Shown one piece after another: positions 1-64,000 of a DNA stretch of 64,000 nt (position 1 is its first letter; every line of letters starts with the position of its first letter). The notes under the pieces were generated by a model. It was given only the letters and a program-made list of their open reading frames with translations. It was not told the origin of the DNA and searched no databases. The stretch is taken from assembly GCF_004004565.1 (NCBI RefSeq), contig NZ_SACM01000002.1:248001-312000 (forward strand), read 5' to 3'. The stretch comes from Inhella crocodyli. Its GTDB lineage: Bacteria > Pseudomonadota > Gammaproteobacteria > Burkholderiales > Burkholderiaceae_C. A program made the position numbers and the translations under genes.

Positions 1-180
1 TTCTATGGGGCTGTCATGCGCCTGCTGGCCCGGGCCCACGCCTGGTTGCACGCGCAGCCCCTGTACCGATCGATCCGCGCGCAAGCGCAGGCTTGGCGCC
101 AAGCCTGGCGACAGCGGCGCGGCGCCGCGAGGTCGGTTTGGGCGCGCCGCAAGGTCGCTCTGAAGCGGCACAAACGGTAG
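1..180 (+). CDS. C-terminal end of an unknown protein (5' truncated)
   Basis: A reading frame open from the first base runs 59 codons to a TAG stop. The visible tail is very basic, rich in Arg, Ala and Trp, and ends KRHKR, with no recognisable domain. The start lies outside the window, so its length and function are unknown. The following 123 bases to the ATP-grasp gene contain no other gene I can support. A chance open frame is possible in DNA this GC-rich. Confidence 0.4.
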   Translation, partial: FYGAVMRLLARAHAWLHAQPLYRSIRAQAQAWRQAWRQRRGAARSVWARRKVALKRHKR

Positions 181-303
181 TCGCGTAGGCCCTCGCGTCC
201 CGCACTTTGGGGGGATGAATGCCGAGTTGGGCGTGCCCTGCATCGCCACAATCGGCCGCCGCACACGACCCCAGCCAGGCCTCGTGCCTGGCCCCCGCAG
301 CCC

Positions 304-1410
304 ATGCAATCCACATTGGACCTCGCCAAGCTTGCCCGCGCCGCCAGTGGAAAGTCCTGGTGGCGCCTAAGCCTGGAGGCACTGCGCGTGCGCCGGGCGC
401 CACAGCAGGTGGGCCTTTCTGAGTACTTCGCCTATGGCCTGTGGTCGCCTGGCTTGGACGATGTGGCGCGGTCGCGATTCATCGGTTGGCGCAAGAGCGC
501 TGCCCTTGACCAAGCCCTGAACGCGCCGTCGTCGCGCGTGCTCGCCAACGACAAGCTGGTTTCCTATTCCGTTTTGCAGCATCAAGGGCTGCCCATGCCC
601 GAGCCGTTGGCGACGTACACGGCCAGCGGACGCACGGTGGGCCGGGAAAGGCCGCTGCGCACGCTGGACGAGGTGCGCGCCTACCTGCACGAGGCGGTGT
701 ACCCCTTCTACGTCAAGCCCATCTCGGCCGGGTACGGGCGCGGGGTGCTGGGCGTGTCGGATCGCGACGGTGCCGAACTGTGTCTGATGGACGGCAAGCG
801 GCTGGCCATCGACGAGCTGCTGGCATCGTTCAGGTTCGCGCCCTTCGGCGGCATGCTGTTCCAGCGCCCGCTGCGAGCGCATCCCAGCATCCAGGCCTTG
901 ACCGGTACGGCCGCCGTCAGCTGTGTGCGCTTCATTTGCTTTGTTACCCCCAGCGGCACGCAGGTGCACACTGCCTTTTGGAAGGTGGCCACAGGCAAGA
1001 ACATGCTCGACAACTTCTCGCACGGCGACTACGGCAATCTCCTGGCCGCGGTTGACTTGCACTCTGGTTGCATCGAGCGGGCCATCCGCCAGCTGGGTCC
1101 GGGGGGTGAGGTGCAGCGGCACCCCGACACGCGAGCCGAGGTCGTGGGCTTCCAGCTGCCCGACTGGGAAGCGGCCAAGGCCCTGGTGCTGCGCGCCAGC
1201 GCCCATTTCCCGGGCTTGCGATTGCAGAACTGGGACGTGGCCTTGTGTCCCGAAGGCCCGGTGCTGGTGGAAATCAACACCGAGTCGGAGCTCGCCGTGC
1301 CGCAGGCCATCTCGGGGCGCGGTCTGATGGACGAGCGCTTGAAGGCCATCTTGGGCGAGATCGAGGCGGAGGACCGCCGCCACCGAGAGGCGGTGGCCAG
1401 CCGAGGTTGA
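304..1410 (+). CDS. ATP-grasp family protein, sugar-transfer-associated type
   Basis: A 368-residue cytoplasmic protein with an ATP-grasp fold. Visible pieces are [19 protein letters not shown] near residue 81, the ATP-binding lysine strand [14 protein letters not shown] near 135, and the metal-binding end [17 protein letters not shown] before ESEL near 323. The N-terminal SEYFAYGLW stretch resembles the sugar-transfer-associated ATP-grasp group, whose members sit in polysaccharide or cell-surface loci and are thought to ligate carboxylates to amines. The substrate cannot be read from the sequence. It is followed by hisF after 23 bases, but a metabolic link to histidine synthesis is not implied. 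The ATG at 304 is preferred; no signal peptide is present. Confidence 0.7.
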
Positions 1411-1433
1411 GCCGGCCACGCGACAATGGCACG

Positions 1434-2195
1434 ATGCTTGCCAAACGCATCATTCCCTGCCTGGACGTCAAGGACGGCCGGGTCGTCAAAGGCGTCAACT
1501 TTGTCGGCCTGCGCGACGCGGGCGACCCCGTCGAAGCCGCCGCCCGCTACAACGAGCAGGGCGCCGACGAACTGACTTTTCTCGACATCACCGCCACGAG
1601 CGACGGCCGCGACCTGATCCTGCCCATCATCGAGGCCGTGGCCTCTCAGGTCTTCATCCCACTGACCGTGGGCGGTGGTGTGCGCGAGGTGGGCGACGTG
1701 CGCCGCCTGCTCAACGCGGGCGCCGACAAGGTCAGCTTCAACTCCGCGGCCGTGGCCCGCCCCGAGCTCATCCGCGAGTGCGCCGACAAGTACGGCTCGC
1801 AGTGCATCGTGGTGGCGATCGACGCCAAACAGAACCCGGATGGCGAAGGCTGGCACGTCTTCACCCACGGCGGCCGCAAAGACACGGGCCTGGACGCCGT
1901 CGAGTGGGCGCGCACCATGCAGGCCATGGGCGCGGGGGAGATCTTGCTGACCAGCATGGACCGCGACGGCACGCGCGCTGGCTTCAACTTGCCGCTGACC
2001 CGCGCCGTGAGCGATGCAGTGAGCGTGCCCGTCATCGCCAGCGGCGGCGTGGGCACCTTGCAGCACCTGGTGGACGGCATCCGCGAGGGTGGCGCCGACG
2101 CCGTGCTGGCGGCCAGCATCTTTCACGACGGCCAGCACACCGTGGGCGAGGCCAAGGCCTTCATGCGCGCGGCGGGCCTGGAAGTTCGGTTGTGA
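1434..2195 (+). CDS. hisF: Imidazole glycerol phosphate synthase cyclase subunit HisF
   Basis: A 253-residue (beta/alpha)8 barrel that closes the imidazole ring in histidine biosynthesis, making IGP and AICAR with ammonia from HisH. It starts [20 protein letters not shown], with the catalytic Asp in CLDVKDG. The second catalytic Asp lies in VVAIDAK, and phosphate-binding loops are seen in TVGGGVR and IASGGVGT. Length matches the family. The partner hisH and the rest of the histidine genes are not in the window, so hisF is separated from its usual neighbours or sits at the end of an operon starting elsewhere. The ATG at 1434 fits the family N-terminus exactly. Confidence 0.97.
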
Positions 2196-2277
2196 GCCCC
2201 CACGCTGCGCGGCTGCGCCTGCTCGCGACCCCCCACGGGGGCTGGATCGCCTTGGGGCGGCCCGGCGGCGATCCGTC
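2196..2277. repeat. GC-rich intergenic element resembling a dispersed Burkholderiales repeat
   Basis: The hisF-rsmD spacer holds CCCCCACGCTGCGCGGCTGC, then a short GC palindrome around ACCCCCCACGGGGGCT, then CTTGGGGCGGCCCGGCGGCG. Such C/G-rich spacer elements recur in many Comamonadaceae and relatives. Only one copy was noticed here, so the call rests on resemblance. It could form a hairpin between the two genes. Confidence 0.4.
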
Positions 2278-2805
2278 ATGACCAAGCCCGGCGAGGTGCG
2301 CATCATCGGCGGGGTGTGGCGCCGCTCCAAGCTGCCGGTGCTGGCCCTGCCTGGCCTGCGCCCGAGCGGCGACCGCCTGCGCGAGACCTTGTTCAACTGG
2401 CTGCCGCACGACTTGAGTGGCTGGCGCGTGCTGGACGCCTTTGCCGGCAGCGGCGCGCTGGGCCTGGAAGCCGCCTCGCGCGGAGCCACGGTGCAGCTCG
2501 TGGAGCGCGAACCGAAAGCCGCCGCCAGCCTGAAGCAGGTGGTGGCCAAGCTGCAGGGCGCGGCCGAGCGCGTGACCGTGAGCGCGGGCGACGGCTTTGC
2601 CGCGATGGCCGGCCGCTGGGACCTGGTGCTGCTCGATCCGCCTTTCGAGGCCCACTGGTTCGCCAAGGCTTTGGACGCCGCCGCGGGCGCGGGCTGGATC
2701 TACCTGGAGGCCCCCAGTGCCTTCGAGGCGCCGCCCGGCTACCGACTGCACCGCCACCTCAAGGCCGGCGCCGTGCACGCCCACCTGTTTGCCCGGGACA
2801 ATTGA
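2278..2805 (+). CDS. rsmD: 16S rRNA (guanine(966)-N(2))-methyltransferase RsmD
   Basis: A 175-residue SAM-dependent methyltransferase that modifies G966 of 16S rRNA in the assembling 30S subunit. The N-terminus MTKPGEVRIIGGVWRRSKL matches the family. The SAM loop is DAFAGSGALGLEA near residues 50-62, and the catalytic motif is LLDPPFE near residue 117, in the DPPF form used by N2-guanine methyltransferases. It is followed after four bases by coaD, the usual rsmD-coaD pair. The ATG at 2278 is chosen because longer starts would run through the intergenic element. Confidence 0.95.
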   Translation: MTKPGEVRIIGGVWRRSKLPVLALPGLRPSGDRLRETLFNWLPHDLSGWRVLDAFAGSGALGLEAASRGATVQLVEREPKAAASLKQVVAKLQGAAERVTVSAGDGFAAMAGRWDLVLLDPPFEAHWFAKALDAAAGAGWIYLEAPSAFEAPPGYRLHRHLKAGAVHAHLFARDN

Positions 2806-2809
2806 GGGC

Positions 2810-3656
<847 letters not shown>

Positions 3657-3659
3657 GAC

Positions 3660-5231
3660 TCAGAGGTCGGCCGGCGTGCTGAAGGTGCTGTCGGGGTAGG
3701 CGGTGTAGAGGTCGCGCACGGCGTCGATGCGGTTTTCCAGCAGGGTGACCAGGCGCGGGTCGAAGTGCAGGCCGCTTTGGCTGACGATGTAGTCGATGGC
3801 GGTGTCGAAGTCCCAGCGCTGCTTGTAGACGCGGTCGCTCACCAGGCTGTCCAGCACGTCGGCCAGGGCCACGATGCGACCGGCGAGCGAAATGGACTCG
3901 CCCTCCAGGCCTTGCGGGTAGCCTTGGCCGTCCCAGCGCTCGTGGTGCTCCAGCGCGATCTGCGCGCCCAGGCGCAGGATGGGGCGTTCGCTGCGCGACA
4001 GCAGTTCGTGCCCGATGGACGCGTGGCTTTGCATGCGCTCCCACTCGTCGGCGTCGAGCTTGCCGGGTTTGGCCAGGATGTGGTCGGGGATGCCGATCTT
4101 GCCCAGGTCGTGCAGGGGCGCGGCCTGGCGCAATTGCTCCACCGAGGCCGGGTCCAAGCCCCAAGCGTGGCCCAAGAGGGCGCTGAGCTCGGCGATGCGG
4201 CGCACGTGTGCCCCGCCTTCGCGGCTGCGGCGCTCGACGGCCTCGCTGAGCAGCAGCACGGTTTCGCGCTGCGTCTCCTGCAGCTCTTGGCGCAGCAGCA
4301 GGCTCTCGTAGGTGATGGCGACGTTGGCGCAGAAGATTTCCAGCAGCTCGCGGGCGTCGGCGTCCAGCGGGCTTTGCAAGGCCAGGTACAGCAGGCTCAC
4401 GCTGCCGCGGCTGGTGCGGTAGAAGCCGACGAAGTTGTTGCCGTCGAACTGGCTGGTTTGCTCGCGCTCGGCGCGGTCGAAGGCGTACTGCACGGAGGGC
4501 GGCAGTTCGGCCAGGTGCTCGGCGTCCAGCAGGCCGACGTAGTCCTGCGTGGCGGCCAGCACGTGCAGGCGGCCCTCGACGTGCGCCGCGGCCCAGGCGT
4601 TGACGCGGTTGGCGTACAGGCCGCTGGCCTCCAGGCCGAGCAGGCGGCAGACCTGCTCCAGCACGGCCGAGGCGAAGGGCTGGATGCTGCCGGCGTCGTG
4701 GATGTTGTGGATGGCCTCGATGGAGCGGCGCAGCGCGGTCCGGCTTTGCTCGATGGCCAGGATGTCGCGGTAGCCGCGCAGGGCCGAGAAGAAGGTGGTG
4801 ACCAGCTTGCGCTTGGTCAGCTCGGTCTTCTCCTTGTAGTCGTTGATGTCGTAGTCCTGGATCACGCGCTCTTCGGGCGCCTGGCCCGGCTGGCCCGTGC
4901 GCAGCACGATCCGCGAGCGGGTGTTGCGCATGTCCTCGCGGATCTCGCGGGCCAAGTCCAGGCCGGCGGTCTCGGTTTCCATGACCACGTCGAGCAGGAT
5001 CAGGGCGATGTCGTCGTGGCCGCGCAGGATGGTGCGCGCCTCGGCCGCGCTGTAGGCGTGCAAGAAGCTCAGGCGCCGACCGGCGAAGCGGAAGTCGTTC
5101 ATCACCAGGGCGGTGACTTCGTGCACCTGGGGCTCGTCGTCCACCACCAGGATGACCCAGGGCGCCAACTCGGCCGGCAGCTCGGCGGCGGTGGTCTCGG
5201 GGGCGAAATCGAAGTCGGCGTCGTCGGTCAT
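3660..5231 (-). CDS. Response regulator with DUF3369 and HD-GYP c-di-GMP phosphodiesterase domains
   Basis: A 523-residue cytoplasmic regulator. Residues about 25-145 form a receiver domain with acidic pocket VVDDEP and phosphoacceptor D81 in LILLDVVME. The middle (about 165-330) resembles the DUF3369 GAF-like region. The C-terminus carries HD-GYP with H374-D375 in HDLGKIGIPDHI and G437-Y438-P439 in HHERWDGQGYP. HD-GYP proteins with these residues intact hydrolyse c-di-GMP. No sensor kinase is adjacent. It stands alone, tail to tail with the ferredoxin gene. A role in tuning the MSHA pilus, whose ATPase here keeps a c-di-GMP motif, is inference only. Confidence 0.93.
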   Translation of the reverse strand: MTDDADFDFAPETTAAELPAELAPWVILVVDDEPQVHEVTALVMNDFRFAGRRLSFLHAYSAAEARTILRGHDDIALILLDVVMETETAGLDLAREIREDMRNTRSRIVLRTGQPGQAPEERVIQDYDINDYKEKTELTKRKLVTTFFSALRGYRDILAIEQSRTALRRSIEAIHNIHDAGSIQPFASAVLEQVCRLLGLEASGLYANRVNAWAAAHVEGRLHVLAATQDYVGLLDAEHLAELPPSVQYAFDRAEREQTSQFDGNNFVGFYRTSRGSVSLLYLALQSPLDADARELLEIFCANVAITYESLLLRQELQETQRETVLLLSEAVERRSREGGAHVRRIAELSALLGHAWGLDPASVEQLRQAAPLHDLGKIGIPDHILAKPGKLDADEWERMQSHASIGHELLSRSERPILRLGAQIALEHHERWDGQGYPQGLEGESISLAGRIVALADVLDSLVSDRVYKQRWDFDTAIDYIVSQSGLHFDPRLVTLLENRIDAVRDLYTAYPDSTFSTPADL

Positions 5232-5306
5232 GGGGTCGGCCCAAGGGCTTCACGGGACCGTTTCATGATGCCAGAGGGCCCCGGGGCGCCAGGGCCGGGA
5301 TTCCCA

Positions 5307-6080
5307 TCACGCGGGCAAGGCCAGCCACCCGTCTTCGTCCTGCACGAAGCGCAGGCGCTGGCCAAAGGCCGCCTGCAGCGCCTCGCGCGCGGCCGGCTGT
5401 TGCGCCGGGCCGTCGTAGCGCACCTGCCCGTCGTGCAGCACCCACAGGCGGTCGGCGCGCAGCGCGAGGTGCAGTTCGTGCAGCACGCTGCACACGGCCC
5501 GTCCCTGGTCGGCCTGGGCCCGCATCAGCCGCAGCCAGTCGGCTTGGTGCGGGCTGTCGAGGTGGGTCAGGGGCTCGTCCAGCAACAGCCGGGGGGCTTG
5601 CACGGCCAGCGCCCGGGCCAGCAGCACGCGTTGGCGTTCGCCGGCCGACAGGCTGTGCAGCGGTCGGTGCCGCCAGGGCAGGGCCTCGACCGCGGCCAGG
5701 GCCGCATCCACGGCCGCGCGGTCGGCGGCCGAAGCCAGGCCCATCCAGCCTTGGTGGGGCAGGCGGCCGAGCATCACGGCCTCTTCGGCGCGCAGCTCGG
5801 TGCCGGTGCCGTCGAGTTCGGCCGGCCCCAGCCAGGCCAGGGCTTGGGCCCGCTGGCGCCGCGGCAGCAGGGCCCAGGCCTGGTCGCCCACGCGCAGCGC
5901 ACCCCCGGTGGGCAACAGGCCGGCCAGCGCCCGCAGCAGCGTGCTCTTGCCCGCGCCGTTGGGGCCCACCACCGCCACCCATTCGCCCGGGCGCAGGGTC
6001 AGGCGCAGGTCGCGCAGCACCTCGCGCTCGCCCAGGCGCAGCGAGGCCAGGTCCAGGTGCAAGGGCGCGACGGCGTTCAA
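5307..6080 (-). CDS. btuD: Cobalamin ABC transporter ATP-binding protein
   Basis: A 257-residue cytoplasmic ABC ATPase that powers B12 import through BtuC. Walker A is GPNGAGKST at residues 39-47, the signature is LSAGERQRV, and Walker B runs into LLLDEPLTHLD; the switch His is in SVLHELHLA. No ATG fits. A TTG at 6080 overlaps the btuC stop as TTGA, so translation is probably coupled. It is the last gene of the riboswitch-controlled operon. Assignment to B12 rather than haem or siderophore rests on the riboswitch. Confidence 0.88.
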   Translation of the reverse strand: MNAVAPLHLDLASLRLGEREVLRDLRLTLRPGEWVAVVGPNGAGKSTLLRALAGLLPTGGALRVGDQAWALLPRRQRAQALAWLGPAELDGTGTELRAEEAVMLGRLPHQGWMGLASAADRAAVDAALAAVEALPWRHRPLHSLSAGERQRVLLARALAVQAPRLLLDEPLTHLDSPHQADWLRLMRAQADQGRAVCSVLHELHLALRADRLWVLHDGQVRYDGPAQQPAAREALQAAFGQRLRFVQDEDGWLALPA

Positions 6081-7048
6081 CGCAGGCCTCCCCGGGGCAG
6101 GCGGGTCAGCAGGTAGGTCCCACCCAGCAGGGCCGTGGGCAGGCCCACCGGCAACTCGATGGGCGCCCAGACCCAGCGGGCCACGATGTCGGCGGCCAGC
6201 AGCAGGCCGCCGCCGCTCAAGGCCGACAAGGGCAGCAGCCAGCGGTAGCGGCTCACGCCCAGGGCCCGCACCGTGTGCGGCGCCACCAGGCCGACGAAGG
6301 CCACCAGCCCACATTGCGCCACGGCCGCCCCGCTGCACAGGGCCAGCAGGGCCAGCAGCAAGGCGCGGCTGCCGTCCAGCGGCAGGCCCAGGCTGCGGGC
6401 CGTGGCCTCGCCCAGGCCCAGGGCATCCAACGTGCGGCTGCCCACCAGCGCCAGGGCCAGCGCCACCGCCAACAGCGGCAGGCTCAGGGCGACCTGGGAC
6501 CAGCCCAGCAGGCTGGTGCTGCCCAGCATGAACTGCTGCATGGGGCGCAGGGTGCTCGGGTCGAGCAGGGTCAAGCCCTGCGTGGCCGCCGCCAGCACGA
6601 CCCCAACGATCACCCCCGCCAGCAGCAGCCGTGGGGTGTGCGACACGCCGCGGCTGAGCAGCACCGTCAGCCCCAAGGCCCCCCAGGCGCCGACGAAGGC
6701 CGCCAGGTTCAGGCCCCAGCCGCTGCCGGCCAGCAGCGCCCCAGCGCCGCTGCCGGCCAGCACCAGGGCCAGGGCCACGCCCAGGCTGGCGCCGGCGCTG
6801 GCGCCCAGCAGGTAGGGGTCGGCCAGGGGGTTGCGGAACAGGCCCTGGGCGATGGCGCCCGCCAAACCCAGCAAGGCCCCACAGCCCCAGGCGGCAAGGC
6901 TGCGCGGCAGGCGCAGGTCGAGCACCAGCGACGGGTCGTGCCACAGCGCGGCGTCCAGCCCCGCCGCGCCCACCGAGGTGCCCAGGCCGAGCAAGGCGGC
7001 ACTGACGGCGAGCAGCAGCAGGGTCAGGGCGAGGGGGCGCACGGACAT
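6077..7048 (-). CDS. btuC: Cobalamin ABC transporter permease (BtuC/FecCD family)
   Basis: A 323-residue inner-membrane protein, almost entirely hydrophobic with about ten predicted spans. Family stretches include RLPRSLAAWGCGALLGLAGA followed by FRNPLADPYLLGASAGASLG, and GLVAFVGLVAPHTVR, the coupling region that contacts the ATPase. The ATG at 7048 gives the usual N-terminus (MSVRPLAL), and the longer frame upstream lacks family character. It lies 22 bases after btuF and overlaps btuD by four bases. B12 specificity is inferred from the riboswitch and the operon. Confidence 0.9.
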   Translation of the reverse strand: MSVRPLALTLLLLAVSAALLGLGTSVGAAGLDAALWHDPSLVLDLRLPRSLAAWGCGALLGLAGAIAQGLFRNPLADPYLLGASAGASLGVALALVLAGSGAGALLAGSGWGLNLAAFVGAWGALGLTVLLSRGVSHTPRLLLAGVIVGVVLAAATQGLTLLDPSTLRPMQQFMLGSTSLLGWSQVALSLPLLAVALALALVGSRTLDALGLGEATARSLGLPLDGSRALLLALLALCSGAAVAQCGLVAFVGLVAPHTVRALGVSRYRWLLPLSALSGGGLLLAADIVARWVWAPIELPVGLPTALLGGTYLLTRLPRGGLR

Positions 7049-7070
7049 GGCAGTGGGGGCGGGCCGGCGC

Positions 7071-7931
7071 TCAGGGCGCGGGCAGGGCGGCGATGCAGCG
7101 CACCAGGGCGCGGGCGGCCTCGCCAACGCGGGGTCCTGGGCGCCCAACCACCTCGCCGTCGGCGCGGGGCAGGGCGCACACGCGGGCGTGCTGCACGGCC
7201 GGCACGCGGGACCAGCCGGGCCGTTGCGCCAGCTGGGGGGATTCGCGCTCGCCGACGACGATCAAGGCCGGCTGCGCGCGCAGCACGAACTCGGGGTTGA
7301 GTTGGGGGAAGGTACCGAGCGCGGCCGGCACGATGTTGCGCAGTTGCAGGCGAGCGAGCACGGCGCCAATGTACGAGGCCTCGCCGGCGGCAAAGGGCGT
7401 CGGGTCGACTTCGAAGTACACCGAGCGGCCGTGCCAGGCGGCCGGCAGGCGCGCGGCCGCGTCGTCGATCTCGCGCTGCATCTGCGCCCACACCGCGTCG
7501 GCTCGCGCCGGCTCGCCGACCAAGGTGGCCATGTGGCGCAGCAGGCGCTGCACCTCGGGCAGGGACTGGGCGTCCAGCGCCAGCACCGGCACCCCCAGTT
7601 GGGCCAGGCGGTCGTGCAGGCGCGAGGCCGGCGTCAGCAGCACGAGGTCGGGCTTCAGGCGAAGCACCTGCTCCAGCGAGACCTCGCCCAGGCCGCCCAG
7701 CTTGGGCAAGGCTTGGACGCTGGCCGGGTGGTTGGAGAAGCGGTCCACGCCCACCAGCCGGTCGCAGCCGCCCACCGCACACAGGCTTTCGACCAGGGAC
7801 GGGCCCAGCGCCACGATGCGCTGCGGGGCGCCCCGCAGCGTCACCTGCCGGCCCAGGTCGTCGGTGTGGGTCAGGGCCCCGGCGCTGCCGCTCAGCAGCA
7901 CCAGGGCCAGGGCCAGCAGGCGGGCGATCAC
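7071..7931 (-). CDS. btuF: Periplasmic cobalamin-binding protein (BtuF-like)
   Basis: A 286-residue helical-backbone metal receptor. Residues 1-19 form a signal peptide (MIARLLALALVLLSGSAGA). The family pattern follows: DDLGRQVTLRGAPQRIVALGP, LVGVDRFSNHP, and LKPDLVLL in the first lobe, a long linking helix (about 125-160), and PALIVVGE in the second lobe. It would collect B12 from BtuB and deliver it to BtuCD. It starts four bases after the btuB stop. No lipobox is seen, so it should be soluble in the periplasm. A related siderophore-binding role cannot be excluded from its own sequence. Confidence 0.87.
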   Translation of the reverse strand: MIARLLALALVLLSGSAGALTHTDDLGRQVTLRGAPQRIVALGPSLVESLCAVGGCDRLVGVDRFSNHPASVQALPKLGGLGEVSLEQVLRLKPDLVLLTPASRLHDRLAQLGVPVLALDAQSLPEVQRLLRHMATLVGEPARADAVWAQMQREIDDAAARLPAAWHGRSVYFEVDPTPFAAGEASYIGAVLARLQLRNIVPAALGTFPQLNPEFVLRAQPALIVVGERESPQLAQRPGWSRVPAVQHARVCALPRADGEVVGRPGPRVGEAARALVRCIAALPAP

Positions 7932-7935
7932 GGCG

Positions 7936-9786
7936 TCACCACGTGGCGCGCAGGCCCAGCAGCAGGCTGCGCGGCATCACGGCGTAGCCGCGGGCCAGGG
8001 CGTAGTGGCGGTTCCCGGCGTTGGCCACCTGGGCCTCCAGCGCCCAGCCCTTCGTCCACTGCCAGCGCGCGTCCAGGTCCAGCTGCGCGTAGCCGCCCAA
8101 GCGCTGGGCGTTGCCGGCATCGTCGTAGCGCTCGCCGCTGGCCACCACGTGGGCGCCCCAAGTCCAAGCCTCGTTCGGCGTCCAATTCAGGCCCAGGCGG
8201 GCCTGCTGCGCCGCGCGGCGCGCCAGGCGCTTGCCGGTGGCGGCGTTGACGGGGTCGCTGCGGTCCAGGCTGCCTTGCCAGCTCAGGCCCTGGGTCACGG
8301 TGCCCTCGGCCTTCAGGCTGATGCCGCGCAACAGCGCACGGCTGACGTTCTCGTAGCAGCCATACGGGCTGGCGCAAGGCCCCGCCGCACCGAAGCCGAT
8401 CAAGTCCTTCACGGCGTTGCGGTACACGGTGATGGACGCCCGGCCGGCCTCGCCAGCCCACCGCAGCGCCAGCTCGGCATTGCGGCTGCGTTCTGGGCGC
8501 AGGGTGCGAACGCCGTAGGCGCTGGCCAGTTGGTAGACCGTGGGGGCGCGGAAGCCGGTGCCCAGGCTGCCGGCCAAGCGCCAGCCCTCGGGCAGCACCA
8601 GGGAGCCGCCCAACAAGCCGGTGCCGACGCTGCCGTACTCGCTGTCGCGGTCCTGGCGCAGGTTCAGCTGAAGGGTGTGCGCGGCGGTGGTGTGCGTCCA
8701 GCCCAAGCCTAGGCTGCTGAGGTGGCGCGCCGACTGGCCGTCGGTGCCCACGTCGGCGTTGGTCAGCCGGTCGTTGCGGCGCTCCAGCACGCCCTGCACC
8801 TGGTGCCCATTGAGGGGCGTCCAAAAGGCCAGCAGGCTGGCCTGGCGCACGCGGGTGTCGGTGTCGTAGCCGAAGTTCGGGATGGCGTAGCGGTCGCGGC
8901 TGTCGCCCAGCTGCGCCTCGGTGCGCAGGCTCGGGGCCCACTGGGCGCGCCACTGCACTTGGGCGCTGCCCTGGCGCTGGGTGTCGCGGTCGTCGGCGGC
9001 AGGGTCCCAACCGTCGAACTGCGATGCGGTGCGCGCCGCGGTGATGGAGGCGTCGAGCCGGTGGGCGTCGTTCAGGTCGGCGCTGAGGCGCGCATGCGCG
9101 CTGCGGCGCTGCCAGCCGTCTCGGTCGGGGCTCCAGGCGAAGCCGGTGGGGTCGGTGCTGGCGTTGAAGCCGTCGGCGCGCTCGTGCGCCGCACTCAGGC
9201 TGTAGCGCAGGGCCGGGCTGCCGCCGCGCAGCGAGGCCTCGGCCTTGCGCTGGCCCAGGTTGCCGGCGGCCACGAGGGCGTCACCGTGCAGGCCGGCTTC
9301 GCCCTGGCGGGTGAAGAGCTGCACCACGCCGCCGATGGCGTCGCTGCCGTAGAGCGCGCTGGCCGGGCCCGAGAGGATCTCGATGCGCTCGATGCTGGCC
9401 AGGGGCAGGCCTTGCCAGCTGGCCCCGCCGGTGGCCTGCGAGTCGATGCGAACCCCGTCCAGCAGCACGACGGTGTGGCGCGAGTCGGCGCCGCGCAGGA
9501 AGAGCGAGGTGCTGGCCGCCGGGCCGCCGTTGCGGCTGAGTTCCAGGCCGGCGTCGCGGCGCAGCAGGTCGGCCACGCCGCCCGGCCCCGGGCGTTCGAT
9601 GGCCTCGCGTTCGATGACGCGGACTTCGGCCACGGTTTGGCTCAGGCGCTGGGGGGTCCGCGTGGCGGTGACGACCACGGGGTCCAGCGAGGCGCTCGAG
9701 GAGGTTTGGGCGAAGGACGGGCAGGCCGCGGCCACCGCCAGGGACAGGAGGGACAGACGCGCAGGGCGTCGCAGGGAGATCGACAT
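7936..9786 (-). CDS. btuB: TonB-dependent outer-membrane receptor, vitamin B12 type
   Basis: A 616-residue receptor. From the ATG at 9786 there is a signal peptide ending near PSFAQ, then the TonB-box-like DPVVVTATR. A plug domain follows (GPGGVADLLRRDAGLEL, LFLRGADSRHTVVLLDGVR, IERIEILSGPASALYGSDAI). A beta-barrel runs to the C-terminal aromatic LLLGLRATW. Length and plug are BtuB-like, and the upstream cobalamin riboswitch fixes the substrate class. An in-frame GTG at 9810 is an alternative start, but would put eight residues before the signal peptide. First gene of the btuBFCD operon. Confidence 0.93.
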   Translation of the reverse strand: MSISLRRPARLSLLSLAVAAACPSFAQTSSSASLDPVVVTATRTPQRLSQTVAEVRVIEREAIERPGPGGVADLLRRDAGLELSRNGGPAASTSLFLRGADSRHTVVLLDGVRIDSQATGGASWQGLPLASIERIEILSGPASALYGSDAIGGVVQLFTRQGEAGLHGDALVAAGNLGQRKAEASLRGGSPALRYSLSAAHERADGFNASTDPTGFAWSPDRDGWQRRSAHARLSADLNDAHRLDASITAARTASQFDGWDPAADDRDTQRQGSAQVQWRAQWAPSLRTEAQLGDSRDRYAIPNFGYDTDTRVRQASLLAFWTPLNGHQVQGVLERRNDRLTNADVGTDGQSARHLSSLGLGWTHTTAAHTLQLNLRQDRDSEYGSVGTGLLGGSLVLPEGWRLAGSLGTGFRAPTVYQLASAYGVRTLRPERSRNAELALRWAGEAGRASITVYRNAVKDLIGFGAAGPCASPYGCYENVSRALLRGISLKAEGTVTQGLSWQGSLDRSDPVNAATGKRLARRAAQQARLGLNWTPNEAWTWGAHVVASGERYDDAGNAQRLGGYAQLDLDARWQWTKGWALEAQVANAGNRHYALARGYAVMPRSLLLGLRATW

Positions 9787-9871
9787 GGAATGAATGGACA
9801 CAAGGGCCACGCGCGAACATCCCCGTTCGCTGTGACGACACGGGCCCCACGCTGACGCGCTAGGCCCCCGT

Positions 9872-10050
9872 TGTTGGCCGGTCTCCGGGCTGGCGGCGCG
9901 AACCCGGTCGCCTTCCCAGCGCGAACGCCAGTGGCAGTGACCGGGCCGAAGGGCGCTTGCGAAGCACCCCTGGCCGCTTACCGTTGCGGGGACAGCTCAG
10001 GTTGGGCCGCCGGCGTGCTGCCGACCGGCCTCCCTGATTCCCGTTGAACT
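9872..10050 (-). promoter_or_regulatory. Cobalamin riboswitch upstream of btuB
   Basis: Read on the minus strand, the leader contains AACGGGAATCAGGGAGGCCG, then the conserved core CCCCGCAACGGTAAGCG, the B12-box segment GTCACTGCCACTGG, CTGGGAAGGCGACC, and a closing AGCCCGGAGACCGGCCAAC. These elements, in this order, define the cobalamin riboswitch. It lies about 85 bases before the btuB start, and binding of adenosylcobalamin would lower expression of btuBFCD. Confidence 0.95.
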
Positions 10051-10099
10051 GCGACCCCCGGGCGGGCGTCGCGAGCACCAACGGGGTGCATTGTGCCTT

Positions 10100-10513
10100 T
10101 CAGCGGCTGGCGGCTGGGCTGGGGGCGCCGGCGGCGCGGGGCTTGGGGCCGCGTGCGTGGCGCACCCGAGGGTCCGGCGCGGGGCGCGAGGCCGCGGGGC
10201 CTGGTGCAGGGGGCGCGGGGGGAGGGCGGTTGGCGCGCAGCGCCGCCCGCTCGGCCGCTTCGCGCTCGCGCGCCTGTTGCGCCCCGCGTTGCTGCTCGGC
10301 GCGGGCGCGGGCCCGGGCGGCGCGCCGGTCGGCGTCGCTGGGTTCGTCGTAGGCGACGTCCGAGCCCGCCGCCTCGGGGCCACAGGGGCGGTCGCTCAGG
10401 GTGTTGCCGCAGCGGTACAGCGTGCGCTGCTCGCGCCGCGTTTGGGCCAGGGCGGGGGCGGCCAAGGCCGCCAGCGGCAGCAGCGACAGCCTCAGCACGC
10501 CCCGGCGTCTCAT
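10100..10513 (-). CDS. Small secreted Cys-containing protein of unknown function
   Basis: A 137-residue protein with a signal peptide ([24 protein letters not shown]). A short motif [16 protein letters not shown] follows, of the kind seen in many unannotated Burkholderiales periplasmic proteins. The middle is a charged Arg/Ala/Glu-rich helix (about residues 60-100), probably a coiled coil, and the C-terminal tail is rich in Pro and Arg. The ATG overlaps the pth stop as ATGA, so it is probably co-translated with pth. The function is unknown. The tail composition resembles low-complexity GC-rich extension. Confidence 0.75.
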
Positions 10514-11148
10514 GGGGCGGGCTCGCCGGACGGGGGCGCCGGTGGTGAGGGCGCCGGTTTCGGCGGTTTGGGCCGTGGGGGCTTGGCGTGCAGGCGCTGC
10601 AGGGCCTTGTCCAGGTCGCCGGCCAGCAGCAGGGGCAGCACGGGCAGGGACTTGTGGATGCAGTCTTGCAGCAACTCGCGCTCGGGGGCGGGGGCGCGGC
10701 GCAGCACGTAACCGGCCACGGCGTCCTTCTGGCCCGGGTGGCCAATGCCCAAGCGCAGGCGCCAGAACTCGGCCGAGCCGAGTTGGGCCTGCATGTCCTT
10801 GAGGCCGTTGTGGCCGCCGGTGCCGCCGCCCTTTTTCAGCTTCATCTCGCCGGGCGGCAGGTCCAGCTCGTCGTGGGCGACCAAGATCTCTTCGGGTTGG
10901 ATCTTGAAAAAGCGCGCCAGCGCGGCCACCGACTTGCCGCTCAGGTTCATGTAGGTTTGCGGCTCCAGCAGCCACACCGGCCCGTGCGCCGTGTTGGCCC
11001 GGGCCGCCAGGCCGAAATAGGTCCGTTCGGGCACCAGGGACACCTTGAGTTCGCGCGCCACGGCGTCCACCCACGCGAAGCCGGCGTTGTGCCGCGTGTC
11101 CTCGTACTCCGCCCCCGGATTGCCCAGGCCCACCAAAAGTCTCAGCAT
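10510..11148 (-). CDS. pth: Peptidyl-tRNA hydrolase
   Basis: A 212-residue enzyme that frees tRNA from peptidyl-tRNA released by stalled ribosomes. Family motifs are [21 protein letters not shown] with the catalytic His, the PQTYMNLSG strand, [11 protein letters not shown], and [12 protein letters not shown]. The last 25 or so residues are a Pro/Lys-rich extension ([12 protein letters not shown]) beyond the usual 190. In Burkholderiales pth normally follows rplY; here rplY is 14 kb away, across the MSHA operon. Confidence 0.97.
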
Positions 11149-11221
11149 GCGCGGGATTATCCGGGGGGAGCCTCAGAAGGACGGGCTGGAATACTCGGCG
11201 CCCATCGCCTCGTTGGGAACT

Positions 11222-12160
11222 GTGTTGCTGTCTCTGTTTCGATCGTCGTCGCCGCTGGGCTGGACCGCGTTGGTGCCCCAGGGGCAACGCCTGCGCGCCG
11301 CCCAGGTGCTGCCGCAGGTCGGCCAGCGGCCGCGGGTGAGCTGGACCTGGGAGGGGGCTTGGCCCGACGCATGGTCGGCCAGGCGGGAGGCCTTGGCAGC
11401 GCTGCAGCGCGAACACGGCGCTGCCACGCGCCGCGTCTGGGTGCTCGAGCGCGAGCAGTACCGGGTGCTCACCAGCGAAGCGCCGGCCGAGTTGCCGCCC
11501 GAGGCCTGGCGCGATGCTTTGCGCTGGCAGCTCAAGGGGCAGGTCGACTTCGACGTCGCCGACGCGGCCTTGGATTTGTTGCGCGTGCCCAGCGACCGCA
11601 GCGTGCAGCGTCGCGAGCAACTGCTGGCCGTGCTCAGCCCGCGCGCCGGGCTGCGTCCGCTGGTGGCGGCCGCCGAGGCCGTGCGCAGCCCCTTGCAGGC
11701 CATGGACATTGCCGAAACGGCCCTGCGCAACCTGTGCGCCCGCGTGGCCCCCGAAGGCCGCGCGCAGGCCCTGCTGAGCTTTGGTGCGGGGCAGGGCAGT
11801 TTGGTCATCACGCACGGCGACGAGCTGGTCATGTTCCGGCAAATCGACGTGGCCGCCGAGGCCTTGAGCGCGGACGACGACACCCGGCGCGAGGCCGCAC
11901 TCGACCGCACGGGCTTGGAGGTGCAGCGCACGCTGGACAGCTTCGACCGCGTGCACAGCCACCTGAGCTTGGCGCGCCTGCTGGTCGCGCCGGGGGCGGG
12001 CATGGCCGCGCTGACCGAGCACCTTCGCACCCTGACCTTCGTGCCGGTGGTGCCCTTCGACCTCGCGGAGGCCTTGGACTGCAGCGCCGTGCCCGCCTTG
12101 GCCGGCGCCCAGGCCTCGGCCTGGCTGCTGCCGCTGGGTGCGGCCCTGCGGGAGGGCTGA
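11222..12160 (+). CDS. mshI: MSHA pilus biogenesis protein MshI-like (PilM-type)
   Basis: A 312-residue cytoplasmic protein of the actin-like PilM/MshI class that forms the inner-membrane platform of the MSHA pilus. Visible features are a family-like stretch around ALRWQLKGQVDFDVADAALDLL, repeated alpha/beta pattern, VDFDVADAALDLLRVPS, and a C-terminal LAEALDCSAVPALAG. The first gene of the operon, it diverges from pth across about 70 bases where the promoter must lie. No ATG fits: a GTG at 11222 followed by LLSLFRSSSP is chosen, with a TTG slightly upstream possible. Individual msh names are by position and size, so this one is moderate. Confidence 0.75.
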   Translation: MLLSLFRSSSPLGWTALVPQGQRLRAAQVLPQVGQRPRVSWTWEGAWPDAWSARREALAALQREHGAATRRVWVLEREQYRVLTSEAPAELPPEAWRDALRWQLKGQVDFDVADAALDLLRVPSDRSVQRREQLLAVLSPRAGLRPLVAAAEAVRSPLQAMDIAETALRNLCARVAPEGRAQALLSFGAGQGSLVITHGDELVMFRQIDVAAEALSADDDTRREAALDRTGLEVQRTLDSFDRVHSHLSLARLLVAPGAGMAALTEHLRTLTFVPVVPFDLAEALDCSAVPALAGAQASAWLLPLGAALREG

Positions 12161-12161
12161 C

Positions 12162-12782
12162 ATGGCGCAACAACTGAACCTGTACGACCCGAGCCTGCGG
12201 CCGCCGCGCGTGTGGGTGACCCCTGGCCGGGTGCTGTTGGCCGCGCTGCTGGTGGCCGCCGCGGTGGCCGGCGCCGCCTGGCAGGTGCGCGGCCAGGCCC
12301 AGGCGGCCCTGGCGCGCAGCGCCGCCCTGCAAACCCAACTGCAGCAGCTGGGCGGCGCACCGAGCGCCAACGCCGAAGAAGAAACCGCACAACGGAAGGA
12401 GATCGAGGCCCTGCGTTGGCGCGTGCAAGCCCTGCAGGCCCTGGCGCAGGCCCAGGCCAAAGAGCCCGATGGCCGCGCGGCCGCGGCCGCCTGGCTGGAG
12501 GCCTTGGCCCAGGCCGCACCGGGCGACGTGTGGCTCACCGCCATGCAATGGCAGGCCCCGCATGGGGGTGAAGCGGCCACGATGGCACTGGAAGGCGAAA
12601 TGCTCGACCCGCGGCGACTGCCTGCCTACTTGCGCCGCCTGGAGGCGCAGCCGGCCCTGCAGGGGCAGCGCCTGGCGCAAGTGCAGGTGGAGCCAGCGCC
12701 TGTGGTCGTCGGTCGCGAAGCCCAGCCGGCCAAGCCCGCGCAGTTCGTGCTGCGCAGCCAACCCAAGGCGAACGTGCGATGA
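12162..12782 (+). CDS. PilN/MshI2-like pilus assembly protein
   Basis: A 206-residue bitopic inner-membrane protein. It opens MAQQLNLYDPSLRPPR, the short INLYdP-type motif by which PilN-class proteins bind the PilM-class partner. One membrane span lies at about residues 23-42, a periplasmic coiled coil at about 45-105, and a small ferredoxin-like domain follows. It starts one base after the mshI stop and overlaps the next gene by four bases. In Vibrio-type clusters this role belongs to the C-terminal part of MshI, so here it is a separate gene. Confidence 0.78.
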   Translation: MAQQLNLYDPSLRPPRVWVTPGRVLLAALLVAAAVAGAAWQVRGQAQAALARSAALQTQLQQLGGAPSANAEEETAQRKEIEALRWRVQALQALAQAQAKEPDGRAAAAAWLEALAQAAPGDVWLTAMQWQAPHGGEAATMALEGEMLDPRRLPAYLRRLEAQPALQGQRLAQVQVEPAPVVVGREAQPAKPAQFVLRSQPKANVR

Positions 12783-13492
12783 GTGCACTGACCGCTGCCT
12801 GGGCCGCGCAACGCGCCCGTTGGAACGACGCCTGGGGGCGGTTTGCCGCCCGCTCCCTGCGCGAGCAGTTGTTGCTCGTGGGGGTGGTCTTGGTGTTGGT
12901 GTTTTGGGTCAGCGACGCGCTGTGGCTGACCCCGGCGCTGCAAGCCCGCAAGCAGGCGCTGGCGCGCGAGGCCAGCGAGCGCCAGGCCCTGCAGCAAGCC
13001 CAGTCGGCCCTGCTGGCCAGCGCCCAAGACATCGCCGCGCGCCGCAGCCAGCGCCAAGCCGAGTTGGAGGGACTGCGCCAGCAGCGCACGGCGCTCGAAC
13101 AAAGCCAGCCCATGGCCGCCAAGGCCGATGCCGCCCACACGCTCGCCCTGATCGAATCCCTGGTGCAGCGCCAAGCCCAAGCAGCGCCGGGTGGGGGCTT
13201 GCAGTTGGTGGCCTTGCGCTCGCTGCCCGACCTGGGGCCGCCGGCCGCCCCGACGGCCGAGGCCAGCGCCCCCGGCGGCGCCGGCGTGCCGCACCTCTAC
13301 CGCCACGGCGTGCAGGTGGTGCTGTCGGGGCGCTACGAGGCCTTGCAGGCCTACGTGCAAGCCCTGGCGCGCGTCCAAGACACGCCCTTGCGGCTGCGCA
13401 GCCTGTCTCTGGTGGTGCAGTCGCACCCCACCCTGGAGCTGACCGTGGACCTCGAAACCCTCAGCCCCGATCCCGCGTGGTTGGCCCTATGA
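12779..13492 (+). CDS. mshJ: MshJ/PilO-like pilus assembly protein
   Basis: A 237-residue protein with a cytoplasmic N-terminus, one transmembrane helix at about residues 31-49 (LLLVGVVLVLVFWVSDALW) and a periplasmic coiled coil (about 55-115) rich in Gln, Ala and Arg. A C-terminal ferredoxin-like domain contains GVQVVLSGRYEALQAYVQAL. This is the PilO/MshJ arrangement, forming heterodimers with the PilN-like protein. Starts and stops overlap on both sides (ATGA), which points to coupled translation and fixed stoichiometry. Confidence 0.8.
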   Translation: MSALTAAWAAQRARWNDAWGRFAARSLREQLLLVGVVLVLVFWVSDALWLTPALQARKQALAREASERQALQQAQSALLASAQDIAARRSQRQAELEGLRQQRTALEQSQPMAAKADAAHTLALIESLVQRQAQAAPGGGLQLVALRSLPDLGPPAAPTAEASAPGGAGVPHLYRHGVQVVLSGRYEALQAYVQALARVQDTPLRLRSLSLVVQSHPTLELTVDLETLSPDPAWLAL

Positions 13493-13860
13493 CGCGCCGG
13501 CACTGCGTTCAGTGGGCGGCGATCGCGGCCCTGACGGCTGCCGGGCTGGGGTCCCCGGCCTGGGGCCTTGACCCCACCCAGCCGCCACCGGCCTGGCGGG
13601 CCGCGGCGCCGGCGGCCAGCGCCGCCTCGGCCGCGCCCTTGGTCCGACCCCGTTTGCAAGGGGTTCGGCTCGGTGCCGAGCCCAGCGCCCTCATCAATGG
13701 GCGCGTGCTGCGCCCGGGTCAAACGTGGCAGGGGCACACCCTGCTGCGCATCGAGGTCGACGGCGCCGTGTTGCGCGACCCCGAAGGCCGCAGCCTGCGC
13801 CTGCACCTGTTGACGCCCCCATCACCTGCCATGCTCCCTGCGAGCGGGGTACGCCCATGA
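13489..13860 (+). CDS. mshK: MshK-like pilus assembly protein
   Basis: A 123-residue exported protein: a signal sequence (about residues 1-26), an Ala/Pro-rich linker, then a small domain LQGVRLGAEPSALINGRVLRPGQTW. The pattern of an inner-membrane-protein-like clamp with INGRxxxxG matches MshK/PilP-type subunits that connect the platform to the secretin. Position between mshJ and mshL supports this. The ATG at 13489 overlaps the preceding TGA, and its own TGA overlaps the mshL start. Confidence 0.8.
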   Translation: MTRRHCVQWAAIAALTAAGLGSPAWGLDPTQPPPAWRAAAPAASAASAAPLVRPRLQGVRLGAEPSALINGRVLRPGQTWQGHTLLRIEVDGAVLRDPEGRSLRLHLLTPPSPAMLPASGVRP

Positions 13861-15488
13861 CGACGTTGCGACTTTCCTTCCTGGCCCTGGCCTTGGCGCC
13901 CTGGCTCACCTCTGTGGCCTTGGCGCAAAGCCCGCGCGTGCCGCGGGCCAGCACGCCCCCGCCGCCGCAAGCGGCCGCGGCGCGCAGCGATCGCTTCGAC
14001 ATCGCCCTGGTCGACGCTCCCGCCAGCCAGGTGTTCCTGCAGATCGTGCAAGGCAGCCCCTACCAGGTGCTGGTGGCGCCCGACGTGCAGGGCAACATCA
14101 GCTTGAACCTGCGCAACACCACGGTGATGGAAGCGCTCGACGCGGTCAAGGAGCTGTACGGCTACGACTACCGCGTGCAGGGCGACAAGGTGTTCGTGTA
14201 CTCCAACGCCGTGCAAACGCGCATCTTCCGCATCAACTACCTGCCGGGCCGCCGCCAAGGCGAGAGCGACCTGCGCGTCAGCTCGGGCGCGTTTTCTGGT
14301 GGCGGCAACGGCAGCGGGGGCAACGCCAGCAACGCGAGCAATGCCGCCAACAACAACGGCAATGGCGGCGGTGGCAGCACGCAGCTGCGCGTGATCGACA
14401 GCGCCAAGGTGCGCACCACCTCTGACGCCGACTTCTGGGCCGAGGTCAGCGCCTCCTTGCAACTGCTGGTGGGGGCTGACAAAGGGCGTTCGGTGGTGCT
14501 CAACCCGGCCGCTGGCGTCATCGTCGTGCGGGCTCCCGGCCCCGAGCTGCGCCAGGTCGAGGAGTACCTGCAGGCCATCCAAGTCAGCATCGAGCGACAG
14601 GTCATGCTGGAGGCCAAGATCCTCGAGGTGAGCCTGACCGACGATGCCAAGACGGGCATCAACTGGGGTGCCTTCGGGCAACTGCTGGGCGGGGCCCGCG
14701 GCGGCCAGCTGAGCATCGGCATCGGCCAGCCCGGCGCGGTCATCGGCCGCACCGGCGCGATCACCGACGGCACCAACATCAGCGTGCCCGGTGCCAGCAT
14801 CGACAGCGGCAGCCTCGGGCGCGGCTTTTACGGGCTGGCGTTCCAGGCCACGAACTTCGCCGCGATGCTGAACTTCCTGGAGACGCAGGGCGACGTGCAC
14901 GTGCTGTCCAGCCCGCGCATCGCCACCTTGAACAACCAGAAGGCGCTGCTCAAGGTGGGCTCGGACGACCTGTACGTGACCGGCGTCACCACCAACCAAT
15001 CCACCAACACCACCGGGGGCGGCACCACCAACTCGCCCACGCTGACGGTGACGCCCTTCTTCAGTGGCATCGTGTTGGACGTGACGCCACAGATTGACGC
15101 CGAGGGCCAGGTCATGCTGCACGTGCACCCGTCCATCAGCCTGGTCAGCGAGCGCGAAAAAATCCTGAACCTGGGCACGCTGGGCAACTTCCGCCTGCCC
15201 TTGGCCAGCACCGCCATCAGCGAAACCGACGCCATCGTGCGCGTCAAGGACGGCCAGATCGTCGCCATCGGGGGCTTGATGACGCAAGAGTTGCGCGGCG
15301 ATCGCACCGGCTTGCCCGTGCTGGCCAGCCTGCCCGTGGTCGGCAACCTGTTCGGCCAGAAAAGCAAGGTCAACCGCAAGCGCGAGCTGGTCATCCTGAT
15401 CAAGCCCACCGTCATCCAAGACGCCGGCCGTTGGCCCGAGAGCCCCATGCCCGTGCCGCCCGAGGTGCCCGCGCGCCAGCCGCAATGA
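13857..15488 (+). CDS. mshL: MSHA secretin MshL
   Basis: A 543-residue outer-membrane secretin through which the pilus exits. A signal peptide ends near VALAQ, followed by a short N-domain (VTVLVAPDVQGN-like segment LVAPDVQGNISLNLRNTTV). A Gly/Asn/Ser-rich linker occupies about residues 145-175. The C-terminal secretin domain has VHVLSSPRIATLNNQKALLK and the closing VPFLGNLF-type signature, here LPVVGNLFGQK. No lipobox is seen, so a separate pilotin may be needed. Coupled to mshK and mshE by ATGA overlaps. Confidence 0.93.
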   Translation: MTTLRLSFLALALAPWLTSVALAQSPRVPRASTPPPPQAAAARSDRFDIALVDAPASQVFLQIVQGSPYQVLVAPDVQGNISLNLRNTTVMEALDAVKELYGYDYRVQGDKVFVYSNAVQTRIFRINYLPGRRQGESDLRVSSGAFSGGGNGSGGNASNASNAANNNGNGGGGSTQLRVIDSAKVRTTSDADFWAEVSASLQLLVGADKGRSVVLNPAAGVIVVRAPGPELRQVEEYLQAIQVSIERQVMLEAKILEVSLTDDAKTGINWGAFGQLLGGARGGQLSIGIGQPGAVIGRTGAITDGTNISVPGASIDSGSLGRGFYGLAFQATNFAAMLNFLETQGDVHVLSSPRIATLNNQKALLKVGSDDLYVTGVTTNQSTNTTGGGTTNSPTLTVTPFFSGIVLDVTPQIDAEGQVMLHVHPSISLVSEREKILNLGTLGNFRLPLASTAISETDAIVRVKDGQIVAIGGLMTQELRGDRTGLPVLASLPVVGNLFGQKSKVNRKRELVILIKPTVIQDAGRWPESPMPVPPEVPARQPQ

Positions 15489-17197
15489 ACCAGCCCACGC
15501 GCATTCGACTGGGCGACCTGCTGACGCAGGAAGGGCTGCTGCAGCCGGCGCAGTTGCAAGAGGCGCTGGCCGAGCAGAAGGCCACCGGCCGCAAGCTGGG
15601 CCGCATCTTCGTGGAGCGCGGTTGGGTCACCGAGGTCCAGATCGCCAAGACGGTGGCCCGGCAACTGCGCGTGCCCTTCCAGGACGTCAGCAACCTGTCG
15701 GTGCGCGCCGACATCGCCCGCCTCTTGCCCGAAGGGCAGGCCCGTCGCCTGCGCGCGATGGTGATCGAGTCGGCGGCCGACAGCCTGCGCGTGGGCATGG
15801 CCGACCCCACGGACATGGCGGGCTTCGACGAGATCGCCCGCATCCTGAAGCGCGAGTTCCAGCTCGTGGCCGTGGCCGAAAGCCAGCTGATGGCGCTGAT
15901 CGACCGCAGCTACAGCGGCGCCAGCGAGATCGCCGGCCTGGCCGAGCAACTGACCAGCGACCTGGCCAGCGTCGACGACGCGTTGGGCGACCTGCTGGGC
16001 CTGAGCTCGGTGGGCGCCGACGAAGCCCCCGTGGTGCGCCTGCTGCAAACGGTGTTCGAAGAGGCGCTGCGCCGCCGCGCCAGTGACATCCACATCGAGC
16101 CGCAGCAGGGCAGCCTGCGCATCCGCTTTCGCGTCGACGGGGTCTTGCACATCCAAACCGAAGCCGACGCCAAGATCAGCGCCGCGGTGGCCCTGCGCCT
16201 GAAGCTGATGAGCGGGCTCGACATTTCCGAGCGCCGCCTGCCGCAAGACGGTCGCTTCCACGTCAAGCTCAAAGGCGGGGGCGTGGACGTGCGCATCTCC
16301 ACCATGCCGACGCAGTTTGGCGAGTCGGTGGTGATGCGCTTGCTGAACCAAAGCACGGGCCTGCTGAGCCTGCCCGGCTTGAGCCTGCCGGAGCACGTGC
16401 ACGGCGCCATCCAGCGCGCGATCGACCGCCCGAGCGGCATGTTCTTGGTCACCGGCCCCACGGGCAGCGGCAAGACGACCACGCTGTACGCAACGCTCAA
16501 TGCGCTGAACAACAGCGAGCGCAAGATCATCACGGTGGAGGACCCGGTCGAGTACCGCTTGCCCGGGCTGAACCAGGTGCAGGTGCACGAGAAGATCGAG
16601 CTCGGGTTCGAGCGCGTGCTGCGCGCCGCTTTGCGCCAAGACCCGGACGTCGTGCTGGTGGGCGAGATGCGCGACCAGACGACGGCCGAAGTGGGCATGC
16701 GCGCGGCCATGACCGGCCACCTGGTGCTGAGCACTTTGCACACCAACGACGCCCTCTCGACCCCCATCCGGCTCTTGGACATGGGCGTGCCCCGCTACAT
16801 GGTGGCGCTGTCCTTGCACCTCGTGCTCGCGCAGCGCTTGGTGCGCACCGTTTGCAAGCACTGTGCCGAGCCGCACGCGCCCGATGCCCGCGAGGTGGCG
16901 TTGGTGGAGGGCTTGGGCCTGAGCCTGGAGGGTGCGCGCTTCATGCGCGGCCGCGGCTGCGTGCACTGCAACGACACCGGCTACGCCGGCCGCACCGGCG
17001 TCTACGAGTTCTTGGAAATGGACGGCGACCTGGTCACCCTGATGAACCGGGGCGACAGCGAGGGCTTCACGCAACTGGGCCGCCAACGCATGCGCGGCAA
17101 CACCCTGCGGCACGACGCCACGCGCCGTGTGCTGCAGGGCGTGACCACCCTGGACGAAGCCTTGCGCGTGTCGGTGCACGTCGACGAGGACGACTGA
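15485..17197 (+). CDS. mshE: MSHA pilus extension ATPase MshE with c-di-GMP-binding MshEN domain
   Basis: A 570-residue hexameric ATPase that drives pilin polymerisation at the inner membrane. Residues 8-31 read RLGDLLTQEGLLQ then PAQLQEALAEQ, matching the known c-di-GMP-binding motif RLGx...G...L...L..Q; a second related copy follows (KLGRIFVERGWVTEVQI). Walker A is GPTGSGKTTT near residue 323. The Asp and His boxes are in IITVEDPVEY and STLHTNDA, and a Zn site is formed by CKHC and CVHC. Pilus extension is therefore likely switched by c-di-GMP. The usual mshM and mshN are not found between mshL and this gene. Confidence 0.95.
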   Translation: MNQPTRIRLGDLLTQEGLLQPAQLQEALAEQKATGRKLGRIFVERGWVTEVQIAKTVARQLRVPFQDVSNLSVRADIARLLPEGQARRLRAMVIESAADSLRVGMADPTDMAGFDEIARILKREFQLVAVAESQLMALIDRSYSGASEIAGLAEQLTSDLASVDDALGDLLGLSSVGADEAPVVRLLQTVFEEALRRRASDIHIEPQQGSLRIRFRVDGVLHIQTEADAKISAAVALRLKLMSGLDISERRLPQDGRFHVKLKGGGVDVRISTMPTQFGESVVMRLLNQSTGLLSLPGLSLPEHVHGAIQRAIDRPSGMFLVTGPTGSGKTTTLYATLNALNNSERKIITVEDPVEYRLPGLNQVQVHEKIELGFERVLRAALRQDPDVVLVGEMRDQTTAEVGMRAAMTGHLVLSTLHTNDALSTPIRLLDMGVPRYMVALSLHLVLAQRLVRTVCKHCAEPHAPDAREVALVEGLGLSLEGARFMRGRGCVHCNDTGYAGRTGVYEFLEMDGDLVTLMNRGDSEGFTQLGRQRMRGNTLRHDATRRVLQGVTTLDEALRVSVHVDEDD

Positions 17198-17199
17198 AC

Positions 17200-18441
17200 G
17201 TGCCCCGGTTCAGCTACACCGGCTACAACGCACAAGGCCAGCAGCAGGGGCACTTGGACGCCGCCAGCGCGGGCGAGGCGGCCGATGCCTTGCAGGCCAT
17301 GGGCATTTCGCCCCTGCGCATCGAGCCCGAGGGCAGCGCTGCCGCCGGTGACGCCGGGCCGGCGTGGATGGAGCGCCTGCAGCAATGGCTGCGCCGCGGC
17401 ATCCAGCCGGTGGACATGCTGCTCTTCGCCCGGCAACTGCACACCCTGTTGAAGGCCGGCGTGCCGATCTTGCGCGCGCTGGCGGGCCTGACCGAGTCGG
17501 CCACCAGCCAGCGCCTGCGCGAAACCTTGCAGGCGGTGCGCGCCAGCCTCGAATCGGGCGTGGAGCTGAGCCGTGGCTTTGCGCAGCACCCCAAGGTGTT
17601 CGACGCCTTCTTCGTCAGCATGGTCCGCGTGGGCGAGATGACCGGCCGGCTCGACGAAATCTTCCTGCGGCTCTACCACCACATGAGCTTCGAGCAGTTC
17701 ATGCGTCAGCAGGTCAAGTCGGCGCTGCGCTACCCGATGTTCGTCATCATCGCCATGGTGGTGGCCATCGGCGTCATCAACGTGATGGTGATCCCGGCGT
17801 TCGCGGGGGTGTTCAAAACCCTGGGCGCCGAACTGCCCCTCGCCACGCGCATTTTGCTGGCCACGTCGAACTTCACCATCACCTACGGCTGGGCCCTGGT
17901 GGCCGCCGCGGTGGCGGCGTTCCTGGTGTTCCGGCAATGGGTGGCCACCGAGCCCGGCCGGTTGGCCTTTGACCGCTTCAAGCTGCGCATCCCCATCGCC
18001 GGGCCGATCGTGCTCAAGGCGCAGTTGGCACGCTTGGCGCGCAGCCTGGCGCTCGCGCTGCGCAGCGGCGTGTCCATCGAGCAGGCCTTGGTGGTGGTGG
18101 CGCAAACCTGCGACAACCAGCACATCGCCCGCAAGGTGGAGGGCATGCGAAGCGCCATCGAGCGCGGCGAGTCCCTGCTGCGTGCCGCGATCCAGGCGCA
18201 GGTGTTCACGCCCGTGGTGCTGCAGATGATCGCCGTGGGCGAAGAGACCGGCGCGGTCGACGAGCTCATGCAAGAGGTGGCCGACCTGTACAGCAACGAC
18301 GTCGAGTACGAGCTCAAGACCTTGGGTCAGCAGATCGAGCCCATCTTGATCGTCTTCCTTGGCATCCTGGTCCTCATCCTGGCCTTGGGCGTGTTCCTGC
18401 CCATCTGGGACCTGGGACGCGCCTCGCTGCGTGGCAAATGA
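17200..18441 (+). CDS. mshG: MSHA pilus inner-membrane platform protein MshG
   Basis: A 413-residue PilC/GspF-type protein, the membrane platform on which the ATPase acts. It has the tandem GspF domains: residues about 65-190 (LLFARQLHTLLKAGVPILRA) and about 275-395 (LARLARSLALALRSGVSIEQ), each followed by a membrane segment, and a C-terminal span LIVFLGILVLILALGVFLP. A GTG at 17200, two bases after the mshE stop, gives the usual N-terminus PRFSYTGYNAQG. Length is normal for the family. Confidence 0.93.
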   Translation: MPRFSYTGYNAQGQQQGHLDAASAGEAADALQAMGISPLRIEPEGSAAAGDAGPAWMERLQQWLRRGIQPVDMLLFARQLHTLLKAGVPILRALAGLTESATSQRLRETLQAVRASLESGVELSRGFAQHPKVFDAFFVSMVRVGEMTGRLDEIFLRLYHHMSFEQFMRQQVKSALRYPMFVIIAMVVAIGVINVMVIPAFAGVFKTLGAELPLATRILLATSNFTITYGWALVAAAVAAFLVFRQWVATEPGRLAFDRFKLRIPIAGPIVLKAQLARLARSLALALRSGVSIEQALVVVAQTCDNQHIARKVEGMRSAIERGESLLRAAIQAQVFTPVVLQMIAVGEETGAVDELMQEVADLYSNDVEYELKTLGQQIEPILIVFLGILVLILALGVFLPIWDLGRASLRGK

Positions 18442-18442
18442 C

Positions 18443-18955
18443 ATGCGCCGCTCGCACCGCCACCGCGGCTGGTCGCGCCTGGAGGCGGTGGCCATGTTGA
18501 TCGTGCTGGCCGTGTTGGCCACCTTGCTCCTGCACCGCTTGGCAGGGGTGGGGCAAGAGGCCCGGCGCGTGCAGCTGCGCATGGCGGCCGAGAACGCCCG
18601 CATCAATGCCCAGTTGATCGCGCTGCGTTGCCCGGTGGAGCTCGACTTGCCCTGCTGGCAGCGGGTGCTTCAGGACCTGCAGCGCGTGAACCTGCGCGCG
18701 CCGCAAGGCCCCCTGGCGCCCGACCCGGAGGCCCAAATGCCGGTGCATGCCGATGTGCAAGCCTTGCTGCAAACGGTTGCGCTTGCGGCGGGCTTGCGAC
18801 AGCATGGCGGCGCTGGGCAGTCGTGGCAGCTGTTGCCCGATGGCCGCGACACCTTGCACGTGGCACTGCAAGGTGTGGCGCATTGCCGATTTTCTTTGCG
18901 CTGGGAGGGCCCCAACCGTCCCGTCAGCGTGCAGGATGCCGAAGACCTTTGTTGA
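18443..18955 (+). CDS. MshF-like small membrane-anchored pilus protein
   Basis: A 170-residue protein starting MRRSHRHRGWSRLEAVAMLI, with a pseudopilin-like hydrophobic N-terminal helix (about residues 15-33) containing a Glu (RLEAVAM) but no clear Gly at the prepilin peptidase site (GWSRLEA). The rest is a helical periplasmic domain with four Cys residues. Placed between mshG and the major pilin, the position held by mshF in Vibrio clusters, though sequence support for the name is weak. It is probably a membrane protein or unprocessed minor pilin. Confidence 0.7.
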   Translation: MRRSHRHRGWSRLEAVAMLIVLAVLATLLLHRLAGVGQEARRVQLRMAAENARINAQLIALRCPVELDLPCWQRVLQDLQRVNLRAPQGPLAPDPEAQMPVHADVQALLQTVALAAGLRQHGGAGQSWQLLPDGRDTLHVALQGVAHCRFSLRWEGPNRPVSVQDAEDLC

Positions 18956-18984
18956 CCCGTATTCCATCTTTCAGGAGCCAGACC

Positions 18985-19398
18985 ATGAAGCGCATCGCCC
19001 CCACCGCCCAAGCCGGTTTCACCATCATCGAGCTGATCGTCGTGATCGTCATCTTGGGCATCTTGGCCGCCACGGCCCTGCCCAAGTTCGTCGACCTGAG
19101 TTCGGACGCCAAGACCGCCGCGATCCAAGGTGTGGCGGGCGCTGCGGCATCGGCCCACACCCTGAACTACAGCGGTTGCGTGGTGACCAACCACACGGTG
19201 ACGGCCAACAAGTGCGTCAAGGTCGACAATTGCAGCCAAACGGCCAGCCTGCTGCAAGGCGGCCTGCCCACCGGCTACGAGGTCGTGGCCGCCGCCGCGG
19301 GCAGCACGGTCAAGGGCACGGCTTTCAGTTGCACCGTGCGCTTGACGGCCGAAACCACGGTCAACGCCACCTTCAACGCCATCGTGGCGGGCAACTGA
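18985..19398 (+). CDS. mshA: MSHA-type major pilin
   Basis: A 137-residue type IV prepilin. The leader MKRIAPTAQAG is cut before Phe in GFTIIELIVVIVILGILAA, leaving the mature N-terminus FTIIE with the conserved Glu5. The globular part has LPKFVDLSSDAKTAAIQGVA, typical of MshA, and four Cys that can make disulphides. AGGAG at 18973-18977 is a strong ribosome binding site, fitting a highly made subunit. It is the only clear major pilin candidate in the cluster. Confidence 0.92.
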   Translation: MKRIAPTAQAGFTIIELIVVIVILGILAATALPKFVDLSSDAKTAAIQGVAGAAASAHTLNYSGCVVTNHTVTANKCVKVDNCSQTASLLQGGLPTGYEVVAAAAGSTVKGTAFSCTVRLTAETTVNATFNAIVAGN

Positions 19399-19423
19399 TC
19401 GCCCGCATCCGGGCTCCGCTGGA

Positions 19424-22400
19424 ATGAGCCGCACCCGCGTGGGGCGTTGGTGGAGAGCCGCCACCGCGTGCGGCCTCCTGTTGCTGACATGCGCTCCGGT
19501 GGTGGCCCAGACCTACCTGAACGCCTCCACGCCGTACGCGTTCATCGACTCCAGCACGCACACCAAGATCGGGGCCAACACTGCGCCCTACAAGTTCGTG
19601 CAAGCCAGCGGCTGTGGCACGACGCCGCCGGTCATCGACGACACCCTGGCCGGTCCGATCCCCATCGGCTTCAATTTCGTTTACGGCACGACCACGTGGA
19701 CGCAGCTCTACGTGATGACCAACGGGCGGGTGCAGTTCGGCAACACGACCTGCGGCTCAGGCACCCAGAGCGTCGGGCCGCCGCAAACCTACCCGTACCC
19801 GTATCCGAACACGTCGATGAACAACACCATGAAGGTGTTTGGCGTCGACCTGGACCCGACCAACTTGGTTGAGCGGCCGAACTACCCCAGTTCGACGAAC
19901 CGCACGCCCTGCACGGACCTGAACAACTGCTACGTGAGCGTGGCCACGATCGGTACCGCACCGTCGCGCCAGTTCGTGGTGACCTGGAAAAACGTGCCGG
20001 AGTGGGTCACCAGCACGAACACCAGCGGCAATTTCGACCTGCAGGTGATCCTCAACGAGGACGGTACCTTCGTCTACCAGTATGGCGACATCATCCACGG
20101 CGGCACCGGCACGGCCCAAATTGGTTGGCAGCTGAGCAGCACCGATTTCCAAGTGATCAGCTTCGGCGCCTCTCAGGAGCCACCGCCGAACACCGCGATC
20201 AAGTTCTTCCGACCCCTGCCCATCGCGCAGTTCTACTTTGACGAGGCTGCATGGGCACGCGGCTTGGGCGGGCAGGTCAAGGACTCGGGCAGCACCCTGT
20301 TGCATGGCACGGCACTGGGGCGGGCCCAAACCACGGCGAATGGCAGGGTATGTCGGGCCGCCGACATCCCTGCCAACACCTCGGCCTCGGTGGTGGATGC
20401 GGTTCAGACTGGCTTGTCGCTCAACAACAGTTCCTTGAACTTGCAGGGCACCGGCACCATCGCTTTTTGGTACCGCAGCAACCTGGCTTGGAGCGGTGCG
20501 GGGGCCACCGACGTGCAGTTGATGGATGCTTCCGGGCCCAGTGGTGCATGGTTCTACTTGAGCAAACGTGCCAATGGCAGCTTGGTCTTCACTGTGCGCG
20601 ACAGCACGGGCACCGCGCGCTCAGTCACCTCACCCGCTCAATCCATCGCGGCCAACACCTGGACGCATGTCGCCGTGACTTGGAACTTCAACGGGCTGTC
20701 CGGCAGCAACCAAGACCAGTTGCAGGTGTTCATCAACGCCGCAACGCCCACCACCGCCTCGTTCACGTCGTCGGGCACGTTGAATGCCGCGATCGGACTG
20801 CTCAGCTTTGGCGACAACCCCCTTGGCGTGGCCGACACCAATGGCAGCGTCAACTCGGCCAATGGGCTCATCGACGAAGCCTATGTGTACAACTACGTGC
20901 TCAGCACGGCGCAGATGAGCACGGTGTTGAACCTGACCCACGCCTGCCAGAGCTACGCCATCGATCACCTCGAGATCCTGTACAGCGGAGGCTCCGCGCT
21001 GACCTGCGAGCCGGTCACGGTGACTCTGCGGGCCTGCGCCAACGCCGCGTGCTCCAGCCTCTACACAGGCGGACTGACCGGGGCGTTTTCTTCGACGGGC
21101 AGCGTGACGCCGGTGTGGGACAGCGCCACGGGGTATGCCGACGGCAATGCCTTCGTGATTCCCAACGGGCTGAGTGCCGTGACCAAGACGCTCCAGCTTG
21201 TCACCGCCGGCAATGCGCGCCTGGGCGCTAGCGCGTCGTTCCCCGCGCCCACCGGCGCCACAACGTGCAATTTCGGCAGCCCGAGTTGCACGCTCACCTC
21301 GCAAGCGGCCGCCCTGACGCTGAGCGTGCCAGCGCACGTGGCCGAGACGGCGCAGACCTTGCGCATCAGCGCCGGTGCTGGCACCGCCTGCAGCGCCGGC
21401 TGGGGCGCGCGCACGCGAAACGTGCAACTGCGCTGTTCCTACCTCAACCCCGCCAGTGGCAGCTTGCCCGTTCGCTTGAACGGTCGAGCCCTCAACGCGG
21501 GCAACAACGCCGCACTGGCGTGCGATGGCACTGGACAAAGCCTGGCGCTGACTTTTGACGCCGCGGGTCAAGCCACGCTGCCGCTGCTGTACGCCGACGC
21601 CGGCCAGGTGCGCCTGGACGCGACCTACACCGGGAGCGACGCGACGGCCGACACCGGGCTGACCTTGGTCGGTGCCACTTCCTTTGTGGCCGCGCCCGCC
21701 GATTTCGCGTTCGACCAACTGTCTGCTGGCGCTCAGGTGGCTGGCGTGGCCTTCCAGGCGCGGGCCACCGCGCGCAATGCGGTTGGCGCGCGCACGGCGA
21801 ACTTCGGCAATGAAAGCAGCACGGCGCCGCTGAGCTGGTCGGTGCTGCGTCGACAGCCGCTTGGGGCGGGAACCTCCGATGGCGTGCTGACCGGGGGCGC
21901 AGTGGCCAGCAACGGGCTGGCTCTGGCCACCAACCTCGTCTGGAGCGAAGTGGGGCAGATGGACCTGCAAGTCAGCACCAGCAACTACCTCGCCAGTGGG
22001 CTCAACGTGGTGGGCAGCACGGGCACGGCTGGCGCCCTGGGGCCCTTCCGCCCCCACCACCTTTGGGTTCAGGCGCAGGCCGGCTGTGGCACGACTTTCA
22101 CGTACGGTGGTCAGCCTTTTGCCAGTGCCACGGTCACGGCACGCAATGCGCTGGCCATCACGACGCTGAATTACACCGGCGCCTTCGCCAAAGCCGTCAG
22201 CTTCTCCGACGCCAATGCGGCGGTCGGCTTGAGCTTCACGAATGGAAGTTGGCCGGCCAGCCAGTTCAGCAACGGCGTGGGCTCTGCCACCAACCTGACG
22301 CCCGCCTTGGCCAACAAAGAGTCGGGGCCCTTCGCGTCGGTGCGGCTGCGTGCCACGGACGCCGACGGGGTCAGCTCGGCCGCCGCGCCGAGCGAGCCGG

Positions 22401-22924
22401 TCTTGTCGGTCAAGAGTGGGCGTCTTGCGCTGCAATCGGCGGTTGGTTCCTCGTCGCGCACCTTGGACCTGCCCGTCCGCCTGGAAACCTGGTCCGGCAA
22501 GGCCTGGGTGCTGGAAACCGGCGACACCTGCACCAGCCTCAGCTCGGCCCAAGTGGCCTTGAGCGGCTACGCCAACTTGAACCCCAGCGCGGCCGCTTGG
22601 ACTACCAGCGTCGTCAGCGCGTCGCTCACGCCCAGCAACGGCACGGGTCTCGTGCGACTGGCCGCCCCCACGCCAACCGGCAGCGCCGGCACGGTGGCGG
22701 TTGCCCTGAACCTGGGCAGTGCGAGCACCGACCAGGCTTGCCTGGCCACGCCGCGCCCGAGCAGCACGGGCGCCAACCGGGCTTGGCTGCGCAGCCGTTG
22801 GGGCGGCGCCGGGGCGGGCATCGCCTGCTCGGGCGCCTGGGTCAGCGACCCCAGCGCCAAGGCCAGCTTCGGCGCGGCCACGCTCGAAAGCCAAAAACGT
22901 GTCCATGAACGCCAGTTGTACTGA
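19424..22924 (+). CDS. mshQ: MshQ-like large secreted adhesin-type protein with LamG and DUF6701-like regions
   Basis: A 1166-residue exported protein. A signal peptide ends near PVVAQ. Residues about 30-265 are an Asn/Thr-rich beta domain (FNFVYGTTTWTQLYVMTNGR). Residues about 270-500 form a concanavalin/laminin-G-like fold (LQGTGTIAFWYRSNLAW, NTWTHVAVTWNFNG, LIDEAYVYNYVLS). From about 505 it resembles the DUF6701 region of MshQ (HLEILYSGGSALTCEPVTVTL) to the end. Such proteins are thought to be pilus-associated surface proteins. It sits just after the major pilin, whereas in Vibrio mshQ is at the far end. It overlaps the next pseudopilin gene by 20 bases. Confidence 0.85.
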   Translation: MSRTRVGRWWRAATACGLLLLTCAPVVAQTYLNASTPYAFIDSSTHTKIGANTAPYKFVQASGCGTTPPVIDDTLAGPIPIGFNFVYGTTTWTQLYVMTNGRVQFGNTTCGSGTQSVGPPQTYPYPYPNTSMNNTMKVFGVDLDPTNLVERPNYPSSTNRTPCTDLNNCYVSVATIGTAPSRQFVVTWKNVPEWVTSTNTSGNFDLQVILNEDGTFVYQYGDIIHGGTGTAQIGWQLSSTDFQVISFGASQEPPPNTAIKFFRPLPIAQFYFDEAAWARGLGGQVKDSGSTLLHGTALGRAQTTANGRVCRAADIPANTSASVVDAVQTGLSLNNSSLNLQGTGTIAFWYRSNLAWSGAGATDVQLMDASGPSGAWFYLSKRANGSLVFTVRDSTGTARSVTSPAQSIAANTWTHVAVTWNFNGLSGSNQDQLQVFINAATPTTASFTSSGTLNAAIGLLSFGDNPLGVADTNGSVNSANGLIDEAYVYNYVLSTAQMSTVLNLTHACQSYAIDHLEILYSGGSALTCEPVTVTLRACANAACSSLYTGGLTGAFSSTGSVTPVWDSATGYADGNAFVIPNGLSAVTKTLQLVTAGNARLGASASFPAPTGATTCNFGSPSCTLTSQAAALTLSVPAHVAETAQTLRISAGAGTACSAGWGARTRNVQLRCSYLNPASGSLPVRLNGRALNAGNNAALACDGTGQSLALTFDAAGQATLPLLYADAGQVRLDATYTGSDATADTGLTLVGATSFVAAPADFAFDQLSAGAQVAGVAFQARATARNAVGARTANFGNESSTAPLSWSVLRRQPLGAGTSDGVLTGGAVASNGLALATNLVWSEVGQMDLQVSTSNYLASGLNVVGSTGTAGALGPFRPHHLWVQAQAGCGTTFTYGGQPFASATVTARNALAITTLNYTGAFAKAVSFSDANAAVGLSFTNGSWPASQFSNGVGSATNLTPALANKESGPFASVRLRATDADGVSSAAAPSEPVLSVKSGRLALQSAVGSSSRTLDLPVRLETWSGKAWVLETGDTCTSLSSAQVALSGYANLNPSAAAWTTSVVSASLTPSNGTGLVRLAAPTPTGSAGTVAVALNLGSASTDQACLATPRPSSTGANRAWLRSRWGGAGAGIACSGAWVSDPSAKASFGAATLESQKRVHERQLY

Positions 22925-23393
22925 GCGCCAACGCGGCTTCACGGCGGTGGAACTGGTGGCCGTGTTGATTCTCATCGGCATCCTGGCCGCCGTGGCCTTG
23001 CCGCGCCTGGGCGTGGTGGACGCCTTCCGCAGCGAGGGCTGGCGCGAGCAAGTGGTCGCCGGCCTGCGCCTGGCCCAGGCCACGGCGGGTGGCCACCGCC
23101 GCCTCGTGTGCGCCCAGTTCAGCGGCAGCAGCCTGAGCCTCACGATGGCCACGGCCAACCCGGCGAGCGCCTGCACGGCGCCCCTGCCGGGGCCCGATGG
23201 CAGTGCCAGCTATGGCACCACGGCGCCGAGCCTGGGCACCAGCGTCGGCGTGACGCCTGCCTCTGTCCTGTACTTCCAGCCCAATGGGCAGGTCACCAGC
23301 GATGGGGCCGGCAGCACGGTCAGCAGCTTCACCATCACCGCCACCGACCTGGCGCCCATCACCGTGCATGGAGCCAGCGGCCATGTCGAGTGA
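22905..23393 (+). CDS. Minor pilin, GspH/FimT-like
   Basis: A 162-residue prepilin with a short leader ending RQRG, then FTAVELVAVLILIGILAAVA with Glu5, followed by a small beta-domain of GspH type (LRLAQATAGGHRRLVCAQFS). It occupies the mshB/mshC region of the cluster, and mshC is the nearest by position. The start ATG at 22905 is chosen to give a 10-residue leader. It overlaps mshQ by 20 bases and the next pilin gene by 11. Confidence 0.83.
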   Translation: MNASCTERQRGFTAVELVAVLILIGILAAVALPRLGVVDAFRSEGWREQVVAGLRLAQATAGGHRRLVCAQFSGSSLSLTMATANPASACTAPLPGPDGSASYGTTAPSLGTSVGVTPASVLYFQPNGQVTSDGAGSTVSSFTITATDLAPITVHGASGHVE

Positions 23394-23847
23394 AGCGCGG
23401 CGCCAAGGCGGCTTCACCTTGGTCGAGATGATCGTGGCCATTGTCATCATCGGCGTCGGACTGGCCGGCGTGCTGGTGGCCTTCAACACCACCACCCGGG
23501 GGTCGGGCGACGGCCTGGTGCGCCGTCAGCTCTTGGGCATCGCCGAGGGCTTGATGGAGGAGGTGCTCAGCCGGCCCTACGCGGCCGTGGCCGGCGGGGG
23601 CAGCGCCAACTGCGAGCGCAGCGCCTTCAACGACCTCGACGACTACAACGGCTATGCCACCACCGGCCGCATCTGCAGCATTGACGGGAGCGAGATCGGC
23701 AACCTCGCCGGCTACAGCGTCAGCATCAGCGTGCAAGCCGCCTCGCTGGCGGGCGTGGCGCAGGCCAAGCGCATCGTCATCACCGCCTCGGCGGGTGCCG
23801 AAACCCTCAGCCTCAGCGGCTGGCGCACCGGGTACGCCGCGCCATGA
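23383..23847 (+). CDS. mshD: Minor pilin, MshD-like
   Basis: A 154-residue prepilin. The leader MSSEARRQGG is cut before FTLVEMIVAIVIIGVGLAGV, the GspI/MshD-like N-terminus with Met in place of the second Leu. It contains the MshD-type pair LLGIAEGLMEEVLSRPY. It probably sits in the pilus tip complex with its neighbours. Start and stop overlap the adjacent genes (11 bases before, ATGA after). Confidence 0.83.
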   Translation: MSSEARRQGGFTLVEMIVAIVIIGVGLAGVLVAFNTTTRGSGDGLVRRQLLGIAEGLMEEVLSRPYAAVAGGGSANCERSAFNDLDDYNGYATTGRICSIDGSEIGNLAGYSVSISVQAASLAGVAQAKRIVITASAGAETLSLSGWRTGYAAP

Positions 23848-24692
23848 GTCCGCGCCTGCAGCGAGGCTTCAGCCTGGTCGAGTTGGTGCTGGTGATCGTG
23901 ATCACCGGTGTGCTGGCGGGCGTGATCACGGTCTTCGTCCGCCCCGCGCTCGACAGCTACCTGGCCCAGCGCAGCCGGGCCGAGTTGCAGACCGCCGCGC
24001 AGGCCGCCTTGCAGGTCATGGCCCGCGACGTGCGCCTGGCCTTGCCCAACTCCGTGCGCACCCCGGGCGACCAATGTTTTGAACTGCTGCCCACGATCGG
24101 CGGGGGCCGCTACCGCATGGCGGGCGAGCCCACGCAGAGCCCGGACCTGTCGGCCGTGCTGGACACCAGCACCGTGACCACGGCCTTCGATGTGCTGGGC
24201 GACTTGAATGGCAGTGCCGCCGTGGGCGATTGGGTGGTGGTGGGCAACCAGAACAGCAACGAGGCGTACCAAGCGACGGTGAACCGCAGTGCCATCACGG
24301 CCATCGGCGCGAGCCCGGCGGCGGTCTACGGCACGCAGCGCATCAGCATCGGCGCCCGCCAGTTCCCCACGGGCTACAGCGGCGGGCGCTTCTTCGTCGT
24401 CCCCAACAGCCAGCAGGCGGTGTTCTACCGCTGCAGTGGCACCGGCGTGGTCGATGGCGAAGGCACCGGCACGCTCACGCGGCTCAGCGCGTACGGCTTC
24501 AACGCCGCCTACCCGTCGAGTTGCCCCACGGGCGCGGGGCAGACCGTGGCCACGCGGGTCGCGGCGTGCAGCTTCGTGTACGACCAGCGCTCCTTGAGTG
24601 AGTTTGGCGTCATGGCCCTGCGCTTGGAGTTGGTGCGCAACGGCGAGCGCGTGGTTTTGCAGCAAAGCGCCATGACGAGCAACGTGCCATGA
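23844..24692 (+). CDS. mshO: Minor pilin, MshO-like
   Basis: A 282-residue prepilin of the large GspJ/PilW-like class. The leader MSPRLQRG precedes FSLVELVLVIVITGVLAGVI with Glu5. A long helix (DSYLAQRSRAELQTAAQAAL, MARDVRLALPNSVR) and a large beta-domain with paired Cys residues follow. Size, the VFVRPALDSY stretch, and position between mshD and mshP match MshO. Coupled on both sides by ATGA. Confidence 0.87.
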   Translation: MSPRLQRGFSLVELVLVIVITGVLAGVITVFVRPALDSYLAQRSRAELQTAAQAALQVMARDVRLALPNSVRTPGDQCFELLPTIGGGRYRMAGEPTQSPDLSAVLDTSTVTTAFDVLGDLNGSAAVGDWVVVGNQNSNEAYQATVNRSAITAIGASPAAVYGTQRISIGARQFPTGYSGGRFFVVPNSQQAVFYRCSGTGVVDGEGTGTLTRLSAYGFNAAYPSSCPTGAGQTVATRVAACSFVYDQRSLSEFGVMALRLELVRNGERVVLQQSAMTSNVP

Positions 24693-25141
24693 ACGCCGCC
24701 CGCATTCCTCGCGGTTTGGGCGCCATCGGCGCCGTGGTGGTGCTGGTGATGCTCGCGGTGCTGGCGGCCACCGTGGTGCGGCTCAGCAGCGGCAGTCAGG
24801 CGAGCCTGGCCCAAGACCTGCAGGCGGCCCGTGCGCAAGCGGCGGTCCGCGCTGGCATCGACTGGGGGCTGTTTCAGGTGCTCAAGGGCGGGTGGATCGG
24901 CTGCAGCGCGACGCAGACCCAGACCCTGGACCTCGTCGCCGACACGGGCATGCGGGTCACGGTGAGTTGCAGCGGGCGCAGCTACAACGAGGGCGAGAGC
25001 AGCCCGGGCGTGGCCCGCGTGGTGCGGGTTTACCGCGTGCAGGCCGTGGCCTGCAATGGCAGCGCGGCCTGCCCCGACAACACGGCCGCGGCCGGCGCGC
25101 AGTACGTCGAGCGGGCGCGCGAGGTGTCGGTCACCGATTGA
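24689..25141 (+). CDS. mshP: MshP-like pilus protein (PilX-type)
   Basis: A 150-residue membrane-anchored protein. It starts MNAARIPRGLGAIGAVVVLV, a hydrophobic helix with Gly at the peptidase site but no Glu5, as in MshP/PilX proteins. The mature part has four Cys and a pattern QVLKGGWIGCSATQTQTLDL. Last gene of the MSHA operon; mshQ is not downstream as in Vibrio because it lies near mshA. A hairpin at 25174-25193 follows, but its U-tract is on the other strand. Confidence 0.83.
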   Translation: MNAARIPRGLGAIGAVVVLVMLAVLAATVVRLSSGSQASLAQDLQAARAQAAVRAGIDWGLFQVLKGGWIGCSATQTQTLDLVADTGMRVTVSCSGRSYNEGESSPGVARVVRVYRVQAVACNGSAACPDNTAAAGAQYVERAREVSVTD

Positions 25142-25168
25142 CGCGCTGGGGGTCGGGCGAGCGCCCAT

Positions 25169-25193
25169 GAAAAAGCCCCGCCAGGGCGGGGCT
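25169..25193 (-). terminator. Rho-independent terminator of rplY
   Basis: The stem AGCCCCGCC / GGCGGGGCT (25174-25193) is followed, on the minus strand only, by a run of five T. It lies about 35 bases after the rplY stop. On the plus strand the hairpin has no T-run, although it may still slow transcription from the msh operon. Confidence 0.8.
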
Positions 25194-25229
25194 CGGTGAG
25201 GGAGGCAGCGACCGACCGGCCGCGCCGGC

Positions 25230-25853
25230 TCACTTCTTCTTCTTGGCGTCCTTGCCCTTGGCCGGGGCCGGGGCGGCGGCGACGACGATCTCTTCGACCT
25301 TCGGCTCCACCGGCGTAGCGATCACGGGGTTCGGCTTGCCATGGGTCACGACCTTCACGCCAGCGGGCAGCTTGATGTCGTTGACGTGGACGCTGTGGCC
25401 CTTGGTCAGGCCGCTCAGGTCCACTTCGATGAACTCGGGCAGGGCCACGGCCAAGCAGGTGATTTCCAGCTCGGTGACGATGTGGCTGACGGTGCACTTG
25501 TCGGTCTTGACGGCCGGCGATTCGGCTTCGCCCACGAAGTGCAGGGGCACCTTCTTGGTGATCTTGGTCGTGTTGTCGACGCGCTGGAAGTCCACGTGCA
25601 GGACTTGCGGCTTCCAGGGGTGGTACTGCACGTCGCGCAGCAGCACTTGGGCGGTCTTGCCGGCCAGTTCCATTTCGAGGATGGAGCTGTGGAAGGCTTC
25701 CTTCTTCAGCGCGAAGAACAGAGCGTTGTGATCGATTTCGATCATGGTGGGCTCGCCCGCACCGAACACGATGCCGGGGACCTTGCCCGAAATGCGCAGG
25801 CGGCGGCTCGCACCAGTGCCTTGCAATTTGCGCTCAAAAGCGACGAATTTCAT
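25230..25853 (-). CDS. rplY: 50S ribosomal protein L25/general stress protein Ctc
   Basis: A 207-residue L25 of the long Ctc type that binds 5S rRNA. The N-terminal L25 domain ([29 protein letters not shown]) is followed by the C-terminal Ctc extension (LDFQRV-like [19 protein letters not shown]), and a Lys/Ala tail ends KKKK. The ATG at 25853 is chosen over a frame extended upstream. It follows prs in the same direction, the usual prs-rplY pair, while the usual third member pth is at 11148. Confidence 0.96.
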
Positions 25854-25955
25854 GTTTTCACTCCAAGTGAGTCGGCGGATCGCGACCAAACCGCCGGTGA
25901 GAAAAAGGGCTGGCTCTGGTGCCAGCCCCGGTACAACGCCTTGCGGCGTCGATGC

Positions 25956-26918
25956 TTAGAAATTGTTGTTTTGTTCCGAGAACAAGCTGGTGACCGACTC
26001 GCCGTCGCTGATGCGGCGGATGGTCTCGGCGAACAGGAAGGCCACCGACAACTGGCGGATCTTCGGGTTGGCCTTGGCGGCTTCGTTCAAGGGGATGGTG
26101 TTGGTGATCACCACCTCGTCGAGTTGGGAGTTGGCGATGCGCTCGATCGCCGGGCCCGACAGGATGGGGTGCGTGCAGTAGGCGAACACGCGCTTGGCGC
26201 CACGGTCTTTGAGCACCTCGGCCGCCTTCACCAGCGTGCCAGCGGTGTCGATCATGTCGTCCATGATCACGCAGTTGCGGCCTTCGATTTCGCCGATGAC
26301 GTGCATCACTTCGGAGACGTTCGCGGCAGGACGGCGCTTGTCGATGATGGCCAGGTCGCAGCCGAGTTGCTTGGCCAGGGCGCGGGCGCGGACCACGCCG
26401 CCGACGTCGGGGCTCACCACCACCAGGTCGGGGTAGCTCTTGCTCTTGAGGTCGGACAGCAGCACCGGGCTGGCGTAGATGTTGTCGACGGGGATGTCGA
26501 AGAAGCCCTGGATTTGGTCGGCGTGCAAATCCATGGTCAGCACGCGGCCCACGCCAACGGTTTCGAACAGGTCGGCGACGACCTTGGCGCTGATGGCCAC
26601 CCGGGTCGAGCGCGGGCGGCGGTCTTGGCGGGCGTAACCGAAGTAGGGCACCACCGCGGTGACGCGCCGGGCGCTAGCGCGCTTGAGGGCGTCCACCATG
26701 ATGAGCAGTTCCATCAGGTTTTCGTTCGTCGGCGCGCAGGTCGGCTGGATGACGAACACGTCGCGGGCGCGGACGTTTTGCTGGATCTCGACGGCGACCT
26801 CGCCGTCCGAGAAGCGACCCACGCTGGCACGGCCCAATTCGGCCCCGAGGTGGGTGGCGATTTCCTGCGACAGCGCCGGGTTGGCGTTGCCGGTGAACAG
26901 CACGGTGTTGTTGAGCAC
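25956..26918 (-). CDS. prs: Ribose-phosphate pyrophosphokinase
   Basis: A 320-residue enzyme making PRPP from ribose-5-phosphate and ATP, the precursor for nucleotides, His and Trp. Motifs: FTGNANPAL at the N-terminus, [14 protein letters not shown], the catalytic flexible loop region [26 protein letters not shown], and the PRPP loop [14 protein letters not shown]. The GTG at 26918 is chosen because it is preceded by GAAGGAACG and matches the family N-terminus; the frame continues open upstream with non-family sequence. Confidence 0.96.
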
Positions 26919-26996
26919 GGGGCGTTCCTTCGTCGGCTTAAACGTCAACTGCTGAGCAGCGTGGGCGCTGCAGGGCCCGGTCAAGGGCGGTAGGTT

Positions 26997-27073
26997 TGGC
27001 AGGGGAGGAAGGACTCGAACCCTCGCATGTCGGAATCAAAATCCGATGCCTTAACCAACTTGGCGACTCCCCT
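26997..27073 (-). tRNA. tRNA-Gln (anticodon TTG)
   Basis: On the minus strand the 77 bases from 27073 fold as a cloverleaf. The acceptor AGGGGAG pairs with CTCCCCT, the anticodon arm TCGGA-TTTTGAT-TCCGA exposes TTG, the T-loop is GGTTCGAGTCC, and CCA is encoded. It lies between ispE and prs, a common Burkholderiales placement. Confidence 0.95.
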
Positions 27074-27116
27074 ACACAGGACGCTGGCCGCGAGGCCAAC
27101 GCCCTTCAATTCTGTC

Positions 27117-28001
27117 TCAGCCGGGTATCCAATCTGCCAGGGGCAGGGACTCCAAACTGCGGCAAATTCGACCCTTCCAGCCGCTGGGCAAAGCACCTGG
27201 GCTTTGCACCAACGATGTCGCCGCTGAAAGCGCGTCATCCGCCACCTCCGCAAACACCGCGCTGCCCGAGCCGGTCATGCGGCTGTTGCCACACGATCGC
27301 TGCAAAAGCCGCAAGGCCTCTTCGATTTGCGGGCTCTGCGCCTGGGCGCTGGCTTGCAAGTCGTTTCGGCCCTCGATCCAACCCAAGGGGTTGAAACAAG
27401 TGTTTGCGAAAGAGCCCGCGACTATAGCCTGCGATTCGGAGAACTGCAAGAGGGGGCTGCGAAAGATGGCCGCCGTGGGCAGGCTGTCGGTGGGCTTGAG
27501 CACGGCCAGGCGCAGGCTCGGTTGCGACACGGGGTGCAGGCGCTCGCCGATGCCCGACACCCAGGCAGGGCCCGTGCCGAGGAAGAAAGGCACGTCGGCG
27601 CCCAGGCGCAGTCCCAAGGCCATGAGCTGGGGGCGGTCGAGTCCCAGGTCCCACAGTCGGTTCAGGCCGATCAGCACGGTGGCGGCGTCGGACGAACCAC
27701 CGCCCATGCCGGCCCCCGACGGCACTTGCTTGTCGATGTGAATGTCAGCCCCCCAGCGACAGCCGGTGGCCGCTTGCAGGGCGCGCGCCGCCCGCAGGCA
27801 CAGGTCGTCGTCCGGCAGGGGCTCGCCCAGGTCGTGGCGGTGCAAGGCGCCGTCGTCGCGCCGGCTCAGGTGCAAGGTGTCGGCCCAGTCGATGGGCACG
27901 AACAGGCTCTCGAGCAGGTGGTAGCCGTCGGCCCGACGTCCCACCACGTGCAGGTAGAGGTTGAGCTTTGCCGGAGCGGGCAGGTCGTAGAGGGCGCGCA
28001 T
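27117..28001 (-). CDS. ispE: 4-diphosphocytidyl-2-C-methyl-D-erythritol kinase
   Basis: A 294-residue GHMP kinase of the MEP isoprenoid pathway, phosphorylating CDP-ME. The N-terminus is PAPAKLNLYLHVVGRRADGYH. The ATP loop is VPSGAGMGGGSSDAATVL, and the third GHMP motif is MTGSGSAVFAEV. The ATG at 28001 is chosen because the upstream frame lacks family sequence. It starts 12 bases after the lolB stop and is followed by tRNA-Gln. Confidence 0.96.
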   Translation of the reverse strand: MRALYDLPAPAKLNLYLHVVGRRADGYHLLESLFVPIDWADTLHLSRRDDGALHRHDLGEPLPDDDLCLRAARALQAATGCRWGADIHIDKQVPSGAGMGGGSSDAATVLIGLNRLWDLGLDRPQLMALGLRLGADVPFFLGTGPAWVSGIGERLHPVSQPSLRLAVLKPTDSLPTAAIFRSPLLQFSESQAIVAGSFANTCFNPLGWIEGRNDLQASAQAQSPQIEEALRLLQRSCGNSRMTGSGSAVFAEVADDALSAATSLVQSPGALPSGWKGRICRSLESLPLADWIPG

Positions 28002-28012
28002 GGGGTCCGGGT

Positions 28013-28528
28013 TCAGGGCGACGTCAGCAGCAGGGTCAGGGTCAGCCGCTGCTGGCGCAGTTGCAAGCGCGCTCCGGCCAGGTTCACCCGCCACCCCAGT
28101 TGCTCGAAGCCCTCGGCTTCCAGGGGGGTGTGCGCAGCCTGCGCCCAAGGCTGGCCACGCAGCCAATCGAACAGGGCTGCCAAGGGCAAGGGCGCGCCGC
28201 CCAGGCGTTCGCCCAGGGCGGCGCCCAGGTCGGCCAGGCTGGGGTACGCCCAGTGCTGCTGGCCGTCGAAGAGGCGCAAGCCGTCGGGCCCCCAGCGGGC
28301 CGAGGCCAAGGTCGTGCCCAGGGGGCTGGTGAGGTCGAGTTGTCCCGCGCTGGCGTTGCCCTGCAACTCAAAGCTGGCCGATCCGGCCTGGGCGCGTTCG
28401 CCCTCGGCGGCTTCCAGCCGGTAGCCCAGCTTCCCCGTCCAGGTGTCGGCGGCGGCCGGGCGGCTCGGCGGCAAGGGCGCGCAGCCGCCCAGAGCGGCCA
28501 GCCCGACCAGGGCCAGTCGGCGCTTCAA
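28013..28528 (-). CDS. lolB: Outer-membrane lipoprotein LolB
   Basis: A 171-residue lipoprotein that accepts lipoproteins from LolA and inserts them in the outer membrane. The signal LALVGLAALGGC carries a lipobox with the acylated Cys. The mature part matches LolB (WTGKLGYRLEA, SASFELQGNASAGQLDLTSPLG, and a C-terminal LGWRVNLAG). The start is TTG at 28528, overlapping the TPR gene stop as TTGA. No ATG is available in frame before the signal. ispE follows, the standard lolB-ispE pair. Confidence 0.92.
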   Translation of the reverse strand: MKRRLALVGLAALGGCAPLPPSRPAAADTWTGKLGYRLEAAEGERAQAGSASFELQGNASAGQLDLTSPLGTTLASARWGPDGLRLFDGQQHWAYPSLADLGAALGERLGGAPLPLAALFDWLRGQPWAQAAHTPLEAEGFEQLGWRVNLAGARLQLRQQRLTLTLLLTSP

Positions 28529-30258
28529 CGCAGTCCCAGGCGCTGGCGCAGCGCCCGCAGGGGGGCGTTGCTGCGGTCGCGTGCCCAAGCCTCGTCGAGC
28601 ACGCGGCGGGCTTCGTCGCGTTCGCCGCGCACCCAGAGCACCTCGCCCAGGTGGGCGGCGATTTCGGCATCGGGCCGGCCGCGCCAGGCCTGGCGCAACC
28701 ACTGCTCGGCCTCGTCCAACTTGCCCTCGCGGAAGGCCAACCAGCCCAGGCTGTCGACCAGGAAGGGCTCGTGGCCGCCCAGCTCGATGGCGCGCTCGAT
28801 CAGCTCGCGGGCCTCGGGCAGGCGCAAGTTGCGGTCGGCCAGGGAGTAGCCCAAGGCGTTGTGCGCGTGCGCGTGCCGCGGGTCGCGGGCCATGACGCGA
28901 CGCAGCTGCTGCTCCATCAGGTCCCACTGGCCCAGGCGCTCGGCGCTCATCGCGTGCTCGTACAGCAAGGCCAGGCTCGGCTCGTCGCCTTCCTCTTTGA
29001 GGGCTGCACTGAGCACCGCGTGGGCCGCGGGCCAGTCGTTGATTTCGCGCAGCAGCTGCGTTTCGGCCAGCAAGCGGCGCTGCGCGGCCTCCGGGGTGTC
29101 GCCCGGCAGGGCCCGCAAGCGGGCGCGCGCTGCGGCCACGCGGCCCTGGCGGGCGTCCAGCACCGCCAGCCGGTAGCTGCGCTCGAACTGGCGGCTTTCG
29201 TCGTCGACCGCCTCGGCGCTGGCGCGCGCGGCGGCGTAATCGCCCAGCTGCTCTTGGGCTTGCGCCTGCAGCAGACGCGCCGCGTTGCGGCCGGCTTGGT
29301 CATCGGGGGCGAGCCGCGCCAGGTAAGCGGCCGCGGCCTCCAAGGCGGCCTGGGGCTGGCGCAACTCCAGCTGCAGGCTTGCCACGGCGTAGCGGTGGGC
29401 CGCCTCGTCCGGCTGCAAGACGGCCAAGCGCTCGAACTGGGCCAGGGATTCGGCGGCGCGGTGGTCGCGCGCCAGGGCGCGGGCGTAGGCGGCCAGCAGC
29501 GCCGGGTCGCGCGTCAGCGCGTCGGTGACCAGGCCTTCGACCGACGGCTGGTGGCGCATCAGTTCCAGGGCCTGCCAGCGCGGCAGGTCGTGCTCGGGGG
29601 CCTCGCTCAAGGCTTGGCGCAACTGGTTGGCGGCCAGCTGCGTGTTGCCGGCCATTTGCGCCAATTGGGCCAGGGTGCTGGCGGCCAAGCTGCGGCGCAA
29701 GGGCGGGGCCTTGGCATCGTCGCGCACCGCCGTCAGGCCCGGGCCCAGCAAGTTCAAGCCCTCCGAAGCCTGCGCTCGCAGGAGCCGCGGCAGCATGTCC
29801 AGGGCGGCGTCTTGTTGCGAGGTTGACGCGGCTTCGAGCCAGGCCAGCAGGGGCTCGACCATCTCGGGCCATTGCGTCAAGGCGGCGTGCAACTGCACCT
29901 GCGTTTGGCGCGCCTCCTGCGAGGTGGGCAGGGCCAAGCGCCAGGCCTTCACGGCGGCCACGGCCTCGCTGCCAGCGCGGGCTTGCAAGGCGATGGACAC
30001 GCAGCGGCGGAACAGCGACTCGTCGCCGGTGCGGCGGGCCCCGTCCAGCAGCAGTTGGTAGGCGGTGCCGAGTTCGCCGCGCTGCAACTCCAGCTCGCCG
30101 ATCAAGAGCTGGTACAGGAGCGGCGCGTCGAGCCCGCCCTCGGCCGCGGACCGGGGGGCCGTGGGCTGCGCCAGGGCGGGCGTGCCGGACCACAGGCCGC
30201 AGGCCAGGCTCAAGGTGGCGAGGAGGGGGCGAAGGGGACGTGGCATACGGTCTTTCAT
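28525..30258 (-). CDS. Secreted TPR-repeat protein
   Basis: A 577-residue periplasmic protein with a signal peptide (about residues 1-30, ending near PALAQ) and helical tetratricopeptide repeats along its whole length. Clear repeats occur near the C-terminus ([20 protein letters not shown] then [20 protein letters not shown]). In Burkholderiales this TPR protein regularly precedes lolB-ispE, and a role in envelope assembly is inferred only from that. ATG at 30258; another ATG four codons later is possible. It diverges from mutM over 48 bases. Confidence 0.85.
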
Positions 30259-30306
30259 GGGCGCGAGGCATTGTGCCGCTGCCCTCCTTCCTATGATCGC
30301 GCCGCC

Positions 30307-31125
30307 ATGCCCGAGCTTCCCGAAGTCGAAATCACCCGCCGCAGCTTTGCCGAGGCCCTGGACGGCGCGACCGTGACGGGGGTGCAGCTTGGCAAGCCGC
30401 TGCGCTGGCCGCTCGGGGTGCCGATCGCCAGCTTGGTTGGGGCCACGCTGGGGCTGGCCACGCGGCGGGCCAAGTACCTGTGGTTGCCGATGTCGGGGCC
30501 CGACGGCGGCCTGCTGCTACACCTGGGCATGTCGGGCTCGCTGGCCTTGGGCGAGGAGCGCATGCTGGGCCCGCACCAGCACTTCGCCCTGCACACCAGC
30601 CGCGGCAGCCTGGTGCTGACGGACCCGCGACGCTTCGGTGCGGTGGTTTGGTCGGCCGGGCTGGCGGTGGACCCCGCCCGCAAGCTGTTGGCCGGTCTCG
30701 GGGCGGAGCCCTTCGACCCCGCGCTGACCGGCGCGACCCTGCGCGCGGCATGGCGCAAGCGGCGCACGCCCATCAAGCAGTTGCTGCTGGCCGGCGAGGG
30801 CGTGGTGGGGGCCGGCAACATCTACGCCTGCGAGGCCTTGTGGCGCGCGGGCATTCGGCCCAGCACCCCGGGCGCCCGCCTGAGCGAGGCACGCTGCGAG
30901 CGCCTGCGCCTGGCCGTGCGCGAGGTGCTGGGGCAGGCGCTGGCCCTGGGTGGCAGCACCCTGCGCGACTTTTCCGACGCGCACGGCGTGGCCGGGGCGT
31001 ACCAAACCCAGGCGGCGGTGTACGACCGCGAGGGGCAGCCCTGCCCCCGGTGTGCGGCGCCCATCCAGCGGGTGGTGCAGGCCGCGCGCAGCACCTACTT
31101 CTGCGCGCGCTGCCAACGCCCATGA
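30307..31125 (+). CDS. mutM: Formamidopyrimidine-DNA glycosylase
   Basis: A 272-residue base-excision repair enzyme that removes 8-oxoguanine paired with C. The N-terminus [14 protein letters not shown] carries the catalytic Pro2 and Glu3. Further motifs are [15 protein letters not shown] and the helix-two-turn-helix [13 protein letters not shown]. The zinc finger is CPRC...CARC near the C-terminus. It overlaps mutY by four bases, so the two parts of the 8-oxoG repair system are co-translated. Confidence 0.97.
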
Positions 31126-32132
31126 ACGAGGACTTCGCCCCCCTGCTGGTGGCGTGGCAGCGCCAGCACGGACGCCACGGGCTGCCCTGGCATGGCACGC
31201 GCGACCCCTACCGCGTGTGGCTCAGCGAAATCATGCTGCAGCAAACCCAGGTGGCCACGGTGCGGGCCTACTACCTGCGCTTTCTGGCGCGCTTCCCAAC
31301 GGTGGGCGAACTCGCCGCCGCGCCGCTGGACGAGGTGCTGGCCCTGTGGGCCGGGCTGGGCTACTACAGCCGGGCGCGCAACCTGCACGCCTGCGCGCAA
31401 GCCGTGGCCGCCCTGGGCGGATTCCCGCGCACGGCGGCGGCCTTGGCCGAGTTGCCGGGCATCGGTCCCAGCACGGCGCGGGCCATCGCGGCCTTTTGCT
31501 TCGACGAGCGCCTGTCCATCTTCGACGGCAACGTGCAGCGCGTGCTCGCGCGGCTGCTGGCCTTTGACGAGGACTTGAGCGGCACGAGGGCCGTCAGGGC
31601 CCTGTGGGCGCAGGCCGACGCCCTGGTGCCGGCGCGCGCCGCCGACATGCCGGCCTACACGCAGGGCTTGATGGACCTGGGCGCGGGCCTGTGCACGCCG
31701 CGCTCGCCCGATTGCGCGGCGTGCCCGGTGGCGTCCTTGTGCCAGGCGCGCGCGCAGGGTCGGGTGGGCGAGTTGCCGCGCAAGACCAAGAAGCTCAAGC
31801 GCGGTCGCCGCGAGAGTTGGTGGCTGTGGTTGCGGCGCGAGCCCGACGGCGCCTTGTGGCTGCAGCAGCGTGCCGCCACCGGCATCTGGGCCGGCCTGTG
31901 GACCCTGCCGCTGTTCGACACGGAGGCCGACCTGCAGGCCGTGGTGCCGGGTGCGGTGCTGGAGCCCTTGCCGCAGATCCAGCACGCACTGACCCACTTG
32001 GACTGGTGCCTGCACCCGCGCCGCGCGGCCTGGCAGGGCCAAGCCGCGCCGCTGCCCGAAGGCCGTTGGGTCGCCCCGGCCGATTGGCCGGCCTACGGCA
32101 TGCCGGCGCCCTTGCAAAAGCTCCTGGCCTAG
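31122..32132 (+). CDS. mutY: A/G-specific adenine glycosylase MutY
   Basis: A 336-residue repair enzyme removing A mispaired with 8-oxoguanine. The catalytic Glu is in [11 protein letters not shown]. The helix-hairpin-helix is [12 protein letters not shown], and the [4Fe-4S] ligands follow C-x6-C-x2-C-x5-C in [18 protein letters not shown]. The C-terminal NUDIX-like domain (about residues 225-336) recognises 8-oxoG. Its TAG stop shares the CTAG palindrome with the stop of the convergent S9 peptidase gene. Confidence 0.97.
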
Positions 32133-34153
32133 CGCGCGCCCAGCTGGGAGGCCAAGAACTCTGCCACCCGCGTCCAGTAGTCCAGGCGGTTGGCCTCGCC
32201 TGCAATGCCATGGCCTTCGTCGGCGTAGACCTTGCGCTGCACCTGCGCGTTGTGCTTGGCGAGGGCGGCGTGCATGCGGTCGCCGTGCTCGATGGGCACG
32301 CGGCGGTCTTGGCGACCATGCAGCATCAGCAGGGGCTGCTTGATCTGCTCGGCGCGGTTGACGGGCGAGTCGGCGGCCAGCATGGCGGCGTCTTTGACAC
32401 GGTCGCCCATGCGCTCGGGCAGGTAGTGCTGGCGGATGCCGGCGGTCGCATCGCTCCAGGCGCTGGTGTAGAGCAGGTTGAGGTCGGTCACGCCGAAGGA
32501 TTCGACCCCGCAGCGGAACAGATCGGGGTAGCGCGCCAGGCCCATCAGCGTGGCGTAGCCGCCGTAGCTGCCGCCCATGATGCAAATGCGCTTGGGATCG
32601 GTGTGCCCCTGGGCGATGGCCCAGCGGGTGACGTCGGCGAGGTCGTCGATCATGCCCTGGCCCCATTGCTTGAAGCCGGCCTTGGCCAGCCGCGCACCGT
32701 AGCCCAGGCTGCCGCGGAACTCGGGCTGCAGGACCGCGTAGCCCTGGGCAGCCAGGTACTGCGCTTCGGCGTCCCAGGCCCACTCGGCGCCGCGCACGAA
32801 GGGGCCGCCGTGCACCAGCACCACGGTGGGGGCAGGGCCTTTGGCCTGGCGGGGCAGGGTCAGGTAGAGGGGGATGGGCAAGCCGTCGCGCGCGGGCACG
32901 CGCTCGACGCCCATGGCGGCCATGTCCTGGGGCTTGATCCAGGGCCGGGTGGCCGACACAGGCTCGATCTTTTGCGAGGCCACGTCGTACAGGTAATACA
33001 CGCCGGGCTGGCGGTCGGAGAAGGCCCACACGAGCACGCGCTTGGGGTCGACGCAGGCGCCACAGTCCAGCACGTTGACGGTGCTGCTCAGCAGTTGGTC
33101 CACCTTCTGTTGCGCGGCCTTCATCGTGGGGTCGAACCAGTGGCTGCCCCAGGTTTCGGTCAGGTGGTGCAGGCCCACGACCCGGTCGCCGCTGCGCACG
33201 AGGCGGCCTTGGAAGTCGTACCCCGGGGCCGAGAGGATGACCTGCGACTTGGCATTGGCCTCGCCCGCCCGCTGGGTGGCCAACACGGTGTGCTCGGCTG
33301 GGCCCGCGGCGGCTTGGCGGATGAAGAGCTGCTCGCCCTCGCCCACGGCCAGCACTTCGTAGCCTTCCAAGTCCAGGCCGTACGCGGGCGAGTCGTGCAA
33401 CACGCGCCATTCGGCCTCGGCGTTGGGTCGGTAGTAGGTCAGGCTGCGATCGCCTTGCGTGCCCACGGCCACGCGCGGCGTGCCCGTGGCGTCGCTCAGC
33501 CATTCGGTCACCCGCTCCGGCGCGCCCTTGCTGACCACTTCGCTGCGACCGCTCACGGTGTCCATGCGCATCAGCACGGTGCTGGTCAGCTCTTCGCCCG
33601 TGAAGTTGCCGCGCACCACCAGCACCTTGCCCGAGCCGTCGCGCACCACGCTGTGGAAGCGGTGGGTCGGGTCCAGTGCCGTGTCGCGCACCTTGGCGTG
33701 CACCGCCTGGCCGGTGACGTTGGCCTCGCCAAACTCGTCCCAGCGCCGCTTGATCAGCACCTTGGCGCTGGCGTTGGGCTCGATGCCGATGGCGTACAGG
33801 CCAGCCCCTTCGGTGTGGAACTCGGAGGCCTTTCGGTCGCCCAAGGTGTAGACCAGGCGCTCGCCGCCGACCCAATGGAAGCTGCGCACATCGGCGTCGC
33901 GGTGGGCGGCGATCACGCGCGCTTGGCGCTCGCCTTCCAGGTTGACCAGCACCAGCGCATGGCGTTGGATCGACTCGACGTAGCGGGTGGCCGCCATGTG
34001 TCGCCCCGTGGGCGACAGCTTGGCCGCCTCCAGCGTGGGTGCGCGGAAGAACTCGGCCGCTGCCGGCGTTTGGGCCGAGGCGAGCGGGAGGCCGCCCGCG
34101 CCCAAAAGCAGGCCGGTCAAGCAGGTGGCGATGCGCCAGGCCCAGGTTGGCAT
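32129..34153 (-). CDS. Secreted S9-family prolyl oligopeptidase-like peptidase
   Basis: A 674-residue exported serine peptidase. A signal peptide ends near PLASAQ. A beta-propeller covers about residues 40-400. The C-terminal alpha/beta-hydrolase has the nucleophile S529 in GGSYGGYATLMG, the acid in LMLHGRQDRRVP, and the His in YADEGHGIAGE. Substrates are probably short peptides or acyl-peptides in the periplasm. The ATG at 34153 is preceded by AAAGGACGCCCG, a good ribosome binding site; a GTG at 34168 also lies in frame. It diverges from pxpB over 24 bases. Confidence 0.93.
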   Translation of the reverse strand: MPTWAWRIATCLTGLLLGAGGLPLASAQTPAAAEFFRAPTLEAAKLSPTGRHMAATRYVESIQRHALVLVNLEGERQARVIAAHRDADVRSFHWVGGERLVYTLGDRKASEFHTEGAGLYAIGIEPNASAKVLIKRRWDEFGEANVTGQAVHAKVRDTALDPTHRFHSVVRDGSGKVLVVRGNFTGEELTSTVLMRMDTVSGRSEVVSKGAPERVTEWLSDATGTPRVAVGTQGDRSLTYYRPNAEAEWRVLHDSPAYGLDLEGYEVLAVGEGEQLFIRQAAAGPAEHTVLATQRAGEANAKSQVILSAPGYDFQGRLVRSGDRVVGLHHLTETWGSHWFDPTMKAAQQKVDQLLSSTVNVLDCGACVDPKRVLVWAFSDRQPGVYYLYDVASQKIEPVSATRPWIKPQDMAAMGVERVPARDGLPIPLYLTLPRQAKGPAPTVVLVHGGPFVRGAEWAWDAEAQYLAAQGYAVLQPEFRGSLGYGARLAKAGFKQWGQGMIDDLADVTRWAIAQGHTDPKRICIMGGSYGGYATLMGLARYPDLFRCGVESFGVTDLNLLYTSAWSDATAGIRQHYLPERMGDRVKDAAMLAADSPVNRAEQIKQPLLMLHGRQDRRVPIEHGDRMHAALAKHNAQVQRKVYADEGHGIAGEANRLDYWTRVAEFLASQLGAR

Positions 34154-34177
34154 CGGGCGTCCTTTCACAATGGGTGG

Positions 34178-34858
34178 ATGTCAGAAGGCCGCGAATCTTC
34201 GGTGCGTTGCTTCGCCGTGGGCGAGGCTGCGGCGTGTTTGCAACTTCCGCCCTCGATCCAGGGGGAAGGGCAAGCCCGGCTGCTGGCCTTGGCGCAGCGC
34301 TTGCGCGCCGAAGGCGGCTTCGTGGACGTGGTGCCCGGCTGGGGCAACCTCACGGTGCTGGGCGACCCCGCTCGGCACAGCGCAGACCGCCTGCAGGCCG
34401 CGGTGCTGGCGGGCTGGCGGGCGCAGGCTGCCCAGGCGCTGGCGCCACCGCGCGAGCGCGTGCTGCGCGTTCGCTACGGGGGCGACCACGGCCCCGACCT
34501 GACCGCGGTGGCCGCGGCGGCGGGCCTGAGCGAGGCCCAGGTGGTGCGGGCGCACAGCGAGGCGGTCTACACCGTGGCCTTTTTGGGCTTCCAGCCTGGC
34601 TTCGCCTACCTGATGGGCCTGCCGCCGACCCTGCACATGCCCCGGCGCGCCGAGCCGCGGCTGCGCGTGCCGCCGGGCAGCGTGGCCATCGGCGGGGCGC
34701 AGACGGGCGTGTACCCCGCGGCCAGTCCCGGGGGGTGGCAACTCATCGGGCGCACCGACCAGGTGCTGTTCGACGCCTCGGCCGCTGGGCCCGAGCAGGC
34801 CTGCTGGCTGCAGCCCGGCGATCGGGTGCGCTTCGTGGTGGAGGCGGGGGGTGATTGA
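34178..34858 (+). CDS. pxpB: 5-oxoprolinase subunit PxpB
   Basis: A 226-residue KipI-like subunit of the ATP-dependent 5-oxoprolinase that opens the cyclised glutamate by-product 5-oxoproline. Family motifs: RVLRVRYGGDHGPDL, VRAHSEAVYTVAFLGFQPGF, YLMGLPP, and VAIGGAQTGVYPAASPGGW followed by LIGRT. Eight bases overlap pxpC. It lies next to pxpC and near pxpA, the usual pxpBCA grouping. Confidence 0.95.
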   Translation: MSEGRESSVRCFAVGEAAACLQLPPSIQGEGQARLLALAQRLRAEGGFVDVVPGWGNLTVLGDPARHSADRLQAAVLAGWRAQAAQALAPPRERVLRVRYGGDHGPDLTAVAAAAGLSEAQVVRAHSEAVYTVAFLGFQPGFAYLMGLPPTLHMPRRAEPRLRVPPGSVAIGGAQTGVYPAASPGGWQLIGRTDQVLFDASAAGPEQACWLQPGDRVRFVVEAGGD

Positions 34859-35789
34859 GGTGCTGCAGGCGGGGGTGCAAACCACGGTGCAGGACCGGGG
34901 CCGGCCCGGCCTGCGGCACTGGGGAGTGGCCCAGGGCGGGGCGGCCGACGCCGAGGCCCTGGCCCTGGCCAACGCCTTGGTGGGCAACCCGCCCGACGCG
35001 GCGGGGTTGGAGGTCTGGCAAGGCCCGGTGCGCCTGCGCTTGCACGGACAAGGCACGCTCGCCGTGGCCGGGGCCGATTTCGCGGCCACGCTGGCCGGCC
35101 GCGCGCTACGGCCCGGCTGGCGGGCGCCGTGGCGGCCGGGCGACGAGCTGGTGCTGGCCGCGCGGCCTCGGCATGGCGCTTGCGCCGTCCTGGCCGTGGC
35201 AGGGGGCGTCGACGTGCCGCTGTGCTTGGGGGCGCGGGGCACGGACCTGGCCGGCGGCTGGGGCGGCTGGCAGGGGCGGGCGCTGCGCGCCGGCGACCGC
35301 CTCCCGCTGGCGCCGGGCCGGGTGCTCGCCGGTCACCGGGGGGTGGCGCCACTGCCATGGCGCACCTCGCTGCGCGCACTGCCCGGCCCGGAGCACGACA
35401 GCCACTTCGACGCCCGCACGCAGGCCGCGTTCTGGGCCGGCGTCTGGCGCGTCAGCCCCCAAAGCAACCGCATGGGCGCCCGATTGAGCGGTCCGGTGCT
35501 GCAGGGCCTGGCGCGCGACGAGATGCCCTCGCAGGCGGTGATGCCCGGCGTCGTGCAAGTGCCCGGCGGCGGCCAACCCATCGCGCTGCGGGTGGACGCG
35601 CAGAGCACCGGCGGCTACCCGCGCATCGCCGTGGTGATCGCGGCCGATGCCGCCGCCCTCGCGCAATGGCCTGCCGGCGCCGAGTTGCGTTTCGAGCGGG
35701 TGGACGCGTCGACCGCGCAGCGCGCGGCGGCGCAGCGCGAGGCCGAGCACCACGCCTTGCTGCAAGCCTGCCAGCGTTGGCTGCGCTGA
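34851..35789 (+). CDS. pxpC: 5-oxoprolinase subunit PxpC
   Basis: A 312-residue biotin-dependent-carboxylase-like (KipA/AHS2) subunit that works with PxpA and PxpB on 5-oxoproline. Motifs: IEVLQAGVQTTVQDRGRPGL, GAADAEALALANALVGNP, SPQSNRMGARLSG and SQAVMPGVVQVPGGGQPI. The GTG at 34851, inside pxpB, gives the family N-terminus. The gene between this and pxpA is unrelated. Confidence 0.95.
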   Translation: MIEVLQAGVQTTVQDRGRPGLRHWGVAQGGAADAEALALANALVGNPPDAAGLEVWQGPVRLRLHGQGTLAVAGADFAATLAGRALRPGWRAPWRPGDELVLAARPRHGACAVLAVAGGVDVPLCLGARGTDLAGGWGGWQGRALRAGDRLPLAPGRVLAGHRGVAPLPWRTSLRALPGPEHDSHFDARTQAAFWAGVWRVSPQSNRMGARLSGPVLQGLARDEMPSQAVMPGVVQVPGGGQPIALRVDAQSTGGYPRIAVVIAADAAALAQWPAGAELRFERVDASTAQRAAAQREAEHHALLQACQRWLR

Positions 35790-35920
35790 GGGACTGACGC
35801 GGTCGGTTCCGGCCGCGGTGCAGGCCACGCCGCGGCGGCGACGGCCTGTCGCATCCCGCGTGCGCGCGGCCCCGGTCCTGGGCACATTGGCGCCATCGAC
35901 GACCCTTTCGGGAGACCGCC

Positions 35921-36451
35921 ATGCACCGCCCTTCGATCCCTGCTCTGCTGTTTTGCGCCAGCCTCGCCGCCGCCACGCCGTGGGCCCAGGCGGCGCCCGC
36001 GGAGCGCTCCAAATCCCTCGATGCCGGCCTGCAAGTTCGAGAGGCCGCCAACGAGCAGGCCCTGGGCCTGCCCATCTACCCCGGCGCCAAGGCGCAACGC
36101 GACGACGAGGATGACAAGGCCGAGGTCAGCCTGGGCCTGTGGGGCGGGCCCTTCGGGGTGTCGATCGCCGTGCGCAAGCTGCGCAGCAGCGACTCCATGG
36201 CCCAGGTGGTCGCCTTCTACCGCCAGCAACTGGCGGCCCACGGCGCCGTCTTGGAGTGCCTGCCTGGCAGCAAGCCGCCGCCGGCCGATGCCCGCAACAA
36301 GGCCAGCTTGCAGTGCGACGACGGCCCCACCCAGCCCGGCGGCCTGGTGCTGAAGGTCGGCACGCCGCGCAACCAGCGCGTGGTGGCCTTGCAGCCTCAG
36401 GGGCGGGAGGTGCACTTTCAGCTCGTGCGCATCGAGGTGAAGGGCGACTGA
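35921..36451 (+). CDS. Secreted protein of unknown function between pxpC and pxpA
   Basis: A 176-residue protein with a signal peptide (about residues 1-25, ending WAQAAP). The mature part has a short acidic run (RDDEDDKAEV), the segment LPIYPGAK common in unannotated exported proteins with a YPGA motif, and an alpha/beta pattern with two Cys. Its ATG follows GGGAGACCGCC, a normal ribosome binding site. It lies 131 bases after pxpC and 19 bases before pxpA, and may be co-transcribed. Its function is unknown. Confidence 0.8.
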   Translation: MHRPSIPALLFCASLAAATPWAQAAPAERSKSLDAGLQVREAANEQALGLPIYPGAKAQRDDEDDKAEVSLGLWGGPFGVSIAVRKLRSSDSMAQVVAFYRQQLAAHGAVLECLPGSKPPPADARNKASLQCDDGPTQPGGLVLKVGTPRNQRVVALQPQGREVHFQLVRIEVKGD

Positions 36452-36470
36452 GCCTGGGCATACTGCCCGC

Positions 36471-37232
36471 ATGGCCGCGCTCTCGCAGATCGATCTGAAC
36501 GCCGATTTGGGCGAAGGCGGCGCGGTGGACGCCGAGCTCCTCGCCCTCGTCAGCAGCGCCAACATCGCTTGCGGCGGGCATGCGGGCGACGAGGCCTCCA
36601 TGCGCCGCACCGTGGCCTTGGCCTTGCAACATGGCGTGGCCTTGGGGGCGCACCCCAGCCACCCCGACCGCGAGCACTTCGGCCGCCGCGCCCTGGACCG
36701 CTCACCCGCCCAGGTGCGGGACGACGTGCTGGCGCAAGTGCAGGCCCTGGCGGCGATCGCGCAAGCCCAAGGCGCGCGCTTGCGCCACGTCAAACCCCAC
36801 GGGGCGCTCTACAACCAGGCGGCGACCGACCCTGCCCTGGCCGATGCCGTGGCGCAGGCGGTGCGAGAGGCCGACCCGTCGCTGGCCTTGATGGGCCTGG
36901 CGGGCGGCGCGATGGCCCAGGCCGCGCAGCGCCAAGGCCTGGTCTTCATCGCCGAAGCGTTTGCCGACCGCGGCTACCTGCCTTCGGGGCGCTTGATGCC
37001 GCGCGGACAGGCCGGCGCGGTGCTGGGCTTGCGGGAAGCCGTGGCGCAGGCGCAGTCGGTGGTTTTGCACGGACGGGTGCCCTTGCCCGAGGGCGGTTTC
37101 TGGCCCGTGCGGGCGCACAGCCTGTGCGTGCACGGCGATGGCGCCGAGGCCTTGCCCTTGATGCAGGCCCTGCGTGCGGCCCTGGCCGGCTGGGGCGTGG
37201 CGGTGCGGCCGGCGGCCGGTTTCGGTCGATGA
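36471..37232 (+). CDS. pxpA: 5-oxoprolinase subunit PxpA
   Basis: A 253-residue LamB/YcsF-type TIM-barrel-like subunit that carries the 5-oxoproline hydrolysis site. Motifs: IDLNADLGEGGAVD, SSANIACGGHAGD, LGAHPSHPDREHFGRR, RLRHVKPHGALYNQA, and FADRGYLPSGRLMPRG. Length is typical. Together with PxpB and PxpC it forms a complete enzyme, with one unrelated gene in between. Confidence 0.96.
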   Translation: MAALSQIDLNADLGEGGAVDAELLALVSSANIACGGHAGDEASMRRTVALALQHGVALGAHPSHPDREHFGRRALDRSPAQVRDDVLAQVQALAAIAQAQGARLRHVKPHGALYNQAATDPALADAVAQAVREADPSLALMGLAGGAMAQAAQRQGLVFIAEAFADRGYLPSGRLMPRGQAGAVLGLREAVAQAQSVVLHGRVPLPEGGFWPVRAHSLCVHGDGAEALPLMQALRAALAGWGVAVRPAAGFGR

Positions 37233-37264
37233 TGTTGCCCTGTGCTTACGACCGGCGGATCCCG

Positions 37265-37714
37265 ATGACCCCTCGCATTCGAACCCTCGTTGGCCTGGCC
37301 TTGTGCTGGGGCGCGGCGGCCCAGGCCCAGGTGGCCGACAGCGAATTGCTGCGCTGCGCGTCCCTGAGCGACCCGGCGGCCCGCCTGGCCTGCTTCGACG
37401 AGCTGGCCGCCGGCGCAAAGGTCCGTCAAACCCCGCAAGGGCGCAGCGCCGCCATCGTGGCCGCGTTCGGGGCCCCCACGGCGGCCGACCAAACGCAAAG
37501 CATCGACAGCGAGATCGAGGGCCTCGTCGAAGGCTGGGGCCCCAACACCCAGTTCCGCCTGAAGAACGGGCAGGTCTGGCGCGTCAGCGACAACAGCAGC
37601 GCCACGCTGTACCTCAAGAGCCCCAAGGTCACGGTGCGACGCGGGGCGCTGGGCAGCTTCTTGCTGGAGTTCGAGGGCTCGAAGGAAACGGCCCGCGTTC
37701 GCCGGGTGCAGTGA
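37265..37714 (+). CDS. Small secreted protein with a C-x6-ARLxCFD motif
   Basis: A 149-residue exported protein. The signal peptide ends near AAQAQ. The mature N-terminus reads LLRCASLSDPAARLACFDEL, a short helical Cys motif seen in many exported proteobacterial proteins, including some linked to type VI secretion; no such system is present here. The rest is a compact beta domain (NTQFRLKNGQVWRVSD, KVTVRRGALGSFLLEF), possibly an OB- or SH3-like fold. Its role is unknown. It is convergent with rapZ. Confidence 0.82.
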   Translation: MTPRIRTLVGLALCWGAAAQAQVADSELLRCASLSDPAARLACFDELAAGAKVRQTPQGRSAAIVAAFGAPTAADQTQSIDSEIEGLVEGWGPNTQFRLKNGQVWRVSDNSSATLYLKSPKVTVRRGALGSFLLEFEGSKETARVRRVQ

Positions 37715-37717
37715 GCC

Positions 37718-38614
37718 TCAGCGGGCGTCCAGCTCGCGGTGCCGCTTGAGCACCTGGCCGTGGTGCGCGAAGAGCTGCGCCAAGGTCTCGACCAAGTAAA
37801 CCGAGCGGTGCTGGCCGCCGGTGCAGCCGATGGCCACCGTGAGGTAGCTGCGGTGGTCGGCGATGAAGTTCGGCAACCACTGCTGCAAGAAGGCCGCGAT
37901 CTGGCTTTGCATGAGCTGCACCTCGGGCTGGGCGCGCAAGTAGGCAGCCACCGGCTCGTCGCGGCCGGTTTGCGCCCGCAGCTCATGCACGTAGTACGGG
38001 TTGGGCAGCACGCGCACGTCGAAAACGAAGTCGGCGTCGCTGGGCACGCCGGCCTTGAAGGCAAAGCTCTCGAACACCAGGGTCAGGCTGCCGCCTTTGA
38101 CGCTGACCAGGTCGCGCACCCACGCGCGCAGCTGGGCAGGGCGCAGCAGGCTGGTGTCGATGACGGTGCTCTCGACCTTGATCGCGGCCAGCAGCTCGCG
38201 CTCGATCTCGATCGCGTCGACCAGGCCGCGGGTGTTGGCGGCCGCACCGCGCTCCAGCTCCTCGCCGCTGACCGCCCGCAAGGGGTGGGGCCGCCGGGTT
38301 TCGCTGAAGCGGCGCATCAGGGCGTCGGTGTTGGCGTCGAGAAAGATCGACCGCACCGGCTGGCCTTGGGCACGCAGTTGCTTGATCAGCGGCAGCAGGT
38401 GCGGCAACGAGCCCTTGCTGCGCACGTCCACGCCAATGGCCACGCGGCGCTCGCCGCGGTGGGTCTCGACCTTGAGGAAGTCCAGCAGCAGCTCGGGTGG
38501 CAGGTTGTCGATGCAGAAGTAGCCGGCGTCTTCCAGCGCGTGCAAGGCGATGCTCTTGCCGCCGCCGCTGACGCCCGTGACCAGCACCAGGTCGTGAACG
38601 ATGGTTCCCGTCAT
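37718..38614 (-). CDS. rapZ: RNase adapter protein RapZ
   Basis: A 298-residue P-loop protein that in enterobacteria binds small RNA GlmZ and controls amino-sugar synthesis; in betaproteobacteria its exact target is less clear. Walker A is GVSGGGKS, and typical stretches are [43 protein letters not shown] and [15 protein letters not shown]. The ATG overlaps the recN stop as ATGA, so the two are coupled. Confidence 0.96.
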
Positions 38615-40275
38615 GCCGCGCTCCCCAAAAGTTCTTCCGCGTGCGCCACGCTGGCCTGCGAGGGGCTGCCGCCGAGCATCCGGGCCACCTCGGTCACGCG
38701 CTCGGCGCCTTGAACGGCCTGCACGCGGCTGACGACGCCCGCGTCGCCGGCCGGCTGCTTGACCACCACCCAGTGGTGGTCGGCGCAAGCCGCCACCTGC
38801 GCCAAGTGGGTGACGGCCAGCACCTGGCGCTCGCGGCCGAGCTGCTTCATCAAGCGCCCCACGGTGTGCGCCACGGCGCCGCCCACGCCACTGTCGATCT
38901 CGTCGAACACCAGGGTGGGCGCCCCGTGCGTGTCGGCCTGGGCCGTGCACACGGCGATGGCCAGGGCGATGCGGCTGAGTTCGCCTCCCGAGGCGACCTT
39001 GGCCAGGGGGCGCGGCGTGGCGCCGGCGTGGCCGGCCACCAGCAGTTCGGCGCTTTCCAGGCCGAAGCTTTGCGGTTCTTCCTGCGGCAGCAGGGCCAGT
39101 TCCAGTCGGCCGCCGGGCATGCCCAGCTGCTGCATGGCCTCGGTGACGGCGACGGCCAGCGCGGGCGCGGCTTTGGCGCGCAGCTTGCTGGCCTTTTTGG
39201 CCTCGGTGTCGAAGGCCTTGCGGGCGGCGGTCACGGCGGCCTCCAGCGCGGCGAGGTCGCTGCGGGCGTCCAGCTCGCCCAGCTCGCGCTGCCACTGGGC
39301 GTGCAGGGCGGGCAGCTCGGCCGGCGGCTGGCGGTAGCGGCGGGCCAGCTGCAGCCAGCTGGAGAGGCGCTCGTCCAGCTCGCCCAAACGGTTGGCGCTC
39401 TGCCCGGTGTCGGCCTCGGCGCGGTGCAGGTAGCTGCGCAGGGTGTGGGCGGCGTCGTCGGCCTGGGCCTGCGCGCCAGCGATCGCGTCCACCGCGGCTT
39501 GCAGCGCGGGGTCGTAGTCGACGACCTCGCGCAGCGCCTGCTCGGCCGCGCCCAGGCGGGCCAAGGCCGTGCCCTCGCCTTCGCTCAGGGCGTCCAAGGC
39601 CAGGCGGCCGGCGTCGATCAGCGCCTGGGCGTGGCTCAGGCGCTGGTGCTCGGCGTTCAACTCGGGCCACTCGTCGGTGCCTGGGGCCAGCTTGCCGATT
39701 TCGTCCAGCTGCCACTGCAGTCGCTCGCGCTCGCGGCCCAGGGTGGCCTGGGCCTCGCGGGCCTCGGCCAGGGCCTGCACCGCCTGGCGCCAGCGCGCGT
39801 GGGCGGTGGCCAAGGTGGGAGCGTCCACCCCGGCGTGGTCGTCCAGCAGGGCGCGCACGCTCGCTGGGCGGGTGAGCTTTTGCCAGGCGTGCTGGCCGTG
39901 GATGTCGACCAGGTGCTCTGCCGCCTGCGCCAGCTGCGCCACAGTGGCGGGGCTGCCGTTGACCCAGGCGCGGCTCTTGCCCTGGGCGTCGATCACGCGG
40001 CGCAGCAGCAGGGTGTCGCCCTCGTCGAAGCCCGATTCCTGCAACCACGGGCGCAGGGCGGCGGGCAAGTCGAACTCGCCGCTCAATTCGGCGCGCGGCG
40101 CGCCTTCGCGCACCACGCCGCCGTCGCCCCGGCCGCCCAGCAGCAGTTGCAAGGCATCCAGCAGGATGGACTTGCCCGCGCCGGTTTCGCCCGTCAGGGC
40201 CGAAAAGCCGGGTTGCCAGTCGAGTTCAAGGCTGGGGACGATGACGAAGTCCCGCAGGGAAAGCCGTCGCAGCAT
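38611..40275 (-). CDS. recN: DNA repair protein RecN
   Basis: A 554-residue SMC-like ATPase acting on double-strand breaks. The N-terminal head has [20 protein letters not shown] and Walker A GETGAGKS. Two long coiled-coil arms lie at about residues 165-380, and the C-terminal head has [13 protein letters not shown] and the Walker [13 protein letters not shown]. Length is normal. Lies 71 bases after nadK on the same strand, with rapZ directly coupled downstream. Confidence 0.96.
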
Positions 40276-40346
40276 GCCGGAGGAGGGTCAGGAAAAGGGA
40301 AGGGCGCGATTGTCGGCGGCCCATGACGCGCTCGGCGACGGTCGGG

Positions 40347-41219
40347 TCAATTGCCTTCGTACCAACGGAGTTTGCGCCGCAAGGTCGCGTAATAGCTCCA
40401 GCCGGTGGGGTGCAAGAACAGGCTCTTGTGCGCGCTGCGCTGCACGGTCACCCGGTCGCCGTGCTGCACCTGGCTCAGGGTCTGCATGTCGAAGTTCACG
40501 CTGGCGTCGCGGCCGGCCACGATTTCCAGGCTGACCACGCCACGGTCGGGCAGCACGATGGGCCGGTTGGACAGGCCGTGCGAGGCGATGGGCACCATCA
40601 CCCAGCCCTCGATGCTCGGGTGCAGCAGCGGGCCGCCGGCGCTCAGCGCGTAGGCCGAGCTGCCGGTGGGGCTGGAGACGATCACGCCGTCGGCGCGCAG
40701 GTTGGCGACGAACTCCTCGCCCACGTGGATGCGCAGCTCCACCATGCCGGCGGCGGCGCCGCGGGCCACCACCACGTCGTTCAGGGCCAGGCCGCTGAAG
40801 ATGCTTTCCCCGTCGCGCCACACGTTGCCTTCCAGCATCGCGCGCTCTTCGGTCTCGCAGTCGCCGGCCAGGATGGGCGTCAGCGCCTCGCGGAACTGCT
40901 CGAAGGAGATGTCGGTGATGAAGCCCAGGCGCCCCTGGTTGATGCCCACCAGCGGCGTCCCGTGCTGCGCCACCTCGCGGGCGAAGCCGAGCATGGTGCC
41001 GTCCCCGCCCACGACCACGGCCAGGTCGCACTGCCGGCCGATTTCGTCGGGCTCCAGCACCGGGTAGCCGACGATGCCGGCGGCCTCGGCGCCCCGCCGC
41101 TCCAGGCTGACTTGGCAGCCCTGCTGCCGCAGGAAGTCGCGGATTTGCTCGATGACCGGGCCGATGCCCGCCGCCGGCTTGCCCACCAGTGCCACGTGTT
41201 GAAAGCGATTGCGACCCAT
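40347..41219 (-). CDS. nadK: NAD kinase
   Basis: A 290-residue enzyme phosphorylating NAD to NADP. It has the diagnostic GGDGTML in [36 protein letters not shown], and [17 protein letters not shown]. The ATG at 41219 gives the usual start. It diverges from hrcA over 66 bases, the common nadK-hrcA arrangement in betaproteobacteria. Confidence 0.96.
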
Positions 41220-41285
41220 GCTTGGGATGTTCTCACAGGGGTTTTTGCCCCGCGGCAGGCGGCAACCCTCATAGAAAATGGCGCC

Positions 41286-42296
41286 ATGCTGGACGACCGA
41301 TCCCGATCCCTGCTCAAAACCCTGGTGGAGCGCTACATCGCCGACGGCCAGCCCGTGGGCTCGCGCACGCTCAGCAAGGCCTCGGGCCTGGAGCTCAGCC
41401 CAGCCACCATCCGCAACGTGATGGCCGACTTGGAAGAGCTCGGTCTGATCGCCAGCCCGCACACCAGCGCCGGGCGCGTGCCCACCGCGCTGGGCTACCG
41501 CCTGTTCGTGGACACCATGATCACGGCCAAGCCGGCGTTGTTCGAGACCGAGGTGCGCCAGCTGGAAGGCCAGTTGCAGCCCGACCAGCCCCAGCGCGTC
41601 ATCGCGCACGCGGCCCAGGTGCTCAGCAACCTTAGCAGCTTCGTCGGCGTGATCACCGCCCCGCGCAAGCCCTCGGTGTTCCGGCACATCGAGTTCCTCC
41701 GACTGTCCGAGCGGCGCGTGCTCGTCATCCTGGTCAGTCCCGACGGCGACGTGCAAAACCGCGTCATCGTCACGGCGCAAGACCACAGCCAGGCCGAGTT
41801 GGCCGAGGCCGCCAACCGGCTCAACGCCCAGTACACGGGCCTGACGCTCGAGGTCGTGCGCGAGCGCCTGCGCGGCGAGGTGGAGCAACTGCGCGGCGAG
41901 ATCGCCACCCTGATGAGTGCGGCCGTGCAGGTGGCGGCCGACGACGCCCCCGAGCAGGTCGTCATCAGCGGCGAGCGCAACCTGCTGTCGGTGCAGGACT
42001 TCGGACAGGACCTCGGCAGCCTGCGCAAGATGTTCGGCCTGTTCGAGGAAAAGACGGCGCTGATGCGCCTGCTGGACACCAGCAGCCGCGCCGAGGGCGT
42101 GCGCATCTTCATCGGCGGCGAGAGCCAGGTCGTGCCTTTCGAAGAGCTGAGCATCGTCAGCGCGCCCTACGAGGTGGATGGGCAGGTCGTGGGCACGCTC
42201 GGGGTCATCGGCCCCACGCGCATGGCCTACGAGCGCATGATCCAGATCGTGGACGTGACCTCGCGCATGGTGGGCCAGGCGCTTTCGCAACGCTGA
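41286..42296 (+). CDS. hrcA: Heat-inducible transcription repressor HrcA
   Basis: A 336-residue repressor that binds CIRCE elements upstream of groE/dnaK operons. The N-terminal winged helix reads [47 protein letters not shown] and [16 protein letters not shown]. The middle and C-terminal GAF-like domain follows the family. I see no CIRCE inverted repeat in the short upstream spacer, so it does not appear self-controlled here. Confidence 0.96.
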
Positions 42297-42375
42297 CCGC
42301 CGGTCGCCCCGGGTATTCGGGGCGGGTTTGCGGCCGGTCAAGCCCGGACGCAGGCCGGGCGCCTAGGCTGGGTGC

Positions 42376-44337
42376 ATGGATGCCTCCCCGCCCGAGCACG
42401 ACACCGTCCCAGCCGCCCTGGATGCCCTGAGCCCGGCCCGCGCGGGCGCGACGCCCCGCTCTCCGGTGCCCCTGTGTGGCGACCCGGAAAGCCTGTGGGG
42501 CGCCTTGCAACGGGCGCCGGAACGGCACGCGCCGCACTTGGGCGAGGCCCTGGTCGAGGCGGGCGTGTTGGGGCGACCACAGCTCTACGAGGCCCTGCGC
42601 TACCAAGCCGCGCAACCGACGCCGATGCCCATCGGCGAGGTCTTGGTGCAGCTGGGCCTGCTCACCCCGGCCCAACTGCGCGTGCTTTTGGCGCATTGGA
42701 TGGGCGTCCCCGCCCTGGACTTGGGTGCTTTCCAGCCCGAGGCGGAAGCCTTGTCGCGGGTGAACGTGCTCATGGCCACCCGCGAGGGCGTGTTGCCCCT
42801 GATGGTGCGCGGCGACACCCTGGTGGTGGCGATGAACGACCCCTGGGACCAGCGCCTGCTGGACATGCTGCGCTTCAGCACCGAGCTGCGCGTGCGACCG
42901 GTGCTGCCCCAGCCGGGCACCCTGGGCCCCGCCTTGGCCCGCGCCTACCGCACGACGCCCCACGGCGGCGCCTCGCGTGAGGGGACCCGCGACGCCAGTG
43001 CGCCTCCGGCCGCCAGCAGCCTGTTCGAGCTCACGGAGGAGCTCAAGCGCTTGAGCGCGGAGTCTGGCGACGCGGTGGTGGATGTCGTGTCCGAGTCGGA
43101 CAACACCTTGGTGCGCCTGGTCAACCGGCTGATCGCCGACGCCATCGACCTGCGGGCCTCGGACATCCACATCGAGACTTACGAAGCCCCGCAGCCGGTG
43201 CGCGTTCGCATGCGCGTGGACGGCGAACTGCGCCGCTACCTCGAGCTGCCGGCGCGTGTGCGCTACGCCCTGGTGGCCCGCTTGAAGATCATGGCCGACC
43301 TGGACATCTCCGAGCACCGCCGCCCCCAGGACGGCAAGGTCGACTTCGCCCGCTTTGGCGGCCAGCGCATGGAGCTGCGCATGGTCACCGTCCCCACCCA
43401 CGGTGGCCTGGAGGACGTGGTGCTGCGCTTGCTGGGGGGCATCAAGCCCTTGCCCCTGGAGAGCATCGGGCTGAGTCCTGCCAACTTGGCGGCCTTGCGC
43501 CAGCTGATGGCCAAGCCCCACGGGCTGCTGCTGATCTGTGGGCCCACGGGCTGCGGCAAGACCACCACCCTGCATTCGGTGATGCGGGAGCTCAACCAGG
43601 ACCAACGCAAGATTTGGACGGCCGAGGACCCGGTGGAGATCACGCAAGCGGGCCTGCGCCAAGTGCAGGTCAATCCGCGCATCGGCTGGACCTTCGCAGC
43701 CGCCATGCGAACCTTTCTGCGCGCCGACCCGGACATCATCATGATCGGCGAGATGCGCGACGAGGAAACCGCGCGCATCGCGGTGGAGGCCTCCCTCACC
43801 GGGCACCTGGTGATGTCCACCCTGCACACCAATTCGGCCCCCGAGTCGGTCACCCGGCTGCTGGAGATCGGCCTCGACCCCTTCATGTTTTCCGACTCCT
43901 TGCTCGGGGTGCTGGCCCAGCGCCTGGTGCGCCGCCTTTGCCCGGACTGCTCGGTGGCCCAGCCGATGGACCAGCGCGCGGAGCGCTCCTTGGCGCGGCT
44001 GTACCTGCAGGCCGAGCCCGAGCGCAATGACGACGCCATCGACGAGCTGGTGGCCGACTGGCGTGCCCGCCTGGGTCAGCACGGCGTGCTGCACACCCGG
44101 CAGCGGCACGGATGCCAAGCCTGCGCGGGCACCGGCTACCGCGGCCGCCTGGGCATCCACGAGCTGGCCGTGGCCAGCGACCCCCTGCGCGAGCTCATCC
44201 GGCATCGCGCCAGCGCCCAGGCCATGTTCGGCGCCGCCCGCGCCGGCGGCATGCGCACCCTGCGCCAGGACGGGGTGGAGAAGGTTTTGCTAGGCCTGAC
44301 CGATTTGCCCGAAGTGCTGGCCGCGACCAGCAGTTGA
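42376..44337 (+). CDS. Orphan PilB/GspE-family ATPase with degenerate MshEN-like domain
   Basis: A 653-residue secretion or pilus ATPase. Residues 54-77 read HLGEALVEAGVLGRPQLYEA then LRYQ, which keeps the spacing of the c-di-GMP motif but replaces the first Arg by His; a second copy PIGEVLVQLGLLTPAQL starts near 86. Walker A is GPTGCGKTTT near residue 389, with ASDIHIE, TAEDPVEI and STLHTNSA boxes and a CPDC/CQAC zinc site. It is catalytically intact, but no pilin, secretin or platform gene is adjacent. It is distinct from mshE, so it may serve another type IV pilus or type II system encoded elsewhere. Confidence 0.9.
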   Translation: MDASPPEHDTVPAALDALSPARAGATPRSPVPLCGDPESLWGALQRAPERHAPHLGEALVEAGVLGRPQLYEALRYQAAQPTPMPIGEVLVQLGLLTPAQLRVLLAHWMGVPALDLGAFQPEAEALSRVNVLMATREGVLPLMVRGDTLVVAMNDPWDQRLLDMLRFSTELRVRPVLPQPGTLGPALARAYRTTPHGGASREGTRDASAPPAASSLFELTEELKRLSAESGDAVVDVVSESDNTLVRLVNRLIADAIDLRASDIHIETYEAPQPVRVRMRVDGELRRYLELPARVRYALVARLKIMADLDISEHRRPQDGKVDFARFGGQRMELRMVTVPTHGGLEDVVLRLLGGIKPLPLESIGLSPANLAALRQLMAKPHGLLLICGPTGCGKTTTLHSVMRELNQDQRKIWTAEDPVEITQAGLRQVQVNPRIGWTFAAAMRTFLRADPDIIMIGEMRDEETARIAVEASLTGHLVMSTLHTNSAPESVTRLLEIGLDPFMFSDSLLGVLAQRLVRRLCPDCSVAQPMDQRAERSLARLYLQAEPERNDDAIDELVADWRARLGQHGVLHTRQRHGCQACAGTGYRGRLGIHELAVASDPLRELIRHRASAQAMFGAARAGGMRTLRQDGVEKVLLGLTDLPEVLAATSS

Positions 44338-44364
44338 TGTTGTTCATCCCTCACGGAGACGCTC

Positions 44365-45342
44365 ATGCTCACCCCTTGGACCCAATTGCCCCCCACCGTG
44401 CTCGGTCGGCTCGGTGAGGACTTGAGCGTCAGCGCTCAGCGCCTCATGCAGGAGCGCGGCCTGTCCGACCTTGCGCGGGCCGAGCTTCAACGCTGGGAGT
44501 CCTTGGGCTTGGAGCTGCAAACCCTGGTGCACGCCCTGGGCGCCAGCGCCCGACCCGACGACGAGTCGCTGCCCTTGCTGGAGGCCGCGCAGGCCGTGCG
44601 CCGCCAGTGGTTGCCGGAGCTGGCGCGGCGGGGGCTGCGCCTGACCGTCGAAGGCGAGGCCGTCGCGGTGAACGGGCAAGCGGCCCAACTGCAACACGCG
44701 TTGGACCTGATGGTGGCGCACGGCTTGGCGGCGGGCAGCGCGCTGACCTTGCAGGTGAGCGCCGAGCCCGAGGGGCCCCCCGCCCTGACCTTGCGGGGCC
44801 CCGGCAGCCCCCCGGACAGCGCCGAGGTGCACGGGCAACTGCTGCAATGGCTGGCCCGGGCCCTGCAATGGCCCTTGGACCGGCCGCGGCTGCGCGAGGG
44901 CGAGTGGGCACTCCGCCTGCGCCTGGGCAGCCCGGACGCTCCGGCGCCCGCGGACGCGGACGCGGACGATGCGTTGCCGCGGCGCCATTGGACGACGCAG
45001 GACCGCGTGCTCGTGATCGATCCCGACGACCGCACGCGCAGCGTGGCCGCGGCGTTGCTGCGCGGCGCGGGCCTGCGGGGCGACTGCGTGGCCAGCCTGG
45101 GCCAGGCCGAGGACGCGCTGCGCGATGGGGTGCCCAGCACCGTGGTTTGTGGCTACCCCTTGGAGCAGGCCGGGGTTCAAGCCCTGCGGGCCTTGATGGA
45201 GGCAACGCGGCCGGGCCTGCGCTGGGTGGAGTTGGTGGACGCCCCCTTTGTGTTCGCCGCCGGAAGCGCCGACGGGCGCCTGCCGGCCCGCATCTCGCGC
45301 AACGACTTGGCCAACACCTTGCTCCCTTCGCTGGCCGACTGA
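44365..45342 (+). CDS. Degenerate histidine-kinase/receiver-like protein
   Basis: A 325-residue protein, not recognised as a named family. Residues about 90-200 (LARRGLRLTVEGEAVAVNGQ then AAQLQHALDLMVAH) resemble a GHKL ATPase domain, but without the N-box Asn or G-boxes. Residues about 212-325 resemble a receiver (DRVLVIDPDDRTRSVAAALL), with the acidic pocket but CGYPL where the phosphoacceptor Asp should be. If so, it is a non-phosphorylated regulator. It starts 27 bases after the orphan ATPase and is probably co-transcribed. Both domain calls are inference. Confidence 0.75.
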   Translation: MLTPWTQLPPTVLGRLGEDLSVSAQRLMQERGLSDLARAELQRWESLGLELQTLVHALGASARPDDESLPLLEAAQAVRRQWLPELARRGLRLTVEGEAVAVNGQAAQLQHALDLMVAHGLAAGSALTLQVSAEPEGPPALTLRGPGSPPDSAEVHGQLLQWLARALQWPLDRPRLREGEWALRLRLGSPDAPAPADADADDALPRRHWTTQDRVLVIDPDDRTRSVAAALLRGAGLRGDCVASLGQAEDALRDGVPSTVVCGYPLEQAGVQALRALMEATRPGLRWVELVDAPFVFAAGSADGRLPARISRNDLANTLLPSLAD

Positions 45343-45425
45343 GCGAGGTCGACCGCCGCCACCCGCGGCACGACGCCGGACTGGCGCCAGGCGGGACGGC
45401 GCCCGTTGGGGCCCTTGCGCGGGCG

Positions 45426-45458
45426 GGGGGCGCCGCTGCCCTGACAATAGGCGCCCCC
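45426..45458. repeat. 9-bp inverted repeat just before tRNA-Met
   Basis: GGGGGCGCC (45426-45434) and its exact complement GGCGCCCCC (45450-45458) flank 15 bases that include GACAAT, a plausible -10 box for the tRNA. It ends at the base before the tRNA. Its meaning is unclear; it may mark the tRNA promoter. Confidence 0.4.
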
Positions 45459-45537
45459 GGGCCGCTAGCTCATGCTTGGTTAGAGCAGCAGACTCATAAT
45501 CTGTTGGTGCCGTGTTCGACTCACGGGCGGCCTACCA
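45459..45537 (+). tRNA. tRNA-Met (anticodon CAT), integration site of the element
   Basis: The acceptor GGGCCGC pairs with GCGGCCT, the D-arm is GCTC/GAGC, and the anticodon arm GCAGA-CTCATAA-TCTGT exposes CAT. The T-arm CCGTG-TTCGACT-CACGG follows, and CCA is encoded; the total is 79 bases with an enlarged D-loop. A CAT anticodon could also be tRNA-Ile2, which cannot be separated by eye. From 45491 its 3' part is the attL repeat. Confidence 0.92.
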
Positions 45538-45539
45538 AA
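45491..45539. repeat. attL: 49-bp direct repeat inside tRNA-Met
   Basis: These 49 bases (from GACTCATAATCTG in the anticodon arm to ACCAAA) are repeated without a mismatch at 55354-55402. The sequences diverge on both sides. This is the classic mark of tyrosine-integrase insertion into the 3' end of a tRNA gene, which is kept intact on this side. Confidence 0.97.
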
Positions 45540-45593
45540 ATCACTCACAGCGACAAGGACTTACGTCTCTTTCGGCGTTTCCACTTCAGCGAT

Positions 45594-45632
45594 CGACCCT
45601 GTAGGCGACCCTGTATGCGCGGGGCGACCCTG
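45594..45632 (+). repeat. Three direct copies of CGACCCTG at the left end of the element
   Basis: CGACCCTG occurs at 45594, 45606 and 45625, 55 to 95 bases inside attL. The first two continue GTA. A fourth copy in the same orientation is at 55192-55199, between attR and the integrase. Position at both ends suggests arm-type sites for the integrase or its accessory factor. Confidence 0.55.
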
Positions 45633-45634
45633 CG

Positions 45635-46108
45635 CTAGCGGGCTTCTCGCTGTAGGAAGGCGCGAATGGCGCCCCAATCGCTCAACCGATCCTTGAAGCC
45701 TGGGATGCGGCCAAGGGGCAGCTTGCCCCAAGCGTTTTGGTACGCCGCTGAGGCTGCTCGCACCTCTTCCGCCGGAAGGACGTAGAACTCGGGGGGAGCA
45801 ATCTCCCGTTTGCCGTCCTTAGATCCCCGATTCAACAGTGCGACCACGACGAAATCGGTGTCGAAGTTTTTGATGATGAAGCCCTCGGCGCCTGTGCGCC
45901 AGCGGCTCTTCACCTGGATTCGGGCTGAGGTGCCGCGCTCCGGGTCGATCGCCACGAGGTCGTAGCCTGGGTTGTTCGTGTACGTCTTGTGCGCGACGAT
46001 TCCCTCGACCAGCAGGTTGCCGAGCACAAGGAACTCGGCGCCTTCTGACTCAAGGCTCGTGTCTTGGCGCCGCGCTTTCCTCGGCGTCTCAGATGCAGAA
46101 GGGTCCAT
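45635..46108 (-). CDS. PD-(D/E)XK nuclease-like protein
   Basis: A 157-residue protein from the ATG at 46108. It contains EGAEFLVLGNLLVEGIVAHK, NNPGYDLVAIDPE and ARIQVKSRW, which form the D...QxK core of the PD-(D/E)XK nuclease fold. The rest predicts alpha/beta structure (FDTDFVVVALLN, FYVLPAEEV). It sits next to the left att site, 32 bases after the McrA-like HNH gene, and is probably co-transcribed with it. A DNA-cleaving role, perhaps in defence against other phages, is inferred. An open frame upstream reaches 46309, but lacks support. Confidence 0.65.
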   Translation of the reverse strand: MDPSASETPRKARRQDTSLESEGAEFLVLGNLLVEGIVAHKTYTNNPGYDLVAIDPERGTSARIQVKSRWRTGAEGFIIKNFDTDFVVVALLNRGSKDGKREIAPPEFYVLPAEEVRAASAAYQNAWGKLPLGRIPGFKDRLSDWGAIRAFLQREAR

Positions 46109-46140
46109 AGCTTCAGCGGGCAAGTTGAGTGCTCCCTTCG

Positions 46141-46872
46141 TCAAGTTGCCTGGCACAGTGCCGCTCGCAAGTCCTCGACCGACGCCCATCCACGCCGCGT
46201 CTGCATGAGTCGGTGGATGAGTCGGTGACAGCTCGCGCACAGTAGCGCCACATCGCTGGCTTTCGTCTTCGTCGCGTTGGTTTGCGACAGCGGCAGCTTG
46301 TGATGGCACTCAAACTCGGCTTCCGCGATCGAGGCATCAGCGGTGAGTGGCGGCCGGGCGCAGCATTCGCATACGAGTGGTCCGATCGCGCGCCGAGCCT
46401 TCAGGACCTTCCGCCTGAGAGCTGGACTGCGCTCGCGGACCTTGTGTGCCGCCGTTAGGACGCGTCCCTCGGAGAACTCTTCGTCGTCCTCCGCGGTCGC
46501 CGCTTCGGCCGCCACGGAGGCATCGCCGGCCTGCGCTCTGATTTGAGTTGCTAGTTGCCGCACCAAATCGGGCTTATGACCGAAGTCCTCCCAAACGGCC
46601 TTGTCTGTTGAGGAGAAGTTGTCCAAGCCCTTGCCAGTCGCCACTTGGTGGATGTTCTGCAATTTGAAGGCGACCCCGGCTGCATTCCGGAAGCGATCAT
46701 TCTTCTTGGCGTCCGCATGGATCGGAAGCTTTCGAAGCTCTTCCGACAGTGCCACAACGCGGTTGTCACTCGGCCCCGGAATGGTGTCGCCGAGGGTGAG
46801 GTACAGGTCGAGCGCGAGTAGAACCTCGTCGCGCCCCCACTTCGGATTTCCGTGCCCTTGAGTTACAGCCAT
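46141..46872 (-). CDS. McrA-like HNH endonuclease
   Basis: A 243-residue protein. The N-terminal part (about residues 10-110: KWGRDEVLLALDLYLTLGDT, ALSEELRKLPI, RFRNAAGVAFKLQNIHQVA) is the domain typical of HNH restriction-type enzymes. A charged linker follows. The C-terminal HNH has CECC, ECHHKLPLSQ and LLCASCHRLIH, forming the beta-beta-alpha metal site. Enzymes of this sort cut foreign or modified DNA, but specificity cannot be told. Lower GC content than the chromosome. A likely defence cargo of the element. Confidence 0.85.
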   Translation of the reverse strand: MAVTQGHGNPKWGRDEVLLALDLYLTLGDTIPGPSDNRVVALSEELRKLPIHADAKKNDRFRNAAGVAFKLQNIHQVATGKGLDNFSSTDKAVWEDFGHKPDLVRQLATQIRAQAGDASVAAEAATAEDDEEFSEGRVLTAAHKVRERSPALRRKVLKARRAIGPLVCECCARPPLTADASIAEAEFECHHKLPLSQTNATKTKASDVALLCASCHRLIHRLMQTRRGWASVEDLRAALCQAT

Positions 46873-46948
46873 CGAATCAACGCCTCCATTTGCCAGGTTC
46901 TTGTCGGATCACAGGGGCAGCAGTGTTGGGCTGCCAAGCTTGACTTAG

Positions 46949-47407
46949 CTACACGACCCTTGGATGCCGGTTCAGCAGGCCTCGTTGAGCGCGCCACCGA
47001 AGGAACTCCTCAACGTCCTTCGCGTGCTTGGCGAGGTTGCATTTCTCGCAGGCAAGGGTGATGTTGGCGGGCTCGTCGCGGCCACCTTTGGCGATCGGGG
47101 TCTTGTGGTCGACATGTCCGCTGCCGTTCAGTTCATCGGCACAGTAAGCGCATCGGTCGCCAAGCGCATTGCGAATTCGCTCGACGTCGGCGTCGGTGTA
47201 TCCGCGTCCTCCGGCTGCCGCTATCCGCTGGCGGCGCAACTCCGCTCGCTCGGATGCTGCGCCGACGTTCGCCGCGCTATGAGCCGCAACGTGCGCCCGA
47301 ACACAAGCTCGGCACTTCGTTCGGAAGTTCCCGTTTGGCGTATTGCCAAAGTGTTCCCGCGTCATGGGGTAGACGTTTCCGCAGCCGCTGCACTTCTGCG
47401 TTTGCAT
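46949..47407 (-). CDS. HNH endonuclease, small phage type
   Basis: A 152-residue protein. An N-terminal zinc knuckle is formed by CSGC and CRAC (about residues 6-35). A basic helical stretch follows, then a compact HNH domain: CAYCADELNGSGHVDHKTPI, AKGGRDEPANITLACEKCN and LAKHAKD. Small HNH proteins of this kind often lie next to phage packaging genes, where they nick DNA with the terminase. No terminase is present here. Opposite in direction to the neighbouring zinc-ribbon gene. Confidence 0.85.
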   Translation of the reverse strand: MQTQKCSGCGNVYPMTREHFGNTPNGNFRTKCRACVRAHVAAHSAANVGAASERAELRRQRIAAAGGRGYTDADVERIRNALGDRCAYCADELNGSGHVDHKTPIAKGGRDEPANITLACEKCNLAKHAKDVEEFLRWRAQRGLLNRHPRVV

Positions 47408-47477
47408 ATCGGAGCTCTCCCTATCGGTTGTTCTTTAGGCATTCTCTTCGGGCACACGCTCCGTGCTTCAATAACGA

Positions 47478-47945
47478 ATGGACATTACGACCATCGCAAC
47501 ACTCCTTGGCAACGTAAAGACTGCAACCGAGATTGCTAAGGCCATCAAGGACAGCGGCGCTACCCTCGAAGGAGCGGAGGCCAAGTTCAGGCTCGCGGAG
47601 CTCATTTCTGCGCTGGCAGATGTGAAGATTGAGGCTGCGACAGTGCAGGAGCAACTGCTGTCGGCTCAACTTCGTATCCGCGAACTGGAAGATGCCGCAA
47701 CAACCCACGCGGTGATGCGGTGGCAGCAGCCCTGCTACTGGAAGCCTGCGGGGGAAGGTCACCCCGACTTGCCTTACTGCCAGCCTTGTTACGACGAGCA
47801 CCGCCGCCTGTCTCTGCTTAACGACTGGGGCGAAGGGCAGTTTCGTTGCATGGTCTGCGGCAAGACTTTTGAGACACCAGAGCGCATCGAACGACGGCGC
47901 CAGCAGAACGCCGCTCAGATTGCCACTCGGTCTCGAACCATCTAA
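47478..47945 (+). CDS. Zinc-ribbon and coiled-coil protein, unknown function
   Basis: A 155-residue protein and the only gene of the element on the plus strand. Residues about 1-75 are helical, with a coiled coil around KIEAATVQEQLLSAQLRIRE. The C-terminal half holds three Cys pairs (CYW..., CQPC, CMVC) in a rubredoxin/zinc-ribbon-like arrangement, with WKPAGEGHPDLPYCQPCYDE. Such proteins occur as scattered accessory genes in phages and genomic islands. Function not recognised. Its stop overlaps the last bases of the convergent gene. Confidence 0.75.
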   Translation: MDITTIATLLGNVKTATEIAKAIKDSGATLEGAEAKFRLAELISALADVKIEAATVQEQLLSAQLRIRELEDAATTHAVMRWQQPCYWKPAGEGHPDLPYCQPCYDEHRRLSLLNDWGEGQFRCMVCGKTFETPERIERRRQQNAAQIATRSRTI

Positions 47946-48436
47946 GCAGAAAGTTGTCTGCGCTCCACCAGTCGCACCACATGCCCCTCCAACTCACAGC
48001 ACCCACCTGAGGCATGCAGCCTGCGGCGTAGGCCTGTGCTGAGCTGGCGACTGAGCGCCGTACTGGCCCCTAGCGCCCTCAGTGCCGCGGCGAGCGAGGG
48101 GTAGCTCACCCCATCGACCACGGCCATGTGGCGACGCTTGCGGCGAGCGGCTATCTGCGGGTCGCGCCATGTCTGAGCCGTGGCCTCGCTAATAGCGCGC
48201 CGCCTGGGCTCGTCGAGGATGCCTGCGAGGGGCTGCGGCTGGCTCAATGCGCTCAGCGGCTGGGCCTCTGGCTGGCGACAGGAGCGTCGTGAGGGCGGCA
48301 CGCGAGGCTCGACCAGCTCACCGATGAGGTGCCGCCGCGCGCTCTTCGATTCAGCAATGAACATCGCCCGCGCCTCGGGCTCGAAAGCCGAAGCGCGGGC
48401 GATGACGTAGAAGCCGGGCGCGGTGGCTGCGCTCAT
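47942..48436 (-). CDS. Unknown Arg-rich phage-type protein
   Basis: A 164-residue protein, not recognised. It contains GFYVIARASAFEPEARAMFI, an Arg/Ser-rich middle, and a C-terminal segment VVDGVSYPSLAAALRALGAS that resembles a small DNA-binding or capsid-accessory motif seen in phage intron-type NUMOD domains. It lies 15 bases after the capsid gene in the same direction and is probably in its operon. Confidence 0.6.
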   Translation of the reverse strand: MSAATAPGFYVIARASAFEPEARAMFIAESKSARRHLIGELVEPRVPPSRRSCRQPEAQPLSALSQPQPLAGILDEPRRRAISEATAQTWRDPQIAARRKRRHMAVVDGVSYPSLAAALRALGASTALSRQLSTGLRRRLHASGGCCELEGHVVRLVERRQLSA

Positions 48437-48451
48437 GCTCCTACGAGGGCC

Positions 48452-49606
48452 TTAGAACAAGCCGCGGGCGATGGCGTTGGGGCGGGCGATGGTGAACGCC
48501 GCGCGTGCCTCGGCCAGCATCGCCACCGTGTTCTTCACGAAGAAATCGGCGTGCGAGTCGGTCACCAGCAATTGGGCCTCCTGGCGCATCCATAGCGTTG
48601 CCGACTGCGCCAGCGCGCCGACCGTCAGCGTGCCTTCGGGCTGGTACTCGTGGGCGTACACCGGCACGCCCCACAAGCTGGCGGCATTGACGCCGCGAGG
48701 TACGCCGGCCAAGAACTCTTCGCTGCCGCCCGCCGACTTCTGCAGCTCAATGTCTGCCCAGTCCAGCGGGTTCAGGAAGATCGCGTCCGGCGTGTAGCCC
48801 AGTGCTTGCAGCTTGGCGATGGTGCGACGGATGCGCTCGATGCGCCCTTCGCCCGACACCACATCGGCCAGCGTCGTGAAGTTGCCCGGCTTGGCGAAGC
48901 CTTCCAGCTCGGCGTCGTCGCCATCACTGACGAGGATCTGTCGGATCAGCTCGCGCCGCACGCCGTCGAACAGCTCAGCGCGCAGGAACTCGGCAAGGCC
49001 GCTCACATCGTCCATGGCTTGCCGGCTGACCGGCGTCCAGTGAGCGATGGTGCTCACATCGGCGCGTTGCAGCGAGAACGTGAACCCGCTCTCCTTCTTC
49101 GCCACGCCCTCACGATCCGGCGAACCGTACTGCGAGGCGGCGAGCTGCTTTGCCGCGGTCATCTTCACCCACTCGACCGAGGACGAGGTGGCGATGCCGC
49201 GCGGGATGGCCTGCAGGATGGCGAGGTTCACATCGACCGCCGTGGGCACGACGATGCCGATGCGCTGGGCCTGCGACATGGGCGTGTCGGCGCCGGTGGA
49301 CTGGTTGGTGATCGTGGCCTTGGTCTGGAACAGATCGGCGGCCTTGAACTCGATGCCGGCTTTGCTGCCGCGGCCCGAGAACACATCGCGCATGGCGTCG
49401 CTGTCCTTGAGCTTCTTGGCGAGTGCGGCCAGGGGGTCGGCGGCGCCGCGCAGCTCTTCGACGCCGGCCGCAGTCTTGCGCTCCAGCTTGAGCAGCTTTT
49501 CCTTCAGCTCGGCCAAGTCTTCCTGGCTGGCTTCTTGGGATGCGTTCACCTTGGTGACGAGCGCCTTGACTTCGGCGGCGATGGCTTCGATGGTGACTTG
49601 AGACAT
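48452..49606 (-). CDS. HK97-family major capsid protein
   Basis: A 384-residue structural protein. Residues about 1-60 form a helical, coiled-coil delta-like scaffold (LVTKVNASQEASQEDLAELK), expected to be removed by the protease. The rest is the HK97 fold, with SSVEWVKMTAAKQLAAS, FTFSLQRADVSTIAHWTPVS, EFLRAELFDGVRRELIRQIL, DAIFLNPLDWADIELQ, and the late WGVPVYAHEY. Such proteins form icosahedral heads. The protease is encoded directly upstream. Full length, with no internal stops, which argues for function. Confidence 0.93.
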   Translation of the reverse strand: MSQVTIEAIAAEVKALVTKVNASQEASQEDLAELKEKLLKLERKTAAGVEELRGAADPLAALAKKLKDSDAMRDVFSGRGSKAGIEFKAADLFQTKATITNQSTGADTPMSQAQRIGIVVPTAVDVNLAILQAIPRGIATSSSVEWVKMTAAKQLAASQYGSPDREGVAKKESGFTFSLQRADVSTIAHWTPVSRQAMDDVSGLAEFLRAELFDGVRRELIRQILVSDGDDAELEGFAKPGNFTTLADVVSGEGRIERIRRTIAKLQALGYTPDAIFLNPLDWADIELQKSAGGSEEFLAGVPRGVNAASLWGVPVYAHEYQPEGTLTVGALAQSATLWMRQEAQLLVTDSHADFFVKNTVAMLAEARAAFTIARPNAIARGLF

Positions 49607-49617
49607 TGGGGAACCTT

Positions 49618-50262
49618 TCAGAGCTTGAGAGTGGCGAGCGCCGCGCGCACTTCTTCCAGAGCAGCGGCGGCGCGGTGTTCATCGGCTTCGGCAGCGTCGG
49701 CTTCGGCTAGTGCAGGGAATCCCTTCTGCACGATGGCTGCGGCTTGGCGGCGCGAGTAGCCGAGGTCTTGCAAGGCCCGTTGCAGCTCCTGCGCAGTGGC
49801 AGGCTTGCTGGCAGCCTTGATGGAATCGACGCGGGCAGCGGGATCGGCCGGGATGGTCACGACGCTGATCTCTGCGAGGTCGATGGTCTTGAGGACACGG
49901 AGGTCGCCGCGCTGTTCGGCGCCGCCGCTGGGCACGCGGAACCCAATGGACAGGCCATTGAGGTCGCCTGCGCGCAGCGACTCGAAGGCGTCACGCCCTG
50001 CGGCTGTGCGTAGGTTCAGCTCCCCTTGCACGCGCAGGCCGCGTGAGTCTTCTCGGACTTCGATCCAGCGCCCAATGGGCGCATCGGCGCGGTGAGCCCA
50101 GAGCATCACGGGCAGGCCCTTGGCGAGCGATGCCGCAAAGGCACCGGGCTGGATGGTGTCGCCGTAGCTGTCGATGCCGTTGAAGGTGCTGGCATAGCCG
50201 GCGATGACGCCTTGGGCGTCGGCGCGAACTTCCAGCAGGGGTGCAGAGCGGTGCGTAGTCAT
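49618..50262 (-). CDS. HK97-family prohead protease
   Basis: A 214-residue serine protease that matures the capsid. The catalytic triad candidates are H57 in LWAHRADAPIG, S105 in LNGLSIGF and E131 in LAEISVV. The N-terminus GVIAGYASTFNGIDSYGDTI is typical of the family. The C-terminal 70 residues are a helical extension that may be removed on maturation. It lies 11 bases before the capsid gene, the canonical protease-capsid order, but with no portal gene before it. Confidence 0.94.
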   Translation of the reverse strand: MTTHRSAPLLEVRADAQGVIAGYASTFNGIDSYGDTIQPGAFAASLAKGLPVMLWAHRADAPIGRWIEVREDSRGLRVQGELNLRTAAGRDAFESLRAGDLNGLSIGFRVPSGGAEQRGDLRVLKTIDLAEISVVTIPADPAARVDSIKAASKPATAQELQRALQDLGYSRRQAAAIVQKGFPALAEADAAEADEHRAAAALEEVRAALATLKL

Positions 50263-50359
50263 CGTGTCCTCGTTGATGCCGCGAGCACTCGCGGTCGCCG
50301 GTCACGAACACGGCCCGCGGTAACAACTCGCTGCGTTCGGAATCCTCTTCGTTATCGGT

Positions 50360-50608
50360 TCACAAAGGGGACACTCCCGCGCCTTCCTTCAGCAGCTCGC
50401 GCAGCATGGTCAGCCGCCAGCAGTGGGACTGCGGTGCGAGCAGATCGAAGCCGCCGGCCTCTGCGTCCTGCAACACAGAGCGCTCGGTTGGCGTGAGCTT
50501 GCGCCTGCGGGTGCGGAACACCGCCAGCGCGAGGGCCGCGCGGTGCGATAGCCGGGCCGCCTGGGCGCTGCCGCTGGGCGGGGTAGGGGGTAGGGTGGTC
50601 GATGGCAT
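50360..50608 (-). CDS. Small Arg/Leu-rich protein, unknown
   Basis: An 82-residue frame from an ATG at 50608. The part RLSHRAALALAVFRTRRRKL and LTPTERSVLQDAEAGGFDLL suggests a small helical protein. It continues the run of minus-strand genes and may be an accessory or regulatory protein of the element. A longer open frame upstream has the skewed composition of a shadow. Not recognised; moderate to low confidence. Confidence 0.5.
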   Translation of the reverse strand: MPSTTLPPTPPSGSAQAARLSHRAALALAVFRTRRRKLTPTERSVLQDAEAGGFDLLAPQSHCWRLTMLRELLKEGAGVSPL

Positions 50609-50712
50609 CGGATGGCTCCTGTGGGCCGCAGTTCCGGGTTTGCGATGGAGAAAGGGCGACCCCTCGGTTTCCATTTCTGTGGGTCGCCGGGTTTTCACCC
50701 GCCCCCAGGCCT

Positions 50713-50979
50713 TCAGTGATGCCGCATGGGCTCGACGTTCACCGTCGCCAGCTCGATGCGCTGACCGTCCGGCAGCAGCAGATCGAACGCCGCATCGGGC
50801 AGTGCATGGCCCACGGGCAGCACGAGCCGCATGTGGACAGTGGCGCCGCCCTCGATGGCGCTTGCGAGCTGCTTGTGCTTCTGGGCTGGTAGCTCGCTGA
50901 CCAGTTGCTCCAGCATCCGCATGGCGGCCCGGAACAGCGCTGTGGAGTCCTGCGTTTCGTTGGGTTGGTTGTTCGGCAT
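50713..50979 (-). CDS. Small protein of unknown function
   Basis: An 88-residue protein starting MPNNQPNETQDSTALFRAAM, then a helical part (LEQLVSELPAQKHKQLASAI) and a beta segment (TVHMRLVLPVGHALPDAAFD). Soluble. It lies just downstream of the repeat-rich gap at 50980-51252, whose repeats could be its promoter or the origin of the element. Function unknown. Confidence 0.65.
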   Translation of the reverse strand: MPNNQPNETQDSTALFRAAMRMLEQLVSELPAQKHKQLASAIEGGATVHMRLVLPVGHALPDAAFDLLLPDGQRIELATVNVEPMRHH

Positions 50980-51030
50980 AACTTTTCCTGTGGTGGGTTG
51001 GTCTGCGAGCCGCGGGCGGGAGGCCGGGAT

Positions 51031-51153
51031 TTCCCTCGCTGGGATAACTGGGTTTCCCTGGGATTCCTGTACTGGCTCTAAGGAACGATTTCGTAGTGGT
51101 CCCCGCGGGGGGGTTAGGAATCCCAGCGATTCCCAAGAATCCCAGCGAGGGAA
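51031..51153. repeat. Inverted and direct repeats in the 273-bp gap before the replication gene end
   Basis: TTCCCTCGCTGGGAT (51031-51045) has an exact inverted copy ATCCCAGCGAGGGAA (51139-51153). Within the right arm AATCCCAGCGA is also directly repeated at 51119 and 51138. Related GGGATTCC-type words lie between. This looks like a protein-binding array, possibly the replication origin. The remaining bases of the gap (50980-51030, 51154-51252) show nothing clear. Confidence 0.7.
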
Positions 51154-51252
51154 TTCCCTGCTACGGTCTGCAGGGCTGCGGCTTCCTTGCTCGCTGCTGA
51201 CCGCATATGCGCGTCGCTCTCATGGGCAAGCGACCGCGGCAGGCATGGGGTG

Positions 51253-53121
51253 TCAGAAGCCCTCACAGCTAGCCTCCCGCTCTTCGTCTGTTGCGGCGGT
51301 TGGCGCACCGACTGATGCCACCCGGAACGTCGTAGAGCTACCCGGCTTGGCCAGGACGCGCAGCACCATGCCCGCGGCAATCTGGTCTCGTCGCCGTCCC
51401 ATTGCGCGGCCTAGCTGCACGGCGGTCAGTGACTCCTCACGCCCGTAGCCGAAGGCATCCAGCACCGCGGCTCCGAACTTGCCCTCCCAACGCCAGCCGT
51501 CTCCCTCGGCCTTGGCGGCGGCCACAACACTGGCGGCAGTGAATGACGAGCCCCCGAACTTCTCTCGCAGCGCGGTCAGCGCCCCGGCCAGAGCCTCCAG
51601 CTCTGGGTTGGCCTGCTCGAAGTCGAGCGCTGCACGCGCCACAAAGTCGTTGAAGCCGAGCCACACAACCGCATCGCGCACGACTGCCGCCCATCGCTGG
51701 TAGCTGGCGAAGGGCACCACTCCCTTGGGCCTCTCCGCCGCAGGCACGGCCGCATACGACACCAAGATGCTCGCCAGGAGGCGCAGCAATTTCGGGCGGC
51801 GCTCGGCCAACGTACGGTGCAGATCGGGGTACGCATAGCGCCGAGTCATGGTGTTCTCGACTTGGGGGTCGAGCCTGATACGCACGGCCCGCCGCGCAAA
51901 GTCAATGTCCGTCGCCGCGTTGTTGGCGGTGATGAGCACCATGCAGCTCACGTCCAGGCTGGCCGTTTCATTCGAGCCCAACTTGCGATCCGAGAACTTT
52001 TCGCTCGTCACCAGGGCTGCCAAGGTCGGGCCGCCAATCGTGCTCTTCACGTTGTCGAACAGCACGAACGGATCGGCGGCCAGCAGCAGCGACATCACAA
52101 CCTTGCGCCGCTCTTCCTCGTCGGTGCTCAGCGGATTGGCCGCGATGGGCTCGCCGTTGTAGATCGTGCCAATGGCCTGCGCGGTCAGCGTCTTGCCCGA
52201 GCCCACGGTCGGCGCATCGAAGATGAACGCTGGGCGCGTAGGACAAGCGGCCAGCACCATTGGCGTTAGCAACGCAGCGAGGTAGGCAGCAAAGTCGTCG
52301 TCTGTGGAGAAGGCGAAGTCCCTCAGCTCGTCGGCGCGCATAGCCAGTACCTGGCGGCGCAGCTCTTCGCGTGGCAACACCTCCACGCGCTCCAGGCCAG
52401 CGGCGTCAGCGATGTAGTAACGGGTGGGGAAGTCATAGCCCTCTTTGGCATTGAGGGTTCCGTCCGCCGCCAGCAAGGGCCAACGGCTGATGCCGCGGAG
52501 CGGACGAACGTGCCTCCACGACCCCAACTCACGGAATGCAGCCGCGGCTTCCTTGGGCGCGTCCGTCAGCACGGCAGCAGTCTCCCGGTTCGGGCCCACG
52601 CGCACTGTGCGCAGCTTGTACATGGCGAACGTGGTGAGGAAGGCGTACCGCTCTGGCCTGGAACGACCATGGGCATCTAGGCCTTGGGCTTGCTGGCCGA
52701 ACAGCGTGCGGATCGTCGCCACGCTGGCCTGCACGGCGATCATCGACCGCGCGGCTCGCACCACGCCGTCGCTCCGGGCCTGCTCGGCGGGTACGACGCG
52801 CACCAGCGTCGCCCCACGCGAGAAGAGGTAGTGGCCCTGGCCCAGCGAGAGATCCAGCCACTCGACTTGCCGCTCCAGATTGCCGGAGGTCAGGACGAGG
52901 TCGTAGCCGTCCCGTAGGCCATCGATGCCTTTGCGGCGCTCGCCGGTCTCTGGGTCAAAGGCGCCGAGCAACTCCGCGACAGCCTGCTCGTGCTGCGGCG
53001 ATCTAGCGCGTTGCAGCACCGCCTCCGCAGCAGCAGAGATCGCATCGTTCTGCGCATCCAGCTCTGCCTGAAGCTTCTGCAAAGAGGCGGCTTCGAGTTG
53101 GTCAAGTGGGTCCACGATCAC
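51253..53121 (-). CDS. Helicase-like replication protein with P-loop ATPase domain
   Basis: A 622-residue protein from a GTG at 53121 that overlaps the preceding stop as GTGA. The N-terminal third (about 1-130) is helical, and a middle part (ISRWPLLAADGTLNAKEGYD, FPTRYY) resembles primase-helicases of phages and satellites. The ATPase has Walker A TVGSGKTLTAQ and Walker B DPFVLFDNV, then VLITANNAATD, suggesting AAA+/SF3-like helicase activity. A C-terminal winged-helix-like domain follows. No zinc finger or DxD primase motif is evident. Likely starts replication of the excised element. Confidence 0.82.
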   Translation of the reverse strand: MIVDPLDQLEAASLQKLQAELDAQNDAISAAAEAVLQRARSPQHEQAVAELLGAFDPETGERRKGIDGLRDGYDLVLTSGNLERQVEWLDLSLGQGHYLFSRGATLVRVVPAEQARSDGVVRAARSMIAVQASVATIRTLFGQQAQGLDAHGRSRPERYAFLTTFAMYKLRTVRVGPNRETAAVLTDAPKEAAAAFRELGSWRHVRPLRGISRWPLLAADGTLNAKEGYDFPTRYYIADAAGLERVEVLPREELRRQVLAMRADELRDFAFSTDDDFAAYLAALLTPMVLAACPTRPAFIFDAPTVGSGKTLTAQAIGTIYNGEPIAANPLSTDEEERRKVVMSLLLAADPFVLFDNVKSTIGGPTLAALVTSEKFSDRKLGSNETASLDVSCMVLITANNAATDIDFARRAVRIRLDPQVENTMTRRYAYPDLHRTLAERRPKLLRLLASILVSYAAVPAAERPKGVVPFASYQRWAAVVRDAVVWLGFNDFVARAALDFEQANPELEALAGALTALREKFGGSSFTAASVVAAAKAEGDGWRWEGKFGAAVLDAFGYGREESLTAVQLGRAMGRRRDQIAAGMVLRVLAKPGSSTTFRVASVGAPTAATDEEREASCEGF

Positions 53122-53510
53122 AGCGCACCCCCGGTCTTGCTCAGCGGATCGATGAACAGCGCGTCGGCGATGGTCTGCATGTCCGTGCCGGTCACGTTCC
53201 AGCGGTCGATGGTCAGGGCTTCGTCCTGCCAGCCCGCCAACATCGCTGCTTCTTGCAGTGCGTCCAAGTACCTGCGCACGCGGAGAGGCTTCACCACGCC
53301 TGTGTCGATGTGGTTGAAGATGGCCTCTCGACGGTGGCGGGCAGCGACCGTTGCAAGTTCCGCCCAGCGTGCAAGATCGACCGGGCGGCGAGGGGCGCAT
53401 GGCCTCTGCTGGCGTAGTTCCTTCGCAATGCGAAGGGCGGTGTTGATGAGCGCCTGGGTGCGCTCTGGGTCGCCGCGCAGCGGCCTGTTCCAGTAATGAA
53501 AGGGGTCCAT
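53118..53510 (-). CDS. Small basic protein of the replication module
   Basis: A 130-residue protein from the ATG at 53510 (MDPFHYWNRPLRGD). It has an Arg-rich, helical profile: ALINTALRIAKELRQQRPCA, ARWAELATVAARHRREAIFN, VRRYLDALQEAAMLAGW. It overlaps the helicase gene by four bases, so co-translation is likely. It could be a helicase partner or loader. Not recognised. Confidence 0.7.
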   Translation of the reverse strand: MDPFHYWNRPLRGDPERTQALINTALRIAKELRQQRPCAPRRPVDLARWAELATVAARHRREAIFNHIDTGVVKPLRVRRYLDALQEAAMLAGWQDEALTIDRWNVTGTDMQTIADALFIDPLSKTGGAL

Positions 53511-53600
53511 GACGGCTCCAGTTGTGGTCGAGAGCCGGCGTGCTTGAGCAGCAGCGGGGAAGTTTGGGGCTGACGGTGTTGGGGTTGCCGCCCCGACTTG

Positions 53601-53633
53601 GCCCGGCGCTGACTCCTGGCGCCGGGCTTTTTT
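53601..53633 (+). terminator. Rho-independent terminator on the plus strand
   Basis: A perfect 9-bp stem GCCCGGCGC / GCGCCGGGC (53601-53627) with a 9-base loop is followed by six T (53628-53633) on the plus strand. The T-run overlaps the stop of the minus-strand HTH gene. All adjacent genes are on the minus strand, so it must end an unrecognised plus-strand transcript. Confidence 0.65.
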
Positions 53634-53871
53634 ATGCGTGCTGCGCGGCCGAGGTGTTGCCCCGGAGCGCATCGATGAAGGCATCGAACTCGGCACGCGT
53701 GGCGTACCACTTGTTGCCCCGGCGCAGCGCGCGCGGAAACAAGTCAGGGTGGTCGCGGCGAAGCGCGTTGAGGGTCTTGGGCTTTAGGTCGCGCTCGTGA
53801 GCCCACTGTGCGTGGGAAACGATGCCGAGCGGGTTCAGCGACGCGGAAGGGTTGGGCGCGTTTGTGGGCAT
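53632..53871 (-). CDS. Small HTH protein, AlpA/excisionase-like
   Basis: A 79-residue protein with a helix-turn-helix of the excisionase type: VSHAQWAHERDLKPKTLNAL then RRDHPDLFPRALRRGNKWYA and TRAEFDAFIDALR. The pattern of helix-turn-helix plus the NKWYATRAEFDAFI wing fits excisionase/AlpA-like DNA-binding proteins that control satellite and P4-type elements. It lies between the integrase and the replication genes. It could activate excision or the late genes. Confidence 0.8.
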   Translation of the reverse strand: MPTNAPNPSASLNPLGIVSHAQWAHERDLKPKTLNALRRDHPDLFPRALRRGNKWYATRAEFDAFIDALRGNTSAAQHA

Positions 53872-54018
53872 GGTGGGTCAGTACTCAGAAGGGAGAGGCC
53901 TAGTTCTGAGTTCTGACCCTGTCGTGCAGTTCAGCCGATAGTCTGCACAGGGCCGCGCTTTCCCCCGTGATCACCACGGTAACCGGAGCGCATTTGGTCT
54001 TGGTCGCAGTCGAGCCGA

Positions 54019-55170
54019 CTACGCCGCAATTCGGACATTTTCGCTCAACGGAGGCGAAGCAGGCAACACTCCACGCGTTGCGTATAGGCGCCAAGTCTCA
54101 AGCATGGCCGCTTTCTGCGCCACACGCTGCGCCTTGTCGTAGTGCGCGCGGACAAGGGCTGACCGCTCCAGTCCATGGCTAAGCAAGAAGCCGCGTGCCT
54201 CGCCGCTGTACCCAAGCTCCGACAAGAAGGTTTCTGCTGTGCGGCGAATGTCCGTTGCGCGCAGCTTGCGCGGACCAAGAACATCGCGCAGCCGGTCGGC
54301 TCCCGCAGGCAGCTCCAGTGCACCAGCATCCAGTTCCGCGCGCATGGCTGCGGTGATGGGCAATACGTTCACCTTCTCGCGTGCGCCGCGGCCCTTGGTG
54401 TCGATGATGACCAGCGTGTCGCCGTCAACGGTGGCTCTGGCGAGCTGTGCGATGCGCTGCAAGGTGAGGACGGCAAGCCTGCCGAAAGCGCCAACGGGGC
54501 CGAGCCGTTGAAGTTCGCCCCAGAGCTGTTGGAGCGCCTCCGGCTCGATGACAACTGCCCGCGGCTGCTCGAACTCCGCGATGCGCGGAATGAGTGTGAC
54601 CGGGTTGATCTTGATCCCGAAGCGCGGCGAGCCCAGAGGGCGTCGCGGATCGAGGTCATGCCTGGCGCCGAAGTTGTAGGCAGCGCTCAGTGCCGCGCGT
54701 CCTCTGTTGACCGACGTTGTCTTGCCAGCCAAGACCTTCTCTCGCAACAGCTCGGCCAGCTCCTCTGACTCAACCAAGTTGGCCTGCTTGGCCGCAAGTG
54801 CGTGGCTCTGATCTTTGCCGAGCAGCCACCTCGTCAGGTTGCGCGTTTCCCTCGCGCTCGGCCGCTCGCCAAGTGACGCTGTGTAGGCCTCCATCAGCTC
54901 CCACAGAGTGCCGCCCTTCTGCCGGACGTCAGGGCGGCGACCCTCGGCCATGTCCTGGGCGAGCCTACGCGCTTCGGCCAGCGACAGTGCCGGGTAGTGG
55001 CCGATGGTGGCTGTTGAGTCACGCCCGTTCGACTGAGTGCGCAGCACCCAAGTCTTGGTCCGCGCCCGGACGATCAGCATCAGCCGCCCACCTCCGGCAA
55101 GCTGCGTGTCATCGGTCAGTTTTGCCGGCGCTTTGGCCGCCTCGATTGCTCGCGTTGTGAGCTTCGCCAT
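54019..55170 (-). CDS. Tyrosine recombinase/integrase
   Basis: A 383-residue integrase of the P4/DUF4102 type. The N-terminal arm-binding domain (LTTRAIEAAKAPAKLTDDTQ, TATIGHYPALSLAEARRLAQ) is followed by the core-binding region (about 90-190). The catalytic domain has the first Arg in LTLQRIAQLARATV, ATDIRRTAETFLSELG with RRT intact but Thr instead of the common His, LLSHG, and the nucleophile Tyr in RAHYDKA. It is nearest to attR, with the 5' end facing that site. Should catalyse exchange between the 49-bp repeats. Confidence 0.95.
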   Translation of the reverse strand: MAKLTTRAIEAAKAPAKLTDDTQLAGGGRLMLIVRARTKTWVLRTQSNGRDSTATIGHYPALSLAEARRLAQDMAEGRRPDVRQKGGTLWELMEAYTASLGERPSARETRNLTRWLLGKDQSHALAAKQANLVESEELAELLREKVLAGKTTSVNRGRAALSAAYNFGARHDLDPRRPLGSPRFGIKINPVTLIPRIAEFEQPRAVVIEPEALQQLWGELQRLGPVGAFGRLAVLTLQRIAQLARATVDGDTLVIIDTKGRGAREKVNVLPITAAMRAELDAGALELPAGADRLRDVLGPRKLRATDIRRTAETFLSELGYSGEARGFLLSHGLERSALVRAHYDKAQRVAQKAAMLETWRLYATRGVLPASPPLSENVRIAA

Positions 55171-55191
55171 GTGCTCTCCTGTGCCTCAACT

Positions 55192-55199
55192 CGACCCTG
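55192..55199 (+). repeat. Fourth CGACCCTG copy, right end of the element
   Basis: Same word and orientation as the three at the left end, located between the integrase start and attR. Apart from this, attR and the terminator, the 343-bp spacer 55171-55514 shows no gene. Confidence 0.45.
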
Positions 55200-55353
55200 A
55201 ATCCGGCCCTGGAAGCAAGCCGGTTGAACAAGGCGAAGTTTCGCTGAAGAGCGGCGAAAGAAGTTGTCTAAGTTGTTGATTGCAAAGGAGAAAATGGCGT
55301 CAACGAGGTCGATAGAAGGCGAAGGTGGGCGATGCAGGGCGAACGACCGGCGC

Positions 55354-55402
55354 GACTCATAATCTGTTGGTGCCGTGTTCGACTCACGGGCGGCCTACCA
55401 AA
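55354..55402. repeat. attR: second copy of the 49-bp tRNA-Met repeat
   Basis: Identical to 45491-45539. Only the 3' part of the tRNA is present here, from the anticodon arm on, so it is not a gene. The native chromosomal sequence resumes after ACCAAA. Confidence 0.97.
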
Positions 55403-55414
55403 TTCCCGACCGTC

Positions 55415-55438
55415 ACCCGCCTTTTCGGCGGGTTTTTT
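55415..55438 (+). terminator. Rho-independent terminator, native to tRNA-Met
   Basis: Stem ACCCGCC-TTTTC-GGCGGGT followed by TTTTTG, 12 bases after attR. Before integration this would have lain just after the tRNA-Met 3' end at 45537, and the element now separates the two. Confidence 0.88.
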
Positions 55439-55514
55439 GTGGCCGCGCCACGTTGGTGCGCGGTACACGCGGTTACCTGCCTAGAGTCGCAGTCCCCCGT
55501 TTCCCGGCAAGCCC

Positions 55515-56666
55515 ATGACCGCTGCGTCCCCCGAGGCCTTCGTGCACCTGTTCGACTGGCCCTTTGCCCGCTGCGAGGCCGAGCTGCCGGCCTTGGTGGC
55601 CGAGGGGTTCACCGGCATCCAGGTGTCGCCGCCCCAGCGCAGCATCGACAACCCCATTTGGTGGGGGCGCTACCAGCCGGTGGACCACACGGTCTTGGAC
55701 GGTCCGCTGGGCAACGAAGCAGCGCTGCGCCGCCTGATCCAAACGGCGCACCGGCTGGGGCTCAAGGTGCTGGTGGACGTGGTGCTGAACCACATGGCCG
55801 GCGGCCCCTACGCCCAGACCCTGCGCTACCCGCGCTTCGGCCCCGAGCACTTCCGGCCGCGCAGCACCATCGACTACAACGACCTGCGGTCCATTCGCGA
55901 GGGCTGGTTGGTGGGGATGCCCGACCTGGACACCGCCCATCCGCACGTGCGGGCCGAGGCGCGCCGCTACCTGGACTTGCTGATCGACTGCGGCGCCGAC
56001 GGCTTTCGCTTCGACGCTGTCAAGCACATGGAACCCGAGTACTTCGACGCCGTGCTGGACGGGCTGCCCTCGCACCTCTTCCTGTACGGCGAGTACATCC
56101 AGCAGCCCGGGCATTTCCCGGTGATGTTGGAATTCTTGCGCACCATGCGCCTGATGGACTTCCCGCTGTACCAAAGCCTGGCCCACGCGCTCGGGCCGGA
56201 CGGCGACTGGGCGGCCCTGGACCGCCTGGACGCGGCCGAGGCGGCCCTGCCCTCGGGCAAGGGCGTGGCCTTCGTGACCAACCACGACTTGGAGCTCGAG
56301 CAGTACGGCGGCTTCGCCTTGCCGAGCGATGGCTTGGCGTTGGCGCACGCGCACACCACCTGCCGCCTGGACGCCGTGCCGCTGGTGTGGATGGACCACC
56401 GCCACGATCCGGTGCTGCGCGCGGCCCTGCGCGTGCGACGCGTGGCCTCGGCCAGTGCTTGGGAGACCGTGCACGCCAGCCGGCAGTTGCTGGTCTGGCG
56501 CTGTCGCCAAAACAAGGCCTTGGTGGTGTTCAACGCCGCCCACTCACCTCGGCACATCGAGTCCGCTTGGCTGGCAGGCCAAGACGGTTGGCGCGATGCC
56601 GTGACCGGCGAGGGCCCGCACGCCGTGGCGCCGCGGCAGCCGGGCCTGTTTCTGCGCGGGGATTGA
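55515..56666 (+). CDS. GH13 alpha-amylase-family enzyme, compact
   Basis: A 383-residue glycoside hydrolase. All four GH13 regions are visible: VDVVLNHMA (I), GFRFDAVKH with nucleophile D167 (II), YGEYIQ with acid/base E193 (III) and VTNHDLE with D258 (IV). It has no signal peptide, so it acts in the cytoplasm, probably on glycogen-derived or maltodextrin substrates. At 383 residues it is short, with a minimal C-domain. It contains MTAASPEAFVHLFDWPF at the start. A GH13 cyclodextrinase or amylase specificity cannot be told apart here. First gene right of the element. Confidence 0.93.
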   Translation: MTAASPEAFVHLFDWPFARCEAELPALVAEGFTGIQVSPPQRSIDNPIWWGRYQPVDHTVLDGPLGNEAALRRLIQTAHRLGLKVLVDVVLNHMAGGPYAQTLRYPRFGPEHFRPRSTIDYNDLRSIREGWLVGMPDLDTAHPHVRAEARRYLDLLIDCGADGFRFDAVKHMEPEYFDAVLDGLPSHLFLYGEYIQQPGHFPVMLEFLRTMRLMDFPLYQSLAHALGPDGDWAALDRLDAAEAALPSGKGVAFVTNHDLELEQYGGFALPSDGLALAHAHTTCRLDAVPLVWMDHRHDPVLRAALRVRRVASASAWETVHASRQLLVWRCRQNKALVVFNAAHSPRHIESAWLAGQDGWRDAVTGEGPHAVAPRQPGLFLRGD

Positions 56667-56709
56667 CCCGCGTCAGCACGCCGAAAGCCAGGCTGCCTAG
56701 ACTGGTTCG

Positions 56710-57630
56710 GTGCTGACCGCCTACATCACCCACCCCAGCTGCGAGCGCCACGAGATGGGCGCCGACCACCCCGAGTGCCCCGAGCGCCTGGGGGCCATCC
56801 AGGACCACCTGCTGATCAAGGGCCTGATGGACTGCATGCAGCCCTACACGGCGCCCGCCGCGACGCACGAGCAGCTGCTGCGGGTGCACACCGGCATGTG
56901 GGTGGACACGCTGACGGCGCTGTCGCCACCCGACGGCTACGTGCGGGTCGACGCCGACACGGCGATGAACGCGCACACGCTGGAGGCCGCCCGCCATGCC
57001 GCCGGCGCCGCCGTGCTGGCGGTGGACTTGGTGATGCGGGGGGAGGTGCCCAATGCCTTCTGCGCGGTGCGTCCGCCCGGCCACCACGCGGCGCGCGGTC
57101 AAGGCGCGGGCTTCTGCTTCTTCAACAACGCCAGCGTGGCCGTGGCGCATGCGCTGACGCAGCACGGTCTGCAGCGCGTGGCGCTGGTGGACTTCGACGT
57201 GCACCACGGCGACGGCAGCGAAGACATCTGGGCCGGCGACGAGCGCGTGCTGCTGTGCTCCAGCTACCAGCAGGGGCTGTACCCCTTCCGCGACGAGGCG
57301 CCGGCGGCGGCCAACGTCGTGCTGGCGCCCTTGCCGGCGCGCAGCGGGGGCAGCGCGATGCGCGAAGCGATCGCCGCCCATTGGCAGCCGGCGCTGGCCG
57401 CGTTCCGGCCGGAACTGATCGTCGTCAGCGCCGGCTTCGATGCCCACCGCGAGGACGACATGGGCAACCTCGGTTGGGTAGAGGCCGACTACGCCTGGGT
57501 CACCCAGCTCATCGTGGCGCAGGCCCAGGCCTCGGCGCGGGGGCGCATCGTGTCTTTGCTCGAAGGGGGCTACGCGCTGAGTGCGTTGGCGCGCAGCGTG
57601 GCCGCTCACCTCAAGCCCCTGGTGGAATAG
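56710..57630 (+). CDS. Histone-deacetylase-family protein deacetylase
   Basis: A 306-residue Zn-dependent deacetylase of the arginase-deacetylase fold (class II HDAC/AcuC-like). Motifs: GADHPECPERL near residue 17, PPGHHAARGQGAGFCFFNN with the catalytic His pair, LVDFDVHHGDG with metal ligands Asp and His, and SAGFDAHRED with the second Asp. It ends LLEGGYALSALARS. A GTG start at 56710. It could remove acetyl groups from lysines or polyamines. It is directly followed by a Pat-type acetyltransferase. Confidence 0.94.
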   Translation: MLTAYITHPSCERHEMGADHPECPERLGAIQDHLLIKGLMDCMQPYTAPAATHEQLLRVHTGMWVDTLTALSPPDGYVRVDADTAMNAHTLEAARHAAGAAVLAVDLVMRGEVPNAFCAVRPPGHHAARGQGAGFCFFNNASVAVAHALTQHGLQRVALVDFDVHHGDGSEDIWAGDERVLLCSSYQQGLYPFRDEAPAAANVVLAPLPARSGGSAMREAIAAHWQPALAAFRPELIVVSAGFDAHREDDMGNLGWVEADYAWVTQLIVAQAQASARGRIVSLLEGGYALSALARSVAAHLKPLVE

Positions 57631-57638
57631 GCTGCGGC

Positions 57639-60254
57639 ATGGACCAACACCCGCTCACGCCCCTGCTGGCGCCGCGTTCGCTCATCGTGCTCACCCAGCC
57701 CGAGGGCCAGCGCAGCCCGCAGGCCCAGCGTCTGCTGGCCGCCTTGAAGGCCCAGCGTTACTTGGGAGAACTGGCCGTGGCCGACGTGCAGCGCAGCGGC
57801 ACCTTGGCCGAGCTGGCGCGCACCCGGGCCGACCTGGCCCTGCTCGCCCTGCCGCCCGACGAGCTGCCGGGCGGCGTCGAACTGGCCGCCCGCATGGGAT
57901 GCCGGGCGGCTTTGGCCCTGGGGGGCGGCATCAAGGGCGAGGCGGCGACGCAGTTGCGTGACATCGCCGCGCGCGAAGGCCTGCACCTGCTGGGCCCCAA
58001 CACCTTGGGCCTGCAGAACCCGGCCCTGGGGTTGAACGCCAGCGTGCTCGGCCCCCTGGCCAAACCCGGCAGCTTGGCCCTGGTCTCGCAATCGGGGGCG
58101 CTGACGGCCACCCTGCTCGATTGGGCCGCGGGCAACAACGTGGGCTTCTCTCAGGTGGTGTCGGTGGGGCCGCATTCGCCCGTCGACGTGGCCGAGTTGC
58201 TCATGGTGCTGGCGGACGACCCACGCACGCACAGCATCGTGCTGCACGTGGAGGCCGTGGTGCAGGCCCGGGCCTTCATGAGCGCGCTGCGCGTGGCCGC
58301 CAGCGTCAAGCCGGTGCTGGTGCTCAAGACCGGCCGGCGCGACCCCCGCCGCGACAGCGCACAAACCCACAGCGCCGTGCTGGCCGAGCGCGACGCGGTG
58401 TTCGACGCCGCGCTGCGCCGCGTGGGCGCGGTGCGCGTGGACAGCTTCGTCGAGCTGTTCGCGGCCGCGCGGGTGCTGGGCAGCCCCTTGGCCGTCGGGC
58501 GCACCGTCGGTCGGCGCTTGGCCTTGGTCAGCAACGGCGGCGGCCCGGGCGTGCTGGCGGCCGATCAGGCCGAGCGCGTGGGCCTGAGCCTGAGCCGCTG
58601 GGTGGACGTGCCCCAGCCGCCCGAGGGCGCGGTGGACTTCGCCACGCCCGTACAGGCGCTGCAGAACGACACCGACGCCGACGCGGTGCTGGTCGTGCAC
58701 GCGCCCCTGCCCGGGGCCGACCCGGAAGCGAGTGCCCAAGCCCTGGTGGCGCTGCGGCCCCAATTGGCCAAGCCCCTGCTCACCTGCTGGCTGGGCGAGG
58801 GCAGCGCCGAGGCCGCCCGGGCCACGCTGGGCGAGGTGGGCATCCCGAGCTTTCGCACGCCCGAGTCGGCGGTGAGCGCTTTCGCGCACCTGGCGGCCTA
58901 CCACGCCAACCAACGCCTGTTGCAGCAAACCCCGTACCCCATGGGCGCCAGCGCCCCGGCCGACGTGGCCGGCGCCCGCCTCTTGGTCGACAACGTGCTG
59001 GCGCAGCGGCGCACGGTCCTGACCGAGATGGAAAGCAAGGCCCTGTTGGCGGCCTTCCACATCCCGGTCACGGCCACCCTGCGCGCCCGCAGCGCGCACG
59101 AGGCCATGATGATCGCGACGCAGATCGGGTTCCCGGTGGCGTTGAAGATCGACGCCGAGGGCGTGACCCACAAGAGCGACGTCGATGGGGTGGTGCTGGG
59201 CTTGCGCGACGCCGCCGCGGTGCGCGACGCCTACGACGCTTTGCTCGCCCGCGTGCGCCACACCTGCCCCGGCGTGCCCGTGCACGGCGCCACCGTGCAG
59301 CCCATGGCCGGCCAGCGCCATGCGCGCGAGCTGCACATCGGGCTCAAGCACGAGCCGCCCTTTGGGCCCGTCATCGTGTTCGGGGCCGGCGGCACCGAGG
59401 TCGAGCTCATGGCCGACGTGGCGATGGAGTTGCCACCGCTGAACCGCTTCCTGGCGCAACAGCTGGTGCAGCGGGCGCGCGTGGCGCGGGCGCTGGGCGC
59501 TTGGCGCGGCGCCGCGCCCGTGGCCATGGACGCCCTCGAAGCCCTGCTGCTGCGCGTCAGTGAAATGGCCTGCGAGTTGCCCCAGCTGCGCGAGATGGAC
59601 ATCAATCCCGTGCTGGCCGACGAGCGCGGGGTCGTGGCCGTCGACGCGCGCATCGTGCTCGCGCCCGAGGTGCAAGCCCCGGGCAGCCACGGCCACCAGC
59701 ACCTGGCCATTCGCCCTTACCCGGCGGACGTGGCCCAGTGGTTGAGCCTGCGCGACGGCACCCTGTGCACGCTGCGCGCCATCCGTCCCGACGACGCGCC
59801 CCTGCTGCAAGCGCTGGTCGCCAGCCTCAGCCCGGAGAGCCGCTACAACCGCTTCGCCGCCACGCTCACCGAGTTGTCGCCCGCCATGCTGGCGCGCTTC
59901 ACCCTCATCGACTACGACCGCGAAATGGCCTTGGTCGCGGTGCGCGCTGCCGCCCCCGACGGCAGCGAGCCCGAGCGCATCGTGGGCGTGTCGCGCTACA
60001 CGCTGAACCCCGGCGGTCGCAGCGCCGAGTTTGCGTTGCTGGTGAGCGATGCCTTCAGCGGCCAAGGCCTGGGCAAGCGCCTGATGGAGAGCTTGATCGC
60101 CCTGGCCCGCGAGCAAGGCCTGGCCCGATTGGACGGCCTGGTGCTGTGCAAGAACAGCGCCATGCTCAAGCTGGTGCGCGCCTTGGGCTTCAGCGTGAAG
60201 CCCTTCGACGAGGACGAGGACTTCAAGTTCGTCAGCAAGCCCTTGGGGCCATGA
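57639..60254 (+). CDS. Pat/PatZ-type protein lysine acetyltransferase (acyl-CoA synthetase-like plus GNAT)
   Basis: An 871-residue enzyme. The N-terminal CoA-binding and ligase-like domains cover about residues 10-440 (LALVSQSGALTATLLDWA; KTGRR...QTHSAVLAERD keeps a His at the phospho-His region). The ATP-grasp-like part covers about 460-690 (FPVALKIDAEGVTHKSDVDG, GAGGTEVELMADVAMELPPL). The C-terminal GNAT domain, from about 710, has acetyl-CoA loop FSGQGLGKRLMESL. In enterobacteria PatZ acetylates acetyl-CoA synthetase and other proteins on lysine. Starts eight bases after the HDAC stop. Confidence 0.93.
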   Translation: MDQHPLTPLLAPRSLIVLTQPEGQRSPQAQRLLAALKAQRYLGELAVADVQRSGTLAELARTRADLALLALPPDELPGGVELAARMGCRAALALGGGIKGEAATQLRDIAAREGLHLLGPNTLGLQNPALGLNASVLGPLAKPGSLALVSQSGALTATLLDWAAGNNVGFSQVVSVGPHSPVDVAELLMVLADDPRTHSIVLHVEAVVQARAFMSALRVAASVKPVLVLKTGRRDPRRDSAQTHSAVLAERDAVFDAALRRVGAVRVDSFVELFAAARVLGSPLAVGRTVGRRLALVSNGGGPGVLAADQAERVGLSLSRWVDVPQPPEGAVDFATPVQALQNDTDADAVLVVHAPLPGADPEASAQALVALRPQLAKPLLTCWLGEGSAEAARATLGEVGIPSFRTPESAVSAFAHLAAYHANQRLLQQTPYPMGASAPADVAGARLLVDNVLAQRRTVLTEMESKALLAAFHIPVTATLRARSAHEAMMIATQIGFPVALKIDAEGVTHKSDVDGVVLGLRDAAAVRDAYDALLARVRHTCPGVPVHGATVQPMAGQRHARELHIGLKHEPPFGPVIVFGAGGTEVELMADVAMELPPLNRFLAQQLVQRARVARALGAWRGAAPVAMDALEALLLRVSEMACELPQLREMDINPVLADERGVVAVDARIVLAPEVQAPGSHGHQHLAIRPYPADVAQWLSLRDGTLCTLRAIRPDDAPLLQALVASLSPESRYNRFAATLTELSPAMLARFTLIDYDREMALVAVRAAAPDGSEPERIVGVSRYTLNPGGRSAEFALLVSDAFSGQGLGKRLMESLIALAREQGLARLDGLVLCKNSAMLKLVRALGFSVKPFDEDEDFKFVSKPLGP

Positions 60255-60667
60255 GCGAAGCCGATTCGGCGACGGTGCCAGGCGATGCACCGCCTTGGTC
60301 GGTGGCCCTCGTGGACGCGGAGCTGACGGCGGTGTCGGTGCACGATGGGGTGCTGTGCATCGACTTGGCGGCACTTCCACGGCCGGGCGCGGCGGGTGCA
60401 GCGACCTTGGTGGTGTCCCAGGCTCGGCTTGAGCTGGGTCAGGCGCGCTGGCAGGGCGATCCCTTCGCATGCCTCGGTCGGATCGCCGCGGCCGAGGCGG
60501 TCACCAGCGACGGGAAAACTTGGCCCTTGCAGTTGCCCCAGACCCTGGAACAGGCCGTGAATCTGGTGCTCGAGTCGGCCCATGGCGGCCGCCTGTCGAT
60601 CCAAGCGGCGTCTTGGTCCTTGCGGCCCCGAGGGGCAATGCGCGCGGTCGAAATCTACCCCTGCTGA
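60251..60667 (+). CDS. Conserved small protein of unknown function
   Basis: A 138-residue soluble protein. The ATG at 60251 overlaps the stop of the acetyltransferase gene as ATGA, indicating coupled translation. It is mainly beta-structured (WSVALVDAELTAVSVHDGVL, ATLVVSQARLELGQARW, TWPLQLPQTLEQAVNLVLES), with no signal peptide or metal motif. It may be an accessory of the acetylation pair, but nothing in the sequence shows this. Confidence 0.75.
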   Translation: MSEADSATVPGDAPPWSVALVDAELTAVSVHDGVLCIDLAALPRPGAAGAATLVVSQARLELGQARWQGDPFACLGRIAAAEAVTSDGKTWPLQLPQTLEQAVNLVLESAHGGRLSIQAASWSLRPRGAMRAVEIYPC

Positions 60668-60709
60668 GTCCTGGGACACTGCGGCGCGTCGCGGCTTTGC
60701 TGGATCGCC

Positions 60710-60889
60710 ATGCGCCACTTGCTCATCCTGTTGATCGTCCTTCCCCTGGGCCTGGGCCTGTGGCACCTTGGCAGCCGCCCCACACAACGCCGGGCCGCAC
60801 GGCTGCTGCTGCGCGTGGGGGCTCTGGCCCTCGTGCTCTTGGCCCTCTTGGTCCTTGCTTACCAAACCCCTGCCCTGAAATTGCTATGA
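60710..60889 (+). CDS. 59-residue membrane protein
   Basis: ATG at 60710, TGA at 60887-60889. It encodes two hydrophobic segments, LLILLIVLPLGLGLW and VGALALVLLALLVLAY, divided by a short basic loop (RPTQRRAAR). Its stop overlaps the SPFH gene start as ATGA, so it is likely co-translated. Probably a small inner-membrane partner or leader protein. Confidence 0.7.
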   Translation: MRHLLILLIVLPLGLGLWHLGSRPTQRRAARLLLRVGALALVLLALLVLAYQTPALKLL

Positions 60890-61728
60890 CGCTCCGCACC
60901 CCCCTTCTGTTGGTCCTGGCCGCTTCCTTGGCCGCGTGCACGCAAATCGACACCGGCAACGTCGGTGTCGAGCGCACTTTGGGCAAGGTCAGCCCCGAGC
61001 CGCTGCCGCCGGGCGTGTACTTCACGCTGTTCAAGACGGTGGACGAGTTCAGCGCCAAAGAGGTGAGCTTCCAGCTCAACGACATGACGCCCAAGAGCCG
61101 CGACAACCTGACCATGAAGGACGTCGACATCGACATCTACTTCAAGGTCAACCCCGCGGCCGTGCCGGGTCTCTACACGAAGTACCAAGGCGATGTGGTG
61201 CGCCACAAGGACGTGGTGTCCAGCGGTGGCACGAAGGACCTGGTGATCGCCTACAGCCGCGTTTCCCGCGAGGCCCGCGAAAGCGTCTACAAGGCCGTGG
61301 CGCAGCTCGATGCCACCACCATGCACACCAAGCGCACCGAGCTGTCGGAGATGGTGCGCGCCGGCCTGCAGCAAGAGCTGGATGCGAACGACAAGGGCGC
61401 GTTCGTGGTCACGGCGGTGAACGTGCGCAACCTGCTGACCGACCCGGCCATCGAGGCCGCCATCCGCCAGCGCGCCGAAACCGACCAGGCCATCGAGAAG
61501 AAGCGCAAAGAGGTGGAGTTGGCCAAGGCCGAGGCCGAGCGCCTGATCGTCGAGGCCGAAGGCCAGGCCAAGGCCAACCAGATCCTCAGTGCGTCGCTCA
61601 CGCCCGCGCTGAAGGAGATCAAGCTGGCCGAGCTTCAGCGCGACACGGCCCTGGCCATTGCCAGCAAGCAAGGCAACACGGTGCTCTTGGGCGGCGGGGC
61701 GCAGCCCTTGGTCAACGTGGGCAAGTGA
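60886..61728 (+). CDS. SPFH/prohibitin-like lipoprotein
   Basis: A 280-residue protein with a lipoprotein signal ending LAASLAAC. The SPFH domain (about residues 25-180) includes GNVGVERTLGKVSPEPLPPG, VYFTLFKTVDEFS, and DVDIDIYFKVNP. A C-terminal coiled coil (about 195-240: KKRKEVELAKAEAERLIVEA) is typical of flotillin-like assemblies. It may organise a membrane microdomain or protease complex. The lipid anchor suggests it lies outside the inner membrane, which differs from HflK/C. Coupled to the small membrane protein before it. Confidence 0.9.
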   Translation: MTLRTPLLLVLAASLAACTQIDTGNVGVERTLGKVSPEPLPPGVYFTLFKTVDEFSAKEVSFQLNDMTPKSRDNLTMKDVDIDIYFKVNPAAVPGLYTKYQGDVVRHKDVVSSGGTKDLVIAYSRVSREARESVYKAVAQLDATTMHTKRTELSEMVRAGLQQELDANDKGAFVVTAVNVRNLLTDPAIEAAIRQRAETDQAIEKKRKEVELAKAEAERLIVEAEGQAKANQILSASLTPALKEIKLAELQRDTALAIASKQGNTVLLGGGAQPLVNVGK

Positions 61729-61741
61729 GGCGCGGCGGCGC

Positions 61742-62035
61742 TCAGTCGCGCCGCCCCAAGCACTGCAGCAGGGCCTGTTCGCACAGCTTGAACAGCAAGT
61801 AGCCCAGGGTCGCGGCCCAAGCGCGCAGCACCAGGCCCCCAAGTTGCCACAGTGCGTCGTCTTGGATGGCGAGCCAGCCGTGCTCGGCGATGAAAGCGAG
61901 GTTGGCGCTGAGCAAGCGAACCAGGTCCACGCTCAGTGCCCCCGACACCAGGAAGGCCAGCGTCATGAGGCCCAGCGTCCGCAGTGGGCGTTGCGCCAGC
62001 CAGGGCAAGGGGCGAAAGTGCCGCGCCGTGCCCAT
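61742..62035 (-). CDS. Small two-span membrane protein
   Basis: A 97-residue protein starting MGTARHFRPLPWLAQRPLRT. It has membrane segments at about residues 20-42 (LGLMTLAFLVSGALSVDLVR) and 62-85 (LWQLGGLVLRAWAATLGYLL). It lies six bases after the TPR gene on the same strand and converges with the SPFH gene. Not recognised. Confidence 0.75.
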   Translation of the reverse strand: MGTARHFRPLPWLAQRPLRTLGLMTLAFLVSGALSVDLVRLLSANLAFIAEHGWLAIQDDALWQLGGLVLRAWAATLGYLLFKLCEQALLQCLGRRD

Positions 62036-62041
62036 GGCAGC

Positions 62042-63358
62042 TCAGGGCAAGGCCGCCAGCCGGCGCCGAACCGAGGTGGCCTGGGGGAAGTCGCTGCCGG
62101 AGGCCAAGGCCTTTTGGTACGCCGCCTTGGCCTGCGCCTTCTGGCCCATCGCTTCGTGCAACTCGCCCAGGCGGGCTTGGATTTCCGGCAGGCCCGGTCC
62201 CAACTGGGCCGCCTTTTCCAGGGCCGCCAAGGCCGGTCCGGTTTGCCCGCTGCGCCACAGTGCCCAGCCCAAGGTGCTTTGGAACTGCGGCACCTGGGGT
62301 GCCAGGGCCACCGCCCGCTGCGCCGAGGCCAGGGCTTGGGCCGGCGGTTCCTGGCGTTCCAGCGCCATCGAGGCGAGGTTGTTGTGCGCCACCGCCAAGC
62401 CGTCGTTCAGTTTCAAGGCCTGGGTGTAACTGCTGCGGGCGTCGTCGAGGCGGCCCGAGCGCTGTGCCACCATGCCCCGCTTGACCCAGGCCGTGGGGTT
62501 GTCGGCTTGCAACTGGGTCAGCCGCGTCAGGTCGGCCAGCGCGGCCTTGTCGTCGCGCAACTCTGCTAGCACGTCGGCGCGGTCGCTCAGCGCAGGCAGG
62601 AACTGGGGGTCCAGCGCCAAGGCTTGGGAGAACTGTTGGGCCGCGGCCTTGAGTTGTTGCTGGCTGGCGAGCACACGACCGGCCATGTGGGGCAGCGCAG
62701 GGTCCTTGGGGGCCAGTTTGGCGGCAGCCTGCAACTCCACGAGCGCGGCGTCCTTTTTGTCTTGCGCCAGCAGGGCCATGGCGATGCCAAAGCGCGCCGC
62801 AGCGGCGCGGGGTTGCAGTTGGGCGGCCCGTTGGTAGGCGCGCAAGGCGGGTTCGGGCTTCTTGAGGCCGTGCAGGAACAGGTCGCCGAGTTCACGCTGT
62901 GCCGTGTAGGCCAATGGGTGGCGTTCGGGCACGGCCCGAAACACCGGTTCGGCCTCGGCGAAGCGGCCCTGCGTCACGAGCCAGCGGGCCAAAGCCAGTT
63001 GCACCGCCAGGTCTTGGGGGGCAACCTGTGCGGCCTGCTGCAAATGGCGGCCGGCCTCGGCGGGCTGCCCGCGTTGCTGGGCCAATTCGCCCAGGCCCAT
63101 CAAGGCCCGGGGGTGCTGGGGCACCCGTTGCAAAAGCCGCCGAAACGCGTCCTCGGCACGGTCCCATTGCTGGGCTTGCAGGTGAGCCACCGCTTCGGCC
63201 AGTTCGGGCTCGCGGCCCGCGGGCGTGGCGCTGGCGGGCGGCGCGGCCCCCGGGACGGTCACGGGACCGGCGAGGACATGAGGGGGGGCGACCCAGGTCG
63301 CGGCGAGGGCGAGGGACAGCGCGGTGGCGCGCAGGCCAGAGTGAATCGATACGGGCAT
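62042..63358 (-). CDS. Secreted TPR-repeat protein
   Basis: A 438-residue exported protein with a signal peptide (about residues 1-30). Tetratricopeptide repeats fill the rest, for example LLQRVPQHPRALMGLGELAQ, ALALDPQFLPALSDRADVLA and AHNNLASMALE. At about ten repeats it is a helical scaffold in the periplasm. It may act on surface polymers or secreted proteins. It faces away from the secreted protein gene that follows at 63563, so a shared role cannot be assumed. Confidence 0.87.
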   Translation of the reverse strand: MPVSIHSGLRATALSLALAATWVAPPHVLAGPVTVPGAAPPASATPAGREPELAEAVAHLQAQQWDRAEDAFRRLLQRVPQHPRALMGLGELAQQRGQPAEAGRHLQQAAQVAPQDLAVQLALARWLVTQGRFAEAEPVFRAVPERHPLAYTAQRELGDLFLHGLKKPEPALRAYQRAAQLQPRAAAARFGIAMALLAQDKKDAALVELQAAAKLAPKDPALPHMAGRVLASQQQLKAAAQQFSQALALDPQFLPALSDRADVLAELRDDKAALADLTRLTQLQADNPTAWVKRGMVAQRSGRLDDARSSYTQALKLNDGLAVAHNNLASMALERQEPPAQALASAQRAVALAPQVPQFQSTLGWALWRSGQTGPALAALEKAAQLGPGLPEIQARLGELHEAMGQKAQAKAAYQKALASGSDFPQATSVRRRLAALP

Positions 63359-63562
63359 GCGCAGATTGGATTCCTAAAACTGGGGATGGCACCCTTGGAG
63401 TTTCAGAAACCCCCCAATACTCGGGGTGTCGCTCCTTTTGACAAAACAGGCTGTTAATAAATGTTTCGGCCGCCAAGTTGTTGATAGAAGGGCATTTGGT
63501 GGCCGCGGTGCGATTCTTGCCATAGCAGGTTCTGTTTCAATCCTCTGACCGAAGGAGCTTTT

Positions 63563-64000
63563 GTGAAATCCATCGTTTCCCGCACCAAACTCGCCGCGCT
63601 GGCCGCGGGCTTGGCCATGGGCCTGGCCGGTACCGCCCAGGCCACCGACCTGACCTTTTTCAAGACCGTGTTCAACACGGACTTCAAGTCCGCCGGTTAC
63701 GGCGGCATGCGTGACAACGGCACCGGCAGCATCAGCCTGACGGGCGTCACGGGCACCGTCAAAGAGGCCTACCTCTTCTGGCATGGCCCGAGCAACGCTG
63801 CAGCGACCAGCGCTGCGACGGCCAATGCCAGCGTCAACTTCAATGGCACCGACATCGTCGGCAGCTTCCTGGGCATTTCCAGCGACAACTGCTGGGGCTA
63901 TGAGAACAGCTTGGCCTACCGTGCGAATGTCACCAGCCTGGTGACCGGCAGCGGCGACTACTCGCTGGCCAACTTCACCAAGGACAGCAACCGCATCAAT
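63563..64000 (+). CDS. Secreted protein, N-terminal part (3' truncated)
   Basis: A GTG start at 63563 after GAAGGAGC, a strong ribosome binding site. The first 26 residues form a signal peptide ending GTAQAT. The visible 146 residues are beta-rich and Asn/Ser/Thr-rich, with GYGGMRDNGTGSISLTGV, VKEAYLFWHGPSN, and SDNCWGYENSLAYRANVTSL. It is probably a surface or extracellular protein. A C-terminal PEP-CTERM anchor is possible but lies beyond the window. The 204 bases before it show TTGACA at 63438 but no good -10. Confidence 0.85.
   Translation, partial: MKSIVSRTKLAALAAGLAMGLAGTAQATDLTFFKTVFNTDFKSAGYGGMRDNGTGSISLTGVTGTVKEAYLFWHGPSNAAATSAATANASVNFNGTDIVGSFLGISSDNCWGYENSLAYRANVTSLVTGSGDYSLANFTKDSNRIN

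What the first reader, a model, noticed from the sequence alone, without database searches (positions are those of the whole stretch)
45491..55402. A 9.9-kb phage-satellite-like element with its own capsid and protease but no packaging genes
The element has an exact 49-bp repeat at both ends, an integrase, an HTH regulator, a replication protein, an HK97 prohead protease with H57/S105/E131 and an intact major capsid protein, yet no terminase, portal, connector or tail gene in 9.9 kb. Capsid-forming satellites (cf-PICI) are known to carry protease, capsid, portal and terminase. A smaller set, just protease and capsid, may use helper packaging and portal or form a transfer particle.
Basis: partly seen in the sequence, partly recalled or inferred. 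Interest (0 to 1): 0.9.

Follow-up and report, generated by a model that had tools for sequence, protein, structure and literature searches.

The report
Phage satellite with own capsid shell
A 9.9-kb DNA parasite inserted in a bacterial tRNA gene carries genes for a phage-type protein shell and the enzyme that matures it, but none for filling the shell with DNA or attaching a tail; similar 8.5-10.5-kb elements in unrelated bacteria suggest a repeatedly evolved way of living off another phage's machinery.

Summary
The element (45491-55405) has 52-bp end repeats (first 49 bp exact) at an intact tRNA-Met; a same-genus genome shows the empty site. It encodes integrase, HTH protein, Rep-like ATPase, S78 prohead protease (H57/S105/E131) and a full-length HK97-type capsid protein that keeps the HK97 cross-link residues. 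No gene matches a portal, terminase or connector, and no other ORF is long enough for one. The host genome has no PF04860 portal and no large terminase by two models. In 301 same-family genomes, all 20 other strong S78 proteases have a portal within about 2.1 kb. Sixteen further portal- and terminase-less capsid elements were found in Alpha-/Betaproteobacteria, Acidobacteria and viromes, mostly 8.5-10.5 kb between tRNA repeats or circular, some with tape measure or small terminase; capsid and protease are under purifying selection in three pairs (dN/dS 0.16-0.26). So it is probably no random remnant. It is not a cf-PICI (portal, terminase absent). It is laid out like Gram-negative PICIs, many already known to carry a lone capsid gene; the added protease, the hosts and the recurrence look new. 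Helper, particles and transfer are unproven; the window's own genes had no relative close enough for a selection test.

The parts
45459..45537 (+). tRNA-Met (cat), intact; integration site
   Evidence: ARAGORN; empty site with tRNA-Met in same-genus genome G234
45491..45542 (.). left end repeat (att), 52 bp
   Evidence: family D1
55354..55405 (.). right end repeat (att), 51/52 identical to the left one
   Evidence: family D1
54019..55170 (-). integrase (tyrosine recombinase type), 383 aa
   Evidence: Pfam Arm-DNA-bind_3 6.8e-13, PHROG integrase 2.2e-14 over residues 3-359
53632..53871 (-). small HTH protein, 79 aa, possible excisionase/regulator
   Evidence: HTH_17 E 0.0064, below cut-off
53118..53510 (-). 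unknown, 130 aa
   Evidence: no family above threshold
51253..53118 (-). Rep-like ATPase, 621 aa (GTG start assumed), GSGKT at residue 306
   Evidence: PHROG 29234 3.9e-43, PHROG 19930 DNA polymerase/primase 2.1e-20; motif
51018..51161 (.). imperfect palindrome with short iterons (GAATCCCAGCGA), likely replication origin (inference)
   Evidence: 46-nt arms 83% complementary
50713..50979 (-). unknown, 88 aa
   Evidence: no family
50360..50608 (-). unknown, 82 aa
   Evidence: no family
49618..50262 (-). HK97-type prohead protease (S78), 214 aa, H57/S105/E131
48452..49606 (-). HK97-type major capsid protein, 384 aa, with delta domain; K170/N359/E366 align with HK97 K169/N356/E363
   Evidence: model pLDDT 83.9; Foldseek
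47942..48436 (-). unknown, 164 aa
   Evidence: no Pfam family
47478..47945 (+). unknown, 155 aa, only + strand gene of the element
   Evidence: no family above threshold
46949..47407 (-). HNH endonuclease, 152 aa
   Evidence: HNH 2.8e-12, PHROG endonuclease VII 8.4e-26
46141..46872 (-). second HNH nuclease, 243 aa, possible type IV restriction cargo
   Evidence: HNH 7.4e-6; PADLOC HNH 6.4e-8, mREase_IV 3.5e-4
45635..46141 (-). PD-(D/E)XK nuclease-like gene; start uncertain, overlaps the HNH gene if the longer ORF is used
   Evidence: PDDEXK_5 9.5e-5, just below cut-off

Best explanation
It is an integrative phage satellite of PICI-like layout. When a helper phage is present it excises by its integrase as a circle of about 9.86 kb, replicates from its own Rep and iteron origin, and makes its own HK97-type shell protein and the protease that removes that protein's delta domain. 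Having no portal, terminase, connectors or tail genes, its shells must start on the helper's portal, be filled by the helper's terminase and be joined to the helper's tails. The satellite shell (all of it, or mixed with helper capsid protein as Ccm of SaPIbov5 does) would set a small head that fits about 10 kb and excludes the helper genome. Shown: anatomy, empty site, intact conserved protease and capsid genes, absence of packaging genes, recurrence of the same limited set in other complete elements, purifying selection in three such pairs. Inferred: helper, induction, excision, origin, head size, and the borrowing of portal, motor and tail.
For: Precise ends at tRNA-Met and an empty site in a relative. 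Full-length capsid protein with HK97 cross-link residues and protease catalytic residues. No packaging genes in element; none of HK97 type in the host genome. Sixteen other portal- and TerL-less capsid elements, 11 between end repeats of 18-53 bp (10 at tRNA genes or tRNA-like repeats), 3 with identical contig ends, mostly 8.5-10.5 kb. Some add only a tape measure or only TerS. dN/dS 0.16-0.26 for capsid and protease in three pairs. Gene order integrase, HTH, rep, origin, late genes, cargo, almost all one way, as described for Gram-negative PICIs (PMC10111431, PMC6092414).
Against: No helper, particle, excision or transfer is shown. The window capsid protein is a long lone branch with no relative above about 38% identity, so its own selection is untested. 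All 20 other strong S78 proteases in sampled family genomes have a portal, so in this family the design is singular. A capsid gene in the PICI EcCICFT073 was dispensable (PMC6092414, PMC10111431).
Confidence: 0.6

Rival explanations
1. Deletion remnant: portal, terminase and connectors of a cf-PICI or prophage were lost, and protease and capsid genes merely remain.
For: In its family, S78 proteases otherwise always come with a portal. The window element has no close relative, its capsid protein is a long branch, and non-phage cargo follows the capsid gene.
Against: No broken gene, precise ends, conserved active-site and cross-link residues. The same reduced set recurs in complete elements of similar size from several capsid lineages, under purifying selection in three pairs. 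Selection was not testable for the window itself.
Confidence: 0.15
2. Capsid genes as a weapon: the satellite's shell protein and protease spoil helper head assembly and mainly protect the cell, without packaging the element.
For: Satellites interfere with helpers through capsid redirection (PMC8569155, PMC12409344); the element also carries restriction-like nucleases.
Against: Own integrase, Rep and likely origin suggest a mobile element; tape measure and TerS genes in comparable elements suggest particle making. Not exclusive of the best explanation.
Confidence: 0.1
3. Captured late genes without a needed role, as reported for the capsid gene of EcCICFT073.
For: Capsid genes are common in Gram-negative PICIs and one was dispensable (PMC10111431, PMC6092414).
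Against: Protease and capsid are kept together and under purifying selection in three pairs of comparable elements.
Confidence: 0.1
4. Self-sufficient particle: unknown genes of the element provide a novel portal or motor, or the shell acts as a nanocompartment.
For: Several small genes have no family; the capsid protein has a weak match to family 3 encapsulins (8.6e-7, 28 bits against a cut-off of 180).
Against: Unassigned ORFs are at most 168 aa, too short for a known portal or large terminase; delta domain and protease are as in phage heads.
Confidence: 0.05

Closest known systems
Gram-negative PICIs (EcCICFT073, PmCI172; PMC6092414, PMC10111431)
   Same: Small island between att repeats, one-way gene order integrase, regulator, rep/primase, origin, late genes; capsid gene without portal or large terminase (capsid gene in 21 of 29 reference elements).
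   Different: An S78 protease beside the capsid gene; no clear AlpA; host outside Gammaproteobacteria; slightly smaller (9.9 against 10-20 kb); no helper known.
cf-PICI (definition as given in PMC10690885)
   Same: Own HK97-fold capsid protein and protease, HNH gene, integrase.
   Different: cf-PICIs also carry portal, connectors and both terminase subunits; none is present here.
SaPIbov5 and its Ccm protein (PMC8569155)
   Same: Satellite-coded homologue of an HK97-type capsid protein without portal or TerL; small heads with helper parts.
   Different: Ccm forms only the pentamers of a helper shell and no SaPIbov5 protease is known; here a protease is present and the role of the shell protein is untested.
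MulchRoom / MiniFlayer satellites of Streptomyces phages (PMC10690885)
   Same: Satellites with own capsid genes.
   Different: They encode portal, scaffold, adaptor and both terminase subunits and lack obvious replicases.

Membership tests
cf-PICI | own major capsid protein and head maturation protease | tested here: met
[quoted passage not shown]
   no match among element genes and no ORF long enough for a portal; no PF04860 in host genome
cf-PICI | large and small terminase subunits | tested here: not met
   no Pfam or PHROG match in element; no PF03354 or phrog_2 in host genome; a very divergent TerS among the small unknown genes cannot be excluded
cf-PICI | HNH endonuclease | tested here: inconclusive
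   two HNH genes, role in packaging unknown
cf-PICI | depends on helper for tails only | not testable with these tools
   needs experiment
Gram-negative PICI | integrase and one-way gene order | tested here: met
   all genes on - except 47478-47945
Gram-negative PICI | AlpA regulator | tested here: inconclusive
   small HTH gene with sub-threshold HTH_17 only
Gram-negative PICI | primase/replication gene with origin downstream | tested here: inconclusive
   Rep-like ATPase without Pfam primase domain; palindromic iteron array just downstream
Gram-negative PICI | induction and packaging by a helper phage | not testable with these tools
   needs experiment
SaPIbov5-type Ccm user | capsid-protein homologue that forms pentamers in a helper shell | not testable with these tools
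   homologue present; assembly needs experiment
P4-like satellite | sid/psu capsid-remodelling genes | tested here: not met
   no such family among PHROG/Pfam matches
prophage remnant | broken or truncated genes | tested here: not met
   integrase, rep, protease and capsid genes are open and full length
prophage remnant | capsid and protease no longer under selection | tested here: inconclusive
   purifying selection in three pairs of comparable elements, but no close relative of the window element

The most novel reading that the evidence does not exclude
A so far undescribed, repeatedly evolved satellite design in Proteobacteria and Acidobacteria: the element builds its own shell with its own maturation protease (sometimes adding a tape measure or small terminase) and takes portal, packaging motor and tail from a helper, so that a satellite-coded shell grows on a foreign portal.
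Probability: 0.45. Interest if true: 0.78.

Novelty: new variant of a known kind. Interest (0 to 1): 0.6.

Why it matters
Known satellites either reshape the helper's head with one or two proteins or, as cf-PICIs, bring a complete head and motor (PMC12409344, PMC10690885). Elements that bring only shell and protease lie between. If they work, shell and portal can come from different genomes, which makes portal-shell matching and the path from lone capsid genes to full cf-PICIs directly testable. The recurrence in several bacterial groups suggests that a number of unexplained 8.5-10.5-kb tRNA islands may move in this way.

Tried and rejected
AlphaFold with a 9-row alignment gave a useless model (pLDDT 34.6); 79 rows gave 83.9. 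phrog_2 as the only terminase test was rejected because it misses control genome G315, which has PF03354 terminases. Virus scans with rep found nothing and with the protease alone one relative. A close relative for dN/dS of the window capsid gene: none found. One common origin of the portal-less capsid proteins: the quick tree needs at least 5 label changes, so not favoured; no formal test was run. Virus contigs with the capsid gene near an end were not counted as portal-less; L316 was inspected and left out; L180 is a broken fragment. AH14b satellite checked as precedent: its virion proteins come from its helper (PMC4936722). The 2023 cf-PICI paper and the 2023 satellite survey were not held, so an earlier mention of protease-plus-capsid satellites cannot be excluded.
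Full report
Observation. The region 45491-55405 is flanked by a 52-bp direct repeat (51/52 identical, first 49 exact, start-to-start 9863 bp); the left copy is the 3' part of an intact tRNA-Met at 45459-45537. The two flanks joined without the element match one stretch of G234, a genome of the same genus, across the junction (72% identity, query 210-587). That stretch holds a tRNA-Met and no element. G+C is 60-68% inside and mostly 69-74% in the flanks. From right to left, all on the - strand except one, the genes are: integrase, small HTH protein, unknown (130 aa), Rep-like ATPase (621 aa), two small unknowns, prohead protease, capsid protein, unknown (164 aa), a + strand unknown (155 aa), HNH endonuclease, second HNH nuclease, PD-(D/E)XK-like gene. 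Just downstream of rep lies an imperfect palindrome with short iterons, a likely origin (inference).

The capsid pair. The protease has H57, S105 and E131 and matches TIGR01543 at 5.4e-33. The capsid protein matches HK97 gp5 over residues 27-384 at 7.2e-35. In that alignment K170, N359 and E366 stand at HK97 K169, N356 and E363, known from HK97 as the cross-link residues (their role is general knowledge). A model from 79 aligned sequences has pLDDT 83.9 and a long N-terminal helix as in a delta domain. Foldseek ranks HK97-type phage heads first.

What is missing. No element gene matches a portal, terminase, connector or tail family, and no unassigned ORF is long enough for a portal or large terminase. 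The host genome (3.76 Mb, 17 contigs, rated 100% complete) has no PF04860 portal, no PF03354 terminase and no phrog_2 terminase. phrog_2 alone would not suffice, since it misses control genome G315; other portal types were not searched. In 301 genomes drawn from the family, S78 proteases with E below 1e-20 occur at 21 places; 20 have a PF04860 portal within about 2.1 kb and the window's has none (my comparison of the places). Within its family the element is singular.

Comparable elements. A capsid alignment was used to scan 84,980 genomes; this and other alignments were used on virus contigs. PF04860 and PF03354 searches of the genomes, and portal and TerL profiles built from confirmed neighbours, found a portal beside most capsid genes but none in the following. 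Integrated, with end repeats: L158 (28 bp, tRNA-Ser, 9.4 kb), L162 (18 bp, tRNA-Ser, 10.4), L164 (50 bp, tRNA-Thr, 9.1), L172 (53 bp, tRNA-Phe, 10.5), L178 (45 bp, tRNA-Lys, 10.0), L179 (53 bp, tRNA-Val, 9.5), L154 (45 bp, tRNA-Ala, 10.0), L157 (48 bp, tRNA-Arg, 10.1), L181 (48 bp, tRNA-like, 8.5), L175 (19 bp, no tRNA found, 8.5), L352 (51 bp, tRNA-Arg, 9.6). Contigs with identical ends, so probably circular: L032 (9.5 kb), L044 (10.5), L341 (10.3). L020 holds two related tandem copies 9.75 kb apart; L356 is an 11-kb contig whose ends were not found. Named hosts are Rhizobiaceae, Erythrobacteraceae, Geminicoccaceae, Rhodocyclaceae, Acidobacteriaceae and an unnamed betaproteobacterium. Integrases are seen in most but were not seen in L032 and L044. 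No protease was recognised in L164, L172 and L044. Tape measure proteins occur in L158, L172, L178, L044 and L341, small terminases in L154, L157, L020 and L032. The list comes from best hits and says nothing about prevalence.

Selection and history. Nei-Gojobori dN/dS for capsid and protease is 0.17 and 0.17 between the L020 copies, 0.20 and 0.16 between L154 and L157 (two sites of one genome), and 0.21 and 0.26 between L178 and L179; synonymous divergence is high in the last two pairs, so those values are rough. In a quick tree of 87 capsid proteins the 15 portal-less ones need 7 label changes, at least 5 by well supported branches, against 14 in shuffles: several origins, partly clustered. 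The window protein is a long lone branch joined to another long branch, so its place is unsure. No relative above about 38% identity was found, so its own selection could not be tested.

Reading. The best account is a PICI-like satellite that brings its own shell and maturation protease and depends on a helper for portal, motor and tail. Whether the shell is wholly its own or mixed with helper protein is open. Interference with phages may come with it, and the nuclease genes look like defence cargo. Rivals are a precise deletion remnant, a purely interfering capsid, captured late genes without need, and a self-sufficient particle; none is excluded by experiment.

Against the known. cf-PICIs are described as encoding capsid protein, protease, portal, connectors, both terminase subunits and HNH (PMC10690885). 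Portal and terminase were tested and not met, so this is not a cf-PICI. [quoted passage not shown] Gram-negative PICIs share the layout; 21 of 29 reference ones carry a capsid gene, and the one deleted in EcCICFT073 was dispensable (PMC10111431, PMC6092414). PmCI172 makes small heads and encodes a capsid homologue (PMC6092414). A lone capsid gene in a satellite is therefore not new. The protease beside it, the hosts outside Gammaproteobacteria, and the repeated occurrence in complete 8.5-10.5-kb elements were not found described in the papers that could be searched; key papers were not held. I rate it a new variant of a known kind.

Noticed in passing
L154 5280-15336 and L157 8083-18249: One Acidobacteriaceae MAG carries two such elements at different tRNA genes (Ala, Arg), with the order capsid gene then protease, and each with a P27-like small terminase.
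   Followed up: partly
L158 11213-13039, L172 10845-12473, L178 12305-14320, L044 7673-10612, L341 6657-10013: Portal-less capsid elements with a tape measure protein of their own, which might fix the tail length of particles they use.
   Followed up: partly
L162 8796-9071, L172 8811-9083, L178 8614-8847, L179 8568-8822, L020 12113-12433: A small gene of about 75-105 aa without a known family sits just upstream of the protease or capsid gene in several of these elements.
   Followed up: no
L162 11590-13376; L179 10868-11956; window 45635-46872: The slot after the capsid gene holds varied cargo: Fic and a ClpP-like protease in L162, an Mrr-like gene (by eye) in L179, HNH and PD-(D/E)XK nuclease genes in the window.
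   Followed up: partly
L180 9876-10489 (Collimonas humicola): A true remnant for contrast: a 76-aa integrase start followed by the last 110 aa of a capsid protein.
   Followed up: no
L158 14634-19231: A second 48-bp tRNA-Arg repeat marks another small island next to the satellite.
   Followed up: no
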